Positions 1-64,000 of a stretch of 64,000 bases of DNA are shown one piece after another (position 1 is the first letter of the stretch; every line of letters starts with the position of its first letter). This DNA is from Bradyrhizobium sp. CB3481 (lineage in GTDB: Bacteria; Pseudomonadota; Alphaproteobacteria; Rhizobiales; Xanthobacteraceae). A program made the position numbers and the translations under genes. The DNA lies in contig NZ_CP121647.1 of the NCBI RefSeq assembly GCF_029714305.1, positions 6,778,501 to 6,842,500 on the forward strand, in the 5' to 3' direction. Under the pieces are notes generated by a model. That model made no database searches. It saw nothing but the letters and a program-made list of their open reading frames with translations, and had not been told where the DNA came from.

Positions 1-1
1 C

Positions 2-1507
2 GTCGATGAAACCAGAATTCCGAAACCGCGGCCGGCGCCATCAGGCATCAACGCACAGGAGGCGCCGATCTCGATCTACGAGGTTCATCTCGGCTCCTGG
101 CGGCGCAAACATGGCAATGAATGGCTGAGCTATCGCGACCTCGCCGAGCAGCTTCCGGCCTATGCGAAGGATATGGGCTTTACCCATATCGAGTTTCTGC
201 CCGTCAGCGAACACCCGTTCGACGGCTCCTGGGGCTATCAGCCGACCGGCCTCTACGCGCCGACCAGCCGGTTCGGCACGCCGGAAGATTTTTCCGCGCT
301 CGTCGACGCCTGCCACCGCGAGGGACTTGGCGTCTGGCTCGACTGGGTGCCCGGACATTTCCCCGACGATCCGCACGGGCTCGGCTATTTCGACGGCACC
401 GCGCTCTACGAGCACGCCAATCCAATGCAGGGCCGCCACCTCGACTGGGGCACGCTGATCTACAATTACGGCCGCACTGAAGTCGTGAATTTCCTCGTTT
501 CCAACGCGCTGTTCTGGCTCGATCGCTACGGCGTCGACGGCCTGCGCGTCGATGCGGTCGCCTCGATGCTCTATCTCGACTATAGCCGGCCGGCCGGCGA
601 ATGGATTCCGAACCGCCATGGCGGGCGGGAGAACCTCGAAGCGATCGAATTCCTGCGCCGCTTCAACATCGAAGTATTCGGGCATTTTCCTGATGCCAGC
701 ACGGCGGCGGAGGAATCCACCGCGTGGCCGCAGGTGTCGCAGCCGGTCGAATATGGCGGGCTCGGCTTCGGCTTCAAATGGAACATGGGCTGGATGCACG
801 ATACGCTGAAATATATCGGCAAGGACCCGATCTACCGGAAGCATCATCACGGCGACGTGCTGTTCGGTCTGCACTACGCGTTTTCGGAGAACTTCATCCT
901 GCCGCTATCGCATGACGAGGTGGTACACGGCAAGCGGTCGATCCTCGGCCGCATGCCGGGCGACGAGTGGCAGCGCTTTGCGAACCTGCGCGCCTATTAC
1001 AGCTTCATGTTCGGCCATCCCGGCAAGAAGCTGCTGTTCATGGGCTGCGAGTTCGGCCAGGAGCGCGAATGGAATCACGATCAGTCGCTGGACTGGCATC
1101 TCCTGGCGCAGCACCGGCACACCGGCATCCAGAACCTGATCCGCGACCTCAACCGCCTCTATCGCGCCGTGCCGGCGCTGCACCAGATGGACTGCAACCA
1201 GGCCGGCTTCGAATGGGTCATCACCCACGATTCCGGCAACAACGTCTTTGCCTGGCTGCGCAAGGGGCTCGATCCGCATGCGCGCTGCCTCGTGGTGGTG
1301 AACTTCTCGCCGAACGTCTATCGCGACTACCGCGTCCGGGTGCCGTTCGCCGGCAATTGGAAGGAAGTGCTCAATTCCGACTCTGCGCATTACGGCGGCA
1401 GCAATGTCGGCAATGTCGGCACCGTCCACCCCCTGGAAGGCAGCATCCCCGAGCTCAGCCTGACCATTCCGCCGCTGGCTGCGATCTTTCTCGTACCTGA
1501 AAGCTGA
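2..1507 (+). CDS. glgB: 1,4-alpha-glucan branching enzyme, C-terminal 501 residues (5' end outside window)
   Basis: The reading frame is open from the first bases of the window, so the start codon lies upstream. GlgB makes the alpha-1,6 branches of glycogen by cutting and re-attaching alpha-1,4 glucan segments in the cytoplasm. Visible GH13 landmarks are the EVHLGSWRR entry to the barrel, the [12 protein letters not shown] region, the nucleophile motif [11 protein letters not shown], the acid/base region [11 protein letters not shown], and the [10 protein letters not shown] motif followed by FMGCEFGQ. The C-terminal all-beta domain ends in IFLVPES. The stop codon is 3 bases before the glgX start, so the two are very likely co-transcribed. 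Seen: motifs and frame. Known: the family reaction. Confidence 0.96.
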
Positions 1508-1510
1508 CGC

Positions 1511-3582
<2,072 letters not shown>

Positions 3583-3586
<4 letters not shown>

Positions 3587-5334
3587 ATGTCCGTCAATTT
3601 GGTCCGTCCCTGGCCGACTACGGCACGCGGTTTCGACTGTGGGCACCGGCCGCGAAACGCGTCGACGTGATGCTGGAGCGGCCTCACCCGATGAAACGGG
3701 GCGAGGACGGCTGGTTTACCGCAGACATCGCCGGCGTGAAGGCGGGCGCACGCTACAAGTTTCGCATCGATGATGACATCGACGTGCCGGACCCGGCATC
3801 CGAGTTTCAGCCCGACGACGTGTTCGGCCCGAGCGAAGTGATCGACCACAATAGTTTTTCATGGCGCGCCGCAAGCTGGCGCGGGCGGCCGTGGCAGGAA
3901 GCCGTCATCGTTGAAGCGCATGTCGGCACCTTTACCAAGGAAGGCACCTATCGCGCGATGATCGAGCGGCTCGATCATCTCGTCGAGACCGGCATCACCG
4001 CGCTGGAATTGATGCCGCTGGCGGATTTCGCCGGCTCCCGGAACTGGGGCTATGACGGCGTCCTGTGGTATGCGCCCGACAGCGCCTATGGGCGGCCGGA
4101 CGACCTAAAGACGCTGATCGACGAGGCGCATCTGCGCGGGCTGATGGTGCTGCTCGACGTGGTCTATAACCATTTCGGCCCCGAAGGAAATTATCTCGGC
4201 CGCTATGCGCCGTCCTTTTTCACGGACGCCCACACGCCCTGGGGCAGCGCGATCGATTATCGCGTCAGCCAAGTCCGCGCCTTTGCTATCGAGAACGCCG
4301 TGCACTGGCTGCGTGATTATCGCTTCGACGGCCTGCGGCTCGATGCCGTCAACTCGATCGTCGAGCCGGGCGGGCTGTCGCTGCTGCACGATATCAGCGC
4401 CGCCGCAGGCCGGCTTGCAGCGGAGACCGGCCGGCAGATTCATCTCGTGCTGGAGAACGGCGACAACCGCGCCAGCATCCTCGATCCCGTTCAGGATCCG
4501 CCACAAGGCAAGTACCGCGCGCAATGGAACGACGACTATCACCATGCCTGGCGCGTGATGATGACCGGCGAGAAGCAAGGCTATTATGTCGACTACCAAC
4601 GCGCGCCGAAATCCGACATTGCGCGCGCGTTGTCCTCCGGTTTCGTCTATCAGGGTGAACCATCGGAATTTCGTCGCGGCAAGCGCGGCGAGCCGAGCGG
4701 ACATCTGGCGCCGACCGCCTTCATCAACTTCCTGCAGAACCACGATCAGATCGGCAACCGCGCGCTGGGCGACCGTCTCGAAGGCAATGCGGACGCGCAG
4801 ATGATCGAGGCGGCGCTCCAGGTGCTGCTGATAGCGCCGCACATCCCCATGCTGTTCATGGGCGAGGAGTGGGGCTCGACCGTGCCCTTCCCGTTCTTCT
4901 GCGATTTCGAAGGTGACCTTGCCGACGCCGTCCGCAAGGGCCGCCGCGTCGAACTGGCCTGGGCCTATGCCGAATATGGCGACGAGGTCCCCGACGCACT
5001 GGCCGCCTCGACCCGCGACTCCGCCGTGCTCGACTGGGACGGCCGTGAGGCGCCGGCGGGGAGGAAGCGCCTGACGATGGTGCGCGAGTTGTTGCAGGTC
5101 CGGCGGCGAGAGATCGTGCCGCGGCTGACAGGCTCCGCTTTTGGAAAAGCAGACGCGGCCGAAAACGGCTTGCTGACGGCAGACTGGCGAATGGGCGATG
5201 GCACGACCCTCCGCCTCCTCGCCAATCTCTCGGAAAAGTCCGTCAGCCATAGCCAAGCCGTGGGAACCCCGATCTGGGGAAACGAGTTGGGCAATAGCGT
5301 CCCGCCATGGTCGGTGCACTGGCGCATCGGATAG
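3583..5334 (+). CDS. treZ: malto-oligosyltrehalose trehalohydrolase TreZ
   Basis: TreZ (583 residues) cleaves the maltooligosyl-trehalose made by TreY, releasing trehalose. I chose the ATG that overlaps the glgX stop by four bases; the frame is open further upstream, but only in sequence already used by glgX. The N-terminal CBM48-like domain reads FGPSLADYGTRFRLWAPAAK. GH13 motifs include LLDVVYNHFGPEGNYLG, FDGLRLDAVNSI with the nucleophile Asp, LVLENGDN with the acid Glu, and NFLQNHDQIGNRALGDR. The gene ends 4 bases before treY. Substrate assignment comes from family motifs and from treY next door. Confidence 0.96.
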
Positions 5335-5338
5335 GAAA

Positions 5339-8143
5339 ATGCCCCCGGCAATCCCGATCGCGACCTACCGCCTGCAATTGTCGGCGGACTTCGATTTCGA
5401 TGCCGCAGCTTCCGTAGTGCCCTATCTGAAGGCGCTCGGCATCACCCACCTCTATGCCTCTCCCTTCACGCGCGCCCGCAAGGGCTCAACGCACGGCTAT
5501 GACGTGACCGACCACGCCGAGTTCAATCCGGAGCTCGGCGGCGCAGCCGGCTTCGAGCGGTTGAGTGCCGCGTTGCGGCAGCATGATATGGGATTGATCC
5601 TTGATTTCGTGCCCAACCATGTCGGCGTGCATTGCGCCGATAATCCGTGGTGGCTCGACATGCTGGAATGGGGGCCGGCGTCGCCACACGCAGCCTCCTT
5701 CGACATCGATTGGGATCAGTTGCCCTATCGCGCCCGTGGCGGCGTGCTGCTGCCGATCATCGGCTCATCCTACGGACAGGCACTGGAGAATGGCGAGATC
5801 GAATTGCGCTTTGATGCCGGCGAAGGCAGCTTCTCAGCCTGGTATTATGAGCACCGGCTGCCGATCGCGCCGGAACGTTACGGCGAAATCCTGCGGATGG
5901 TCGTCAAGGAAGCCGGCTCAGAAGAAAGCACGGCCGGCAAGGCGATGCTGGCGCTGGCGCTGCGCTATCAAGGCCCGCGCCGTCCCAATCGCAAGGAAGC
6001 ACCGGGCTTCAAGGCCGAACTGCAAAGCATTGCTGGAGCCGCCGGCATCATCGCGCGGGGGCTGGATGCCTACCGCGCCGGCGCGGACCACGCCGCTCAG
6101 ACGCAGGCCCTGCATCATCTGCTCGAGCGCCAGCACTACAAGCTCGGCCATTGGCGGCTTGCTTCCAGCGACATCAATTACCGCCGCTTCTTCGATATCA
6201 ACTCGCTGGCGGGCCTGCGCGTCGAGGATGCCGGCACCTTCGCCGCGATCCATCGCCTGGTCAAACGGCTGATTGCTGAGGACAAGCTCCACGGGCTGCG
6301 GCTCGACCACATCGATGGCCTGCGCGATCCCGTGCAGTATTTCCAGCGCCTGCGCCGGCTGATCCGCGATGCGCATGGCGGCCATGTCAGGCCATTCTAT
6401 GTGGTGATCGAAAAGATTCTCGGCGAACACGAGAAACTGCCGTCATTTGCCGGCGTTCATGGCACCACCGGCTATGAGTGGATGAACACGATCACCCACG
6501 TGCTCACCGATGGCCGCGGACTGGAGCCGCTCGACGAGGTCTGGCGGCAGATCAGCAACCGCTCGCCGCAGCTCGAGCCGATCCTGCGGGAAGCCAAGCG
6601 CCGCGTTCTGGAAACGCTTCTCACCAGCGAGTTCACGGTGCTGACGCGCCTCCTGGCGCGCATCGCCAATGGGCACTACTCGACCCGCGACTATTCCGCC
6701 GACAGCCTGCGGCAGGCGCTCGAACTCTATGTGCTGCATTTTCCGGTCTATCGCACCTATCTGACGTCCTCGGGGCCATCAGAACATGATCGCCAGTTGA
6801 TCTCGCAGACGATCGAGCGGGCCCGCGCCGACTGGTTTGCTGCTGATGACGGCATTTTTGATTTCCTGCGCGACACCCTGACGATGGACCTGATCAAGCC
6901 CGGCCGCGCACATCACAGCGCGCCGCGCGTGCGCCGGTTCGCTCTAAAGGTTCAACAGTTCACCGGGCCGATGATGGCAAAATCGCTGGAGGATACGACG
7001 TTCTATCGCTACCACCGCTTGCTCGCGCTCAACGAGGTCGGCGGCGATCCCGCCGCGAAGGCGTTGTCGGTCGACGACTTTCATCAGATCATGCGGGCCC
7101 GCGCCAGGGAATGGCCGCACGGGATGACCGCGACAGCTACCCATGACACCAAGCGCGGCGAAGATGCCCGGGCGCGCATCATGGCACTTTCGGAAATTCC
7201 GGGCGAATGGACCAGCGCGGTGGCGCGATGGAAGCTGCTCAACGCACCGCATGTGGTGGCTGACGGGGATCTGCGGGCGCCGTCTGCAGCTTTCGAATAC
7301 ATGCTCTATCAGGCGCTGCTCGGCGCATGGCAGCCGGACGACGCGTCGTTCGTGGAGAGGATGCAGGAATATGCGCTGAAAGCCGCGCGCGAAGGCAAGC
7401 AGGAAACCAGCTGGCTCAATCCCCACGCGGCCTATGAAGAAGGCGTGAAAGATTTCATCGCAAAAATTCTCGACCCTTCGCTCTCGGGCGAATTTCTCGC
7501 TTCCCTGCAGACGCTGGCGCAGCGGCTGTCGCTCCTGGGCGCCTTGAATTCATTGAGTCAGATCACGCTGAAGGCGACGATGCCGGGTGTGCCGGATTTC
7601 TATCAGGGCACCGAGCTATGGGATCTCTCGCTGGTCGATCCCGACAACCGGCGTCCGGTGGACTTTGCAGAGCGCGCGGGCCGCCTCGATGCGCTCAAAA
7701 ATCCGGACTGGAAACGGCTCGTTGAAAAGTGGCCAAGCGGTCATCTGAAGCTCGCCTGGACACGGCATCTGCTCGAGCTTCGAACCGAGTTCGCCGATAC
7801 CTTCACGAATGGCGATTATGAGCCCTTGGAGGTGAGTGGGCCGAGCCACGACCATTTCATCGCATTTGCGCGGCGCCGCGGCCGCGAGGCAGCGATCATC
7901 GTCGCCACGCGCTGGTTCGCGCCGTTCACCGATGGCGGCAGACACTGGGCCAGTCCGGAGGCGTATGAGGCCGTGCTGAATGTGGCCGGCTATGCGGTCG
8001 AGGGCTTTGCCGATGCCGATGCCACGCAACTGCGCCTGTCCGACCTGCTGGCGCATCTGCCGGCGGCCGTGCTGAAAGCGAGGTTCAATGGCGCGGCGAA
8101 ACCGACACGGAAGCGTGAGCGCCTGGCGGCTATTTCTTCGTAA
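5339..8143 (+). CDS. treY: malto-oligosyltrehalose synthase TreY
   Basis: TreY (934 residues) converts the reducing-end alpha-1,4 bond of maltodextrins to alpha,alpha-1,1, giving maltooligosyl-trehalose for TreZ. The ATG at this position follows treZ by 4 bases and gives the typical N-terminus IPIATYRLQL. Further landmarks are the YASPFTRARKGSTHGYDV loop, FVPNHVGVH, the nucleophile region LHGLRLDHIDGLRDP, the acid region VVIEKILGEHEKLP, and ATATHDTKRGEDARARI. The length suits a TreY with the long internal insertion of this family. It is the last gene of the glgB-glgX-treZ-treY run; its 3' end overlaps the converging PHA-system gene by 14 bases. Confidence 0.96.
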   Translation: MPPAIPIATYRLQLSADFDFDAAASVVPYLKALGITHLYASPFTRARKGSTHGYDVTDHAEFNPELGGAAGFERLSAALRQHDMGLILDFVPNHVGVHCADNPWWLDMLEWGPASPHAASFDIDWDQLPYRARGGVLLPIIGSSYGQALENGEIELRFDAGEGSFSAWYYEHRLPIAPERYGEILRMVVKEAGSEESTAGKAMLALALRYQGPRRPNRKEAPGFKAELQSIAGAAGIIARGLDAYRAGADHAAQTQALHHLLERQHYKLGHWRLASSDINYRRFFDINSLAGLRVEDAGTFAAIHRLVKRLIAEDKLHGLRLDHIDGLRDPVQYFQRLRRLIRDAHGGHVRPFYVVIEKILGEHEKLPSFAGVHGTTGYEWMNTITHVLTDGRGLEPLDEVWRQISNRSPQLEPILREAKRRVLETLLTSEFTVLTRLLARIANGHYSTRDYSADSLRQALELYVLHFPVYRTYLTSSGPSEHDRQLISQTIERARADWFAADDGIFDFLRDTLTMDLIKPGRAHHSAPRVRRFALKVQQFTGPMMAKSLEDTTFYRYHRLLALNEVGGDPAAKALSVDDFHQIMRARAREWPHGMTATATHDTKRGEDARARIMALSEIPGEWTSAVARWKLLNAPHVVADGDLRAPSAAFEYMLYQALLGAWQPDDASFVERMQEYALKAAREGKQETSWLNPHAAYEEGVKDFIAKILDPSLSGEFLASLQTLAQRLSLLGALNSLSQITLKATMPGVPDFYQGTELWDLSLVDPDNRRPVDFAERAGRLDALKNPDWKRLVEKWPSGHLKLAWTRHLLELRTEFADTFTNGDYEPLEVSGPSHDHFIAFARRRGREAAIIVATRWFAPFTDGGRHWASPEAYEAVLNVAGYAVEGFADADATQLRLSDLLAHLPAAVLKARFNGAAKPTRKRERLAAISS

Positions 8144-8438
8144 GCAACAGCTTGCCGCGGCTCTGAATCGCGGCCTGGGCCGCCTCGGCAAAGCGTTGCA
8201 GCAGCCATGGCAGCACGACTTCCACCTGCACATGATCCTCGGCGACGTCGACATGGCCCGCGGCGGCCTGACCGAGGGCGCGGACGCGGAAGATCATGCG
8301 ACTGTCTTCCCACCGCTCCTCGTCGACGCTCAAGACCGGCACGCTGGAAGCGGCACGCGAAAGCCCGGTCTTAAGCCGGCGCATCGCCTCTTCGCGTCCA
8401 AGACTATGCGGGATGGAAACCACCAGCGGCTTGGTCAT
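8130..8438 (-). CDS. polyhydroxyalkanoic acid system family protein
   Basis: This is a 102-residue protein beginning MTKPLVVSIPHSLGREEAM, the signature of the small PHA-granule-associated family often annotated as polyhydroxyalkanoic acid system protein. The start is chosen because an AGGAGG ribosome binding site sits 6 to 8 bases upstream; the frame stays open further upstream, but without a comparable site. The middle reads EDHVQVEVVLPWLLQRFAE and the C-terminus is Lys-rich (GKLLLTKK). Function in granule assembly is known only loosely for the family. Its 3' end overlaps treY tail to tail. Confidence 0.8.
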   Translation of the reverse strand: MTKPLVVSIPHSLGREEAMRRLKTGLSRAASSVPVLSVDEERWEDSRMIFRVRALGQAAAGHVDVAEDHVQVEVVLPWLLQRFAEAAQAAIQSRGKLLLTKK

Positions 8439-8602
8439 CGCAAGACTCCTCCTCACCTTAAGCGCATGTAATTGCTCGCGGTTCGAAAAGAAGAGGCGCC
8501 GTGATTGTCGCGGTGCAGTTCGGAACTTAGCTGACTCCCGGTTGTTGTTCCACGCAAAGGGCAGAACGTACAAAACGCCCCGTTCGGGCTGAGGAGAGAT
8601 TC

Positions 8603-8767
8603 ATGTCTATCGGCACTATTATCTTGATCATTTTCATCATCGCGCTGCTCGGCGGATTCAGCGGCATCGGCGGCGGACCTTTCTATGGCACCGGCTATTA
8701 CGGCGGCGGCGGACTGGGTCTTGTGATCGTGATCCTGCTGATCCTGCTGCTGCTCGGGAAGCTGTGA
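8603..8767 (+). CDS. DUF3309 family small membrane protein
   Basis: A 54-residue peptide that starts with ATG about 9 bases after GAGGAGAG. Residues 4-18 form one hydrophobic helix (GTIILIIFIIALLGG). A Gly/Tyr-rich linker (GGGPFYGTGYYGGGG) follows, and residues 38-52 form a second helix (LGLVIVILLILLLLG). This helix-GlyTyr-helix layout is the DUF3309 pattern, common in rhizobia and of unknown function, likely in the inner membrane. It stands alone between the PHA-system gene and a mosaic palindrome. Function is not known. Confidence 0.82.
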   Translation: MSIGTIILIIFIIALLGGFSGIGGGPFYGTGYYGGGGLGLVIVILLILLLLGKL

Positions 8768-8796
8768 TCGGCTTTCAGTCTGCACCACACAAAAGT

Positions 8797-8917
8797 TGTC
8801 ATCACCCGCCTTGTGCGCAATTGCGCACTGGAGCGGGTGATCCAGTATTCCAGAGACGTTCGTGATGAATCGAGAAGCCGCGGCGTACTGGATACCCCGC
8901 CTTCGCGGGGTATGACA
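8797..8917. repeat. mosaic intergenic palindrome (REP-like)
   Basis: The element opens TGTCATCACCCGC and closes with GGGGTATGACA, so its ends are inverted. Inside, GATCCAGTA is mirrored by TACTGGAT, and there are two short hairpins (GTGCGCAATTGCGCAC and CCCCGCCTTCGCGGGG). It lies between the DUF3309 gene and the ligD 3' end. This type of composite palindrome is typical of intergenic space in bradyrhizobia. It may also act as a terminator for ligD. Confidence 0.75.
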
Positions 8918-8930
8918 GTGAGGGTTGAGG

Positions 8931-11597
8931 TTAAATCTTGCCAGCCAATTTCTTCATCGCCGGCTTGATCGATGCCGCCGCATCATCATAACCATCCCAC
9001 GCCTTCGTCTTGCTCAGCAATCCCGGCACGGTGCGGACAGTGTACTTCTTCGGATCGAGGTCGCCGCGTACCTGCGTCCAGGTCAGCGGCATCGAGACCG
9101 TGGCGCCCTCGCGCGCCCGCGGCGACAAGGCGGCGACCGCCGTCGACATCCGGTCATTGCGGAGATAATCGAGGAAGATTTTTCCCTTGCGCAGCTTCTT
9201 CGACATGTTGAGCAGATAGCGCTCGGGATCATCGTTCGCCATCCATTGGCAGATGCCTTGCGCGAACGCCTTGGCCTCCTTCCATGACACCTTGTCCTTT
9301 GCGCCATGGAGAAGCGGCGCCACCACGTGCAGGCCTTTGCCGCCGGTGGTCTTGCAGAAGCTTTCAAGGCCGACGGCGGTCAGTCGCTCGCGCATGTCCT
9401 TGGCCGCCTCGATGACATCGGAGAATTCGACGTTCGGCGCGGGATCGAGATCGAATACCAGCCGGCCGGGCGTGTCATAGGCGTCGGGCGCGCAATTCCA
9501 GGGGTGCAGTTCGAGCCCGCCGATTTGCGCCACCGCGGCCAGCGCTTCGACCCTGTCGATCTGCAAATAGGGTTTGCGGTCGCCGGACACCTTGGCCAGC
9601 TCGAACAGGCTGGATGCGCCCTGCATGGCGTGACGCTGGAAGAATTTTTCACCGTGAATGCCGTCGGGTGCACGCACGATCGAGCATGGACGGCCCTTGA
9701 TGTGCTCGATCATCCACGCGCCGACCGCCTCGAAATATTGCGCAAGATCGAGCTTGGTGACGCCGTCGCCATCGCCGGCATCTGGCCACAGCTCCTTGTC
9801 TGGCTTGGAGATCACCACGCCCATGACCTCTCCGGTCTTGCTGCCGGCCGGTTTTGCGCGGCTCGCCACGGCCTTGCCCTTGCCGGGCTTCGGCTGCGTA
9901 ACGCCTTTCGTCGAGGGTGCCTCCGCTTCTACCTCCTCGGCCGGCTTGTCCTGCCGCAGTCCCTTGAACGCCGCCTGGCGGACGTTTCCGTCGGCGGTGA
10001 AGCCCGCGAACTCGATTTCCGCGACCAGTTCGGGCTTCAGCCAATGCACGTCGCGGGTTTTCTTCGGCGCGTTCTTGCCGCCGAACGGGCTCTTGTCGGA
10101 GGCCGCGGCCTTCAGCGCCGGCATGATGCGACGGACCTTGTCCTGCCCGAAACCTGTCCCGACCATGCCGACAAAGGCGAGATGGTCGCCGCGATAGACG
10201 CCCGCCATCAGCGAGCGGAATTTGCCGTTGGTGGTCTTCCAGCCGCCCAGCACCACCTCATGCCCGGCGCGGCATTTCGCCTTGGTCCAGCTCTCCGTGC
10301 GGCCGGAGCGATATGGCACGTCGAGCTTCTTGGAGACGACGCCTTCCAACTCGAGCTTGCAGGCCGATTGCAGGACGGCGTCACCGCCGCTTTCGAAATG
10401 CTCGACATAGCGGATCTGCTTGTCCTTGCCCTTGCGCGCCTCCAGCAGCTTCTTCAGCCGCGCCTTGCGGTCGCCGAGCGGCAGATCGCGAAGATCTTCG
10501 CCATCGGCGAACAGGAGATCGAACGCATAGAAGATCAGGCTTTCGCTGTCGCCGTCCGACAGCGCGGCCTGCAGGGTCGAAAAATTGGGCGCGCCGTTGT
10601 GATCGAGCGCGACGATCTCGCCATCGATCAGCACATCGGAAAGCGATTTCGCTTCATCCGCAATCGATTTGAACTTGTCGGTCCAGTCGAGACCCTTGCG
10701 CGTCTTGAGCACAGCGTCGCCGTCCTCGACCCGCAATTGCACGCGGTAGCCGTCGAACTTGATCTCATGGCACCAGCCTTCGCCGCCGGGCGGCCGCTCG
10801 ACCACCGTGCAGAGTTGCGGCGCCACGAAATCCGGCATCGCGGTGACTTTCTTCGGCTTGGCCGACGCTGCCGGTTTGCGGGTCCTGGTCTCCGGGGTGG
10901 CACGCAGGGCCGCGGTCTTTCTGGCGGCGCGTGCCTCGGCGGCGTCGCCCCGGTTCGACTGCCAGACCGCGTCAGCCTTGGTCTTCGTGGCCAGCATGAA
11001 CGGTTTCGGCGCCTTGCCCTTGCCTTGCGCGATCTGGTCCATCGTCCGGCCCGAGGCGACGGAGCGGTCTTCTTCCAGGACGTCGTTGGCCTCGCCCTCT
11101 TTGACGAATTCGTCGCGGTGCTTGATCAGCAGCCAGTTGGTGCGCTTGCCGCCGTAGCGGTCGCCGCGCATCCGAACCAAAACCCAGCTGCCATGCAGCT
11201 TACCGCCGTGCAGGGTGAATTTCAGGTCGCCCTTCTTGAAGCCGCGCTCGGGATCATCGGATTCCCAGAAGCCGCGGTCCCACAGCATCACAGTGCCGCC
11301 GCCATATTGTCCCTCGGGAATGGTGCCCTCGAAATCACCGTAGTCGAGCGGATGATCCTCGACCTCGACCGCGAGCCGCTTGTCGTGCGGATCGAGCGAG
11401 GGGCCCTTGGTGACGGCCCAGGACTTGAACACGCCGTCGAACTCCAGCCGCAGGTCATAGTGCAGCCGCGTCGCGTCATGCTTCTGGATCACGAAACGGC
11501 GCCGCGCGGCCGGCGCGACCTTGACGTCGCCGGACGGCTCGGCCGTCTTGCCGAAGTCGCGTTTCTTCCGATACGTGCTGAGCTTCTTCAACGCCAC
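8931..11597 (-). CDS. ligD: ATP-dependent DNA ligase LigD (phosphoesterase-ligase-polymerase)
   Basis: This 888-residue multidomain enzyme performs end processing, gap filling and sealing in bacterial non-homologous end joining with Ku. I chose the GTG start that gives [15 protein letters not shown]; upstream sequence is open but not LigD-like. Domain order is phosphoesterase (about 33-160, [16 protein letters not shown]), ligase (about 255-560, catalytic Lys280 in KFDGYR, then [10 protein letters not shown]), a basic Ala/Lys linker, and polymerase (about 600-888, with [15 protein letters not shown] and VFDLDP). It diverges from ku across about 100 bases, the usual arrangement in rhizobia, so the two are probably co-regulated. 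Confidence 0.96.
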
Positions 11598-11698
11598 GGC
11601 AACCTCGCGCCTTGGGGCCGCTCGCAGGGCGGCATCCGGAACGAAAACCCATACTAACCGTTGAAGTTCCCAAACCCAACCTTTGCCGGAGATCGTCA

Positions 11699-12583
11699 AT
11701 GGCCCCCCGCGCCTATTGGAAAGGCTCGCTGAAGCTCTCGTTGGTGTCATGCCCGGTGGTGCTGTATCCGGCCTCGACATCGGTCGAGAAGACCCGGTTT
11801 CACATGATCAACAAGGAAACCGGTAACCGCCTCAAGCAGCAGATGATCGATGCCGAGACCGGCGATGTCGTCGAAAGCGACCAGAAGGGCCGCGGCTATG
11901 AGCTGAAAAAGGGGCAGTATGTCGAGATCGAAAAGGAGGAACTCGAGGCCGTCCAGATCGAGAGCAATCACACCATCGAGATCGACAGCTTCGTGCCGCG
12001 GGACGAGATCGACAAGCGCTTTTACAACCATCCCTATTACATCGCGCCCGACGGCAAGGCCGCCGTCGATGCCTTCGCCGTGATCCGCGACGCCATGAAG
12101 GATGAGGACCGCGTTGCACTGGCGCGCATCGTGCTGACCAACCGCGAGCACGTCATGGCGATCGAGCCGCTGGGCAAGGGCCTGCTCGGCACCACGCTGC
12201 GCTACCCTTACGAGCTGCGCGACGAGGAAGACTTCTTCGATGGCATCAAGAGCCCGAAGATCACCAAGGACATGGTCGAGCTCGCCGGTCACATCCTGCA
12301 CAAGATGGCCGCGCATTTCGATCCATCGAAGTTCAAGGACGAATACGAGGACGCGCTAAAGGCACTGGTGCGCCGCAAGGCTTCCGGCAAGCCGATCAAG
12401 ATGCCCGAACCTGAGGAAAAGCCCGACAACGTCATCAATTTGATGGACGCGCTGAAGGCGAGCCTGAAGGGCAAGCCGGCGGCGAAACGGCGGGCGCATG
12501 GCTCAACCGCAAGGCGGGCGCCGGCACGCCGGACGGCAAAGAAAGCGCACCGGTCGACCGCGAGGCATCGGAAAGCGAGTTAG
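11699..12583 (+). CDS. ku: non-homologous end joining protein Ku
   Basis: This 294-residue Ku binds DNA ends as a homodimer and recruits LigD. The ATG gives [20 protein letters not shown], the standard Ku opening, and CCGGAG lies about 8 bases upstream. Core motifs include [38 protein letters not shown] and the [19 protein letters not shown] segment. The last 40 residues are Lys/Arg/Ala-rich ([20 protein letters not shown]), the basic tail that contacts DNA in many bacterial Ku proteins. It is divergent from ligD. Family identity is secure. Confidence 0.97.
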
Positions 12584-12597
12584 ACTCGCTCTATCCA

Positions 12598-12683
12598 CGT
12601 CATTGCGAGCGCAGCGAAGCAATCCATTCTCACCTCACGCGCTGATAGATGGATTGCTTCGTCGCTGCGCTCCTCGCAATGAC
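12598..12683. repeat. intergenic palindromic repeat after ku
   Basis: The left arm CGTCATTGCGAG plus AAGCAATCCAT and the right arm ATGGATTGCTTCG plus CTCGCAATGACG are reverse complements apart from small indels in the middle. The arms are about 30 and 36 bases with a loop of about 20. This is one of the commonest intergenic repeats in bradyrhizobial genomes. It could terminate ku transcription. Confidence 0.8.
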
Positions 12684-12822
12684 GGGGCTACTGCCGCAGC
12701 CCTCCTAACCTCCCCTCTCTTCGGCCTCCTCGCATCCCGCTTGCATTACCTGAAACCGGAAGGCATTTTCCCCGGAACCTGACGCCACCGACAACAACGG
12801 CGCCGCCCCCGGGGAGGATTTG

Positions 12823-14430
12823 ATGGCATTGACGAAGTCGCACGTAGCAGGACCGACCACGCCTGCGGTGCGGGAAATGACATTCGGCGATCTCCTGCGC
12901 AAGGCCGTCGAGGAAGCGCCCGATCGCCTGGCCCTGATTGCCGGCGTGCCGGATCCGACGTTGCGGCGGCAATGGACCTACGCAGAATTTTACCGCGAGT
13001 GCCAGCGCACCGCGCGTGCGCTGCTGTCGCGCTTCAAACCCGGCGAGCGCATCGCCGTCTGGGCGCAGAACATCCCGGAATGGATGATGCTCGAATTCGG
13101 CGCCGGGATGGCGGGTATGATCCTCGTCACTGTGAACCCGGCCTTCCGCGCCCGGGAGGTCGAATACGTGCTGAAGCAGTCGCGTTCGGCCGGCGTCTTC
13201 GTGGTCGACGGCTTTCGCGGCAACCCGATGCTGGAGACAGTGCGGGAGGTCAAGCCGAACTGCCCCGAATTGCGCGAGATCATCTGCTTCGACGATTGGA
13301 ATGCGTTCATCGCTGCCGGCGACGACGAAGATATCAAGCTGCCGGCCGTCAGCCCCGACGATCCCGTCATGATCCAGTACACCTCGGGCACCACGGGCTT
13401 TCCGAAGGGCGCCCTGCTGCGTCACCGCGGCCTGCTCAACAACGGCGCCGACACCGCCGACCGCATGGGCGTCGATCCCGGCGACGTCTTCGTCACCACG
13501 ATGCCGCTGTTTCATACCGGCGGCTGCGTCTGCTGTGTGATCGGCGCTGTATCCAAGGCCGCGACCACGGTGCTGGTCGAAGCCTTCGAGCCCGGCCTCG
13601 TGCTGGAGATGCTCGGGACCTATCGCGGCAACGCCATGCTTGGCGTTCCCACCATGCTGGTGGCGATGATCGAACATCCGACATTCGCCACCACCGATCT
13701 ATCTTCGGTGAAGGCGATCTGCTCGGGCGGCTCCACGGTGCCGGCGGCGCTGGTGCGGCGGCTGGAAGAAAAGCTCGGCGCGCCTTTCACGATTGTCTTC
13801 GGCCAGACCGAATGCTCTCCCGTGGCGGCGCAGACCCGCACCACCGACAGCGTGGAGGACAAGGCCAACACGATCGGCCTGCCGCTGCCCAACATGGAAA
13901 CCAAGATCATCGATCCCAACACCGGCGAGACCGTGCCGATCGGCACGATCGGCGAATTCTGCACCCGCGGCTACCACGTCATGATCGGCTACTTCGAAAT
14001 GCCCGATGCCACCGCGGCTGCGATCGATGCCGAGGGCTGGCTGCATACCGGCGATCTCTGCGCGATGGATGAACGCGGCTATTGCACCGTGGAAGGCCGC
14101 CTCAAGGATATGATCATCCGCGGCGGCGAGAACATCTATCCGCGCGAGCTGGAAGAGCTGCTGTTCAGGCATCCCAAGGTCGGCGAGGTCGCGGTGATCG
14201 GCGTTCCCCATGAGAGATGGGGCGAAGAGGTTGCGGCCTTCATCCGGCCGGCGCCGGGTGCAGTCATCGAAAAAGAAGAACTGATCGACTACATGCGCGC
14301 CTCGCTCGCCCCTCACAAAACGCCAAAGCACTGGTTCGTGGTGGAGGCATTCCCGCTGACCGGATCGGGCAAGATCCAGAAATTCAAGCTGCGGGAAGCA
14401 TGGACCAAGGGCGAGATGACGGCGATCTGA
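12823..14430 (+). CDS. AMP-binding acyl-CoA synthetase
   Basis: This 535-residue ANL-superfamily enzyme activates a carboxylic acid with ATP to an acyl-AMP and transfers it to CoA. The ATG follows GGGGAGGA by 4 bases. The phosphate-binding loop is QYTSGTTGFPKGALLRHRG, motif A5 is VFGQTECSP, the hinge region contains GWLHTGDLCAMDERGY and GRLKDMIIRGGENIYPRE, and the C-terminal catalytic Lys lies in TGSGKIQKF. Length and motifs suit a medium- or long-chain fatty acyl-CoA synthetase, but the substrate cannot be read from sequence. It is flanked by intergenic gaps and appears monocistronic. The 160 bases after it hold nothing I recognise. Confidence 0.9.
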   Translation: MALTKSHVAGPTTPAVREMTFGDLLRKAVEEAPDRLALIAGVPDPTLRRQWTYAEFYRECQRTARALLSRFKPGERIAVWAQNIPEWMMLEFGAGMAGMILVTVNPAFRAREVEYVLKQSRSAGVFVVDGFRGNPMLETVREVKPNCPELREIICFDDWNAFIAAGDDEDIKLPAVSPDDPVMIQYTSGTTGFPKGALLRHRGLLNNGADTADRMGVDPGDVFVTTMPLFHTGGCVCCVIGAVSKAATTVLVEAFEPGLVLEMLGTYRGNAMLGVPTMLVAMIEHPTFATTDLSSVKAICSGGSTVPAALVRRLEEKLGAPFTIVFGQTECSPVAAQTRTTDSVEDKANTIGLPLPNMETKIIDPNTGETVPIGTIGEFCTRGYHVMIGYFEMPDATAAAIDAEGWLHTGDLCAMDERGYCTVEGRLKDMIIRGGENIYPRELEELLFRHPKVGEVAVIGVPHERWGEEVAAFIRPAPGAVIEKEELIDYMRASLAPHKTPKHWFVVEAFPLTGSGKIQKFKLREAWTKGEMTAI

Positions 14431-14591
14431 AGCGCGAGGTGCCATTCCTATGCAACCGCAACGATGATAGCTTGGACGGGCACTGGGGGCCATCAATGCC
14501 GTATCTGAATTCGACCTTGATGCGCGAGTCACCACGTCCAAGCATCACCTGCCGTAATATCACTCGGCGTGCGAGCAGATAGGCCGTCATC

Positions 14592-15854
14592 ATGTTTGAC
14601 CGCGCCTATCGGCAGCGCCTCGAAGCTGACTTAGTGCGGTGGGAAGCCGATGGCGTGATCACGCCCGCGGTTCTCACTTCCATCCGCGCCGCCCTTCCTC
14701 CGCTCGCGCCCGGCGTCAACATCGCGATCATGGTCGCCATTGTCGGTGGCCTCTTGATCGCTGCGGCATTCCTGGCGTTCGTTGCGGCCCACTGGACCGA
14801 AATCCCGCGCCTGCTCCGTCTGGCCATGCTGTTCGCCGGCATCCTCATTTCCCATGGCCTCGGCGGCTGGTTTGCGCGGTCCGGCCAGCCGGTCCTCGCT
14901 GATCTCAGCGCCGCCGTCGGCGCGCTGATCTTTGGCGCTGCGATCGCGCTGATCGGCCAGATGTACCACCTGGGCGGCGACTTCGCCGGCGGCATGCTGC
15001 TGTGGGCGATGGGCGCGCTCGTGGCCGCAGCGCTGACCGGCTCGCGCGGCGCGCTGGCGGTAGCGCTCGCCGCCGCGACCATCTGGAGCTGGATGCGCAC
15101 CTACGAAATGGGCGATCCGCATTTTGTGTTCGCGGCGTTCTGGCTGGTGGCCGGCGGCCTCGCGCTGGCCTGGAATTCTCGCGTGGCGGCTCACCTCGTC
15201 GCGGTTGCCGCAATTCCGTGGTGGATGTCGTCTGCATTTCAGCTCCATGCCGATTTCCGCGCGTCATTCGCGCTCGCCAACGGTGCCGCATTGATCTTCG
15301 GTGGCGGCCTCGCACTTGCCGCATCGCCGCAGCCGCGCGCGAACCAGGCCGGGTCCGTCCTCTCCACCTATGGCGCATTCTCGCTGGCAGGCGTCGCCAT
15401 CCTGGAGGCGATCATGGCCAACGAGGTCTTCCGCCTCCGCGTGGGACTAGCAAACCAGCCACTTTGGATCATCGCATGTGGCGCCGCGGGCGTGATCCTC
15501 GCCTTTGCCGCCGCGGCATCAACGCGCCGGGCCGGCACGGCCTTCGCGGCTATTGCGATCGGGCTGGCCCTTGCGGCCACCGCCCTGTGGACGCCCCGGC
15601 AAACGGGCGATCCATGGCTGGTCTATGCCGCCCTGCTCTGCGCCATGCTCAGCCTTGTCGTTTCCGGCATGCTCGACGACGTCCGTCCGCGGATCGTCGC
15701 CGGATGGCTCGGGATCGCGGGCGTCATCGCCGCTATTACCTGGGCGGTGAAGGGATCGCTGCTCAAGCGCTCCATCTTTCTCGCGACATCAGGCATTGTC
15801 GCCGTGGTGCTTGCATTCGGGCTCAATCGCTTCGTGCCGAGGAGCCGCGAATGA
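14592..15854 (+). CDS. DUF2157 family polytopic membrane protein
   Basis: A 420-residue inner-membrane protein. A soluble N-terminal stretch of about 45 residues (FDRAYRQRLEADLVRWEADG) is followed by roughly ten hydrophobic helices, beginning NIAIMVAIVGGLLIAAAFLA and ending IVAVVLAFGLNRF. This layout and the start sequence match DUF2157. Its function is unknown. The stop overlaps the start of the GDYXXLXY gene (ATGA), a pairing seen repeatedly in proteobacteria, so the two products probably work together in the membrane. Confidence 0.85.
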   Translation: MFDRAYRQRLEADLVRWEADGVITPAVLTSIRAALPPLAPGVNIAIMVAIVGGLLIAAAFLAFVAAHWTEIPRLLRLAMLFAGILISHGLGGWFARSGQPVLADLSAAVGALIFGAAIALIGQMYHLGGDFAGGMLLWAMGALVAAALTGSRGALAVALAAATIWSWMRTYEMGDPHFVFAAFWLVAGGLALAWNSRVAAHLVAVAAIPWWMSSAFQLHADFRASFALANGAALIFGGGLALAASPQPRANQAGSVLSTYGAFSLAGVAILEAIMANEVFRLRVGLANQPLWIIACGAAGVILAFAAAASTRRAGTAFAAIAIGLALAATALWTPRQTGDPWLVYAALLCAMLSLVVSGMLDDVRPRIVAGWLGIAGVIAAITWAVKGSLLKRSIFLATSGIVAVVLAFGLNRFVPRSRE

Positions 15855-16465
15855 CCGAGATATCAGCTGCATCCCTCGCCGAACGCCTGGCGCGCGTTCC
15901 AAAGCTGGTGCTGTTCGGCGTTGCCGCACTGGTTCAGATCGCACTGCTGGCGGTGATGATCATCGACCGCGTTCAGGTTCTGCGTGACGGCACTGAGGTC
16001 ACCTTGCAAACTCGACCGATCGATCCCAGGGATTTTTTGCGCGGAGACTACGTCGTCTTGGGTTACGACATCACGCAACTGCCGGCGGGCGCGCTGCGAA
16101 ACCAGCCCTCCGGCGAACGCCATCCGTTGGTGTACGTGAAACTCGCGCCCAATCCCGACGGCGTCTACCAGGCGGTTTCGGTCCATGCCGCGCCGGTCGC
16201 AGTGACGAGCCCGGAGGTGCTGATCCGCGGCCGGGCCACCTATGGCGCTACCTGCGGCGCGAAGTCAGACCTCTTCTGCGAAACCCTGACGCTTCGCTAC
16301 AATCTCGAAAGCTATTTCGTTCCCGAAGGTGAGGGCCGCAAGCTTGAAGATATGCGCAACCAACGCAAGTTGCAGGTCGTCGCGGCCGTCCTGCCCTCCG
16401 GGCGGGCCGCCGTCAAGCGCCTCCTGATCGACGGCAAGCCGGTCTATGAGGAGCCATGGTTCTAG
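15851..16465 (+). CDS. GDYXXLXY domain-containing membrane-anchored protein
   Basis: A 204-residue protein. The ATG overlaps the preceding stop by four bases. A single hydrophobic anchor spans about residues 18-38 (LVLFGVAALVQIALLAVMII). After it comes the family signature RDFLRGDYVVLGYDI, here as GDYVVLGY. The rest is a beta-rich domain that probably faces the periplasm. The family is known to accompany DUF2157/DUF4401 membrane proteins; its biochemical role is not established. Confidence 0.86.
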   Translation: MTEISAASLAERLARVPKLVLFGVAALVQIALLAVMIIDRVQVLRDGTEVTLQTRPIDPRDFLRGDYVVLGYDITQLPAGALRNQPSGERHPLVYVKLAPNPDGVYQAVSVHAAPVAVTSPEVLIRGRATYGATCGAKSDLFCETLTLRYNLESYFVPEGEGRKLEDMRNQRKLQVVAAVLPSGRAAVKRLLIDGKPVYEEPWF

Positions 16466-16507
16466 CGCGCGCGTCCGTGGCGTAGCGTTTCACGAACCGG
16501 CGCGGCC

Positions 16508-16642
16508 CTACCCCTTGAACATCGGCTGCGGATGGATGCAATCCCTGAAATCGGCAAACTCCTTCCACGCCGGCTCCGGCGGGTCCTTTCCTGCGACCGG
16601 CGCGTAGATTGACGGCTCGATCAACGCCAGCCGTTGGCTCTG
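16508..16642 (-). pseudogene. possible 3' remnant of an unidentified gene
   Basis: Read on the minus strand, about 45 codons up to a TAG have strongly G/C-biased third positions and encode a protein-like tail: a segment reading RLALIEPSIYAPVAGKDP, then WKEFADFRDCIHPQPMFKG and stop. Upstream in this frame the sequence loses coding character and runs into the LysM gene region on the other strand, and no plausible start or ribosome site is seen. The simplest reading is the C-terminal stub of a decayed gene. I do not recognise the family. The rest of 16466-16765 holds only the LysM gene's upstream region. Confidence 0.35.
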
Positions 16643-16765
16643 ATTGGCTGGCTGGGGCCGGTAACCCCAACCGAGACCGTGTTTTTCCGGACGCAAACCG
16701 GTACCCACCCTCCTCGAGACGGTATAGAATATCAACGCCGAAGATCCGGCGGACGGGTGATTATC

Positions 16766-17932
16766 ATGACTGCCATACCGGCAAGCCGAACCATTATTGC
16801 CATCATCGCGCTTGTTGCGGCGTGCGGCGCGGCGGTTGCCTTTGCCATTTTCCACGTGCGCAGTGAGGCGCCGGCTGATGCTGTCGCCGCAACAAGTGCA
16901 CCGGCGGCCCCCCATCCTGCGGACGGACGAGATCAGAATGCGACCCCGCTCGCGACGGCCAAGGCGGAAACGAATGCCGTCGTCGATGGGTTGATCGGAC
17001 GTCCCCCGGCGCCAGAGAGCAGCGATGGCGTGCCGACGTTCGACGTGGCCCGCATCGAGCCGTCGGGCGAAGCCGTCATCGCCGGCCGGGCAGCGCCGGG
17101 CGCAACGGTGGAACTGCTGCGTGACGGCGAGGTACATGATCGTGCAGTTGCAGATTCGTCTGGGCAATTCGTCATTGTCCCGCCAAAACTCCCTTCAGGC
17201 ACCTATGACCTGACGCTGCGCTCGAAACAGGCTGACGGTACGGTGGCGACGTCCAAGCAGCGCGTGACCGCCGCGCTGGAACCGAAATCAACCGAGCGGC
17301 CGATCGTCGCGCTGGTCACCCCGGACAAGCCCACCGTCGTGCTGTCGCAACCGGCCGGGCCGAAAGCAGCGGCTGGTGCGGTGGTCGTGGAAACCGTCGA
17401 GATCGAAAAGAGCGGCAAGTTCCACGTCAGCGGACAGGCACGCCCCGGCGCGGCCTTGCGGCTTTATCTCAACGACAGCTTCGTTACGTCGGTAACGGCC
17501 GGCACGGATGGGAAGTTTGCAGTCACCATCAATGAAGGCGTCGCGCCGGGCAATTACCGCGTCCGGCTGGACGAGGCGTCGAGCACCGGCACGGTGCGCG
17601 CCCGCGCCGAGGTGCCGTTCAGTGCGCCCGATACCACGGCCTCCGTGTCGGCACAGGCCGCAGCATCCAAGCGCGTCGACCCGGCACAACAGCCGCAGCT
17701 TGCGGCCGCGGGGGCGACGGTCTTGCCGGACAGCGGCTCGTCGCCTTCCGCCGTAGTGGTGCCGAAGATCACTACCACGACGGTCTCGCGCGGCGACAGC
17801 CTCTGGCGCCTCAGCCAGCAATCATACGGCGCCGGCACGCGCTATGCCGTGATTTACAAGGCGAACAAGGAACAAATCCGCAATCCCAACCTGATTTATC
17901 CCGGCCAGGTGTTTGTGGTGCCCGCGCAGTGA
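16766..17932 (+). CDS. LysM peptidoglycan-binding domain protein, membrane anchored
   Basis: A 388-residue protein. The chosen ATG gives MTAIPASRTIIAIIALVAAC and one hydrophobic anchor at about residues 8-28. A long Ala/Pro-rich linker follows. Two beta-sandwich-like repeats follow, each containing a GxAxPGAxxxL motif (AGRAAPGATVELLRDGEV and SGQARPGAALRLYLNDSF). The C-terminal 50 residues are a LysM domain (VSRGDSLWRLSQQSYGAG to LIYPGQVFVVPAQ), which binds the glycan strands of murein. It is probably anchored in the inner membrane with the LysM reaching the cell wall. A mosaic palindrome follows. Confidence 0.88.
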   Translation: MTAIPASRTIIAIIALVAACGAAVAFAIFHVRSEAPADAVAATSAPAAPHPADGRDQNATPLATAKAETNAVVDGLIGRPPAPESSDGVPTFDVARIEPSGEAVIAGRAAPGATVELLRDGEVHDRAVADSSGQFVIVPPKLPSGTYDLTLRSKQADGTVATSKQRVTAALEPKSTERPIVALVTPDKPTVVLSQPAGPKAAAGAVVVETVEIEKSGKFHVSGQARPGAALRLYLNDSFVTSVTAGTDGKFAVTINEGVAPGNYRVRLDEASSTGTVRARAEVPFSAPDTTASVSAQAAASKRVDPAQQPQLAAAGATVLPDSGSSPSAVVVPKITTTTVSRGDSLWRLSQQSYGAGTRYAVIYKANKEQIRNPNLIYPGQVFVVPAQ

Positions 17933-17984
17933 GTGTATCGCTGGCTCTGGATACCGCTGGCTCGTAGGACCGCGACGGCCTCCG

Positions 17985-18102
17985 TTCCCCGGACGCAGCG
18001 CAGCACGTAGTGATGCGCTGCAGAGCCGGGGTCCATGATCGAGCTAAGCGAATGGGTCCCGGCTCTGCGGAGCAGCGCTCCGCGCTGCGCCGCGTCCGGA
18101 AC
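17985..18102. repeat. mosaic intergenic palindrome between convergent genes
   Basis: The ends are inverted (TTCCCCGGACGCAGCGCAGC against CGCTGCGCCGCGTCCGGAA). Nested inside, CTGCAGAGCCGGGGTCC is mirrored by GGGTCCCGGCTCTGCGG. The element lies between the converging LysM gene and the formate dehydrogenase alpha gene, where a bidirectional terminator would be expected. It resembles the other composite palindromes in the window in design but not in sequence. Confidence 0.72.
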
Positions 18103-18150
18103 ACGCGAGAGCACCAAGGGCCTTGTCGGCTCGTAGCGAGTTGCCCGTCC

Positions 18151-20916
18151 CTACTCCGCCGCCGTTTGCAGCGCCACCTTTTCCGCGCGCACGGCGCAGA
18201 ACTTGAATTCGGGAATCTTGCCGAACGGATCAAGCGCAGGGTTGGTGAGCAGGTTCGCCGCCGCCTCCGCGTAGCAGAACGGCATGAACACCATGTTCTC
18301 GGGCACGTCGCGGTCGGAGCGCACCTTGATCTCGACGGCGCCGCGGCGGGTCTGCAGGCGGATGAAATCGCCGGGCCAGACGCTGAGCTTGCGCATGTCC
18401 TTCGGCGACATGAACGCCACCGCCTCCGGCTCGATCTGGTCGAGTACGGACGCGCGACGGGTCATCGACCCCGTGTGCCAATGCTCGAGTACGCGCCCCG
18501 TGGACAGCACCATCGGATAATCGGCATCGGGCACCTCGTCCGGCGCGATTACCTTGGCCGGTACGATCTTGCCGCGGCCGCTTTCGGTCGGGAATCCCGT
18601 GGTGAAGATGATCTCGTTGCCGGGCTGATTCGGGTCGTCGACCGGATAGGTCACCGCGCCCTCGCGGACCAAGCGATCCCAGGTGATGTTCTTCAGCGAC
18701 GGCATCACTTGCGTCATCTCGGTGAACACGTCGGCCGGGCCGTTGTAATCCCACGGCAGACCCATGCGCTTGCCGATCTCCTGGATGATCCAGAGATCCT
18801 GCCGCGCGTCGCCCGGCGGCCGGATCACCTCGCGCGCCAGCTGCACGCGGCGATCGGTGTTGGTGAAGGTGCCGCTCTTCTCTGCGAAGGCCGAAGCCGG
18901 CAGGATGACGTCGGCGTGGAACGCGGTCTCCGTGACAAAGAGATCCTGCACTACCAAATGATCGAGCATGGCGAGCGCTTCGCGCGCATGCTGCAGGTCG
19001 GGGTCCGACATCGCGGGGTTTTCGCCCTCGATATACATTCCCGTGATCTGGCCGGCATGGATCGCGTTCATGATCTCGACCACGGTCAGGCCGCGCACGG
19101 GATCGAGGTCCTGATGCCAGAGCTTTTCGAAGGGCTCGCGCAGATCGGTGCGGCCGACCGGCTGGTAGTCCGGCAGGAACATCGGAATCAGGCCGGCGTC
19201 GGAAGCGCCCTGCACGTTGTTCTGGCCGCGCAGCGGATGCAACCCGGTGCCGGGGCGGCCGATCTGCCCGGTGGTCAACGCCAGCGCAATCAGGCAGCGC
19301 GCATTGTCGGTGCCATGGACGTGCTGGCTGATGCCCATGCCCCAGAAGATGATCGAGGCCTGCGAACGCGCATAGGCCCGCGCCACTTCCTTCAGCGTCT
19401 CGGCCGGAATGCCGCAGATCGCTTCCATCTTCTCCGGCGGGAACTCCTTGATGCGCTCGGCAAGCTCGTCAAAGCCTTCGGTGTATCCAGCGATATATTG
19501 CTGGTCGGTCAGCCCCTCCGTGATGATGGTGTGCAGCATCGCATTCAGCATCGCGACGTCGCTGCCGGGCTTGAAGGCGAGATGCTTCCAGGCGTGGCGC
19601 GACAGCGCCTGCTTGCGCGGGTCCATCACGATCAGTTTTGCGCCGCCCTTGACCGCGTTCTTGAAGAAGGTCGCGGCAACCGGATGGTTCACGGTCGGAT
19701 TGGCACCGATCACGATGATGACTTCGGCGTCCATCGCGGCGGAGAACGGCGCCGACACTGCGCCGGAGTGCAGGCCTTCGAACAGGGCCGCTACCGAGGA
19801 GGCATGGCACAGCCGGGTGCAGTGATCGACATTGTTGGAGCCGAAGCCGGTACGCACCAGCTTCTGGAACAGGTAAGCCTCTTCGTTCGAGCCCTTGGCG
19901 GACCCGAAGCCGGCCAGCGCCTTGACGCCCTTCTCGTCGCGAATCTTCAGGAGACCCTTGGCCGCAATATCCAGCGCCTCTTCCCATGAGGCTTCGCGGA
20001 AATGCGTGAACGGATTGGCTGGATCGACCTGGTCGTTGGCGTCCTTTTTCGCGTTCGGCAGCCGCACCAGCGGCTTGGTCAGCCGATGCGGATGATGGAT
20101 GTAGTCGAAACCGAAACGGCCCTTGACGCAGAGGCGATTGTGGTTGGCGGGGCCATCACGGCCCTCGGCGTAAATGACCTTCTCGTCCTTGACCTGATAG
20201 GTGACCTGACAGCCGACGCCGCAGAACGGGCACAGCGAGTCGACCTTCTTGTCGGCGTAGGTGACGCGGGTCTGCTTCTCGTCCAGCATCACCGATGGCA
20301 TCAGCGCGCCGGTCGGGCAGGCCTGCACGCATTCGCCGCAGGCCACGCAGGTGGATTCACCCATCGGATCGTCGAAGTCGAACACGATCTTGGCGCCGGC
20401 ATTGCGATAGGCCATGCCGATGACGTCGTTGACCTGCACCTCACGGCAGGCGCGCACGCAGAGGCCGCATTGGATGCAGGCGTCGAGATTAACACTCATC
20501 GCCGGATGGCTGGTATCGCTTGTCCAGCGCTCAGCGGCCGGAAAACGGCTCTCGGTGACCTCGACCTTCTCGGCCCAGTGCCAGAATTTCGAATCGGGAT
20601 CGTGCGAGGTCTCGCGCGCGGGCTGGTCGGCGACCAGGAGTTCCATCACCATTTTCTGCGCGGCGACGGCGCGGGCACTCTCGGTCTTCACCTTCATGCC
20701 GACGCTCGGCGTGCGTTTGCAAGACGCCGCCAGCACGCGCTCGCCCTCGATCTCGACCATGCACGCGCGGCAATTGCCATCGGGCCTGTAGTCAGGCTCC
20801 GGCGAGTAGCACAGATGCGGGATTTCCTTCTGGTGGCGTTTTGCCACTTGCCAGATGGTCTCGCCCGTGTTGGCCTCGACCTGCTGGCCGTCGAGTTCGA
20901 ACTTGATCTTGGTCAT
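18151..20916 (-). CDS. fdhA: NAD-dependent formate dehydrogenase, alpha (catalytic) subunit
   Basis: A 921-residue molybdo- or tungsto-enzyme subunit that oxidises formate to CO2 in the cytoplasm. The N-terminus is a NuoG-like ferredoxin with [2Fe-2S] ligands Cys36, 49, 52 and 66. Two 4Fe-4S motifs follow (Cys147/150/153/157 and Cys190/193/196/200), then the cluster motif CPFCGVGC before the bis-MGD domain. The metal-ligand position reads DHCTRLCHASS, with Cys370 where selenocysteine sits in the E. coli enzyme, so this is a Cys-type enzyme. The gene overlaps the beta-subunit gene by four bases and comes second in the operon. No small delta subunit follows, as in the two-subunit FDH1 of methylotrophs. 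Confidence 0.95.
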   Translation of the reverse strand: MTKIKFELDGQQVEANTGETIWQVAKRHQKEIPHLCYSPEPDYRPDGNCRACMVEIEGERVLAASCKRTPSVGMKVKTESARAVAAQKMVMELLVADQPARETSHDPDSKFWHWAEKVEVTESRFPAAERWTSDTSHPAMSVNLDACIQCGLCVRACREVQVNDVIGMAYRNAGAKIVFDFDDPMGESTCVACGECVQACPTGALMPSVMLDEKQTRVTYADKKVDSLCPFCGVGCQVTYQVKDEKVIYAEGRDGPANHNRLCVKGRFGFDYIHHPHRLTKPLVRLPNAKKDANDQVDPANPFTHFREASWEEALDIAAKGLLKIRDEKGVKALAGFGSAKGSNEEAYLFQKLVRTGFGSNNVDHCTRLCHASSVAALFEGLHSGAVSAPFSAAMDAEVIIVIGANPTVNHPVAATFFKNAVKGGAKLIVMDPRKQALSRHAWKHLAFKPGSDVAMLNAMLHTIITEGLTDQQYIAGYTEGFDELAERIKEFPPEKMEAICGIPAETLKEVARAYARSQASIIFWGMGISQHVHGTDNARCLIALALTTGQIGRPGTGLHPLRGQNNVQGASDAGLIPMFLPDYQPVGRTDLREPFEKLWHQDLDPVRGLTVVEIMNAIHAGQITGMYIEGENPAMSDPDLQHAREALAMLDHLVVQDLFVTETAFHADVILPASAFAEKSGTFTNTDRRVQLAREVIRPPGDARQDLWIIQEIGKRMGLPWDYNGPADVFTEMTQVMPSLKNITWDRLVREGAVTYPVDDPNQPGNEIIFTTGFPTESGRGKIVPAKVIAPDEVPDADYPMVLSTGRVLEHWHTGSMTRRASVLDQIEPEAVAFMSPKDMRKLSVWPGDFIRLQTRRGAVEIKVRSDRDVPENMVFMPFCYAEAAANLLTNPALDPFGKIPEFKFCAVRAEKVALQTAAE

Positions 20917-22625
20917 TCCGCGGCCTCTTTCGGCACGAATTCTTCCGGAAAATATTTAATGACTGACGTCAGCGGATTCGAGGCGGCTTGTCCGAGACCG
21001 CAGATCGAGGCATCGCGCATCGCCTGGCTCAGCTGATCGAGCAGTTCGCGGTTCCACACCGGCCGCTGCATCAGCAACGCGGCCTTCTGCGTGCCGACCC
21101 GGCACGGCGTGCACTGGCCGCAGCTTTCATCCTCGAAGAACTTCATCAGGTTGAGCGCCGCATCCTTCACGCTGTCCTGCTCGGACAGGATGACGACGGC
21201 GGCGGAGCCGATGAAGCAGCCGTATTTTTCCAGCGTGCCGAAATCGAGCGGGATGTTGTCCATCGAGGCCGGCAGGATGCCGCCCGACGCGCCGCCCGGC
21301 AGATAGGCGCGGAAGGTGTGGCCGTCGGCCATGCCGCCGCAGAACTCGTCGATCAGCTCGCGCACGGTGATGCCCGATGGCGCCAGCTTCATGCCGGGAT
21401 TTTTCACGCGGCCGGACACCGAATAGCTGCGCAGGCCGTGACGGTCGTTGCGGCCGTGGCTCTGCCACCAATCGGCGCCCTTCTCGACGATATCGCGCAC
21501 CCACCACAGCGTCTCGATATTGTTGATCAGCGTCGGCAGGCCGAACAGGCCGACCTGGAACGGGTAAGGCGGCTTGTGCCTCGGCAGCCCACGCTTGCCC
21601 TCGATCGATTCGAGCAGCGAGGATTCCTCGCCGCAAATATAGGCGCCCGCGCCGCGGCGCAGGTGCAGCACCGGCCCGCCCCCCGGCAGCTTGGCGATCT
21701 CACGGCTGAGGATTTCGCGCGCGGCCGGATATTCGTCGCGGATGTAGATGTAGACGTCGCTCGCCTCGACCACATGTGCGCCGATCAGCATGCCCTCGAT
21801 GAAGCGATGCGGATCGGTTTCGAGATAGTAGCGATCCTTGAAGGTGCCGGGCTCGCCCTCGTCGCCATTGATCGCCATCAGCCGCGGACCGGGCTCTCCG
21901 AGCACCGCGCGCCATTTGCGCCCGGTCGGGAAACCGGCGCCACCGAGCCCGCGCAGCGAGGCATCGTCGAGCGCCTTCAGGAGATCTTCCTTGCTCATCT
22001 CGCCCGAGCGAAGCCGGCTCAGAAGCTTGTAGCCGCCGTCGGCGACATAGGCGTCGTAGTCGACATAATCAGGCAGATGCGTATGGGTCTCGCCGGCCTT
22101 GGCGGCAGCGAGCACATTCGTCACCGTGGCATGGTCGACGAAGTGATGGCCGACTTCGGCAGCGGGCGCCGTATCGCAGCGGCCGACGCAGGGTGCGCGC
22201 ACCACACGAATGCCGGGGCCGGCCTTGTCCTGCAGTTCATGCAGCAGCTTTTCCGCGCCCATCATCGCGCAGGTGAGCGAATCGCAGACGCGGATGGTCA
22301 GCGGCGCGATATCAGGCGCGCCCTCCTTCACCACGTCGAAATGCGCATAGAACGTCGCGGTTTCGAACACTTCCGCAAACGACAGCTTCATCTCGTCGGC
22401 CAGCGCCGCCAGATGCGCAGCCGAGATCTGGTGGTACGTGTCCTGGATGAGATGCAGGTGCTCGATCAGGAGATCGCGGCGCCGCGGGCGGTCGCCGAGC
22501 AGGAGCTCGATCTCGTGGGCGGCGGTGGGGTCGACCTGGCGGCCCTTCGGCGTCGCCTTGGCCCGCTTCCGGCCCGCGCCCGGATGCTCGAACGAGCGGA
22601 CCTCGTGCACGTTATGGATGTTCAT
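20913..22625 (-). CDS. fdhB: NAD-dependent formate dehydrogenase, fused gamma-beta (NuoE-NuoF-like) subunit
   Basis: A 570-residue diaphorase subunit that passes electrons from the alpha subunit to NAD+. Residues 35-160 are NuoE-like with thioredoxin-fold [2Fe-2S] ligands Cys114, 119, 146 and 150. The NuoF-like part has the FMN motif RGLGGAGFPTGRKW, the NADH-site sequence NGDEGEPGTFKDR, and a C-terminal 4Fe-4S motif ESCGQCTPCRVGT with the fourth Cys in SICGLGQ. The gamma and beta subunits are separate genes in fdsGBACD operons but fused here; the length is close to that of fused FDH1 beta chains. It is the first gene of the pair, with two palindromes just upstream. Confidence 0.95.
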   Translation of the reverse strand: MNIHNVHEVRSFEHPGAGRKRAKATPKGRQVDPTAAHEIELLLGDRPRRRDLLIEHLHLIQDTYHQISAAHLAALADEMKLSFAEVFETATFYAHFDVVKEGAPDIAPLTIRVCDSLTCAMMGAEKLLHELQDKAGPGIRVVRAPCVGRCDTAPAAEVGHHFVDHATVTNVLAAAKAGETHTHLPDYVDYDAYVADGGYKLLSRLRSGEMSKEDLLKALDDASLRGLGGAGFPTGRKWRAVLGEPGPRLMAINGDEGEPGTFKDRYYLETDPHRFIEGMLIGAHVVEASDVYIYIRDEYPAAREILSREIAKLPGGGPVLHLRRGAGAYICGEESSLLESIEGKRGLPRHKPPYPFQVGLFGLPTLINNIETLWWVRDIVEKGADWWQSHGRNDRHGLRSYSVSGRVKNPGMKLAPSGITVRELIDEFCGGMADGHTFRAYLPGGASGGILPASMDNIPLDFGTLEKYGCFIGSAAVVILSEQDSVKDAALNLMKFFEDESCGQCTPCRVGTQKAALLMQRPVWNRELLDQLSQAMRDASICGLGQAASNPLTSVIKYFPEEFVPKEAAE

Positions 22626-22652
22626 TGACAGCGTCTCGTTCTCTGAGCCTGA

Positions 22653-22684
22653 ATTAGATCAACTCTAATGTCTGGTATGCCAGA
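22653..22684. promoter_or_regulatory. paired palindromes upstream of the formate dehydrogenase operon (candidate operators)
   Basis: Two perfect inverted repeats lie 28 to 59 bases upstream of the fdhB start codon. ATTAGA-N5-TCTAAT (22653-22669) contains a T-N11-A core of the kind bound by LysR-type regulators, and TCTGG-TATG-CCAGA (22671-22684) resembles FadR/GntR-type TGGTnnnCCA sites. LysR-type control of formate dehydrogenase operons is known in Cupriavidus. No LysR or GntR gene is present nearby, so the regulator is inferred, not seen. Confidence 0.45.
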
Positions 22685-22927
22685 TGCCAAGCGAATTATG
22701 ATGTCTTGCTAAGTATTTAAGTCGCTGGCGGAGGCGTGGTTCGGGCGTTCGAGCATCCTCGGCGATTTTAGCCGATATCGCCTTGCCCGACCCAGCAATG
22801 AGAACGCGAAACGACCGCAGGATCAATAAAGCTGTTCCATGCTGCAATAGCGAACGCCTATCGCCCTGCGGCCGAACCCGCGTTGGCGGGCCGCCGCGGG
22901 GTTTGATCCCGCACGGCGGCCAAACCG
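22685..22927. other. intergenic region between fdhB upstream sites and the MFS transporter gene end
   Basis: About 240 bases with no supported gene. Short open frames here lack ribosome binding sites and protein-like composition. It must carry the core promoter of the fdhBA operon and any terminator of the transporter gene, but I cannot point to a convincing -35/-10 pair or a hairpin followed by a T run. Confidence 0.5.
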
Positions 22928-24583
22928 TCAGAGAATCTTGACGGCGCTTTCCAGCGTCTTCCAGACGCCCCAGGCCAGCGGAATGCCGACGAACGCCCAG
23001 AACAGCGCCGCCTTGGCGTCGAGGCCGCCGAAGCCGATACCGTAGGAGCCCGATGGCCCCGAGTTGCCGGCGCTCGCCGTCGCCGCCTGCAGCTTGGCGA
23101 CCTCGGCATCGCTCATGTGCCACTTCTTGTCGACCGGCTTGATCAGGTAGTTGCAGATCAGGCCCGCAATCAACATCGCACACAGGATGTACATCGTGGT
23201 GTTGTAGAGCTGGTCACGCGGAACGCCGGCCGCGAGCTGGAATTCGCGGATGTAGTTCACCACCACCGGGCCGATAATGCCCGCGGTCGACCATGCCGTC
23301 AGCAGCCGGCCATGGATGGCGCCGACGAACTGGGTGCCGAACATGTCGGCGAGATAGGCCGGCACGGTGGCGAAGCCGCCGCCATACATCGACAGGATGA
23401 TGCCGAAGCCGAGCACGAACAAGAGCTTCGAGCCCATCGCCGCAAATGTCGGCGCCAGCGCGTAGAGCGCGATGCCGAGGATGAAGAAGGTATAATAGGT
23501 GTTCTTGCGGCCGATCTTGTCGGACAGCGATGCCCAGAAGAAGCGGCCGCCGATATTGAACAGCGAGAGTAGCCCGGCGAAGCCGGCTGCGATGCCGGCA
23601 ATCGTCGCTTTCTGCGTCGCGTCGAGCTGGTTGAAGCCGACGTCAGGCAAGCCGATCAGCTTGCCGGCGAAGATTTCCTGCAGCATCGGCGAAGCCATGC
23701 CGATCACGCCGATACCGGCCGACACGTTGAGGCAGAGCACCCACCAGATCAGCCAGAACTGCGGCGTCTTGTGCGCGTCCTTCAGATGGACGTGGTTCTG
23801 CGAGATCATCGCATTGGCCTTCGCCGGCGGCGTCCAGCCTTCGGGCCGCCAGCCCGCCGGCGGAAGCCGGTAGCGGAAGGCGCCGATCATCATGAACACG
23901 AAATAAATCACGCCCATCGCGACGAAGGTTTCCCAGACGCCGACCGAAGTCGGGGTCTTGAAATAGTTCATCAGCAGGTTGGCCAGCGGCGCGCCGATCA
24001 TGGCGCCGCCGCCAAAGCCCATGATCGCCATGCCGGTCGCCATGCCGCGCCGGTCCGGGAACCATTTCACCAGCGTCGACACCGGCGAGATGTAACCGAG
24101 ACCAAGACCGACGCCGCCGATCACGCCCGAGCCGAGCCACAACAGCCACAATTGATGGGTGTAGACGCCGATCGCACCGAGAAAGAGCCCGCCGCACCAG
24201 CACATCGCCGAGACGAAGCCGGCCTTGCGCGGACCGACGCGCTCGAGCCAGCCGCCCCACACCGCTGCGGAAATGCCGAGCAGCACGAAGAACAAGGTGA
24301 ACATCCAGCCCAAGCTAGCGACCTTCCAGTCGCAGGTAGTGGTGAAAAGCTCCTGGAGCAGCGTCATGTCCGCGCACGCCTTCGGCGCATTCAGCCCGAT
24401 CGCGCGCGACAATGGCAGCCAGAACACGCTGAAGCCATAGGCCATGCCTATGCAGAGATGGATGCAAAGCGCCGCCGGCGGCACCAGCCAGCGATTGAAG
24501 CCGGCGGTCGCGATCGTTCGCTCTTTGTCGAGGAATCCCGTTCCTGCACCGGGGATGCTCCCGGCGCTGCTGATTGTTGTCAT
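22928..24583 (-). CDS. MFS transporter of the oxalate/formate antiporter (OFA) family
   Basis: A 551-residue, 12-helix inner-membrane transporter. The chosen ATG follows AGGGGAA by 7 bases; sequence upstream in frame is not protein-like and contains the promoter. Family landmarks are NRWLVPPAALCIHLCIGMAYG in the first helix, GGWLERVGPRKAG in loop 2-3 and GYISPVSTLVKWFPDRRGMA. It is about 100 residues longer than OxlT, with a Cys-containing loop after helix 1 (ACADMTLLQELFTTTCDW) and an extended C-terminus with another hydrophobic segment. Position between formate dehydrogenase and a two-component system suggests uptake or exchange of formate, oxalate or a related carboxylate; the actual substrate is inference. 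Confidence 0.88.
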   Translation of the reverse strand: MTTISSAGSIPGAGTGFLDKERTIATAGFNRWLVPPAALCIHLCIGMAYGFSVFWLPLSRAIGLNAPKACADMTLLQELFTTTCDWKVASLGWMFTLFFVLLGISAAVWGGWLERVGPRKAGFVSAMCWCGGLFLGAIGVYTHQLWLLWLGSGVIGGVGLGLGYISPVSTLVKWFPDRRGMATGMAIMGFGGGAMIGAPLANLLMNYFKTPTSVGVWETFVAMGVIYFVFMMIGAFRYRLPPAGWRPEGWTPPAKANAMISQNHVHLKDAHKTPQFWLIWWVLCLNVSAGIGVIGMASPMLQEIFAGKLIGLPDVGFNQLDATQKATIAGIAAGFAGLLSLFNIGGRFFWASLSDKIGRKNTYYTFFILGIALYALAPTFAAMGSKLLFVLGFGIILSMYGGGFATVPAYLADMFGTQFVGAIHGRLLTAWSTAGIIGPVVVNYIREFQLAAGVPRDQLYNTTMYILCAMLIAGLICNYLIKPVDKKWHMSDAEVAKLQAATASAGNSGPSGSYGIGFGGLDAKAALFWAFVGIPLAWGVWKTLESAVKIL

Positions 24584-24869
24584 CGCTATTTTCCCCTGCA
24601 GCCCGCGCTTGAGCGGGACTTTGTTTACTGTCTTCGATTCGTCATTCAGCCACGCAGTGGGGCAGCCCCATCCGCTGCTCCATGCGATTTCCGGAACGCG
24701 CGAAACCTGTTCGCGCATTCGAGAAAGTTCCACCCTGATGTTTTGATTGAGCTCGCAGCAGTGCCGGCCAATTGAGGTGAGATTTTGCCGACGTGAATAG
24801 CGGGCAGCAGTTCCATCCAACTGTGTACCCGTCTCATTGCCCTCCCTTTCATCTCGTTGAAAAGGAGTG

Positions 24870-24885
24870 AGCAATCCATGTGCCA
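24870..24885 (-). promoter_or_regulatory. sigma-54 (-24/-12) promoter for the OFA transporter
   Basis: The minus strand reads TGGCACATGGATTGCT, a near-perfect match to the RpoN consensus TGGCAC-N5-TTGCW with the invariant GG and GC 10 bases apart. Transcription would start near 24859 and leave a leader of about 275 bases before the transporter ATG. The response regulator gene just upstream carries the GAFTGA sigma-54 contact motif, which independently predicts such a promoter nearby. Confidence 0.8.
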
Positions 24886-24938
24886 AATCGCACGATGCCT
24901 GAAATCAATGACTTGTAAGGCAACCACCCTGCAACTCT

Positions 24939-24974
24939 GGACAAATTGTCCTGTTACTGCCGGACAAAATGTCC
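24939..24974. promoter_or_regulatory. two upstream activator palindromes GGACA-N3-TGTCC
   Basis: GGACAAATTGTCC (24939-24951) and GGACAAAATGTCC (24962-24974) are near-identical palindromes whose centres are 23 bases apart, about two helical turns. They lie about 85 and 110 bases upstream of the predicted sigma-54 start. That is the usual place for paired dimer sites of an NtrC-type activator. They sit immediately after the stop codon of the sensor kinase gene. The binding protein is inferred to be the neighbouring response regulator. Confidence 0.68.
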
Positions 24975-24985
24975 GCCCATCGGCG

Positions 24986-27010
24986 TCAGTCGGCCTCGGG
25001 AAGCCAAACGCGGAATGTGCTTCCTCGGCCGATTTCGCTCTCCACCGTAATCTGGCCACGCTGGCGCTTGATCAGCGTCTGACTGATGGAGAGGCCAAGG
25101 CCGGTGCCTTCCCGGCGCTTCGTCGTGAAGAACGGATCGAACACCTTCCCCACGACATCGGGTTCCATGCCGATTCCAGTATCGCCCACCTCGATGACGA
25201 TGCCGGGCACGCCGTCTCGATCGGCGTCGTATGAGCGAAGCGTCAGGCGCCCGCCCTCCGGCATGGCGTGGATGGCGTTGACGATCAGGTTGATCAGCAC
25301 CTGCTGCAGCTCGGTGCGATTCATCAGGACTAGGCGGCTGCCCCTGTCCTCTCTTGCAACCTCGATTTCCGTCTTGTTGAGGAGATGCTGCACCAGCGGC
25401 AGGCAGTCCGCCACGACGGCGCCGGGCGAATGACGCTCGACATAACCGGCATATTCCTCCGGCCGCGCGAACTGCAGCAGCTTGGTGACGATCTGGCTGA
25501 TCCGGTAGATCTGCTCATCGACCAGACGGAATTCGACCTTGGCCTTTTCGACGTCGTCGCCGATCACGCTTCTGATAACGTCGAGATTGCCCTGCATCAC
25601 CGCGATCGGATTGTTGATCTCGTGCGCTACGCCCGCGGTGATCTCGCCGATCGCCGCGAGTTTTTCCGACATGATGAGCTGCTTGGTGGTCGCCTCCAGC
25701 TTCAGATTGGCGAGTTCGAGGTCACGCGTCCGCTCGCGCACCCGGATATTCAACTCCTCGTTCCACTCGCGCAGCTGACGGTCGCGCTCCTGGATCTGGT
25801 CCAGCAATGTGTCGAGGTGAACCGCCACGCGGCCAATCTCGTCGCCCGACGCCGGCAGTTTGGTGCGCGCGGAGAGATTGCCGCTCTCCACCTCGCCGAT
25901 CGTCGCGGTGACGCGTTCTAGCGGCATGAAGATCGATTGCGCCCAGCGCAGGAAGATCGGCACGGTAGCGACGGTGATCACGATGAAGGCGAGCGCGATG
26001 ATCAGGAGCGTCTCGAGCTTGGCGTCGTTGAACGGCTTCTGCAGAAAGCCGACATAGAGCATGCCGACGCGCTTGCCGTAGGTATCGACGAGCGGCTCGT
26101 AGGCCGAGATGTACCAGTCGTTGACGACGAAGGCGCTGTCGAGCCAGGTGCGCCCCTCCCCTAAGACCGCGGAGCGCACCGCCGCCGACACCCGCGTCCC
26201 CAGCGCACGCCTTCCCTCGAACAGGCGGACATTGGTCGAGATCCGCACGTCATCCAGGAACAATGTCGCCGTGCCCTGGCTGCCCTCCGGCAGGCTCGCC
26301 GCCTGGTAGACGAGGTCGTTGATCGTATCGATGAATTCCAGATTCTGGTTCAGCAGAATCCCACCGACGAGCGCCGCCGGCCCGCCTCCGGGCGCCGTTG
26401 CGCGGCTCGCAGCATGCACCACCATGCCATGGGTTTCGGTGCTGCGGTCGGTCGGCACCGCATTTGGCGTCGGGACCAGATCGAGGCGCGCGCGCTCGGC
26501 AAGCGCAGGCGAAATCGCCGCAAGCTCGTCACCGGTAAAGATATCGACGCCCGTCGACGGCGATTGGCCCGACAGCGCAGAAGTGATGATCGGCCAGTCG
26601 GCCCTTGGCGCTCCCTTGAGTTGGGGTGACGAGGCCACGACCTTTCCGCTTGCATCCATCAAATAGAGGAAGTCGAGGCCCATCTCCTTGCGGGACTGCT
26701 CGAGCAAGGTCTCGACGGCCGCGAGCGTTTCCTGCTCTTCGACCTCCCGGAAGCGAAACGAGAGGCTGAGCCCGCGGATTTGAACGCCGGTTTTTTCCAG
26801 GATACGCGCCAGATATTGATGGGCGATGGTGAGATCGCCGTTCACCTTCGAGATCAGTGTCGCGTCGAACCGCGCATTCCAGCGATAGGCAGCGACGCCT
26901 AGCAGCAGCGGCAGGATGACCAGCATCGGCAGCAGCGCGATGGCAAGCAGCCGGAAGCGAACGGATTGTCCGCGAACGGGATCTTGCATGCTGCCCGCGC
27001 GGTCAGCCAT
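24986..27010 (-). CDS. sensor histidine kinase with periplasmic Cache-type domain
   Basis: A 674-residue membrane kinase. A first membrane helix (about residues 19-42) and a second (about 334-355, TLLIIALAFIVITVATVPIF) enclose a periplasmic region of about 290 residues that looks like a Cache-type ligand sensor (MGLDFLYLMDASGKVVASSP; SAFVVNDWYISAYEPLVD). HAMP follows (about 356-408), then a short coiled coil, the phospho-accepting His463 in AGVAHEINNPIAV, and a HATPase domain (NLIVNAIHAM, GDTGIGM, GTGLGLSIS). The start overlaps the response regulator by eight bases. The periplasmic ligand is probably the carboxylate handled by the neighbouring transporter, but this is inference. Confidence 0.92.
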   Translation of the reverse strand: MADRAGSMQDPVRGQSVRFRLLAIALLPMLVILPLLLGVAAYRWNARFDATLISKVNGDLTIAHQYLARILEKTGVQIRGLSLSFRFREVEEQETLAAVETLLEQSRKEMGLDFLYLMDASGKVVASSPQLKGAPRADWPIITSALSGQSPSTGVDIFTGDELAAISPALAERARLDLVPTPNAVPTDRSTETHGMVVHAASRATAPGGGPAALVGGILLNQNLEFIDTINDLVYQAASLPEGSQGTATLFLDDVRISTNVRLFEGRRALGTRVSAAVRSAVLGEGRTWLDSAFVVNDWYISAYEPLVDTYGKRVGMLYVGFLQKPFNDAKLETLLIIALAFIVITVATVPIFLRWAQSIFMPLERVTATIGEVESGNLSARTKLPASGDEIGRVAVHLDTLLDQIQERDRQLREWNEELNIRVRERTRDLELANLKLEATTKQLIMSEKLAAIGEITAGVAHEINNPIAVMQGNLDVIRSVIGDDVEKAKVEFRLVDEQIYRISQIVTKLLQFARPEEYAGYVERHSPGAVVADCLPLVQHLLNKTEIEVAREDRGSRLVLMNRTELQQVLINLIVNAIHAMPEGGRLTLRSYDADRDGVPGIVIEVGDTGIGMEPDVVGKVFDPFFTTKRREGTGLGLSISQTLIKRQRGQITVESEIGRGSTFRVWLPEAD

Positions 27011-28436
27011 TCCATAACGCGAGTTTGCGGTCGATGGTCTTGCGTGAAATGCCGAGCCGCCGGGCCGCTTCCTCGCGGTTGCCGCCGGCCTCCTTCAGCA
27101 CCGAAAGAATATGCCGGCGCTCCAGGTCCGCCAGACTGTCGGCGGTGGCCGCCTGGCCGTCGTTTCGCGGACCGGCAAAATCGTCCGGGAATGCGCCGAG
27201 AATCAAGGTGCGCTCGATCAAATTGCGCAATTCGCGCACATTGCCGGGCCAGTCGTAGCTCGCCAGCGCAGCCCGCACGGCGCTGTCGATCGGAACCGGC
27301 GGCATGCCGAGCTGCATCGAGAGCTTGTTCATGAAGATGGCGGCGAGCTCCTGCACGTCGTCGCCGCGATCTTTCAACAACGGCAGATGAATCTGCATGA
27401 CATTCAGCCGGTAATAGAGATCGGCGCGGAAGCGTCCCTTCTCTACCGCCTTCTGCAGATCGGCATTGGTCGCAAAGATGAAGCGAAGATCGACCGGTAC
27501 TTCGCGTTCAGCGCCGACCGGACGAACGCGGCGGTCCTCCAGCACGCGCAGCAACTTACTCTGCATCGGCAGCGGCAGCTCGCCGATTTCGTCGAGGAAC
27601 AGCGTGCCGCCATGCGCATAGAGAAACAGGCCTTCGCGGCCGCCTTCGGCGCCGGTGAAGGCGCCCTTGATGTGCCCGAACAACTCGCCCTCGATCATCT
27701 CGGGCGGAATGGCGGCGCAGTTGACCGGCACAAACGGCTTCTCGGCGCGATCGGACAATGAGTGGATAGAGCGTGCCGCGACCTCCTTGCCGGTACCGGA
27801 TTCGCCGGTCAGAAGGATCGATGTCGGCAGCGGGGCGACACGCGCAATGGTCTCGCGCACGCTGCGGGCCGCCGGCGACTCCCCGATCAGATTGTCGCGC
27901 AGGAAGGTGCGGTCGGATGACGCGCGTAGCGCATAACGCAGCACATAGTTCTCGCGCTGCAGCCGGACGCGGTCGAGACAGCGTGCGACCGCATTGAGTA
28001 TCTGGTTCGAGCGGAACGGTTTCAGCACGAAATCCACCGCGCCGGCGCGCAGCGCCTGAATCGCGGTATCGAGATCGGCATAGGCCGTGATCAGGATGGC
28101 GTCGGCAAAGAAACCGACGGCCCGCTGCTCCGCCAGCCAGTCGACGCCGTTCTTGCCCGGCATGATATTGTCCAGGATGACGATGTCGAACCGGCTCTTG
28201 TCGAGCTTGCGCGAGGCCTCGTCCGTATCGGCCGCCTCCTCCACATGCTTGCAGCGCGGTCCCAGCGTGCGCATCAGGAAATTGCGCATGCCCGGCTCGT
28301 CATCGATAATCAGGATCGAGGCCTGCGCCAGCGCGCTGAACTCAGGCGTGCCGGCCGATTTGCCGAGCTTTGCCGCCGGCTCATTGGCCGTGGCAGTGGG
28401 TGCCGCTGCGCTTGCCTTCGATGTCGGGAGGTTCAT
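27003..28436 (-). CDS. sigma-54-dependent response regulator (NtrC/DctD type)
   Basis: A 477-residue activator. The ATG was preferred over an upstream TTG that adds 12 residues. A low-complexity tail of about 38 residues precedes the receiver (about 39-155: DDE pocket at 45-47, phospho-acceptor Asp89, Lys139). The AAA+ domain has Walker A GESGTGKE (211-218), GAFTGA (258-263) and GGTLFLDEIGELP. The C-terminal Fis-type helix-turn-helix reads GNREEAARRLGISRKTIDRKL. The kinase gene overlaps its 3' end, so the two form one unit. Its likely target is the RpoN promoter with the paired GGACA palindromes ahead of the transporter gene. Confidence 0.94.
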   Translation of the reverse strand: MNLPTSKASAAAPTATANEPAAKLGKSAGTPEFSALAQASILIIDDEPGMRNFLMRTLGPRCKHVEEAADTDEASRKLDKSRFDIVILDNIMPGKNGVDWLAEQRAVGFFADAILITAYADLDTAIQALRAGAVDFVLKPFRSNQILNAVARCLDRVRLQRENYVLRYALRASSDRTFLRDNLIGESPAARSVRETIARVAPLPTSILLTGESGTGKEVAARSIHSLSDRAEKPFVPVNCAAIPPEMIEGELFGHIKGAFTGAEGGREGLFLYAHGGTLFLDEIGELPLPMQSKLLRVLEDRRVRPVGAEREVPVDLRFIFATNADLQKAVEKGRFRADLYYRLNVMQIHLPLLKDRGDDVQELAAIFMNKLSMQLGMPPVPIDSAVRAALASYDWPGNVRELRNLIERTLILGAFPDDFAGPRNDGQAATADSLADLERRHILSVLKEAGGNREEAARRLGISRKTIDRKLALWNG

Positions 28437-28524
28437 GCCGGGATTTCTAGGACCGTATGTCGCACCCGGCAATCGTACGTTTTAATGAGGTCGTTGTCCT
28501 ACGCGGGGCTTGCAGACACCCATA

Positions 28525-28776
28525 TCACGCATTCGCTTCTTCTATCGACCCATTTGTTTTTTCAATCAAAAATACGATGCGGTCCTGGCTGCGCTCGGTG
28601 ATTTCGACCTTGTCGCCGGTCTCGCGAATGAGGTTCGGGATATCGATCACCGACAGCGGATCGGTGCACAGCACTTCCAGCCGGTCGCCGGGCGGCAGGT
28701 TCTTTAGCGCCTTGCGTGTTTTCAGCGCCGGCAAGGGGCATTTCAGCCCGGCCAGATCGAGTTTTGTCGTGGTCAT
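28525..28776 (-). CDS. tusA: TusA-family sulfurtransferase
   Basis: An 83-residue sulfur-carrier protein with the family core LDLAGLKCPLPALKTRKAL (the CPxP cysteine receives the persulfide) and the segment VLCTDPLSVIDIPNL. I chose the second ATG; an ATG at 28818 would add 14 residues and overlaps the moeA stop by one base (TGATG). It is last in the mobB-moeA-tusA run. In E. coli, TusA influences sulfur flow towards Moco and FdhD-dependent formate dehydrogenase activation, so a role here in sulfurating the formate dehydrogenase cofactor is plausible. That role is inference from context. Confidence 0.85.
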   Translation of the reverse strand: MTTTKLDLAGLKCPLPALKTRKALKNLPPGDRLEVLCTDPLSVIDIPNLIRETGDKVEITERSQDRIVFLIEKTNGSIEEANA

Positions 28777-28817
28777 GGTGCGACCATGGCGAAGCGGCTC
28801 GGCATCGTCAACGGACA

Positions 28818-30074
28818 TCAGTTGATCAGCCCCGCGTAGGACAGAAACCCGACCATCTGCCCGGGCGAGACCTGCGTGACGTCTTCGCCGAGCTCGACGA
28901 GGCCATCGGTGTCCGTCAGCGAGGACAACAGGCCTGCGCCTTCGCGGGGAAATTTTTCCGCTTCCAGCGCGCCATCCGCGGCCTTGCGCAAGGTGACGCG
29001 GACATATTCGCGGCGCGAAATCTTCTTCTTGTAGGCGAAGGCCGCACGCACCGGCATCGGCGTCAGCGACTCCGGCCGCGCACCCGACAGCGCCAGGATG
29101 GTCGGCCGCACCACATGCACGAAGGTGACAAAGCTCGCCACCGGATTGCCAGGCAATCCGATGAAAGGCGTGCCGGCGATGATGCCCATCGCAACGGGAC
29201 GTCCCGGCTTGATCGCCATCCGCCACAGCACCAGCCGGCCGACGCTCTCGACGCTTGCCTTGACGTGATCCTCCTCGCCGGTCGAAACGCCGCCGGTGGT
29301 GAGGATCAAATCGTGCGCGGCGGCCACCTCCTGCAGGGCGCGTGCGAGCGCGGCGCGGTCGTCCCTGATGATCCCGAGATCGCTCACCTCGCAGCCGAGG
29401 CGCGCGAGCATCGCCATCAGCATGAAGCGGTTGGAATCGAACAATTGCGCCGCAGCACGCGCTTCGCCGGGTGAAGCCAGCTCGTTGCCGGTAGAGAACA
29501 CGGCGACGCGAAGACGTCTGACGACCTCGAGTTTGGTCAGGCCGAATGCCGCCGCAAGCGCAACGTCCTGCGGCCGCAGCCGCTGGCCGGCCGTCAATGC
29601 CGCAAAGCCTAAAGGAATATCTTCGCCCGCCGGCCGCACATTGGCGCCCGCCCTAAGGCCCGCGGGAAGGATCACCTTGTCGCCGTCGACGCGAACGTCT
29701 TCCTGCATGAAGACGGTGTCGGCGCCATCAGGCATCGGCGCGCCGGTAAAGATTCGCGTCGCCTGCCCTGCCCTGAGCGGCGCAGATGCGGTGCTGCCCG
29801 CCTGAACACGGCCGCTTACCGCAAATGTCTGCTCGTCCTTCTGCGACAGGTCGCAGCTCGAAACCGCATAGCCGTCGACGGCGGAATTGGTGAAGGGCGG
29901 CAGGGGCAGTGGTGCCAGAACATCGTGCGCGAGAACACGGCCATCGGCCTGCGCGAGCGCGACCGTCTCGACATCCACCACCGGCGTCACGCGGGTCGTG
30001 ATGAGACCCACGGCCTCATCGACCGACATCATCGGGCCGCCGAAGGCAAAGCAATCGTCCGACAATTGCGCCAT
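28818..30074 (-). CDS. moeA: molybdopterin molybdotransferase MoeA
   Basis: A 418-residue MoeA that inserts molybdate into adenylylated molybdopterin. Landmarks: SVDEAVGLI at the N-terminus, PPFTNSAVDGYAV, RIFTGAPMPDGADTVFMQED, the central domain with VFSTGNEL and LTTGGVSTGEEDHVK, then MAIKPGRPVAMG with FIGLPGNPVASFVTF, and a C-terminal domain IV. All hallmark residues are intact, unlike the two MoeA relatives at 34.6-37.7 kb, so this is the likely housekeeping copy. It starts 8 bases after mobB and is followed by tusA. Confidence 0.93.
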   Translation of the reverse strand: MAQLSDDCFAFGGPMMSVDEAVGLITTRVTPVVDVETVALAQADGRVLAHDVLAPLPLPPFTNSAVDGYAVSSCDLSQKDEQTFAVSGRVQAGSTASAPLRAGQATRIFTGAPMPDGADTVFMQEDVRVDGDKVILPAGLRAGANVRPAGEDIPLGFAALTAGQRLRPQDVALAAAFGLTKLEVVRRLRVAVFSTGNELASPGEARAAAQLFDSNRFMLMAMLARLGCEVSDLGIIRDDRAALARALQEVAAAHDLILTTGGVSTGEEDHVKASVESVGRLVLWRMAIKPGRPVAMGIIAGTPFIGLPGNPVASFVTFVHVVRPTILALSGARPESLTPMPVRAAFAYKKKISRREYVRVTLRKAADGALEAEKFPREGAGLLSSLTDTDGLVELGEDVTQVSPGQMVGFLSYAGLIN

Positions 30075-30082
30075 GGGTTCGA

Positions 30083-30610
30083 TCAGCCCTCAGCTTCGCA
30101 TTTGGCGAGTACCTCTTCGAGCGAGATCGCTGATTTCAGCATCATCGCCGTCACCGCCTCGATATCGTCGAGATGGGCGGTCGGCAGCGTGGTTTCAACC
30201 TCCGTGTCGGTCGCAATGCCGACGATACCGGGGTCGTCAGGGAACAGCAGCGGCTTGCCGTTGGCGGCGCGGTGAACCTCGATCTTGCGATGCGGTTCAC
30301 GCTTGAATCCTTCGACGACGACGAGATCGACCGGCGACATCTTTGCCAGCAGTTCCGACAATCGCGGCTCGCTGGCACCGCGCAATTCGCGCATCAGGGC
30401 CCATCGCTGGCTGGAGGACACCAGCACCTCGGCCGCGCCGGCCTCGCGGTGCCGCCAGGAATCCTTGCCGGGCACGTCGACGTCGAAGGCATGATGGGCG
30501 TGCTTGATCACCGAGACGCGAAGGCCCTGTTTTGCGAATTGCGGGATCGCCCGCGTCAGCAAGGTGGTCTTGCCGGCGCCGCTCCATCCCGCGAGGCCTA
30601 TTACTTTCAT
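30083..30610 (-). CDS. mobB: molybdopterin-guanine dinucleotide biosynthesis protein MobB
   Basis: A 175-residue GTPase that assists guanylation of Mo-molybdopterin to MGD, the cofactor form used by formate dehydrogenase. The P-loop is GWSGAGKTTLL near the N-terminus, followed by SVIKHAHHAFDVDVPGKDSW and RHREAGA, both typical of MobB. Two consecutive ATGs are possible starts; the second is used here because it gives MKVIGLAG and a better distance from GGAGAG. It is first in the mobB-moeA-tusA run and divergent from fdhD-mobA. Confidence 0.92.
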   Translation of the reverse strand: MKVIGLAGWSGAGKTTLLTRAIPQFAKQGLRVSVIKHAHHAFDVDVPGKDSWRHREAGAAEVLVSSSQRWALMRELRGASEPRLSELLAKMSPVDLVVVEGFKREPHRKIEVHRAANGKPLLFPDDPGIVGIATDTEVETTLPTAHLDDIEAVTAMMLKSAISLEEVLAKCEAEG

Positions 30611-30643
30611 CATGCTCTCCGGAACCAAAACCCTCGTCCTATG

Positions 30644-30763
30644 CCGTCATGCCCGGGCAAAAGCGCGAAGCGCGTCTTTACCCCAGAAGTCCCGGGCATC
30701 CACGTCTTGATGCTGTCGCCAAAAGGAAGACGTGGATGGCCGGGACCAGCCCGGCCATGACGG
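30644..30763. repeat. mosaic intergenic palindrome between mobB and fdhD
   Basis: The outer ends are inverted (CCGTCATGCCCGGGC against GCCCGGCCATGACGG). Inner arms CCGGGCATCCACGTCTT and AAGACGTGGATGGCCGGG are also inverted and enclose a loop of about 19 bases. It occupies most of the divergent gap between the mobB and fdhD starts, an unusual place for a terminator. This type of repeat is common in bradyrhizobial intergenic DNA. Confidence 0.75.
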
Positions 30764-30815
30764 GTAGACCGTGACTTGTTAACTCCGGTCCTTATATCAG
30801 CCCGGAGACAAAGTC

Positions 30816-30836
30816 ATGCTAACCTGCGTCCTATGA
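30816..30836 (+). other. six-codon leader open frame overlapping the fdhD start
   Basis: An ATG eight bases after GGAG opens the short frame M-L-T-C-V-L and stops at TGA. That stop overlaps the fdhD start codon (ATGA). The fdhD ATG itself lacks a good ribosome binding site, so ribosomes that finish this mini-frame could re-initiate on fdhD. It is visible in sequence; function is inference. Confidence 0.35.
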
Positions 30837-31723
30837 TGAAGATGGAAAAAGCCCCCGCTCCCCTGATCGTGCCGAATCCCGAGGATCCGCGGCTGACCGA
30901 GCGCGTCGCCGGGACCGACCAGACCGGCGCTTCAGTCGAAATCCGGGTGCCGGTCGAGCGGCCGCTGACCCTGTACCTGAACGCGCAGGAGATCGTCACC
31001 ATGATGACGATCGGCGACTATCCGGAATATCTGGCGCTCGGCTATCTCCTCAACCAGAATATGTTGAGATACGACGATGTCGTCACCGAGGTCGAATACG
31101 ACGACGATTTGCAGGTCGTGGTGGTGCGCACCGAGCATCACACCAATTTCGAGGCAAAGCTGAAGAAGCGCACGCAGACCTCCGGCTGTGCGCAAGGCAC
31201 TGCGTTCGGCGACCTGTTGGAAGCGGTGGAAAGCGTGGCGTTGCCGAAGGCGGAGCTGCGCACCTCCTGGCTCTACGAAATGACGCGCACGATCAACACC
31301 ATGCCCTCGCTCTACCTGGAAGCCGGCGCGATCCATGGCTGCGTGCTGTGCAAGGAAGGCACGCCGGTCTGTTACACGGAGGATGTCGGCCGCCACAACG
31401 CTGTCGACAAGATCGCCGGCTGGATCTATCGCCACGGCGTCGATCCCGCCGACAAGATCCTCTACACCACCGGCCGCCTCACCTCGGAGATGGTGATCAA
31501 GACGGTGCGGATGGGGATTCCAATTCTCGTCTCGCGCTCCGGCTTCACCGCGTGGGGCGTGGAGCTGGCGCGGCAGGTCGGGCTGACACTGGTCGGCCGC
31601 ACGCGCGGCAAGCGCTTCATCGCGCTATCAGGGCAGGAGCGGATCGTGTTCGACCAGAACCTCGACTATGTCGAGGAGGAATCCGCGCGGCACAAGCGCA
31701 AGGGCGAAGAGCGTGACGACTAG
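30833..31723 (+). CDS. fdhD: formate dehydrogenase accessory sulfurtransferase FdhD
   Basis: A 296-residue FdhD. The family moves sulfur to the bis-MGD cofactor of formate dehydrogenase. Landmarks are the [20 protein letters not shown] region, [30 protein letters not shown] and [13 protein letters not shown] with [14 protein letters not shown]. Two adjacent ATGs start the gene; the first overlaps a tiny upstream frame. At the position of the E. coli CGVCG motif the sequence is SGCAQG, so only one of the two cysteines is kept, while [12 protein letters not shown] lies further on. It overlaps mobA and serves the formate dehydrogenase 8 kb away. Confidence 0.94.
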
Positions 31724-32333
31724 AATTCCCGGCGTGCTCCTGGCAGGCGGACTGGCACGGCGGATGGGCGGCGGTGACAAGCCGATGCGCACCATCGCCG
31801 GCCGTACCATTCTGGATCGCGTGATCGCGCGGCTTGCGCCGCAATGCGATGGATTGATCCTCAATGCCAATGGCGATCCGGCGCGCTTTGCCACGTTCAA
31901 CTTGCCGGTGATCGCCGACGGCGTCGCCGATTTCCCCGGCCCGCTCGCCGGCATTCTGGCGACGCTCGACTGGGCCGCGGCCAACCGACCTGATGTAAGG
32001 CTCGTTCTCAGCGCCGCCGCGGACTGCCCGTTCCTGCCGCGTGATCTGGTGGCGCGGCTACATGGCGCACTGGAAGCGGAGAATGCGGAATTGGCCGTCG
32101 CCGCTTCCGACGGCCAGTCGCATCCGGTGATCGGACTGTGGAGCGTCGGCTTGCGCGAAGAGCTGCGCCACGCGCTTGTTGTCGAAGACATCAGGAAGAT
32201 CGACCGCTGGACCGCGCGATACCGACTGGCCACGGTGACATGGCCTGTCGAACCGCTCGATCCCTTCTTCAACGCCAACACCATGGACGATATCGCGGAG
32301 GCGGAACGGCTGGCGATGCTGGATGGCGACTAG
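31713..32333 (+). CDS. mobA: molybdenum cofactor guanylyltransferase MobA
   Basis: A 206-residue nucleotidyltransferase that adds GMP to Mo-molybdopterin to form MGD. The GTG start gives [20 protein letters not shown], whose [15 protein letters not shown] is the family GTP-binding motif, and it follows AGGGCGAAGA. Further motifs are [37 protein letters not shown] and [10 protein letters not shown]. The start overlaps the last 11 bases of fdhD, so translation is probably coupled. Together with mobB on the other strand it completes the MGD step. Confidence 0.94.
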
Positions 32334-32435
32334 GCGGCCAGATTGCCGCAGACCCGCCTTGAACCCCGCCCCGGCTGATGGCGACCACTGGTTATCCCAG
32401 GCGGGCAACTGCCCGCCCGATATCGAGAAACGCAG

Positions 32436-32735
32436 ATGAGCGAACTTTCGGGTTTTCTGATCTTCATCGTCCGAGCGGTCAATTTTGTCTGGGATGCCGT
32501 GCTGCTCGTCTCGAACCTGCGCAAGCTTGCTGCGATGTGGACGGACGCCGACAAGCTCGTCGCCGTGCCGGCGGAAGCAAGAATCCTCTCTCCCGCAGCG
32601 CAGCGCGCACTTGCCGAGGCCGAACGGCGCAACCAGTTCCTCTACCTGCCCCGCAGGTGCGCCGCCGCCCCCCCTAGCTACCCGGACATTGACGAAATCG
32701 GTCGGGATTTCAGGATCAGATTAAATACGATTTAA
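32436..32735 (+). CDS. hypothetical protein, 99 aa
   Basis: Not recognised. Residues 5-27 are hydrophobic (SGFLIFIVRAVNFVWDAVLLV) and may form one membrane helix; an acidic/Ala-rich middle (AQRALAEAERRNQFLYLP) and a Pro-rich tail follow. An ATG with GAGAAACGCAG upstream supports translation. It lies about 100 bases after mobA and 49 bases before another unrecognised gene on the same strand, so the two may be a unit. Codon third positions are less G/C-biased than in mobA, especially near the 3' end. It could be spurious. Confidence 0.45.
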   Translation: MSELSGFLIFIVRAVNFVWDAVLLVSNLRKLAAMWTDADKLVAVPAEARILSPAAQRALAEAERRNQFLYLPRRCAAAPPSYPDIDEIGRDFRIRLNTI

Positions 32736-32784
32736 TGTGCCTGCCGGCAAAATGACCCTGCGGAATTAACGCGAGGCCGTCGCC

Positions 32785-33462
32785 ATGTTTGGACGCAGGA
32801 CAAGTTTCGACACGAGAAAGCCGACCGTTGCCGAAATTAGAGCAATGCCTCGGACACCTGACGCAGATGGCGTAACCCGCGTTATCCCGAAGGAAATTTG
32901 GGACGATCCGAAGATCGGCAACATGCTGCGGGAATGCGGCTTTGCTCCTGACGATCCGCGCAACATCCTGCCCACGGCAGACGATTATATCGCTCTGTTC
33001 GAGGCCTCCAGGAAGCGGCTGGGGGAGCGCACCGAGACCTTCAACCGCGAAATGACCGCCCGCCATGGTTATTGCCGCGCCGCGCCTTTTCTGGTCATCG
33101 ACCACACCATCTGGGACGGCGAACATGGTGCATTCCTGTATGCCTCGATGAACCTCATAGGGTTCGACGAGTGGAACGTGCTTATGCTTGCCACGGATAT
33201 GCGCACCAAGGAGGCCTGTGACATCGCTGGTCATCCCGGCTCGATACCAGCAGTCACGGAAGTCATGACCCAACGGGTTATCGATTGGAAGCGGCGTCAC
33301 GAGACCGCGCTCGACGCGTACGGTGTCACGGCGTTGGGCGGCCAGGGCATGACGCAAGAGCAATACGAGGACGAAAAGGACACGCTGCGCCGAGAGATTG
33401 TGGACAACGTCGGCTGGATGAAGTCCCGGATCATCAGCGAGTTGCTGCGCGTTCAGGGCTAA
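32785..33462 (+). CDS. hypothetical protein, 225 aa
   Basis: Not recognised. It is a soluble, charged protein without signal peptide or membrane helix. It has aromatic-rich segments (APFLVIDHTIWDGEHGAFLY and MNLIGFDEWNVLMLATDMRT) and a helical, acidic C-terminal third (MTQEQYEDEKDTLRREIVDN). Amino-acid composition and uninterrupted length over 226 codons favour a real gene. Its stop is 4 bases from the stop of the converging NicC-like gene. No Walker, helix-turn-helix or metal-binding motif is evident, so no function is offered. Confidence 0.7.
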   Translation: MFGRRTSFDTRKPTVAEIRAMPRTPDADGVTRVIPKEIWDDPKIGNMLRECGFAPDDPRNILPTADDYIALFEASRKRLGERTETFNREMTARHGYCRAAPFLVIDHTIWDGEHGAFLYASMNLIGFDEWNVLMLATDMRTKEACDIAGHPGSIPAVTEVMTQRVIDWKRRHETALDAYGVTALGGQGMTQEQYEDEKDTLRREIVDNVGWMKSRIISELLRVQG

Positions 33463-33466
33463 GAAA

Positions 33467-34597
33467 TTACGCGGCCAGCGCCACGCTCCACGCGTCGTAG
33501 CCGTAGACCCAGTCGGTATCCGTTCTCCCACTTAGCCAGGTGTTGGCGCGCGAGGTCGCCTGGACGCGCGCCGTCCGCTCCTTGCGTGTCGCTTCGAAAC
33601 GGCGAAAGGCGTTCGCAACGCCTTCCCGCTCGACGCCGTCGAGGCAGCGCGACAATACGGCAGCATCCTCGATCGCCATCGCCGCGCCCTGCGCCATGTA
33701 TGGCGTCATCGGATGGCAGGCGTCGCCGAGCAATGTCACGTTGCGATCCGCCCAGCGCTCCAGCGAATTGCGGTCGACGATCGCCCATTTGTGGACATCG
33801 GGACATGCCGCCAGCACCCGCTCGACCTGGTGGTGGAAGCCGGCGAACGCCTTGCGCAATTCCCTGACATCGCCCTTTGCCGACCACGACTCGATCCGGA
33901 ATTCCGGCTCGGGCTGGCTGGTCACAAGGTAGATTTCGCTGCGGTCCGGCTTGACGTAATAGATGACGATGTGGCGGTCCTCGCCCCACCATTTGGTGCA
34001 ATCGTCGATCTTTTCGCCGCCGAGCAGCGCGGCGGGATAGGTGGTGCGGTACGCGATCCGCCCGGTAAAGTTCACCGGCGAAGTACCGAACAGGATGTCT
34101 CGCACGACCGAGTGGACGCCGTCGGCGCCGATCACGGCATCGGCCACCACGGTCGTGCCGTTGCCGAAGGCAAGCCGAACACCCTCACCGGCTTCCTCCA
34201 GCCCGACCAGTCTGTGGTTGAGCCTGATGCATGCATCGGGCACGGCACCGGCAAGCGCCGCATGCAAATCGCCGCGATGCGCCAAAAGATAGGGCGCGCC
34301 GAATTTCTGCTCGGCGCTTTCGCCGAAGATCATGTCGAACTTGATGTCGCCACTGCGCCAGTCGCGGTTGTTCCAGGAGCGCGGATAGAAGGATTGTGCC
34401 CGTAGCCGAGACTCCAACCCTAGCTCGCGCAGCACCTTCATGGCGTTGCAGCCGATCTGGATGCCGGCTCCTAACCGCGCGAATTGCGTGGCCTGCTCGT
34501 AAACGGTGACCTCGATGCCCACCCGCCTGAGCGCCGCGGCGGTCGCAAGGCCGCCCATGCCGGCGCCGATGATCGCAATCGATAGCGGTCTTGCCAT
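33467..34597 (-). CDS. FAD-dependent monooxygenase, 6-hydroxynicotinate 3-monooxygenase (NicC)-like
   Basis: A 376-residue class A flavin hydroxylase. The FAD-binding GxGxxG is IAIIGAGMGGLATAAAL, the NAD(P)H/FAD motif is VIGADGVHSVVRD, and the second FAD motif is LLGDACHPMTPYMAQGAAMA. The RLGAGIQIGCNAMKVLRELG, CTKWWGEDRHIVIYYV and C-terminal ANTWLSG with VYGYDAW segments closely follow my memory of NicC, which decarboxylates and hydroxylates 6-hydroxynicotinate. Salicylate hydroxylase-like activity is an alternative. AGGGATGGA precedes the ATG. It follows the MoeA-PBP gene by 53 bases and is probably in the same operon, which suggests a substrate from a molybdenum hydroxylase; none is in the window. 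Confidence 0.85.
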   Translation of the reverse strand: MARPLSIAIIGAGMGGLATAAALRRVGIEVTVYEQATQFARLGAGIQIGCNAMKVLRELGLESRLRAQSFYPRSWNNRDWRSGDIKFDMIFGESAEQKFGAPYLLAHRGDLHAALAGAVPDACIRLNHRLVGLEEAGEGVRLAFGNGTTVVADAVIGADGVHSVVRDILFGTSPVNFTGRIAYRTTYPAALLGGEKIDDCTKWWGEDRHIVIYYVKPDRSEIYLVTSQPEPEFRIESWSAKGDVRELRKAFAGFHHQVERVLAACPDVHKWAIVDRNSLERWADRNVTLLGDACHPMTPYMAQGAAMAIEDAAVLSRCLDGVEREGVANAFRRFEATRKERTARVQATSRANTWLSGRTDTDWVYGYDAWSVALAA

Positions 34598-34650
34598 TCC
34601 ATCCCTGCCCGAGCCGCTTCTGTTGGCGGCTTCGTCAATTCGCGAACGCT

Positions 34651-36612
34651 TCAGGCCGGCCGAAAGCCCGCCTGCGCCAGTGCGGCCCGCCCTGCTTCCG
34701 ATGCGAGCGCGTCGAGAAATGCCTGCACCGCTGGCCGCTGCTTGCGCGCCTTCACCAGCGCAAAATCATAATGCTCTTCGGCAAAGGGAATGAAACCCAG
34801 GTTTGACGCATGCGCGACCGGCGCAATGGTCATGCCCCAGTCAGCGCGGTGCTGCGCGACGGCTGCCGCCACCGCATTATGCGAACGCGGCTGATTCCAG
34901 TAGCCATCCGGGCGCGCGCCGCCGAGCAGCCGGTCGATCAAAATGCGCGTACCGGCGCCCTGGTTGCGGTTGACCATGATGCAGGCGGAGTCGGCAAGCG
35001 CGGCGCGGACCGCGTCCTCCGCACTCAGCCCCTCGAAACGGCGGTCGCCCCTGCGGAACACGATGCCCTGCATGCGACGCCAGCCCGGCACCAGCTCGAG
35101 TCCCTCACTCAGATAGGGCGTGTTGTAGGTCTCGCTCTTCTCGTCGAACAGATGGATCGGCGCGAAATCGCACTCGCCGCGCTTGGCGGCGGCGAGCCCG
35201 CCGAGGCTGCCGACCGCGATCGAACGCACCACCAGCCCGGCATGCGCCAGCGGCGCGGTGACGAGATCGAGCCCGGTGCAGTGGCTGCCGACGATGACGA
35301 GATCGGGCACCCGCACATGCGGCGTGAACAGCGTGATCTCGGCCTCGCTGCCGGTCGGCATCTGGTCCGCCAGCGCATCGATGCGCAGAAAGCCGTCGGA
35401 CTGCGCAAACGAAGTGATGGCGCCCGAGCCCTTGCCTGTCGGGTAAGCGATCAATCCATCCGCGCCTTCGACCAGCGACACCATCACGAACTCGGTGCGG
35501 CCGAGCTCGGAAGCAATCCGCACCGGCACGCGCGCATTGACCTTGGCGTCCGACCGCGGCGGCAGGCCGGCCATCCGCCGCAGCACCGGCACGATCATGT
35601 CGTGGAAGGTGAACATCGCGGAGGTCGGAAATCCCGGCAGGATGATGACAGGCTTGCCGTCGCACACCGCAAGGCACAGCGGCTTGCCGGGCTTGAGCGC
35701 TACGCCATGCGCGATGATGCCGGGTTTGCCGAGCCGGCCGATGATACGGTGAGAGACGTCGCCAGCCCCCTTCGACGTTCCACCTGACAGCACCAGCATG
35801 TCGCTGATCGCGAGCGCCTTGCGCATTGCTTCTTCGAGCTGCGCTTCGTCGTCAGGGATGGCGCCGAGAAAGTGAGCCTCGCCGCCATTCTCGGAAATCG
35901 CCGCGGTGACGATCGCGCCGTTGGTATCGTAGATCGCAGCCGGCCGTAACGGCTGGCCGGGCTGCACCAATTCGTCGCCGGTCGAGATGATCGCAACGCG
36001 CGGCCGGCGCGCGACGGGAACATTCGCGATACCGCACGCCGCCAGCATGCCGATCTCGCGCGAGCCGATGACCGTGCCGGCGCGCAGCAGCGCCTCGCCG
36101 CGGGCAATGTCAGAACCGGCATAGGACACGAATTGTCCGGGCGAAGCAGCGCGGCGGATTTCGATCGCGCGCGGTCCCGCCGGCTGCGTGTGCTCGACCA
36201 TGACGACGGCGTCCGCCCCGCGCGGCACCGGACCGCCGGTCGCAATCGGCGTCGCCGTTCCCGACAGCACCGGCCGCGTCGGCGCGGTGCCGCAGGCGAT
36301 CACCTCATCGTTCAGTATTACGCGGACCGGCGAAGCTTCACCCGCTGAAGCGAGGTCGGCCGAACGCACCGCAAAGCCGTCGACATTGGAACGATCGAAC
36401 GGCGGCACGTCGATCGGCGCCACCACGTCCTCGGCAAGCGCACAGCCGAGCGCGCCGGCGAGCAGGCGCATTTCGCTTGCTACCGCATGTGGGAACAAGG
36501 CGGCTTCGAACCGCGCCAGCGCGTCCTCGCGCGAGAGGATCGTCAGGAACTGATCCTGCTCGTTCGTATCGCGATCTTTCGGCGAGGGCGTATTGGTCAT
36601 TCCCGAACTCAT
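34651..36612 (-). CDS. MoeA-like molybdopterin biosynthesis protein with C-terminal PBP-like domain
   Basis: A 653-residue two-part protein. Residues about 20-430 are MoeA-like: VPPFDRSNVDGFAV, IATGGPVPRGADAVVMVEHT, ISTGDELVQPG, LSGGTSKGAGDVSHR and ALKPGKPLCLA with ILPGFPTSAMFTFHD. Residues about 440-653 resemble the periplasmic-binding-protein-like domain of ModE/MoeA fusions (VIVGSHCTGLDLV, GSLGGLAAAKRGECDFAPIH, NRNQGAGTRILIDRLL), which may sense molybdate or another small ligand in the cytoplasm. No signal peptide is present. The ATG used lies one base after the previous gene's stop and 4 bases after GGGAG; an ATG four codons later is possible. It is the middle gene of a three-gene operon. 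Confidence 0.88.
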   Translation of the reverse strand: MSSGMTNTPSPKDRDTNEQDQFLTILSREDALARFEAALFPHAVASEMRLLAGALGCALAEDVVAPIDVPPFDRSNVDGFAVRSADLASAGEASPVRVILNDEVIACGTAPTRPVLSGTATPIATGGPVPRGADAVVMVEHTQPAGPRAIEIRRAASPGQFVSYAGSDIARGEALLRAGTVIGSREIGMLAACGIANVPVARRPRVAIISTGDELVQPGQPLRPAAIYDTNGAIVTAAISENGGEAHFLGAIPDDEAQLEEAMRKALAISDMLVLSGGTSKGAGDVSHRIIGRLGKPGIIAHGVALKPGKPLCLAVCDGKPVIILPGFPTSAMFTFHDMIVPVLRRMAGLPPRSDAKVNARVPVRIASELGRTEFVMVSLVEGADGLIAYPTGKGSGAITSFAQSDGFLRIDALADQMPTGSEAEITLFTPHVRVPDLVIVGSHCTGLDLVTAPLAHAGLVVRSIAVGSLGGLAAAKRGECDFAPIHLFDEKSETYNTPYLSEGLELVPGWRRMQGIVFRRGDRRFEGLSAEDAVRAALADSACIMVNRNQGAGTRILIDRLLGGARPDGYWNQPRSHNAVAAAVAQHRADWGMTIAPVAHASNLGFIPFAEEHYDFALVKARKQRPAVQAFLDALASEAGRAALAQAGFRPA

Positions 36613-36613
36613 A

Positions 36614-37726
36614 TCACTCCCGAAGCATATAGGCGTCGACGGGGCGGCCTGCCGCAAATCCCTCCGAGCCGCCCGGCACGGCGAGCCAGGCCTCGGCGCG
36701 GGCAATCGCCTCCAGCGACAACTCGCCCACCGCCAGCGTGCTCCACATGTCCTGCTTCCGCTCCACCAGCACGATCTCGGCGATGCCGACCTGAGATGCA
36801 ATCTTGCGCGCCAGCGGCAAATTGACCGTCTCGCGTCGGCGATGAACCGAGAGGCGATCGAGCACCGGCAGTGCCAGCGTCCACCATGCCGCAAGGGCCT
36901 GGTCCGGCGCCCCCGGCAGCACCACGACCGGCGTCTTGCCGATGCGTCCGATCGCCGAAGTGCGCCCGGGCTGCAGGGCAATGCCGTGGGCAAGCACCTC
37001 GCCGCGTGAAGCCAGTGCCGTTACTGCCGCATCGGTGCGACCGACGCCGGAGCCGCCGACGCTCAGGAGCAGATCGCAGGATCTACCATCGAGCGCTGCA
37101 CCAATCGATCCGGCATCGCGTCCCGCAGCAGTAAAGGAGGTCGTTGCGGCGCCGATGGCGCGTGCGCTCTCCGCGATCAGATCCGCCGTCACGTCGCTAC
37201 CGGGAATATTGACGACGCGCACCCGCGGACGGCGGACGTTCAAGTGCTGCAGTCCGGCAGCGCGCGCCATCAGAAGATCGCGCGGCCGCACGTGCTGCCC
37301 GGCCTCCACGACGAAGCGGCCCGCGGCGATATCGCTGCCGGCCCGGCGCACGCCTTGCCCCGGGATTGCTTCCGCCAGCACCTGCGGCATCGGCCCTGAG
37401 ACATCGACCGAATCCGAATCCAGCACGCAGTCGCAACCATCCGGAATGGCCTCGCCGGCTTCGACCCAAACCGGCACGGCCATCAATGGCAACGGCGAAT
37501 AGGAGGACGCGCCGACGAGATCGCGGGCGCAAAGCGCGTAACCGTCGACCGAGGCCGTATCGCGCTCCGGATAGGCCTTGAGCGGCGGCATCTCGGCTGC
37601 GACACAGCGCAGCGCATCCGCAAGCGCCAGTTCCGCCGGCGCGACGGCGTCGGCACCGTCGAGCAATGTTGCGACCGCCGCATCGAGCGGCGTGAGGGAG
37701 GCTGGCAGGCGCTGGGACGACGTCAT
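36614..37726 (-). CDS. divergent MoeA/gephyrin-like protein
   Basis: A 370-residue relative of MoeA with several hallmark motifs altered. RDTASVDGYALCARDL keeps the VDGYA core, but the MPT-binding GGVSxGD motif has become VGGSGVGRTDAAVT, and the GLPGNPVS region reads VLPGAPDQALAAWW. Overall length is short for MoeA. It may bind molybdopterin or act as a specialised chaperone rather than as a housekeeping transferase. The stop is one base from the start of the MoeA-PBP gene, so the two are certainly co-translated. The ATG chosen has no strong ribosome site; a longer form is possible. Confidence 0.8.
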   Translation of the reverse strand: MTSSQRLPASLTPLDAAVATLLDGADAVAPAELALADALRCVAAEMPPLKAYPERDTASVDGYALCARDLVGASSYSPLPLMAVPVWVEAGEAIPDGCDCVLDSDSVDVSGPMPQVLAEAIPGQGVRRAGSDIAAGRFVVEAGQHVRPRDLLMARAAGLQHLNVRRPRVRVVNIPGSDVTADLIAESARAIGAATTSFTAAGRDAGSIGAALDGRSCDLLLSVGGSGVGRTDAAVTALASRGEVLAHGIALQPGRTSAIGRIGKTPVVVLPGAPDQALAAWWTLALPVLDRLSVHRRRETVNLPLARKIASQVGIAEIVLVERKQDMWSTLAVGELSLEAIARAEAWLAVPGGSEGFAAGRPVDAYMLRE

Positions 37727-37906
37727 GGCCCGGCTATGCCCTGAATCGGGCCGGAAATAAACAGAACCCGCTACTGTTCGCGTTTTCCCCTCTCCTTTCG
37801 GCTGGTTGACGATAGTCCAAAATAGTTGCAAATGAGACCAATTGGCGGAGCCAACCGCCGACCAATCGATACGGCCAATCGCGCCGATCCCTGAGGGAGA
37901 AAACGA

Positions 37907-39118
37907 ATGTTCGCCAGGAACCTTTCCAGGCTGGGACTGGTCGCGGCTGCGATGCTGGCATCGACCGCAGCGCTCGCGCAAATTTCAGATGATTTGGTCA
38001 AGATCGGCGTCCTCACCGATATGAACGGCCCGGCGGCGACGCCGACCGGCCAGGGCTCGGTGACAGCAGCGCAAATGGCGATCGATGATTTCGGCGGCAC
38101 AGTGCTGGGCAAACCGATCAGCATCGTCATCGGCGACCACCAGCTCAAGCCCGACATTGGCGGCGCCATCGCGCGGCGCTGGTACGACGTCGAGCAGGTC
38201 GATCTGATCGTCGACGTGCCGGTGTCGGCAGTCGGCCTTGCCGTGCAAGGCATCGCCAACGAGAAGAAGAAACTGTTCATCACGCATTCGACCCTCACCG
38301 CGGACTTCCACGGCAAATCCTGTTCGCCTTACGCGATGCAGTGGGTGATCGACACCCGTTCGCTCGCGGTCGGCACTGCGCAGGCCGTGGTGAAGCGCGG
38401 CGGCGACAGCTGGTTCTTCATCACCGACGACTACGCCTTCGGCCATTCGCTGGAACGCGACGCTTCCGCCGTGGTCACCAAGAATGGCGGCAAGGTGCTG
38501 GGCTCGGTCAGGCCGCCGCTCGCGACGCCGGACCTGTCGTCATTCGTGCTACAGGCCCAGGCCTCCAAGGCCAAGATCATCGGCATCGCCGCCGGTCCGC
38601 CCAACAACATGAACGAGATCAAGACGGCTGCCGAGTTCGGCGTGTTCAAGGGTGGCCAGCAGATGGCGGCGCTGCTCGCGCTGATCACCGACATCCATTC
38701 GCTGGGATTACCGGCAGCGCAGGGCCTGTTGCTGACGACCTCGTTCTACTGGGACATGGACGACAAGACCCGCGAATGGTCGAAGCGCTATTTCGCCAAG
38801 ATGAACCGGATGCCGACGATGTGGCAGGCCGGCGTCTATTCCTCGGTGATGAGCTATCTCAACGCGATCAAGGAAGCCGGCACCGATGAACCGCTGAAGG
38901 TGGCGGCGAAGATGCGCGAAAAGCCGATCGAGGATTTCTTCTCCCGCAACGGAAAACTGCGCGAGGACAATCTGATGGTGCACGACCTCTGGCTGGTGCA
39001 GGTCAAGAAGCCCGAGGAATCGAAATATCCGTGGGACTATTATCAGATCCTCGCCAAGATACCGGGCGACGAAGCGTTCGGCCCGCCGGACCCGGCGTGC
39101 GCGATGGCGAAGAAGTAG
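37907..39118 (+). CDS. ABC transporter substrate-binding protein, branched-chain amino acid type (Peripla_BP_6)
   Basis: A 403-residue periplasmic binding protein. GAGGGAGAAAACGA precedes the ATG. Residues 1-24 form a signal peptide ending in TAALAQ. The mature protein begins DDLVKIGVLTDMNGPAATPT, the type I binding-protein opening, with MAIDDFGGTVLGKPISIVIG and YDVEQVDLIVDVPVSAVGLA. The family binds amino acids, amides or aromatic acids. No permease or ATPase genes are adjacent, so it is an orphan receptor here. It is divergent from the MoeA-like operon and convergent with the TAXI receptor gene across a strong hairpin. Confidence 0.9.
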   Translation: MFARNLSRLGLVAAAMLASTAALAQISDDLVKIGVLTDMNGPAATPTGQGSVTAAQMAIDDFGGTVLGKPISIVIGDHQLKPDIGGAIARRWYDVEQVDLIVDVPVSAVGLAVQGIANEKKKLFITHSTLTADFHGKSCSPYAMQWVIDTRSLAVGTAQAVVKRGGDSWFFITDDYAFGHSLERDASAVVTKNGGKVLGSVRPPLATPDLSSFVLQAQASKAKIIGIAAGPPNNMNEIKTAAEFGVFKGGQQMAALLALITDIHSLGLPAAQGLLLTTSFYWDMDDKTREWSKRYFAKMNRMPTMWQAGVYSSVMSYLNAIKEAGTDEPLKVAAKMREKPIEDFFSRNGKLREDNLMVHDLWLVQVKKPEESKYPWDYYQILAKIPGDEAFGPPDPACAMAKK

Positions 39119-39121
39119 GAC

Positions 39122-39182
39122 GCGAATGGCGAGTAGCGAATAGCGAGTGGTCGAAGCGAACCATTCGCTACTCGCCATTCGC
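39122..39182. terminator. perfect 20-bp inverted repeat between convergent genes
   Basis: GCGAATGGCGAGTAGCGAAT (39122-39141) is exactly mirrored at 39163-39182, giving a 20-bp stem with a 21-base loop that contains further GCGA repeats. It sits in the 71-base gap between two converging genes, where it could stop transcription from both sides. There is no T run, so intrinsic termination would be atypical. Confidence 0.65.
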
Positions 39183-39189
39183 TATTCGC

Positions 39190-40152
39190 CTATTTCACCA
39201 CCCCGACTTCCCGAAAATACTTCATCACCCCCGGATGAATCAGCTCCGCATTCGGCGCGGCCGCGATCGTATTCGCGGCCGTGGTCTCACAGGCCTGCGG
39301 CAGCTTCTTGCAGAGGGCAGTCTCTGCCCCGTGCAGGGTGCGCGCGAGGCGGTAGGCGACATCGTCCGGCAGGCTTTCGCGCGCGAGCACAAAACTCCAG
39401 GAGCCGATAGAATCGATGGCTGCCGGCTGGTTCGGATAGCTGTTGGCCGGGACCGTCAGCGGTTTCAGGAAGGTGTGCTTGGCGCGAACGCGCGCGATCT
39501 CGCCGGCATCGGGCGCGATGAACCGCGCCCCGCCCGGCGCCTGCGCCATCGTGGCAAAGCCCGGCCAGCCGATGCCGGCGCCCCACAGCGCGGCGGCGCG
39601 GCCGTCCTGCACCATGGCCGGGCCGTCGCCGGCGCGGTCGAGATAGATCGATTTGAAATCCTCGTCCTGCTTCAGGCCGATGCCGTCCAGGATATAGCGC
39701 GACAGGATCGGCAGGCCGGAGCCCTTGGCGCCGAAGGCAACGGGCTGGCCGACCAGATCCCTGATCGTCTTGTAGGGACTGTCCGCCCGCACCACGAACA
39801 TGCCGGGGCTGGAATACATCGCGGTGAGGATCTTCAGCTTGGTCGGCGCCCGCCCGATGCCCATGAAGGCCTCATAGGCCGGCTCGCCCGCCACCAGGGC
39901 GATGTCGAGCTGGCCTGATTCCAGCAGCGGGATGTTCTCGTTGGAGCCCTTGGTGTTGCGCGGCTCGATCGACAGCGCCGGATCGGCTGCATTCATGATT
40001 TCCGCAAACGCGCCGCCGTAAACCGGGAAGCCGCCGCCCGGCGTCGCAGTCCCCAGGCTGATGGTGGTCTTGGTAATGGCCTTGCCTCCCTCCTGCGCCC
40101 CCGCGTTGCCCGCAAGCAGCAGGCCGATGCTGGCAATCCAAGCGAGTTTCAT
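39190..40152 (-). CDS. TAXI family TRAP transporter solute receptor
   Basis: A 320-residue periplasmic receptor. The ATG is chosen for GAGG 8 bases upstream and for the signal peptide MKLAWIASIGLLLAGNAGAQ. Family sequence follows: TISLGTATPGGGFPVYGGAF, SNENIPLLESGQLDIALVAGE, and FGAKGSGLPILSRYILDGIGL. TAXI receptors deliver small carboxylates to fused TRAP membrane subunits, but no TRAP permease gene lies in the window. It is the second orphan receptor in succession. It is transcribed away from the tRNA-Ile2 gene. Confidence 0.88.
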   Translation of the reverse strand: MKLAWIASIGLLLAGNAGAQEGGKAITKTTISLGTATPGGGFPVYGGAFAEIMNAADPALSIEPRNTKGSNENIPLLESGQLDIALVAGEPAYEAFMGIGRAPTKLKILTAMYSSPGMFVVRADSPYKTIRDLVGQPVAFGAKGSGLPILSRYILDGIGLKQDEDFKSIYLDRAGDGPAMVQDGRAAALWGAGIGWPGFATMAQAPGGARFIAPDAGEIARVRAKHTFLKPLTVPANSYPNQPAAIDSIGSWSFVLARESLPDDVAYRLARTLHGAETALCKKLPQACETTAANTIAAAPNAELIHPGVMKYFREVGVVK

Positions 40153-40325
40153 TGTTGGCCTCAAGCGTTCCATGACGAATGATGCAGCAGAGGTTGTAGG
40201 CAAGCCCGGGCGCTTGTGAAAGCGCGTTTTCCGCCTCAAACCCGGCATTGCCGTATCGCTGTCATGCCTGTAAACGATGGCGGCACCGTTGCCGGCCGCC
40301 CTCTTCCCGCGGCCGTCCCGCGGCG

Positions 40326-40401
40326 GGGCCTGTAGCTCAATGGTTAGAGCCGGCCGCTCATAACGGTCTGGTTGCAGGTTCGAGTCCTGCCGGGCCCACC
40401 A
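40326..40401 (+). tRNA. tRNA-Ile2 (anticodon CAU, lysidine type)
   Basis: A 76-base cloverleaf including encoded CCA. The acceptor stem pairs GGGCCTG with CGGGCCC, the D arm is GCTC...GAGC, the anticodon stem pairs GGCCG with CGGTC around the loop CTCATAA (anticodon CAT), and the T arm is GCAGG-TTCGAGT-CCTGC. A CAU anticodon could mean Met, but the D-loop and anticodon arm resemble tRNA-Ile2 of E. coli rather than elongator or initiator Met. Such tRNAs need TilS to make lysidine and read AUA. Its 3' half is imperfectly repeated at 43764-43811. Confidence 0.88.
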
Positions 40402-40402
40402 G

Positions 40403-40427
40403 CCTTCGCTCGCGAAGCGAGTGAAGG
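40403..40427 (+). terminator. hairpin directly after tRNA-Ile2
   Basis: CCTTCGCTCGC and GCGAGTGAAGG pair with one mismatch around a GAA loop, starting two bases after the tRNA CCA. It is a plausible terminator or processing signal for the tRNA transcript. The 16-base core TTCGCTCGCGAAGCGA recurs at 40755-40770. Confidence 0.55.
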
Positions 40428-40753
40428 CGCCGTAGCCGAAGACCGGTTGCTCGGACCACGAGCTTCGGCTCGGCAAGCCAACCACCGCCGAAAGATCGAA
40501 TCGCCACGCTCCAACAAAAATATCGAAAACAACCCCATGCAAAGTAGAAATGGACGCGGCTGGTCAGGATTCCGGGGACGCTGCGCCATTTGACATGTCG
40601 GGCAAATCAGCGGCATGGATACATTATCGGCCAATCCGCGAACGGCCACCGCCCGGTCGCTCCGTCGACTCACGACATGCTCCGCATGACGAGCTCAAAA
40701 CCCGCCAGGCGCGAAATCGAAACTAATAGTTCGCGGTGTTTGGGGAAGCCCGT
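40428..40753. other. non-coding stretch inside the tRNA-linked region
   Basis: About 325 bases with no supported gene. Open frames on both strands are short, lack ribosome sites and have mixed composition. Locally it looks less GC-rich than flanking genes (for example the AT-rich stretch near 40505-40530). It may be leftover of the inserted DNA. Confidence 0.5.
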
Positions 40754-40772
40754 CTTCGCTCGCGAAGCGAAG
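40754..40772 (-). terminator. hairpin after the lipase gene
   Basis: CTTCGCT and AGCGAAG pair around CGCGA, four bases downstream of the lipase stop codon. It shares a 16-base core with the hairpin after tRNA-Ile2, so it may be a small dispersed repeat that serves as a terminator. Confidence 0.5.
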
Positions 40773-40776
40773 GTGC

Positions 40777-41973
40777 CTATCTGACGCAATCGTCCGGAGG
40801 TGTTTTCCCGGCGAAGCGGTCAGTTATCCAGTTCACCGCCGCTATCGTGCTCGCTTGCGCGGCGCGTCCGTGGCCGATACCGGGCAGCATGACCATCCTG
40901 ACCTTGCTGCCAGCCTTGCACAGCTTGTCCATGTAGGCCTGCGTAACCACGGGCTGGATGATCTGGTCGTTGGTCCCCTGCGCCAGAAGGATGGGAATCT
41001 CAGGAGAGAGCACGCCGGTGCTGTTCTGTTCGAGAAGCGAGCGCCATGGTTCGGCCTTGGTCGGATCTTGCACCGTCAGGAAATATTGATCGAGCGGCCT
41101 CCCTGTTCTTTGTCTGACGATCAGGTCGAAAGGCCCTTCGATGCATTCTTGCGCCAGCCTGTCGATGGCGGGCATGGCGCGCGGATCGACGACCTTGTCG
41201 ATAGCGGCTCCGTAGACGCGGTGCCACGACCATAGCGTCATCGCCGTGATGTTCTTGCCACCGATCGAGTTGATGTCGTCACTCATCAGCTTCGCAAGAT
41301 CCGTCGCTGGCGCCGCCGCAGCGACTCCAAGAAGTTTCAGCTCAGGGGCGTAGTCGTTTGCCATCATCCCAGCGAAGAGCGCAGCTTGCCCGCCTTGCGA
41401 ATGTCCCCATACGATGAAGTCCTTGCCCTCGCCTACCCGGGGAAGGGAGCGTGCGGCGCGCACGATATCGATCACGGCGCGACCTTCGCTCTCACCCACC
41501 AGATAAGGATGCGGGCCCGGCGTGCCGAGCCCCGGATAATCGGTCGCCACCACGACGAAGCCACGGGCGATCATCGAGCGAAGGCCCTGGATCTGCTGAA
41601 ACAGAAAAATCGCCAGCGACGGCGCGCAGCGCGGGACGATGCCCGATGTAGGATGCGCCCAAGCAACGATCGGACGACCGCCGGGCGGGGGCGCATCTTG
41701 CGGGACGATGACGACGCCAGACACAAAGATCGGCCGGCCGTTCAGCCCCATCGACCGATAGAGCACGCGATAGGTGGAGGCGCCGAGCGGAGCGCCGTCC
41801 ATCGGCTCCTGCCGCACCAGGGTGCCCGGCGCACCAGCGAGCAATGATTCCGGCGCATCATAAAATGCCGTCTGGGCCGACGCTATCCGCGCCAGGCCAA
41901 AGATCGCTGCGGCGACGAGCGCATTTGACATCCATTTGCGCCGCCAGCTGCCGACGAAATTGAGGTACCGCAT
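40777..41973 (-). CDS. secretory lipase-family alpha/beta hydrolase
   Basis: A 398-residue exported esterase/lipase. With the ATG used, a basic N-terminus (RRKWM) is followed by a hydrophobic core ending in IASAQ near residue 34; an internal ATG would give a shorter, classical signal peptide, so the exact start is uncertain. The fold is marked by VAWAHPTSGIVPRCAPS, DYPGLGTPG, the nucleophile elbow WGHSQGG (Ser192), an acid near AQGTNDQIIQP, and the catalytic His in LPGIGHGRAA. This matches the secretory lipase (LIP) family. It probably acts on esters in the periplasm or medium. It lies 16 bases downstream of the DUF4403 gene, in one unit. Confidence 0.85.
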   Translation of the reverse strand: MRYLNFVGSWRRKWMSNALVAAAIFGLARIASAQTAFYDAPESLLAGAPGTLVRQEPMDGAPLGASTYRVLYRSMGLNGRPIFVSGVVIVPQDAPPPGGRPIVAWAHPTSGIVPRCAPSLAIFLFQQIQGLRSMIARGFVVVATDYPGLGTPGPHPYLVGESEGRAVIDIVRAARSLPRVGEGKDFIVWGHSQGGQAALFAGMMANDYAPELKLLGVAAAAPATDLAKLMSDDINSIGGKNITAMTLWSWHRVYGAAIDKVVDPRAMPAIDRLAQECIEGPFDLIVRQRTGRPLDQYFLTVQDPTKAEPWRSLLEQNSTGVLSPEIPILLAQGTNDQIIQPVVTQAYMDKLCKAGSKVRMVMLPGIGHGRAAQASTIAAVNWITDRFAGKTPPDDCVR

Positions 41974-41989
41974 GGTCCAGCTCACGTGC

Positions 41990-43438
41990 TTACAAGCCGT
42001 AGAGTATCTTCAGACCGCCGCTGGCATGAAGAGCAATCAGGATTCCTTCGCTCAACATCTGCACTTTCTCGAGCCTTGCCGAGTCGAGGCGCCCCTCCAT
42101 GCGAAAGCCATCCTTCAGTGGGCGCGTCAGGCGCTCGTTCGCCGCCATGAGCAGGTTCTGATAGGAGATGCCGTAGTCGAGATTAGCAACATTCTTCAGC
42201 TGCGCCGCCAGCTGTTGCACGGCAGATCGAATCTGGCTGTCATCTGACGAAGTTGTCAGGTCGATTTCGCCGAGACTGAAGGTCTTGGCGTTAGTATCGA
42301 CTTTTGGCGTGGCGGAGAGATATGTCCATTGGCCTGCGCTGGAATCGGTGTCCGAACTCTTTGCGAGGCGCAGGCCGATCACGAGTTTACCCGATGACGG
42401 ATAAACCTGAACCTCGCGCACGGAAGTGTCCTGGGCCGGCGCGGCTGCCATCGCCTGGCTGATCTTGTCCTTGAGCGTGTCGTAGTTGATGCGGATGGGA
42501 AGAATGACGTCGAAAGTTCCCGGCTCCGCCACCGCGGTGCCGAGCGGCGGCAGTCCTGTCGGCGTGACAGCCGGCGGCTGCTGCCCTATCACGGTTTCGG
42601 CGGAGCCGGTAAGTTCAAGCGATCCCCACAATAGCTTGACGTTGGCGCGGACCCCGGCGAAAGCCGCGCTGTGCGGGGTCAGCTGCAGCCAGGTCGGTGG
42701 ATCCTCCGCGAGTTTGATGGGTTCAAACGCGTGACGCCACGCCATCTCGGCTTTGCCGTGCAGGTCGAGTGCGCGCGCCGCCGCCAGCGCGCGCGACCGG
42801 ATGCGGCCAAGTTGCGTCCGGATGTTGGGCTCGACATAGGGCGCCAGGTCAAACTCGCGGCCGAGCACGTGAAGATAGGGATGTTCGCTCCAGTGGAAGA
42901 AGTCGCTGATGTTTAGCTGCAGCGACCCATCCCTCCGCAGCTCGGGGCGCGCTTCAACCTCGATCGTCGCGCGCGCCTCGGTGTCGCCGCGAATGCGCGC
43001 CGTGAAACGATTGGCTCCTTGGCCTTCGGCGGCGCCATATATCGAGACCGTTCCGAAGACGCGGTCGCCCCGGCCATACAGAGAGACCGGGCTGGTCCGG
43101 TCGACGAAACCCCAGACATCGCAGTTGGCGTTGACGCGGAAAATGAGAACACGACGATGAACGCAGTTGACGCGTTCGTCGATGGTGGCAAGCCGCTTTG
43201 GAATATCCCGCTCGATCACCGCAGCGAGCGCCGGCAGCCCGAACTCGACCGTCGCGGAGATGCGAGAGGTCGTTACGAGCGGTGTTGCTGCGTCCGGGCT
43301 CAGCGCCGGCTTATCGGCGCCGAACGCGATCGACGGGAGCGCTCCAAGAGCGAGTGCGGCGAGGCGGGCTATGCCCATGCGCGATCTATTCGCGATCGAA
43401 TCGTATTCCGGTTGATATGTGCGTGATGGAGGAATCAT
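41990..43438 (-). CDS. DUF4403 family exported protein
   Basis: A 482-residue protein. The first ATG is chosen because GGAG lies 7 bases upstream; a second ATG 20 codons later begins the hydrophobic export signal (ARLAALALGALPSIAFGA) but has no ribosome site. The mature part opens SRISATVEFGLPALAAVIER and continues with alternating beta strands typical of DUF4403, with FFHWSEHPYLHVLGREFDL and YGISYQNLLMAANERLTRPL. DUF4403 proteins are thought to be periplasmic lipid- or surface-binding proteins, but no function is established. The lipase gene follows 16 bases later. Confidence 0.8.
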   Translation of the reverse strand: MIPPSRTYQPEYDSIANRSRMGIARLAALALGALPSIAFGADKPALSPDAATPLVTTSRISATVEFGLPALAAVIERDIPKRLATIDERVNCVHRRVLIFRVNANCDVWGFVDRTSPVSLYGRGDRVFGTVSIYGAAEGQGANRFTARIRGDTEARATIEVEARPELRRDGSLQLNISDFFHWSEHPYLHVLGREFDLAPYVEPNIRTQLGRIRSRALAAARALDLHGKAEMAWRHAFEPIKLAEDPPTWLQLTPHSAAFAGVRANVKLLWGSLELTGSAETVIGQQPPAVTPTGLPPLGTAVAEPGTFDVILPIRINYDTLKDKISQAMAAAPAQDTSVREVQVYPSSGKLVIGLRLAKSSDTDSSAGQWTYLSATPKVDTNAKTFSLGEIDLTTSSDDSQIRSAVQQLAAQLKNVANLDYGISYQNLLMAANERLTRPLKDGFRMEGRLDSARLEKVQMLSEGILIALHASGGLKILYGL

Positions 43439-43763
43439 TTCCGTGCTCCAGCTTCAAGCAAAACCAGAACCACAGTCGGTACTCAGTGCGGTCGCGAGCG
43501 ATAACGGCACTATGCGTTAGGAGTGCATGAAAGGCGGAACCTGCTTTGCGATCCACGCTCGGCAGGTTGGCAACTCCGAAATCGAGCTACCGCCATTCCG
43601 TATCCGTCTTTGGCAAGTGCCGGGCGGATCCCCACGGTCTCTATCTCACGATGAACGCGAGACGTCCTGCAAGTCAAATGACAAATGACGCAAAACGATG
43701 GCCTTCAGCCCCTCGGCGAAATCGAGCGAGGCCAGAGAAATGAACGAACTGACCTCTATCCTC
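43439..43763. other. intergenic region upstream of the DUF4403 gene
   Basis: About 325 bases with no supported gene, leading into the tRNA half-copy. It must contain the promoter for the DUF4403-lipase unit on the minus strand. I see no clear -35/-10 pair or operator. Short frames on the plus strand have no ribosome site. Confidence 0.5.
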
Positions 43764-43811
43764 CCGCTCATAACGGTTTGTTTTTCGGTTTGAGTCCCTC
43801 TTGGCCCATCG
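43764..43811 (+). repeat. degenerate copy of the tRNA-Ile2 3' half
   Basis: An ungapped 48-base alignment with tRNA positions 40354-40401 gives 36 identities. The first 14 bases (CCGCTCATAACGGT, anticodon arm) are exact, and GAGTCC of the T arm and GGCCCA of the acceptor are kept. Similarity begins sharply inside the anticodon stem and stops at the CCA end. It lies in the gap before the aspartate kinase stop codon. Confidence 0.7.
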
Positions 43812-43831
43812 ATTCCCGCCGCTTCTCGAGC

Positions 43832-45034
43832 CTACGTTTGCTGGACAAGCGAATGCAACGCTTGGACCGCATCCTTCCGCTTCTCAACAGCAACAAACAA
43901 ACTGACCGAATGCGGCGACAACACATACTTGTCAGGGACAATCCCGTGCTGTCCAAGAACCTGCAACGCCCTGAACGGCAACTCCGGTGAAATGCCGCCG
44001 AAGCAGGTGAGACTGACTGAGCTTGAAGCCTCGCGCTGCCTGCGCAGATCCTTGGCATGCTCCAGCGTGCGCAACAGGGCATCGAGCCACTCCGAATCGC
44101 AGGTCACCATCATGCCGGCTTTTCCTGCGGTGAAGTGTGATGCCAAGAGCTGCGGCCAAGACAGGCTGTTTTGCTTGAGATGGTGAGCGAATTTCTCAAA
44201 GCCATCATTGAGATCCTTGCAATCGATTTCCACGTACTCAACGCGAGCCATCGAGTTGACGGCCAGAACCTTTCCGTTTTCCATGCCTGCAACCTCTTTC
44301 ATCACCAGCGTGCTACGCTTGGCGCCGTCCCACTGCTTGACAACCAGCCGCACATCCTGACTTTGCGCCAGCTCGACGCTGCGAAAATGCAGGACCTTTG
44401 CCCCCCAGAAGCACATCTCCGACAGCGATGCGAAGTCGACCCGCCGCAACGGCTTTGCATCCGTCACGATGCGCGGGTCGGCCGAACAAATCCCATCGAC
44501 CTCTTTGATGATTTCACAGCGCTCGGCTTTCAGCGCTGCGGCCATCGCGACCGCCGTGGTGTCGCTGCCGCCCCGGCCGAGCGTGGTGATTTCCCGGGTC
44601 GCCGGGTTCACGCCCTGAAATCCCGCCAGCACCACGACGCGCCCACGATCAAGTTCCTCGCGCACGCGAATGGGCCGAACATCCACAATGCGTGCGGCGG
44701 AATGGGAGTCGTCGGTCATCACGCCGGCCTGACTGCCGGTGAAGCTGATCGCAGGCACCCCGAGATCGGAAAGCGCCATGCTCATCAGCGACATGCTGAT
44801 GCGCTCCCCTGTCGTCAGCAGCATGTCGAGTTCGCGGCGGTTGGGACTAGGGCTTACCTGATAAGCCATCTGGATCAATTGATCGGTGGTCTTGCCCATG
44901 GCGGAGACGATCGCCACGACACGATAACCGCGGCCATGCAAGTCGGCGAGACTGCGCGCCACGGCGCGAATTTTCGCCGGCGTCTCAAGACAGACGCCGC
45001 CATATTTTTGCACGATGATGGGATGGTTGCGCAT
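43832..45034 (-). CDS. aspartate kinase paralogue
   Basis: A 400-residue amino-acid kinase with two C-terminal ACT-like regions. The kinase domain (about 1-235) keeps [37 protein letters not shown], the phosphate loop [20 protein letters not shown] and [10 protein letters not shown]. The opening motif, normally KFGGTS, reads [13 protein letters not shown], and the usual KVLHPRxVE and RSSF segments read KVLHFRSVE and VKQWDG. The product is a divergent aspartokinase, probably not the only one in the genome. Its ATG abuts the nagA stop with no gap, so the two are co-translated, which is odd for a lysine/threonine pathway enzyme. Its real substrate is open. Confidence 0.85.
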
Positions 45035-46219
45035 CTACCCCCGGTGGGAAGCCTCACTCGCCTCGTCCAGTGAACCAACGCCGCCTATCCACGTACCGAC
45101 GACCTCATAGTTCGGAGTGAAAGCGACGAGGTCCGCGCGGTATCCGGGCGCGATCCGTCCAAACTCGGACTCAAGGCCCAGAAAGGCCGCAGGCGTCCGA
45201 GACGCCATCATGAGAGCATCGGCAAGGGAGATTCCGAGCAGCGCAACGGCGTTGCGCACCGCCTCGATCATGGTGAGGTGAGCGCCGGCGAGCGTGCCAT
45301 CGGGGCCAGTCAGGCGATTTTCGTGCAACGTGATCCGCCTTCCCTGCAGCATGAATTGCCGGTCGTTGGTACCCACCAATGGCATGGCATCTGTGACCAG
45401 CATCAAACGATCGCGCCCCTTGCAGCGGAAGGCAACACGCAAACCGGCACGGTCAACATGGATGCCGTCGCAGATGATCCCTGCAAACAGCCGGTCATCA
45501 TCAAGCGCGGCCCCCACCAAGCCCGGCTCCCTTGCGTTCAACTGCGACATGGCATTGAACAGATGGGTCACCCCGGAGACACCGCGATCGACCGCCTGCC
45601 CGATTTCGGGCGCGGTGGCGTCGCTGTGGCCGGCCGCGATACGCAATCCGGCGCCGATCAATTCGTCAATCACGGACGCAGGAACGCATTCCGGGGCCAG
45701 GGTCACGATGGAACGGCCGCAGCCTCCAAACCTTTTGATCGCGGCGAGATCGCGCCGATCGGGAACGCGTATCTCGGCTTCCGGATGAATGCCCTTGCGA
45801 GATCGGTTGAGAGCCGGTCCTTCCAGATGAAAGCCGAGCACGCCCGGGATTTTCGAACAAGTCTCAGCGACTGCCGCTAGCCGCTCCAGGACGTCGCTGC
45901 GATCGGTGATGAGGGTCGGCAAGCAGCCCGTGGTCCCCGCCTTGCGGTGCGCCTCAACGATGCATCGAACGCCGGCCTCTGTTGGCTGGTCGTTGAGAAG
46001 GACGCCCCCGCCTCCGTTCACCTGAATGTCGATAAATCCGGGTGCAAGGATCGAATCTGCGGGAAGGTGGATTGAGCCACGCGACTCTGCCTCGCCGTAA
46101 CCGATGCTTTCAATCCGCCCCTGCGAGATCCTCACCGACCCCGGTCCGCGCATGTCCGTGCCATCGAAGATGTGCTGCGCGGCAATGATGAGAGAGACGG
46201 AAGACCCAGCGTGGCCCAT
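45035..46219 (-). CDS. nagA: N-acetylglucosamine-6-phosphate deacetylase
   Basis: A 394-residue amidohydrolase that removes acetate from GlcNAc-6-phosphate. Motifs: LAPGFIDIQVNGGGGVLLND, the metal-site Glu in GFHLEGPALNRSRKGIH, LAPE, AGHSDATAPE, THLFNAMSQL, GIICDGIHVD and the catalytic Asp in MLVTDAMPLVG. The end includes GRIAPGYRADLVAF. It is divergent from the kinase-murQ-SIS genes and is the first gene of a two-gene unit with the aspartate kinase paralogue. Together the two arms convert peptidoglycan amino sugars to fructose-6-phosphate. Confidence 0.93.
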   Translation of the reverse strand: MGHAGSSVSLIIAAQHIFDGTDMRGPGSVRISQGRIESIGYGEAESRGSIHLPADSILAPGFIDIQVNGGGGVLLNDQPTEAGVRCIVEAHRKAGTTGCLPTLITDRSDVLERLAAVAETCSKIPGVLGFHLEGPALNRSRKGIHPEAEIRVPDRRDLAAIKRFGGCGRSIVTLAPECVPASVIDELIGAGLRIAAGHSDATAPEIGQAVDRGVSGVTHLFNAMSQLNAREPGLVGAALDDDRLFAGIICDGIHVDRAGLRVAFRCKGRDRLMLVTDAMPLVGTNDRQFMLQGRRITLHENRLTGPDGTLAGAHLTMIEAVRNAVALLGISLADALMMASRTPAAFLGLESEFGRIAPGYRADLVAFTPNYEVVGTWIGGVGSLDEASEASHRG

Positions 46220-46341
46220 CAGTGTTCATCCGAGAATGCAGTCACGGACTCGTGAGGCGAGCCCCATTTCCCCATAGAACTTCATATGTACGCCGAGGGG
46301 CGTGGGAAGGACCCGAAGCGAAACCCTGGCGTTAACGTTCC

Positions 46342-47265
46342 ATGGGAACAAAAGGTACCACGTATCTCGGCATTGATGGCGGCGGAACCCGTTGCCGCGC
46401 CCGGATCGAAGACGAAAACGGCGGGGTGCTCGGTGAGGCGAACTCAGGGCCTGCCACGACGCGGATCGGCGTCGAGAAGGCGTGGCGGTCCATTATGGAG
46501 GCTACCGAAGCGGCAACCGCACTCGCCGGACTGACCCGCGAGGATTTCGCGCGGATGCACGCCGGAATTGGCCTTGCCGGTATTGGTCGCCGGGGCGCAG
46601 AAGCGGCGCTCAACAGGATCGCGCATCCCTTTGCATCCGTCACCTTCATCAGCGATGGCCTGGCAGCCTGTCTCGGCGCCCACAGTGGTGCGGACGGGGC
46701 CATCGTGGTTGCCGGCACCGGCTCGGTGGGGATCGGCCTGATCGGCGGCCGCGAAGTCCGTCTCGCCGGTTACGGCTTTCCTGTGTCGGACGAAGGCAGC
46801 GGCGCCGACATCGGCCTGCAGGTCGTTCGACTGGCGCTACGCGCTGCGGATCGTCGCAGCGAGCTGACCCCGTTGCTGTCAGAGGTGCTGGGCGCATTCG
46901 ACCACGATCCCTACCAGGCGGTGGCCTGGTCTGAAGAAGCCAGGGCCACGGACTACGCTGCATTCGCGCCGATCGTGATGCGGCACGCCAATCAGGGCGA
47001 TCCGGTCGGCCGGCGCATTGTCGAACGCGCGGCCGATGCGATCGGCGATCTGCTCGATCTGTTCCTGGCGAGAGGTATTGACCGCCTCTCCCTGGTGGGC
47101 GGGCTCGCGGATGCCGTCACGCCCTGGCTGACGCCCGACCTGCGCGCCCGCCTGAGGCGGCCTGACGCCGATGCGGCGGCCGGCGCGCTACTGGTGGCGC
47201 GAGGGCGGCTTGCCCTGCCCAAGAGAGAAACTGACCATGAACAGGCTTCGAAGTTCCGCGTTTGA
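46342..47265 (+). CDS. BadF/BadG-type kinase, probable N-acetylglucosamine or glucosamine kinase
   Basis: A 307-residue sugar kinase of the ASKHA fold. Phosphate 1 is TYLGIDGGGTRCRARI, the connecting region is GIGLAGIGRRGAE, phosphate 2 is VVAGTGSVGIGLIGGREVRL, and the adenosine motif is LSLVGGLADAVTPWL. The type phosphorylates GlcNAc, GlcN or MurNAc; genomic context (nagA, murQ, SIS isomerase) supports an amino sugar. No strong ribosome site is visible before the ATG. The 3' end overlaps murQ by 29 bases, so the pair is translationally coupled. Confidence 0.85.
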   Translation: MGTKGTTYLGIDGGGTRCRARIEDENGGVLGEANSGPATTRIGVEKAWRSIMEATEAATALAGLTREDFARMHAGIGLAGIGRRGAEAALNRIAHPFASVTFISDGLAACLGAHSGADGAIVVAGTGSVGIGLIGGREVRLAGYGFPVSDEGSGADIGLQVVRLALRAADRRSELTPLLSEVLGAFDHDPYQAVAWSEEARATDYAAFAPIVMRHANQGDPVGRRIVERAADAIGDLLDLFLARGIDRLSLVGGLADAVTPWLTPDLRARLRRPDADAAAGALLVARGRLALPKRETDHEQASKFRV

Positions 47266-48244
47266 GGGCGCTTGGATCAACAACATGGCCACCGAAGACG
47301 TCGACCCCCGCTTTGCCGATCTTGACGCATGGTCGCTCGCGTCAGCGATGGAAGCGATGTGGGAGGGCCAGCTTGCGGCAGTGGCGGCGATCGGCCATGC
47401 CCTTCCGGCGATCACCGCGGCGACCGAAGCGGCCAAGGCGGCTTTGGGCGACCGCGGTCGCATTGTCTATGTCGGCGCCGGCACTTCGGCCCGCGTCGCC
47501 GTGCAGGACGGCGCCGAGCTGACGCCGACTTTCGCCTGGCCCAAGGAGCGCGTCCACTTTGTTGTCGCCGGCGGCGACAGCGCCTTCGTCACCAGCATCG
47601 AGGGCGCGGAGGACGATGTTGATGACGCGATCGCGCAGATCAATGCCGCACAGCTCACACAACAGGACGTGGTGATCGCCGTTGCCGCCAGCGGGACAAC
47701 GCCATTCACGGTGGCGGCGCTGCAGCAGGCAGGCTCTTTCGGCGCCGTGACGATCGGTGTCGCCAACAATCCCGGCACCGCACTGCTGGCATCGGCAAAG
47801 TTTCCGATCCTGATCGAGACCGGGCGCGAGCTGATCGCCGGCTCCACGCGGATGAAGGCCGGCACCGCGCAAAAGGTTGTCCTCAACCTGATCTCCTCAG
47901 GGATCATGCTGCGCCTTGGCCGGGTGTATCGCGGCATGATGGTGAACATGCAGCCGACCAATGCCAAGCTGAAGCGGCGCGCCGAGGCCATGGTGGCGCA
48001 GATCGCGCACTGTAATCCGTCGCACGCGGCACGCTCGCTCGAGCAGGCCGATGGAGACGTCAAGACGGCAGTCCTTCTGGCATTGGGACTAGACCCGGCT
48101 GATGCCGAGACCGTTCTGAAGGACGGCGACGGCAACCTACGCCGGGTGTTTGCCGAGCTCGCCAGGGATCGTGATTCGGATCGTGATTCGAATCGTGACC
48201 GGCATTCCAGGGAGGCAACAGCGCGCAAGCAAGGCGGAGGTTGA
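47237..48244 (+). CDS. murQ: N-acetylmuramic acid 6-phosphate etherase MurQ
   Basis: A 335-residue SIS-domain enzyme that splits MurNAc-6-phosphate into GlcNAc-6-phosphate and D-lactate. The ATG lies inside the end of the kinase gene and follows AAGAGAGAAA. Motifs: RIVYVGAGTSARVAVQDGAE, FVVAGGDSAFVTSIEGAEDD, VIAVAASGTTPFTVAALQQA, ELIAGSTRMKAGTAQKVVLN, and a C-terminal part with QANGDVK-like sequence (EQADGDVKTAVLLALGL). The last 25 residues are unusual: an Arg/Asp-rich tail encoded by a 12-base tandem repeat. It feeds NagA on the opposite strand. Confidence 0.94.
   Translation: MNRLRSSAFEGAWINNMATEDVDPRFADLDAWSLASAMEAMWEGQLAAVAAIGHALPAITAATEAAKAALGDRGRIVYVGAGTSARVAVQDGAELTPTFAWPKERVHFVVAGGDSAFVTSIEGAEDDVDDAIAQINAAQLTQQDVVIAVAASGTTPFTVAALQQAGSFGAVTIGVANNPGTALLASAKFPILIETGRELIAGSTRMKAGTAQKVVLNLISSGIMLRLGRVYRGMMVNMQPTNAKLKRRAEAMVAQIAHCNPSHAARSLEQADGDVKTAVLLALGLDPADAETVLKDGDGNLRRVFAELARDRDSDRDSNRDRHSREATARKQGGG
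48167..48202 (+). repeat. three tandem 12-base units in the murQ C-terminus
   Basis: GATCGTGATTCG occurs twice in exact tandem, followed by a third, degenerate unit AATCGTGACCGG. The units are four codons long, so the frame is kept, and they encode an alternating Arg/Asp/Ser stretch (DRDSDRDSNRDRH). Slippage could change the tail length without disrupting the enzyme. Confidence 0.85.
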
Positions 48245-48247
48245 GCC

Positions 48248-49261
48248 GTGACAACATCCGCAATGGCGAGCGAAATCGCGGAAAGCGCAGATGTCGTCGA
48301 TAAAATCGTTCGCAATCGCCCCGCCACGCGCGACATCGCACGGCGAATTGGGATTGGCGCCGCCCCCCTGTGCGTCGTGTGCGGCCGGGGAAGCTCCGGG
48401 CACGCCGGGGTTTTCCTGAGATACCTTATCGAGACGCGGCTTCGCCTTCCGGTTTCAGCCAGCGCGCCTTCGGTGATCACGGCATTTCGCACGCCCTTGA
48501 TGCTGCCTCATGCGCTGTTCATCGTGATCTCGCAATCCGGACGCAGCCCGGATCTTGTCGCGGCGACCAGGTCGGCGCGCGCAGCGGGCGCCCGCACCCT
48601 CGCCATCGTCAACGCGATGTCCTCGCCCGTGGCTGACGAGGCGGAGTTCGTCGTTCCGATCGAAGCCGGCCAAGAGCACTCGGTCGCGGCGACCAAGACC
48701 GTGATCGGCTCGATGGCCGCTGGCGCCGCACTCGTTGCCGAGCTGGCGGGAGATCGTGCGCTGCAGTCGGCACTGGACCGACTGCCCGCGCGCCTGCACC
48801 GCGCGGTGGCGCTCGACTGGTCCGAGATATCAGATGACCTCGCCAAGGCGTCGGCCGTGTTCGTGGCAGCGCGGGGCCTGGGCCTGGGCTCGGCGCGGGA
48901 GATCGCGCTCAAACTTTCGGAAATCCTGCGCCTGCCGTCGATCGGCCTGTCCGCCGCCGAGCTGCAGCATGGGCCGCGGGCCGCGTTGTCATCGCGCACG
49001 CCTGTAATCATGATGCGCTTCATGGATGAAACGGCTGGTACGGTGGACGCCCTGGCGGAAGAATTGCGCGAGCAAGGGATCGCGCTGCATCTCTGCGGCG
49101 GACCGCAGGGATCGCTGCCCTGGTTGGCCGAGGATGATCCCACAACCGACCCGATCACCATGCTCGTTCCGGCCTATCGGATCATTGAGCAGACCGCGCG
49201 CGCCTGCGGATTTGATCCGGATCGTCCCCCTCGCCTGAGCAAGATTACCGAGACGTTTTGA
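48248..49261 (+). CDS. SIS-domain glucosamine-6-phosphate deaminase/isomerase (GlmS-isomerase-like, NagB-II type)
   Basis: A 337-residue protein with two SIS domains and no glutaminase domain. It starts with GTG 3 bases after murQ. First SIS: VVCGRGSSGHAGVFLRYLIE, ISQSGRSPDLVAATRSARAA and EAGQEHSVAATKTVIGSMAA. Second SIS: VFVAARGLGLGSAREIALKL and LPSIGLSAAELQHGPRAAL. This is the pattern of NagB-II/AgaS proteins, which deaminate glucosamine-6-phosphate to fructose-6-phosphate. It completes the murQ-nagA route. The assignment to deaminase rather than another sugar isomerase rests on context. Confidence 0.87.
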   Translation: MTTSAMASEIAESADVVDKIVRNRPATRDIARRIGIGAAPLCVVCGRGSSGHAGVFLRYLIETRLRLPVSASAPSVITAFRTPLMLPHALFIVISQSGRSPDLVAATRSARAAGARTLAIVNAMSSPVADEAEFVVPIEAGQEHSVAATKTVIGSMAAGAALVAELAGDRALQSALDRLPARLHRAVALDWSEISDDLAKASAVFVAARGLGLGSAREIALKLSEILRLPSIGLSAAELQHGPRAALSSRTPVIMMRFMDETAGTVDALAEELREQGIALHLCGGPQGSLPWLAEDDPTTDPITMLVPAYRIIEQTARACGFDPDRPPRLSKITETF

Positions 49262-49401
49262 CACTGGAAGGTTCGCGCGACCGAGTCCGCATTCAGCGCA
49301 ACCCTTTTGGTTCACGCCCTGCCCTTGATCTCATCGGGCGCAAACCGGCATCCCGGTGAACCGCGGCATGAAGCGCCCCAATCGCGTCCGCTTGAAATGA
49401 C

Positions 49402-50493
<1,092 letters not shown>

Positions 50494-50509
50494 CAGACAC
50501 CTACCCTAG

Positions 50510-52270
50510 TCACAGGGCGCCAATCCACCGCTTGATGACGCGGAGCTGCACCCATCTGAAGATGATCACCATGGCCATCATGATGAGACCGATCACGCTC
50601 ACCTGCTCCGCGCTGCCGTTGGCCCAGAGCTTCAGGAGGACCACCGAGAGAACCTCGGAGCCGACCGAATAGAGCAGCACGGAGGCGCTCAACTCGCGCA
50701 TGATTCCGAAGAAGATCAGGACCCAGCCCACGGCAAAGGAGGGCCACACCAGGGCGACCATGATGCGCCACATCGTCTGCAGCCAGTTCGCCCCGTGCAC
50801 GCGCGAGCACTCTTCGAGGTCGTAGGACAATTGACCGTAGGCGCTGGACATGACGCGCACCGACAGCGGCGTTCCCAGCGAGATGTAGGCGAGCAGCAGC
50901 GCCCAGATCGTCCCGTAGATCGGGATGGCGTGCGGCAGCAGCGCGAAACCCCACAGGAAGCCCACGCCCAGAACGATACCCGGCATCATCCATGGCAGCC
51001 AGGCCATGGTGTCGATCAGGCGGCGGCCGCGCCATTTGGTCCTGACCGAGACGTAGGCGACGATGCCGCCGAGCACCATGGTCAAGGTGGCGCCGACGAA
51101 GCCGAGCAGCATGGTATTGCCGAAGGCGCGCCAGAACTCGCTGCTGCCCGCCACCGCCTGATAATGCTCGAGCGTCAGCATGTCCCATTCGTAGAAGCCG
51201 AAGAACTTGAAGAACGATCCGATCAGGAGCTGGCTCACCGGCAGCACCACCGTGACGGCGAAGAACAGCGCGCAGAAGGCGAATGTCGCCCAGCGCCATT
51301 TGCCGAGCTTCATGACCGCGGGCGAATAGCCTTTCCCCGTGATGGTCTGGAAACTGCGGCCGCGCAGCATGCGCCACTGCATCAGGATGATCAGAAACAT
51401 CAGGGCCATGATCACGAAGCTGATGGCGGTGGCATACTGATATTGCGGCGGCGAGCGCTGATTGATGGAGTCGTAGATATCGGTCGTGATGACGTGGATG
51501 CCGGCCGGCGAGCCGAAGAACAGCGGCGATTCGAAATTCTCGATGCCCCGGATGAAGCTGAGGATCGCCGCTCCGGTCAGCGCCGGCAGCATCAATTGCA
51601 GCGTAACGGTGCAGAAGGTCCGAAAGCGCGTCGCGCCGCACATCCGCGCCGCCTCCTCCAGGCTCGGGTCCATCGAGCGAAAGGCGTCGACGATCAACAG
51701 GAAAAGGAACGGCACCGAATATTGCATCATGTGCCAGATGACGCCGCCGTAGGAATAGACGTTGACCGGCGACGCGGTCGATCCGGTGGTCCACTGGTAG
51801 AGCTGGTTCAACAGTCCGACCTGCGGATTGCCCAGCATGCCCCATGCCATCGCGGTGAGGATCGGCGGAATGAAGAAGGGCAGCGTGACCAGCACCTCCA
51901 ACGTGCCGCGAAACGGCGTATCGGTCCTCGCCAGGATCCAGGCGAGCAGCACGGCCAGGATCAGCGACGGAATCGTCTTGGCCAGCGCAATGCCGACGGT
52001 GTTGAGCAGCGTGAGCAGATTTTGCTGTGAAACGATTTCGCGGTAACCGTCGAGCGTGAATACGCCGGCAACGCCCGGCGGCGTCGAATGGAGGCTCCCA
52101 TAGAGCAGCATCGACAGCGGATAGACCGACAGAAAGGCAAGAACCATCGCAAGCAGCGTCAGCCCGACGATGCGGCCGGCCGGCGCACCGTTCAGGAGGC
52201 GCCATGCGCGAGGCAGCCGCGTCCGTGCTGGCGCGATATCGGCTACGCGGTCGTCGGCCGAGAGAGCCAT
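50510..52270 (-). CDS. ABC transporter permease, two fused BPD domains (iron(III)-type)
   Basis: A 586-residue permease with about 12 membrane helices arranged as two homologous halves. Each half carries an EAA-like cytoplasmic loop (EEAARMCGATRFRTFCTVTL near residue 205; LEECSRVHGANWLQTMWRI near residue 495). Fused permeases of this type are typical of the FbpB/CysTW-like family. It starts 10 bases after the binding-protein gene and precedes the ATPase gene by 16 bases. It works with both as one importer. Confidence 0.92.
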   Translation of the reverse strand: MALSADDRVADIAPARTRLPRAWRLLNGAPAGRIVGLTLLAMVLAFLSVYPLSMLLYGSLHSTPPGVAGVFTLDGYREIVSQQNLLTLLNTVGIALAKTIPSLILAVLLAWILARTDTPFRGTLEVLVTLPFFIPPILTAMAWGMLGNPQVGLLNQLYQWTTGSTASPVNVYSYGGVIWHMMQYSVPFLFLLIVDAFRSMDPSLEEAARMCGATRFRTFCTVTLQLMLPALTGAAILSFIRGIENFESPLFFGSPAGIHVITTDIYDSINQRSPPQYQYATAISFVIMALMFLIILMQWRMLRGRSFQTITGKGYSPAVMKLGKWRWATFAFCALFFAVTVVLPVSQLLIGSFFKFFGFYEWDMLTLEHYQAVAGSSEFWRAFGNTMLLGFVGATLTMVLGGIVAYVSVRTKWRGRRLIDTMAWLPWMMPGIVLGVGFLWGFALLPHAIPIYGTIWALLLAYISLGTPLSVRVMSSAYGQLSYDLEECSRVHGANWLQTMWRIMVALVWPSFAVGWVLIFFGIMRELSASVLLYSVGSEVLSVVLLKLWANGSAEQVSVIGLIMMAMVIIFRWVQLRVIKRWIGAL

Positions 52271-52280
52271 CTGCCGGCGC

Positions 52281-53297
52281 CTAGGGATAAAGTTTCTTGG
52301 CCAGCGCCATCATGTCCGGGCGCTCGGAGAGTTTCGCCATGCCCATCAGCTTGGCGTTGGCATAAGGCTGCGCGGCGGAATCGGCGCGCTCGGCCGCGCC
52401 GTTCACCACCGGAAGCATCCAGGCATTGGCATAGAGCGCCTGGGATTCGACGGTGAGGAAATGCTGCATGAAGACGCGCGCCGCATTGACGTGCGGGGCG
52501 TTCTTCAGGACCGCGAGATCCATCTGTGCATACGGCGCCCCCTCCTGCGGCACGATCACCTTCACCGGCAGGCCCTTGAGATCGGAGGCAAAGGCGAACA
52601 CCTGCGTGATGTAGATTGGATATTCGCCGCGGGCGACGCGCCGGGCGTCGTTGCGCATATCGCGGCTGAAAACCGGTTTCTGCTCGGCGAGCTTTTCGTT
52701 GAATGCGGCACCCATGTTGTTCTGCAGCACCGCGAACAGGGTATTGCCGCTGCCGAGCGGACGCATGTCGTCGGACAGCAGCTTGCCCTTCCACTTCGGC
52801 GAATTCAGATCGTTCCAGCTCTTGGGAACATCGTCATCCCTAACCAGCCTGGTGTTGATCAGGATTCCCATGGGCTGGACGTAGGCGGGAATGCTGTGCT
52901 CGTTGGCCTTGAACGGCGGCCGCAGGTTCACGGCATTCGGGATCGGCGGCAGTTTCTGGATGAAATCGCCGTTCTTGAGCTGCTCCTCGATCATGGTCGT
53001 GGTGACCATTTCGACATCGCCGAGATATCGTCCCGCCGATTGCTCGGTCCTGATGCGCTCGACGAGTTCGCTGGCGCGCAGATCGAGGCTCTCGACGGTG
53101 ATGCCGTATTCCTTCTCGAACGACTTGATCACCGCTGAGAAGTAGGGCGCGCCGAGCGCCATGTTGTAAACGACAACCTTGCCCTCCTTCTTCGCGGCGG
53201 CGACGACGGCATCCCAGGACGCATCCTGCGCGGACGCCGGACACGCAAAGCCGGCAGCAAGGGCAGCGAGGGCAATTCTCTTGAGCTTCAAGAACAC
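52281..53297 (-). CDS. extracellular solute-binding protein, ferric-type family
   Basis: A 338-residue periplasmic binding protein. The GTG start is chosen because GGAGG lies 5 bases upstream (GGAGGATAACGTG). It gives a signal peptide LKRIALAALAAGFACPASAQ. Mature sequence: WDAVVAAAKKEGKVVVYNMA, SFEKEYGITVESLDLRASEL and LGDVEMVTTTMIEEQLKNGD, then SWNDLNSPKWKGKLLSDDMR. This is the class containing FbpA, but many members bind organic anions. In this operon, next to amidohydrolases and a Rieske protein, an organic catabolic substrate is at least as likely as iron. Confidence 0.9.
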   Translation of the reverse strand: MFLKLKRIALAALAAGFACPASAQDASWDAVVAAAKKEGKVVVYNMALGAPYFSAVIKSFEKEYGITVESLDLRASELVERIRTEQSAGRYLGDVEMVTTTMIEEQLKNGDFIQKLPPIPNAVNLRPPFKANEHSIPAYVQPMGILINTRLVRDDDVPKSWNDLNSPKWKGKLLSDDMRPLGSGNTLFAVLQNNMGAAFNEKLAEQKPVFSRDMRNDARRVARGEYPIYITQVFAFASDLKGLPVKVIVPQEGAPYAQMDLAVLKNAPHVNAARVFMQHFLTVESQALYANAWMLPVVNGAAERADSAAQPYANAKLMGMAKLSERPDMMALAKKLYP

Positions 53298-53349
53298 GTT
53301 ATCCTCCACGCGGTTTATTGTTTTGCCGATCGACCGCATCGATCAGGTG

Positions 53350-53763
53350 TCAGACTTCGATCACCACATATTGCTTCTCGATCAGGACCGGAAACGTTTG
53401 GGCCTGAAGCTCGCCTTCGACGAGGGCCCCGCCCGATTCCACCTTGAGGTCGTAGCTGCGAACCTTGGTGCGATCGGGTTCGCACCAGGATTTGCCGGTC
53501 CTTAAGTCAAACTCCCAGCCATGCCAGGGGCACCGCAACAACTCGCCGCGACGGCTGAACCGGTAGGACCCGGGCTCGCTGGATTCCACCAGACCGACGA
53601 GGCGCCCCTTGCACAGCGATGCGCCCTCGTGCGGACAACGGTTGCTAACGGCGAAATACTCTCCGCCGACATTGAAGATGCCGATTTCCCGCCCACCCAC
53701 CCTCACCAGCAGCCGCTGGCCGGGAGGGATGTCATCGACGGTTGCAACAACATGCCGCGTCAT
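53350..53763 (-). CDS. Rieske [2Fe-2S] ferredoxin-like protein
   Basis: A 137-residue soluble Rieske protein. The cluster ligands are Cys43 and His45 in NRCPHEGASLC and Cys78 and His81 in RCPWHGWEFD. The gap between the two pairs is 32 residues, wider than the 15 to 17 of ordinary Rieske ferredoxins because of an inserted strand-loop (LVGLVESSEPGSYRFSRRGE). It starts with ATG overlapping the amidohydrolase stop by one base (TGATG). Such ferredoxins feed ring-hydroxylating oxygenases, but no oxygenase alpha subunit is in the window. It may partner an oxygenase encoded elsewhere. Confidence 0.9.
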   Translation of the reverse strand: MTRHVVATVDDIPPGQRLLVRVGGREIGIFNVGGEYFAVSNRCPHEGASLCKGRLVGLVESSEPGSYRFSRRGELLRCPWHGWEFDLRTGKSWCEPDRTKVRSYDLKVESGGALVEGELQAQTFPVLIEKQYVVIEV

Positions 53764-54866
53764 CAGGACAGCCCGTAGAAAGCCTGCGCGTTGCCAAAGA
53801 GAATCTGATCGCGCTGCTTCTCGCTCAGGTTGGCGCGGAAGGCGTAACGTGGGTCGTCAAAGTCCCAATGCGGATAGTCGGTCGAGAACAGCAGGCGATC
53901 CCAGCCGATCCGGTCGAACAGATCGATCAGTTGCGCGGCGCTTCCCGGCTCTTCCATCGGCTGGGTCGTGAACCACACCTGCCGGCGGACATATTCCGAC
54001 GGCGGCCGCTTCAGATGCGGCACCTCGCTGCGCAGGCGCGACCAGTGCTTGTCCATGCGCGCGGTCAGCGACGGGATCCAGCCGAGCCCGCCTTCCATGA
54101 TCACCACGCGGAGCTGCGGAAAGCGTTCGAACACGCCTTCGAAGACGAGGCTGGTCAGAATCGCCTGCATGGTTTCCGCCACGGTATGGTGCTCTTCCAT
54201 GTAATAGGACGCCCAGCCTCCGCCGGTAGAAGGATGGCCATTGGTGCCGCCGACATGGATGGCGATCGGCAGATTGTTGCGCACCGCCGCCTCGAATATC
54301 GGCCAGTAGCGGCGGCGGCCGAACGGCTCATCGGTCTTCGGCAATACCAGGATCTGGGTAAAGTTCGGATCGCCTGCCCGCGCGTCGATTTCGGCGACCG
54401 AAGCAGGTGTATCCTCCTGCGCGATCAGGACCGATGCCCGCAGGCGCGGCTCGTTCTTCACCCAACGTTCGACCTGCCAGGTGTTCATGGCCTGCGTCAG
54501 GGCCACGCCGAAATCCAGATTGCGCTGGCTGCCGGGATTCCAGCGCAGCGGAATCAACATGCCGGTCACGACCCCGTTGGGATCGAGATGCTGCTTGCGC
54601 ATCAACTCGAGGCTCGAGCCCGGCGGGCCGCCCTCCTCCGGATAAGCATCGACCCGCGCCGCATCCGGCGACATTCGCGGATGCGACAGCGCTTCGGAGA
54701 AAGCGTGGCGCAGATGGCTGCCATAGATCGAGAGATGGTCGATCCATTGCTTGGCGAGGTATGGATGAACCTCGGTCCAGGAGGTCATCGCGGGATGGAT
54801 ATCGCAATCGATGATCCGGAGCCTGGATCTGGCGGCGCTAGTTCGCTCGAGGTCGACGGTGCTCAT
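53763..54866 (-). CDS. amidohydrolase-2 family protein (ACMSD-like), second copy
   Basis: A 367-residue TIM-barrel metal hydrolase or decarboxylase. The metal motif after strand 1 reads IIDCDIHPAMTSW (DxH in place of HxH). Barrel strands include LPIAIHVGGTNGHPS, PQLRVVIMEGGLGWIPSL and the C-terminal metal Asp in LLFSTDYPHWDFDDP, with ILFGNAQAFYGL at the end. The family includes gamma-resorcylate and ACMS decarboxylases and related C-C lyases. It overlaps the upstream paralogue by four bases. The substrate is probably an aromatic acid or its ring-cleavage product, inferred from the Rieske gene and the MarR regulator. Confidence 0.87.
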   Translation of the reverse strand: MSTVDLERTSAARSRLRIIDCDIHPAMTSWTEVHPYLAKQWIDHLSIYGSHLRHAFSEALSHPRMSPDAARVDAYPEEGGPPGSSLELMRKQHLDPNGVVTGMLIPLRWNPGSQRNLDFGVALTQAMNTWQVERWVKNEPRLRASVLIAQEDTPASVAEIDARAGDPNFTQILVLPKTDEPFGRRRYWPIFEAAVRNNLPIAIHVGGTNGHPSTGGGWASYYMEEHHTVAETMQAILTSLVFEGVFERFPQLRVVIMEGGLGWIPSLTARMDKHWSRLRSEVPHLKRPPSEYVRRQVWFTTQPMEEPGSAAQLIDLFDRIGWDRLLFSTDYPHWDFDDPRYAFRANLSEKQRDQILFGNAQAFYGLS

Positions 54867-55990
54867 ACGGCAATCTCCATGGCTCGATCGGCCTTCATCA
54901 GTCGCGGGTAGGTCGCAAGCGCATTATCACTGACGATCTTGCGGAGCAGCGCCGCGGAAAGTCCATCCGGCAACGCCGCATCGCCGTCGAATTGCCAGTG
55001 CGGATAGTCCGTCGAAAACAGGAATAGCTCGTCCGACCGCAGGTGATCGATCAGCCGCAGGATTGCCGCCGTCTCGTCGACGGCGTCGATTGGCTGGACA
55101 GTGAAGCGAACATGCTCGCGAACGATCTCCGATGGTGCGCGCGTCACCCAGGGCACTTCGGCGCGAACCCCCTTCCAGGTCTTGTCGGCGCGCCAGGCAA
55201 AGCCGCTCAGCCAGGTCAGGCCCGATTCGATCGCGACCACCTTGAGCCCCGGGAATTTGGCAAACACGCCCTCGGAAATCATGCTCTGCAGCTGATTTTC
55301 GAAGGCGGCCGATTGCGAGATATAGTCCTCGACAAAATAGGATGGCCATCCAACCGCGGTCGGCGCATAGCGGTAGGCGCTGCCGGCGTGGATTCCGATC
55401 GGCAGGCCAAGCTTCTCCGCTACCCGATAGATCGGCCACAATTGCCGCCGGCCGAGCGTAACTTCGCCGGACACGAGCATCAGCACCTGCACGAACCGCA
55501 TGTCGTCCGCGCGCCGTTCGATCTCGGCGACGGCCAGCTCGGTGTTATGGGCCGCAACCACGATGGAAGCGCGCAGCCGGGAATCGCGGCTCAGCCACTC
55601 ATCCCGGATCCAGTCATTGGTCGCCCGGCAGAACACCGCCGCCATGTCCTCGCTGTGCAGGACCTGGGCGCCGTAGAGGCAGTTGAGGATGCCAAACCGC
55701 TGCTGGTAGGGGTCCAGCACATGTTCCTGCATCGCCTGCAGCGAGGCGCCCGGTTTGGTGCCGTCCGGCAGCTTCCAGTCGGGACGGCACGACAATGGGA
55801 CGTTCTGCGGATAGCAGGTGAGAGCGAGGTTGAGCCGATCGAGCGCGCGAACCGAGACCATTTCGCGCCAATAGTCGTCGAGATACGGCAGCAGCACGTT
55901 CATGCCGGGCACGGCCGGATGAAGATCGCAGTCGATTGCGCCGGCGTACCTGGCCGGGCGCTCTGCATTGGCCAACTCGCCGTTTGCCAT
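54863..55990 (-). CDS. amidohydrolase-2 family protein (ACMSD-like), first copy
   Basis: A 375-residue paralogue of the next gene, first in the six-gene operon. The metal motif is AIDCDLHPAVPGMNVLLPYL; later barrel motifs are LGLPIGIHAGSAYRYAP, FPGLKVVAIESGLTWLSGF and LFSTDYPHWQFDGD. The ATG used follows AGGGTGG; a GTG nine bases earlier is possible. The two proteins share the same motif order and are clearly related but diverged, which suggests two steps or two subunits rather than simple redundancy. Promoter and operator palindromes lie just upstream. Confidence 0.87.
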   Translation of the reverse strand: MANGELANAERPARYAGAIDCDLHPAVPGMNVLLPYLDDYWREMVSVRALDRLNLALTCYPQNVPLSCRPDWKLPDGTKPGASLQAMQEHVLDPYQQRFGILNCLYGAQVLHSEDMAAVFCRATNDWIRDEWLSRDSRLRASIVVAAHNTELAVAEIERRADDMRFVQVLMLVSGEVTLGRRQLWPIYRVAEKLGLPIGIHAGSAYRYAPTAVGWPSYFVEDYISQSAAFENQLQSMISEGVFAKFPGLKVVAIESGLTWLSGFAWRADKTWKGVRAEVPWVTRAPSEIVREHVRFTVQPIDAVDETAAILRLIDHLRSDELFLFSTDYPHWQFDGDAALPDGLSAALLRKIVSDNALATYPRLMKADRAMEIAV

Positions 55991-56052
55991 GGACACCACC
56001 CTAATGCGTCGCCGGTTCTTGGTTTGCTTTTTGGGCCGGCGTCGGCTTTATG

Positions 56053-56098
56053 TTGATGCATCAATAAATGACATGTCAAGCAATTTGATATAGATCAA
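56053..56098. promoter_or_regulatory. three palindromes between the catabolic operon and marR (candidate MarR operators)
   Basis: Within 46 bases lie TTGATGCATCAA (56053-56064), TGACATGTCA (56069-56078) and TTGAT-ATAG-ATCAA (56085-56098). The first and third share TTGAT...ATCAA half sites. They occupy the 165-base divergent gap between the first amidohydrolase gene and the MarR gene. That fits autoregulation and control of the operon by the adjacent MarR protein. AT-rich sequence around them probably contains both core promoters. Confidence 0.62.
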
Positions 56099-56155
56099 TG
56101 CGCAGGGAACCGCCGCGTCGGGAGAGGTTCGCCGAGCTGCCAGGAGACTCCATTG

Positions 56156-56659
56156 ATGCCTACGACCAAGCGATTGATGGTCAATGATGCGCCCTCGAAA
56201 CGAACCCAACATGACGGCATGCTGGCGCAGGAACACCTCGCGATACTGGTGTCCACCATCGGGATGCGGCTTCTCCGGGGCACCACGGCCTACTACCGCG
56301 CCGCCTGGGATCTCGGCATGGCGGAATGGCGCCTGCTGATCGTCCTCAACAGCACCGAGTCACTCAATGTCAGTGAATTGTCAGGAGTGGCCGATCTGGA
56401 CAAGGCCGCCGTAAGCCGCAGCCTCGCCGTGCTCGAGGAACGCAAACTGATTTCGGTCGAGCAGACCCGAACCCGCGGCCGCGCCGCGATCGCCAGACTG
56501 ACGGCCGAAGGACGAAAACTGTCGGAAAAACTGCTGAAGGTCTCTCGCGCGCGGGAGGCGCGGCTGTTCAAGAATTTCAGCCGTGCCGACAGGGAACAGT
56601 TGAGAGCACTGCTTGAACGGCTGTCACAGGACTTGGCCGACGCCGATTGGGAGCACTAG
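56156..56659 (+). CDS. MarR family transcriptional regulator
   Basis: A 167-residue winged-helix regulator. The ATG is about 10 bases after AGGAG. The helix-turn-helix reads LNVSELSGVADLDKAAVSRS with the recognition helix followed by LAVLEERKLISVEQ, and the wing is TRTRGRAAIARLTAEGRKLS. MarR proteins of this kind often respond to aromatic acids or their CoA esters. It is divergent from the amidohydrolase-Rieske-ABC operon and is the likely repressor acting at the three palindromes. It converges with the PLP-enzyme gene. Confidence 0.9.
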   Translation: MPTTKRLMVNDAPSKRTQHDGMLAQEHLAILVSTIGMRLLRGTTAYYRAAWDLGMAEWRLLIVLNSTESLNVSELSGVADLDKAAVSRSLAVLEERKLISVEQTRTRGRAAIARLTAEGRKLSEKLLKVSRAREARLFKNFSRADREQLRALLERLSQDLADADWEH

Positions 56660-56716
56660 TTCCCGGCCGGAGGCGACTTCGTCCGGGGGTCTCCGCCCGG
56701 GACTTGCGCACGGCAG

Positions 56717-58000
56717 CTATGCTTCGTTCAAGGCCTGCGCGATGTCTGCAATGAGGTCGGACGGGTGTTCGATGCCGATCGATAGCCGGATCGTGGAATC
56801 GAGGACGCCGATCTTGCGGCGGATTTCCACGGGAACACCGGAATGGGTCATGCTGGCCGGCAGGCTGGCCAGCGACTCTGTACCGCCCAAGCTCACCGCC
56901 AGCTTGAAGATTTGCAGCGCGTTCAGAAATCGGGACGCCGCTGCCTGGCCACCGACGATGTCGAACGAAAACGTGGAACCGGCGCCCAGGCATTGTCTGG
57001 CGAACAGGCGGCCGGCGGCCGAGGCCTCGTCGTGATGGGCGAGGTAATGAACCTTCTCCACCTTGGCGTGGTCGCGTAGATAGTCCGCCACCAGACGCGC
57101 ATTCTGGTCGGCTTTTTCCATGCGCAGGCTCAGCGTCTCGAGCGACCGGCCAAGCATCCAGCAGGAATGAGGATCGAGCTGGGTGCCGATCGCGCCCCGC
57201 AGCGCCTTGATATCTTTCATCAGGGCTTTGGAGCCAAGCGCGGCGCCGGCGATCAGGTCGGAATGGCCGCCGACATATTTGGTCAGCGAGTACAATGAAA
57301 TGTCCGCGCCATGCTCGATCGGCCGCTGGAAGACCGGCCCGAGCAGCGTGTTGTCACAGGCAACGATCGGCGTGTGGTCCTGCGCCTCGCCGATATTGTC
57401 GGCGATGCGGCGGACCATCGCGATATCGACGAGACCGTTGGTCGGATTCGCGGGAGTTTCGATCAGGATCATCGCAACCCGGCCCTTCTGCATGGCATCG
57501 TCGGCCGCCTGCTCGACCGCGTCCTCGTCGATACCGTCGGCAAAGCCTACCGCACGGATCGAAAAGTCAGCCAGCGTCTTCGCGAGCAGCGTTTCCGTCC
57601 CGCCATAGAGCGGCTGCGAATGCAGGATCACGTCGCCCGGCCGCGCGAAGGCCAGGATCGTGGTCGCAATCGCCGACATGCCGGACGAGAACAGCGCGCA
57701 GGATTCCGCGCGCTCATAGACGGCAAGGCGGTCTTCGACGATCTCGCTGTTCGGATGATTGAACCGCGAATAGACCAGGCCCGCGCCCATCCCCTCCGGC
57801 GGCTCGCGCCTGCCGGCGACATAGTCGAAGAAGTCCTTTCCATCTTCTGCGGTCTTGAAGACGAAGGTCGAGGTCAGGAAGACCGGAGGCTTGACGGCGC
57901 CTTCCGACAATTGCGGATCGTAGCCATAGTTCAGCATCAAGGTTTCCGGATGCAGCGTGTGGTTACCGATGTGGGTCTTCGACGGGAACGGTTTGACCAT
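56717..58000 (-). CDS. cystathionine gamma-synthase / methionine gamma-lyase family PLP enzyme
   Basis: A 427-residue fold-type I PLP enzyme of Cys/Met metabolism. The ATG follows GAGAGAGG. Motifs: [42 protein letters not shown], the PLP-binding Asp in [10 protein letters not shown], and the Schiff-base Lys241 in [18 protein letters not shown]. Exact chemistry (synthase, lyase or gamma-elimination of another amino acid) cannot be told from these motifs. It follows hutU by 68 bases on the same strand, so it may be read through from the hut operon. Confidence 0.88.
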
Positions 58001-58068
58001 GGCCTCTCTCGCTGTCTTGAGGGAACATCGAGCCCGGCGCACACGGCGGCATCGAATCTTCCGGTACG

Positions 58069-59739
58069 CTAAAGCGCCAGACTGGGCAGATCGAGCCCGT
58101 TGGCTCGGGCGCAGTCTATCGCAGATTCGTAGCCCGCGTCGGCATGGCGCATCACCCCGCTCGCCGGATCGTTCCACAGCACGCGCTCGAGGCGGCGCGC
58201 GGCTTCCGCGGTTCCGTCGGCGACGATCACCATGCCGGCGTGCTGCGAATAGCCAATGCCGACGCCGCCGCCATGATGCAGCGAGACCCAGGTGGCGCCG
58301 CTGGCGCAGTTGAGCAGCGCGTTGAGCAGCGGCCAGTCGGATACGGCGTCCGAGCCATCGCGCATCGCCTCGGTTTCACGATTTGGACTTGCCACCGAGC
58401 CGCTGTCGAGATGATCGCGACCGATGACGATCGGCGCCTTCAGCTCGCCGCGCGCCACCATCTCATTGAAGGCCAGACCGAGCCGGTGGCGATCGCCAAG
58501 ACCGACCCAGCAGATCCGCGCTGGCAATCCCTGGAACTTGATCCGCGCTTTCGCCATGTCGAGCCAGTTGTGCAGATGCTTGTCGTCCGGCATCAGCTCC
58601 TTCACCTTGGCGTCGGTGCGGAAGATATCTTCGGGATCGCCTGACAGCACCGCCCAGCGGAACGGGCCGACACCGCGGCAGAACAGCGGGCGGATATAGG
58701 CCGGGACGAAGCCGGGGAAATCGAACGCGTTCTTCAGCCCCATGTCCTTTGCCATCTGGCGGATGTTGTTGCCGTAGTCGAGGGTCGGAATGCCCTGCGC
58801 GTGGAAATCCAGCATGGCCTGGACATGGCCGACCATCGAGGTCTTGGCCGCGACTTCGACCGCCTTCGGATCGGCCGCACGCCGGGCCTCCCATTCCGCG
58901 AGCGACCATCCCTTCGGCAGATAGCCGTTGATCGGATCATGCGCGCTGGTCTGGTCGGTGACGATGTCCGGCCTGACGCCACGGCGAACCAGTTCGGGAA
59001 ATATCTCGGCGGCATTGCCGAGCAGGCCGACCGAAACCGGCTTCTTGCTCTGCGCCGCCTCTGCCATGACCGCGAGCGCTTCATCGAGCGTCGCCGCTTG
59101 CCGATCGAGGTAACCCGTGCGCAGCCGCATCTCGATACGGCTCGGCTGGCATTCGATCGCCAGCATCGACGCGCCGGCCATCGTCGCGGCGAGCGGCTGC
59201 GCGCCGCCCATGCCGCCGAGACCCGCCGTCAGGATCCACTTGCCCGCAAGGTTGCCGCCGTAATGACGCCGCCCGACCTCGACAAATGTTTCGTAGGTCC
59301 CCTGCACGATGCCCTGGCTGCCGATATAGATCCACGAGCCGGCTGTCATCTGCCCGAACATCATCAGGCCCTGCCTGTCGAGTTCGTTGAAATGGTCGAG
59401 CGTCGCCCAGTGCGGCACAATGTTCGAATTGGCGATCAGCACCCGCGGCGCATCGGCATGGGTGCGGAAAATGCCGACCGGCTTGCCGGACTGAACCACC
59501 AGCGTCTGGTCGCCCTCGAGCTTGCGCAGCGCGGCGACGATGCGATCAAAGCTTTCCCAGTCGCGGGCGGCACGGCCTATACCGCCGTAGACGACGAGCT
59601 CGCTCGGCCGTTCGGCGACGTCGGGATCGAGATTGTTCATCAGCATGCGAAGCGGCGCTTCCGTCAGCCAACTCCTGGCGCTGATCTCGGAGCCATGGGG
59701 CGCCCGGATCACGCGTTCATTGTCCAGTCGGCGGTTCAT
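58069..59739 (-). CDS. hutU: urocanate hydratase
   Basis: A 556-residue NAD+-containing enzyme that hydrates urocanate to imidazolonepropionate, step 2 of histidine breakdown. Landmarks: [59 protein letters not shown], the tight-NAD region [20 protein letters not shown], and [19 protein letters not shown]. The length is standard. It overlaps hutH by four bases (ATGA) and is third in the hutI-hutH-hutU unit. Confidence 0.97.
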
Positions 59740-61313
59740 GACAGATGACCTCTCTCGGCAAGGTTTGGAAACGAGTTATTCGCGAGCACCGACATCGCGG
59801 CAGCGGGCAATGCGCCGGCTTCGACCAGCGCAGCTGCCTTCTTGATATCGTCAGCCATGTAACGATCGTTACCCAGCGCCGGCACGTGCTCCCGCAGCAC
59901 GGCGATGACCGCGGCCAGCGCAGGGCTGGTCGTATGCGGAGCACGCAGGCCGATACCTTGCGCCGCGACCAACAGCTCAATGCCCAAAATGCTGGCGAGA
60001 TTATCTGCCATATCGGACAACCGCCGCGCCGCATGCGCGGCCATCGAGACATGATCTTCCTGGTTGGCGCTGGTCGGCGTCGAATCGATCGAACAGGCCG
60101 CGGCGCGCTGCTTGTTCTCGGCGAACAGCGCGGCCGCCGTCACCTCGGCGATCATGAAACCGGAGTTGAGCCCCGGATCAGGCGTTAAGAACGGGGGCAG
60201 GCCGAAGTTCAGCGCGGGATCGACCAGCGTCGCGATACGGCGTTCGCTGATTGCGCCGATCTCTGACAAGGCGAGCGCAATCTGGTCGGCGGCGAATGCG
60301 ACCGGCTCGGCGTGAAAGTTTCCGCCCGAGACGATCTCGCGGGTGTCGACCAGCACCAGCGGGTTGTCGGTGACGGCGTTGGCCTCGATCGTCAACGTGC
60401 GGGCGGCCTGCGTCAAAATGTCGAGCGCGGCGCCGGCGACCTGCGGCTGGCAGCGCAGGCAATAGGGATCCTGCACGCGTTCGTCGCCTTCGAGATGCGA
60501 CATGCGGATGTCGCTGCCATCAAGTAGCGCCGTCAGGGTGACGCCGGCGGCGATTTGTCCGGCATGTCCGCGCAGTTGCTGAATCTCCGGGCGAAACGGC
60601 GCCGTCGAGGCCATTGCCGCATCGACGGATAGCGCGCCTGTCACCAATGCGGCACAGGCGAGAGCATGGGCGCGCAACAGGGCGGAAATAGCATAGGCAC
60701 TGGAAAACTGCGTACCGTTGATCAGGGCAAGGCCTTCCTTAGGCCCGAGCGTGATCGGCGCCAGATTGGCGACAGCCAGCGCCTCACGGCCCGGCACAAT
60801 TTTTCCGCCGACCAGCGCCCGCCCCTCGCCGATCATGACGGCCGTCATATGCGCCAGCGGCGCCAGATCGCCCGATGCCCCGACCGATCCCTGCTGCGGC
60901 ACCAGCGGACAAATGCCGCGCGCCAGCATCGCCTGGATCTGCTCGATGACCTCGCGCCGCACGCCCGAGGCACCGCGCCCAAGCGAGACGATCTTGAGCG
61001 CCATCATCAGGCGAACGATCGGCTCGGGCGTCGGCGGCCCTACCCCGCAGCAATGCGAAACGATGAGATTGCGCTGCAGCAGCGCCGTCTGATCCGGCGC
61101 AATGCGCCGCGACGCCAGTTTTCCAAAGCCTGTGTTGATGCCGTAGGCCGGAACGTCGGAGTGCGCCGCTTCCGCAACGATGACTGACGCCGCCTCGACG
61201 CGCGGCCAGAATGACGGATCGAGCACGACTGACGCGCCCGCCAGCACGTGCTGCAGATCATCGAGGCTGACCCTTCCAGGGGAGACGACAATGGAAGCGC
61301 GCCCCTCGCTCAT
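59736..61313 (-). CDS. hutH: histidine ammonia-lyase
   Basis: A 525-residue enzyme that deaminates histidine to urocanate, step 1 of the pathway. The MIO cofactor triad Ala146-Ser147-Gly148 is seen in [17 protein letters not shown]. Other motifs: [21 protein letters not shown], the DNP loop [10 protein letters not shown] and [15 protein letters not shown]. The ATG overlaps the hutI stop (ATGA), and the stop overlaps the hutU start, so all three genes are tightly coupled. In-frame sequence upstream of this ATG belongs to hutI. Confidence 0.97.
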
Positions 61314-62524
61314 AGCCCTCTCCACACCCGGCGGTGCAGTGGATTGAAACCGATCCGGTAGACAAGCTCCGCCGGCCGCTCGATGTCCCAGATCGCAAGA
61401 TCGCACCACTTGCCGGCCGCGAGCGTGCCGGTCTCAGCGAGAACGCCAAGCGCACGCGCGCCTTCCCGCGTCACGCCGGCGAGGCATTCGGCGACGGTCA
61501 TCCGGAACAGGGTCGCGCCCATATTCATGGCCAAAAGAAGCGACGTCAGCGGCGAGCTGCCAGGATTACAATCTGTCGCCAGTGCCATCTTCACGCCATG
61601 GGTACGGAACAGCTCGACCGGCGGCTTCATCGTCTCGCGAATGAAATAGAACGCGCCCGGCAGCAGCACCGCGACCATGCCGGCCCGTGCCATCGCCGCA
61701 ACACCGGCCTCGTCCGTGTGCTCCAGATGATCGGCGGACAATGCGGAAAATTCCGCAGCAAGCGCGGCGCCGCCGAGATTCGATAGTTGATCCGCATGTA
61801 ATTTGACCGGCAGACCAAGCGCCTTCGCCGCACGGAACACCCGCGCCGTTTGATCGCCGGAAAATGCGATCCCTTCCATGAAGGCATCGACCGCATCGGC
61901 GAGACCCGCCTGCGCCACCGCCGGCAGCATTTCGCGGCAAACCAGATCGATATATCGATCCTTGTCGCCACCGGCTTCCGGCGGCAGCGCATGTGCGCCA
62001 AGGAACGATGTCCGGATGGTGACCGCCCGGTTGTTCGCAAGCGCACGCGCCGCTGAGAGCTGACGCATCTCGGTTTCGGTGTTGAGTCCATAGCCGGATT
62101 TGATCTCCAGCATCGTGACGCCCTCGCCGATCAAGGCGTCGAGCCGCGGCAGCGCGCCGGCAACGAGTTCTGCCTCACTCGATGCGCGAGTCGCCGCGAC
62201 CGTTGAGACGATGCCGCCGCCCGCGCGCGCGATCTCCTCGTAGCTGGCGCCCTGCAGTCGCAGCTCAAACTCGTGTGCGCGGTTTCCGCCAAAAACCAAG
62301 TGGGTGTGACAATCCACCAGTCCGGGCGTGATCCAGCGCCCCTCGCAATCAATTCGTTCGGCGGCGTCGGCATGCGACGGGAAGTCGGACCGGCGGCCCG
62401 CAAAGACGATGCGGCCGTCGCGCGCGGCGATCACGCCGTCCTCGACCTCACCGAGCCCGGGCATATCCTCCCGGATCGTCGCGAGCCGGGCGTTGAGCCA
62501 GATTCGATCGAAGCGCTCGGCCAT
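61310..62524 (-). CDS. hutI: imidazolonepropionase
   Basis: A 404-residue metal amidohydrolase that opens imidazolonepropionate to N-formimino-L-glutamate, step 3. Motifs: [21 protein letters not shown] with the metal Hx[55 protein letters not shown] and [10 protein letters not shown]. It is the first gene of hutIHU, divergent from hutF across an 88-base gap that holds a palindrome. Ribosome site GGAGAGCTCC lies just before the ATG. Confidence 0.97.
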
Positions 62525-62561
62525 GGAGCTCTCCTTAGGCGGCAGGAGCTTGACGTCTCTA

Positions 62562-62575
62562 TATGTCTATACATA
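62562..62575. promoter_or_regulatory. palindrome in the hutI-hutF gap, candidate HutC operator
   Basis: TATGT-CTAT-ACATA is a perfect inverted repeat in an AT-rich island of an otherwise GC-rich region, midway between the divergent hutI and hutF starts. HutC-type GntR repressors of other proteobacteria bind TATA-rich palindromes of this general form. Control of both arms of the hut cluster from this site is inferred. Confidence 0.6.
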
Positions 62576-62612
62576 AAATCCGTCGGGTGTTCTGTCCAGA
62601 CGGTTTTGAACC

Positions 62613-63971
62613 ATGTCGACGCTGCATTTCGCATCAGCACTGCTCCCCTCGGGGTGGGCCGATGACGTGCAGGTGGAGGTGACGGATCAGACCATCACCA
62701 AGGTGACGGCCGGCGTGGCCCCTCGTCCCCAGGACGAACGTCACGATCTCGCAGTTCCCGGGATAACGAGCCTGCATAGCCACGCGTTCCAGCGCGGCAT
62801 GGCCGGACTCGCCGAAACGCGCGGCAATTCTGCGGATACGTTCTGGACGTGGCGCGAGACGATGTATCGCTTCGCGCTGGAGATGACGCCGGAAGACACC
62901 CAAGCCGTTGCGACGCTGCTCTATGCCGAGATGCTCGAGCGGGGTTTTACGCGCGTCGGCGAATTCCACTATCTCCACCACGACCACGGCGGCGCGCCCT
63001 ACGCCAATCCCGCCGAGATGGCGACGCGCATTGCGCGGGCCGCCGAGTTCACCGGCATCGGGCTAACGCTGCTGCCGAGCTTCTATGCGCACGGCTCGTT
63101 TGGCGGAGCCGCACCGCATGCCGGCCAGCGCCGCTTCATCTGCACGGTCGATCAGTTTGCCAGGCTGGTGGATGCCACGCGGATCGCGATACGCCATTTG
63201 CCCGGCGCCAATATCGGCATTGCGCCGCACAGCCTGCGCGCGGTGACGCCGGACGAACTGGCAGCCATCCTGCCGCTGGCGGAAGGTGGACCAGTACATA
63301 TCCATGCCGCCGAACAGGTCAAGGAGGTCGAAGAATGCATCGCATGGTCGGGCCGTCGGCCCGTGGAGTGGCTGCTTGAGCATGCGCCGGTCGACCAGCG
63401 CTGGTGCCTGATTCATGCGACCCACACGACCCCGGCAGAAGTCGCCGCGCTGGCGCGCAGCGGCGCCGTCGCGGGCCTCTGCCCGGTGACCGAAGCGAGC
63501 CTCGGCGACGGCATTTTCCCGGCGCGTGAATTCCTGGCAGAAGACGGCCGGTTCGGCATCGGCACCGACTCCAATGTCCTGGTCGGTGTGGCTGACGAAC
63601 TGCGCCAGCTCGAATATGGCCAGCGGTTGAAGCACCAGGAGCGCAACGTGTTGTCAGGTGGGCCCGGCATTTCGACCGGCCGCACGCTGTTCGATGCGGC
63701 GCTCGCCGGCGGCACTCAGGCGCTTATGCAGCCGGTCGTCGGCCTCCAGCCCGGCGCGCGCGCCGATATCGTGACGCTCGACACCACGCATCCCTCGCTC
63801 GTCGGGCGCCATGGCGATGCGGTTCTCGACGGCTGGATTTTTGCAGCGGGCTCAGATGCCGTCGCCTGCGTGTGGGCGGGCGGAAACAAGGTCGTCGAGG
63901 GAGGACGCCACTGGCTCCGCCAGCAGGCGCGCGACGCATTCAGCAAAGCCGTGCAAAGGCTCGTGACATGA
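62613..63971 (+). CDS. hutF: formimidoylglutamate deiminase
   Basis: A 452-residue amidohydrolase that converts N-formimino-L-glutamate to N-formyl-L-glutamate and ammonia, the two-step (HutF/HutG) branch of histidine degradation. Motifs: AVPGITSLHSHAFQRGMAGL with the metal HxH, ADTFWTWRETMYRFA, VGEFHYLHHDHGG, HIHAAEQVKEVEECI, LIHATHTT and IGTDSNVLVGVADELRQLE. No clear ribosome site precedes the ATG. The stop overlaps the next ATG by four bases. The downstream product, N-formylglutamate, would be split by HutG to glutamate and formate. Confidence 0.96.
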   Translation: MSTLHFASALLPSGWADDVQVEVTDQTITKVTAGVAPRPQDERHDLAVPGITSLHSHAFQRGMAGLAETRGNSADTFWTWRETMYRFALEMTPEDTQAVATLLYAEMLERGFTRVGEFHYLHHDHGGAPYANPAEMATRIARAAEFTGIGLTLLPSFYAHGSFGGAAPHAGQRRFICTVDQFARLVDATRIAIRHLPGANIGIAPHSLRAVTPDELAAILPLAEGGPVHIHAAEQVKEVEECIAWSGRRPVEWLLEHAPVDQRWCLIHATHTTPAEVAALARSGAVAGLCPVTEASLGDGIFPAREFLAEDGRFGIGTDSNVLVGVADELRQLEYGQRLKHQERNVLSGGPGISTGRTLFDAALAGGTQALMQPVVGLQPGARADIVTLDTTHPSLVGRHGDAVLDGWIFAAGSDAVACVWAGGNKVVEGGRHWLRQQARDAFSKAVQRLVT

Positions 63972-64000
63972 GCCTTTCGATCGATCGCGACAAATTCCAG
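63968..64000 (+). CDS. start of the next hut-cluster gene (3' part outside window)
   Basis: An ATG overlaps the hutF stop (ATGA) and the frame is open to the window end, encoding MSLSIDRDKFQ. Only 11 residues are visible, too few to identify. By position, hutC (GntR repressor) or hutG (N-formylglutamate deformylase) is expected. Confidence 0.5.
   Translation, partial: MSLSIDRDKFQ

Follow-up and report, generated by a model that had tools for sequence, protein, structure and literature searches.

A predicted formate-responsive sigma-54 two-component switch next to formate dehydrogenase genes in Bradyrhizobium

A transporter gene lies between a two-component system and the genes of a formate dehydrogenase in this Bradyrhizobium genome, and the locus raises the question of which signal and which regulator control it. 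It is considered probable that the locus encodes a formate-responsive sigma-54 two-component switch, similar to DctB-DctD in its operation. The window, i.e. the whole stretch of DNA analyzed, is 64 kb long, and the host genome that was searched comprises 8.04 Mb in one contig.

Gene order and promoter elements

On the minus strand the genes are ordered TusA-like, response regulator, kinase, transporter, formate dehydrogenase beta and formate dehydrogenase alpha, with moeA and mobB upstream (Table 1). Domain searches found the GAFTGA-bearing activator, the Cache-domain kinase, the transporter and the formate dehydrogenase where the preliminary description of the locus had placed them. The Response_reg, Sigma54_activat and HTH_8 domains of the regulator, together with its GAFTGA motif, are those of an NtrC-family two-component activator. 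Three sigma-54 (RpoN) genes (G000:C1:134219, 5187183 and 5874556) are encoded in the genome, as is an IhfA scoring above cut-off, outside the locus. Since the RpoN and IHF genes are located elsewhere, the earlier term self-contained covers the sensor, the activator, the sites and the target, which do lie together, and nothing more.

Table 1. Coordinates of the genes and elements discussed (window positions, except in the last row)
Feature	Position	Strand	Remarks
NtrC-type response regulator	27003..28472	-	domains: receiver, GAFTGA-bearing AAA+ and Fis-type HTH; start codon not certain
Sensor histidine kinase	24986..27010	-	Cache sensor, HAMP, HisKA, HATPase
Codons of kinase R256-T272, R-x2-T-x12-T (R256/T259/T272)	26195..26245	-	formate-binding spacing
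UAS1, GGACA-N3-TGTCC	24962..24974	.	centre about -109
UAS2, GGACA-N3-TGTCC	24939..24951	.	centre about -86
IHF-consensus match WATCAANNNNTTR	24903..24915	+	between enhancers and promoter
-24/-12 element TGGCACATGGATTGCT	24870..24885	-	predicted start 24859
MFS transporter	22928..24583	-	ATG at 24583; nearest families SfMCT and OFA; leader about 276 nt
Conserved element before fdhB, TTGGCATCTGGCATACCA	22673..22690	-	separate control
Formate dehydrogenase beta subunit (fdhB)	20913..22625	-	NuoE-NuoF fusion
Formate dehydrogenase alpha subunit	18151..20916	-	closest to tungsten FDH1 (7vw6)
Beta-proteobacterial paired site	L048 near 6806-6841; L049 near 6814-6848

The palindrome GGACANNNTGTCC has exactly two matches in the window, 23 bp apart, against 0.03 expected, and two matches were obtained in 0 of 100 shuffles. 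No other close pair of exact palindromes occurs in the genome, and the pair is far beyond chance. Both palindromes and the distance between their centres agree with the preliminary description, in which the centres were put at -85 and -110. Six more single exact GGACA-N3-TGTCC sites are present in the genome (L001-L004 and two other places in G000).

The promoter element matches exactly TGGCAC-N5-TTGC[AT], the sigma-54 consensus, and TGGCAC-N5-TTGCW has this one exact match in the window (24885-24870, minus strand). With one mismatch allowed, three matches were found in the window against 1.67 expected, and 26 of 100 shuffles reached three; by itself the element is thus within chance, and its weight rests on its position and conservation. 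Counted from C24871 as -12, the predicted start falls at 24859, in agreement with the preliminary description. A predicted IHF site at 24903-24915 is the only window match to the IHF consensus, and as 0.58 matches are expected per window, its position and conservation are likewise what counts. Neither this site nor the separate element before fdhB was part of the preliminary description. An RNA element in the transporter leader was considered and rejected: at the Rfam gathering threshold only a tRNA was obtained in the window, and the leader is poorly conserved.

Between the kinase and transporter genes, relatives conserve the palindromes, the IHF-like site and the -24/-12 element. Mean column identity over 14 Bradyrhizobium loci was 0.99 for UAS1, a value favoured by the use of UAS1 as alignment anchor, 0.91 for UAS2, 0.82 for the IHF-like site and 0.86 for the -24/-12 element; the gaps gave 0.37-0.50 and the leader 0.52-0.56. 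An unanchored alignment of 19 loci returned the same conserved blocks, with L127, L128 and L038 diverging. Of 265 genomes of the genus, 77 contained both sites plus TGGC-N7-TTGC; the reversed pattern occurred in none. Among 36 genomes (the host and 35 others) the full module was present in 14/14 with the regulator, counted as present at an identity of at least 71%, and in 0/22 without it (p = 2.6e-10 if independent), a difference that is partly co-inheritance because the module adjoins the regulator gene. The layout was examined in 68 distinct modules, which were chosen by pattern and are related, so that the counts are not independent events: the two sites were 22-23 bp apart in 61, UAS1 was 87-89 bp from the TGG in 60, and an IHF-like site, mostly 30 bp before the TGG (54/68), was found with at most one mismatch in 44/68 spacers versus 17/1360 shuffled spacers.

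The palindromes could instead be the target of another regulator, such as a repressor, or terminate the kinase gene, the -24/-12 match then being incidental. Their location 11-47 nt past the kinase stop codon would fit a terminator, and the one-mismatch promoter pattern is common. However, the spacing to an invariant -24/-12 element is fixed, the presence of the module tracks the regulator, and the same pairs stand before hsp20, dnaK, clpB and bestrophin genes, at positions that do not follow a kinase gene. This explanation is regarded as very improbable. The element positions and their conservation support the earlier proposal of a sigma-54 enhancer-promoter module in which a pair of activator sites and a near-ideal -24/-12 element on the minus strand adjoin the two-component genes and precede the transporter.

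Sensor kinase, transporter and the formate signal

Carboxylate sensing had been suggested for the circuit, and this could be narrowed to formate by the match of the kinase sensor to formate-bound domains and by its conserved R, T and T residues. In a PDB profile search the only matches under 0.001 were 8py0 and 8py1 (E 2.9e-4), both receptor domains crystallised with formate, which were also top by Z (16.0 and 16.1). The R/T/T motif was found in 43/43 kinase loci, 42 of them with the exact R-x2-T-x12-T spacing, and the kinase has both the fold and the spacing of the formate-binding Cache_3-type sensors. In other lineages the regulator-kinase pairs adjoin formate dehydrogenase or tungstate uptake genes. 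Judged from these matches, formate is the likeliest signal of the kinase sensor.

The sensor fold is common to the kinase and the Cache_3-type formate chemoreceptors (8py0, 8py1, PacF, Atu0526 and McpF), and the R/T/T spacing is shared with 8py0, 8py1 and PacF. These receptors steer chemotaxis, whereas here the module is part of a histidine kinase, in which an additional domain separates the first helix from the binding module. No formate-sensing two-component system was recognisable among the literature matches listed, in which few subscription journals were covered. The literature consulted included PMC12501870, PMC12415202 and PMC8698456.

The same sigma-54 switch could respond to one or several other carboxylates, such as lactate, pyruvate, acetate or oxalate, through a formate-like pocket that has drifted. 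The sensor is only 21-25% identical to the formate-bound domains, DctB-type and other Cache folds match it nearly as well, with DctB first by Foldseek E-value, and the transporter falls just under the cut-off of the L-lactate SfMCT model (NF049980; 318.3 bits, cut-off 320). Against this stand the invariant R, T and T, the neighbourhood of the related pairs and the profile search described above, and another carboxylate as the signal is considered unlikely.

The transporter had been described as an OFA transporter. In the sense of the oxalate:formate antiporter OxlT this identification was rejected. Against the OxlT model TIGR04259 the protein scored 135.9 bits, far below the cut-off of 335, and against a further oxalate/formate model 153.7 bits (cut-off 374.85). 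The transporter shares the MFS fold family with OxlT, and in the alignment to OxlT (8hpj) R347 corresponds to R272, but W431 replaces K355; R272 and K355 are key residues of OxlT. A genuine OxlT, which keeps the lysine (read by eye), is encoded elsewhere in the genome (655.6 bits, at 2.82 Mb, near an oxalyl-CoA decarboxylase of 1053.8 bits). A monocarboxylate, with formate as the first candidate, is more likely than oxalate as the substrate.

The preferred formate-responsive switch would work as follows. Formate outside the cytoplasm would bind the kinase at its Cache module, adjacent to the second membrane helix, and the kinase would phosphorylate the NtrC-type regulator. Regulator dimers would then bind the two GGACA-N3-TGTCC sites, IHF would bend the DNA between these sites and the promoter, and the AAA+ ring would remodel sigma-54 polymerase at the -24/-12 element, leading to transcription of the transporter gene. 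The transporter would most likely move formate or another small monocarboxylate.

The formate dehydrogenase genes

The alpha subunit had its closest match in the tungsten FDH1 7vw6 (1695 bits). This homology and the NuoE-NuoF-fused beta subunit suggest a dehydrogenase of the tungsten NAD-dependent FDH1 type. Upstream of fdhB, the element TTGGCATCTGGYATRCCA was found in 13/14 loci, the exception being L124. With one mismatch allowed it has three occurrences in the genome: before fdhB, in the oxalate locus between a GntR-FCD regulator gene and that of a CoA-ligase, and next to a gene identified by eye as malate dehydrogenase. The related sites between the two genes of the oxalate locus are those at L179:7282 and 7363 and at G000:C1:2829362. 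A common oxalate-formate control through the fdhB element and the oxalate-locus sites is likely, and the GntR-FCD regulator probably couples the dehydrogenase to the degradation of oxalate, whatever the extent of sigma-54 read-through.

The sigma-54 promoter could nevertheless drive the transporter and fdhBA jointly as one formate operon. Strand and gene order are the same, transporter and fdhB are about 290 nt apart, an arrangement that 13 further Bradyrhizobium loci share with the window, and no strong terminator is evident. Such an operon is possible but rather doubtful, as fdhB has its own conserved element, which also occurs in the oxalate locus next to the GntR-FCD regulator, and as the regulator-transporter block occurs without this fdhBA. 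Regulator, kinase, module and transporter are found together without this dehydrogenase in L036 and L037, and consecutively so in L241 and L242. The inclusion of formate dehydrogenase in one self-contained circuit, as first described, is unsupported because fdhBA has an upstream element of its own in common with the oxalate locus.

The site and its regulator in other genomes

Conservation in orthologous loci, on which the preliminary description had made its proposal depend, was found in part: the elements are kept in Bradyrhizobium and several other genera, and not in Rhodobacterales-type genomes. The exact paired core was found in 0/8 whole genomes of Rhodobacterales-type orthologues, and the site pair was absent from the Roseobacter-type loci L039-L045 and L047. 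In a class-wide sample 5/385 genomes had matches, namely two of the genus, the two carrying L241 and L242, and one that is repeat-protein-like (G700). In Rhizobium terricola and Agrobacterium sp. a22-2 (regulator 75%), the two sites and the promoter are retained ahead of the transporter gene. There the transporter is not followed by this fdhBA, though a distantly similar FDH-like set (34-39%) is located on the opposite side.

In beta-proteobacteria an exact core pair, CGACA/TGACA-N3-TGTCG/A with the sites 22-23 bp apart, is present in 2/5 loci (L048 and L049), and a single exact core in each of L046, L051 and L052. In L048, L049 and L046 the core sites occupy the interval from which formate-dehydrogenase-like and regulator genes diverge. 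The beta-proteobacterial helix reads SRRTLERR in L048, L049 and L052 and SRKTLERK in L046, versus SRKTIDRK. Vibrio maritimus has one site (one mismatch) and a -24/-12 element between regulator and tungstate-uptake-like genes. In the gamma-proteobacterial L050 and L053 the regulator-kinase pair diverges from tungstate-uptake-like genes, behind which cofactor genes lie.

The exact paired core was found in 6/19 genomes searched; among their matches the second in G647 looks coding, and second pairs are present in G660 and G662. Site-pair matches were obtained in 18/397 genomes. Eleven of these had a -24/-12 element spaced as expected, L172 and L173 did not, and among the remaining five, three share one similar coding-like repeat, which the second G647 match resembles. 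In L171 a module (8229-8333) precedes acyl-CoA ligase and ABC transporter genes, with another related regulator (78% over the available part) downstream. The GGACA-N3-TGTCC pair is the predicted binding site of the regulator, and it appears to go with the regulator into other settings. Complete modules without a regulator gene in the fetched stretch were also observed (G554 and G627; L218 and L220, where they precede proteins of unknown function).

One such setting is chaperone clusters. A related regulator, at 67-74% identity, occurs in the clusters of seven genomes examined, six of the genus (G004, G250, G431, G436, G502 and G615) and one of the order (G121). DnaK, DnaJ, CbpM-like and ClpB homologues were present in 7/7 of the fetched stretches, YdeP in 6/7, and Hsp20 was matched in 4/7. 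The modules of this branch precede hsp20-dnaK, dnaK, clpB and bestrophin genes. In a tree the seven chaperone-linked regulators group together (99/97), with the transporter-linked regulator L178 as their neighbour. The loci with related regulator-kinase pairs and the same modules in DnaK/DnaJ/CbpM/ClpB clusters, where bestrophin and YdeP-family genes are found too, are L127, L167, L168, L169, L210-L217 and L219. ydeP was rejected as an established target: the pair that precedes it in L167 lacks a suitably spaced -24/-12 element, and elsewhere the module lies between ydeP and the bestrophin gene and is oriented toward the latter. It is tentatively proposed that a kinase family sensing formate outside the cell, with one enhancer code, may have been redeployed in Bradyrhizobium and a relative, for the carrier in many strains and, through a related pair acting on the same sites, for Hsp20-DnaK, ClpB and bestrophin beside a YdeP-family oxidoreductase in others. 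Sigma-54 two-component chaperone regulons were not recognisable among the literature matches listed, which covered few subscription journals.

DctB-DctD is the C4-dicarboxylate system of rhizobia and is linked to the carrier gene dctA. The predicted switch would work alike, yet by profile and Z the formate-bound domains come first. DctB-DctD drives DctA, whereas here the target is an MFS carrier and the site is GGACA-N3-TGTCC. As the adjoining carrier is an MFS_1 protein and not dctA, the system is called DctB-DctD-like and is not classed as a member. FhlA is the formate-responsive sigma-54 activator of E. coli and senses intracellular formate with its own domain. The predicted formate signal, a sigma-54 activator and the formate dehydrogenase context are common to FhlA and the switch, but FhlA senses inside the cell, whereas the membrane kinase would sense outside. 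Against the FhlA model the regulator scored 235 of 830 bits. Exact 13-mers of the site were, among the literature matches listed, all on the SsoII/Ecl18kI methyltransferase site (few subscription journals covered). The type of switch is familiar; its formate signal and DNA code were not found in the literature searched, which had the same coverage.

The system is of interest for its predicted signal, for an enhancer code that is portable and for its chaperone branch. For a regulator family of alpha-, beta- and gamma-proteobacteria, the likely signal, the binding site and the promoter layout can now be proposed. The site predicts regulons in further genomes, chaperone clusters included, and might be used as a formate-inducible promoter in C1 work with alpha-proteobacteria. 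If the proposal is true, a two-component sensor of external formate controlling sigma-54 genes would stand beside the intracellular FhlA, and on the more tentative chaperone reading formate (as formic-acid stress) would be the direct trigger of a sigma-54 response of the chaperone genes in those strains.
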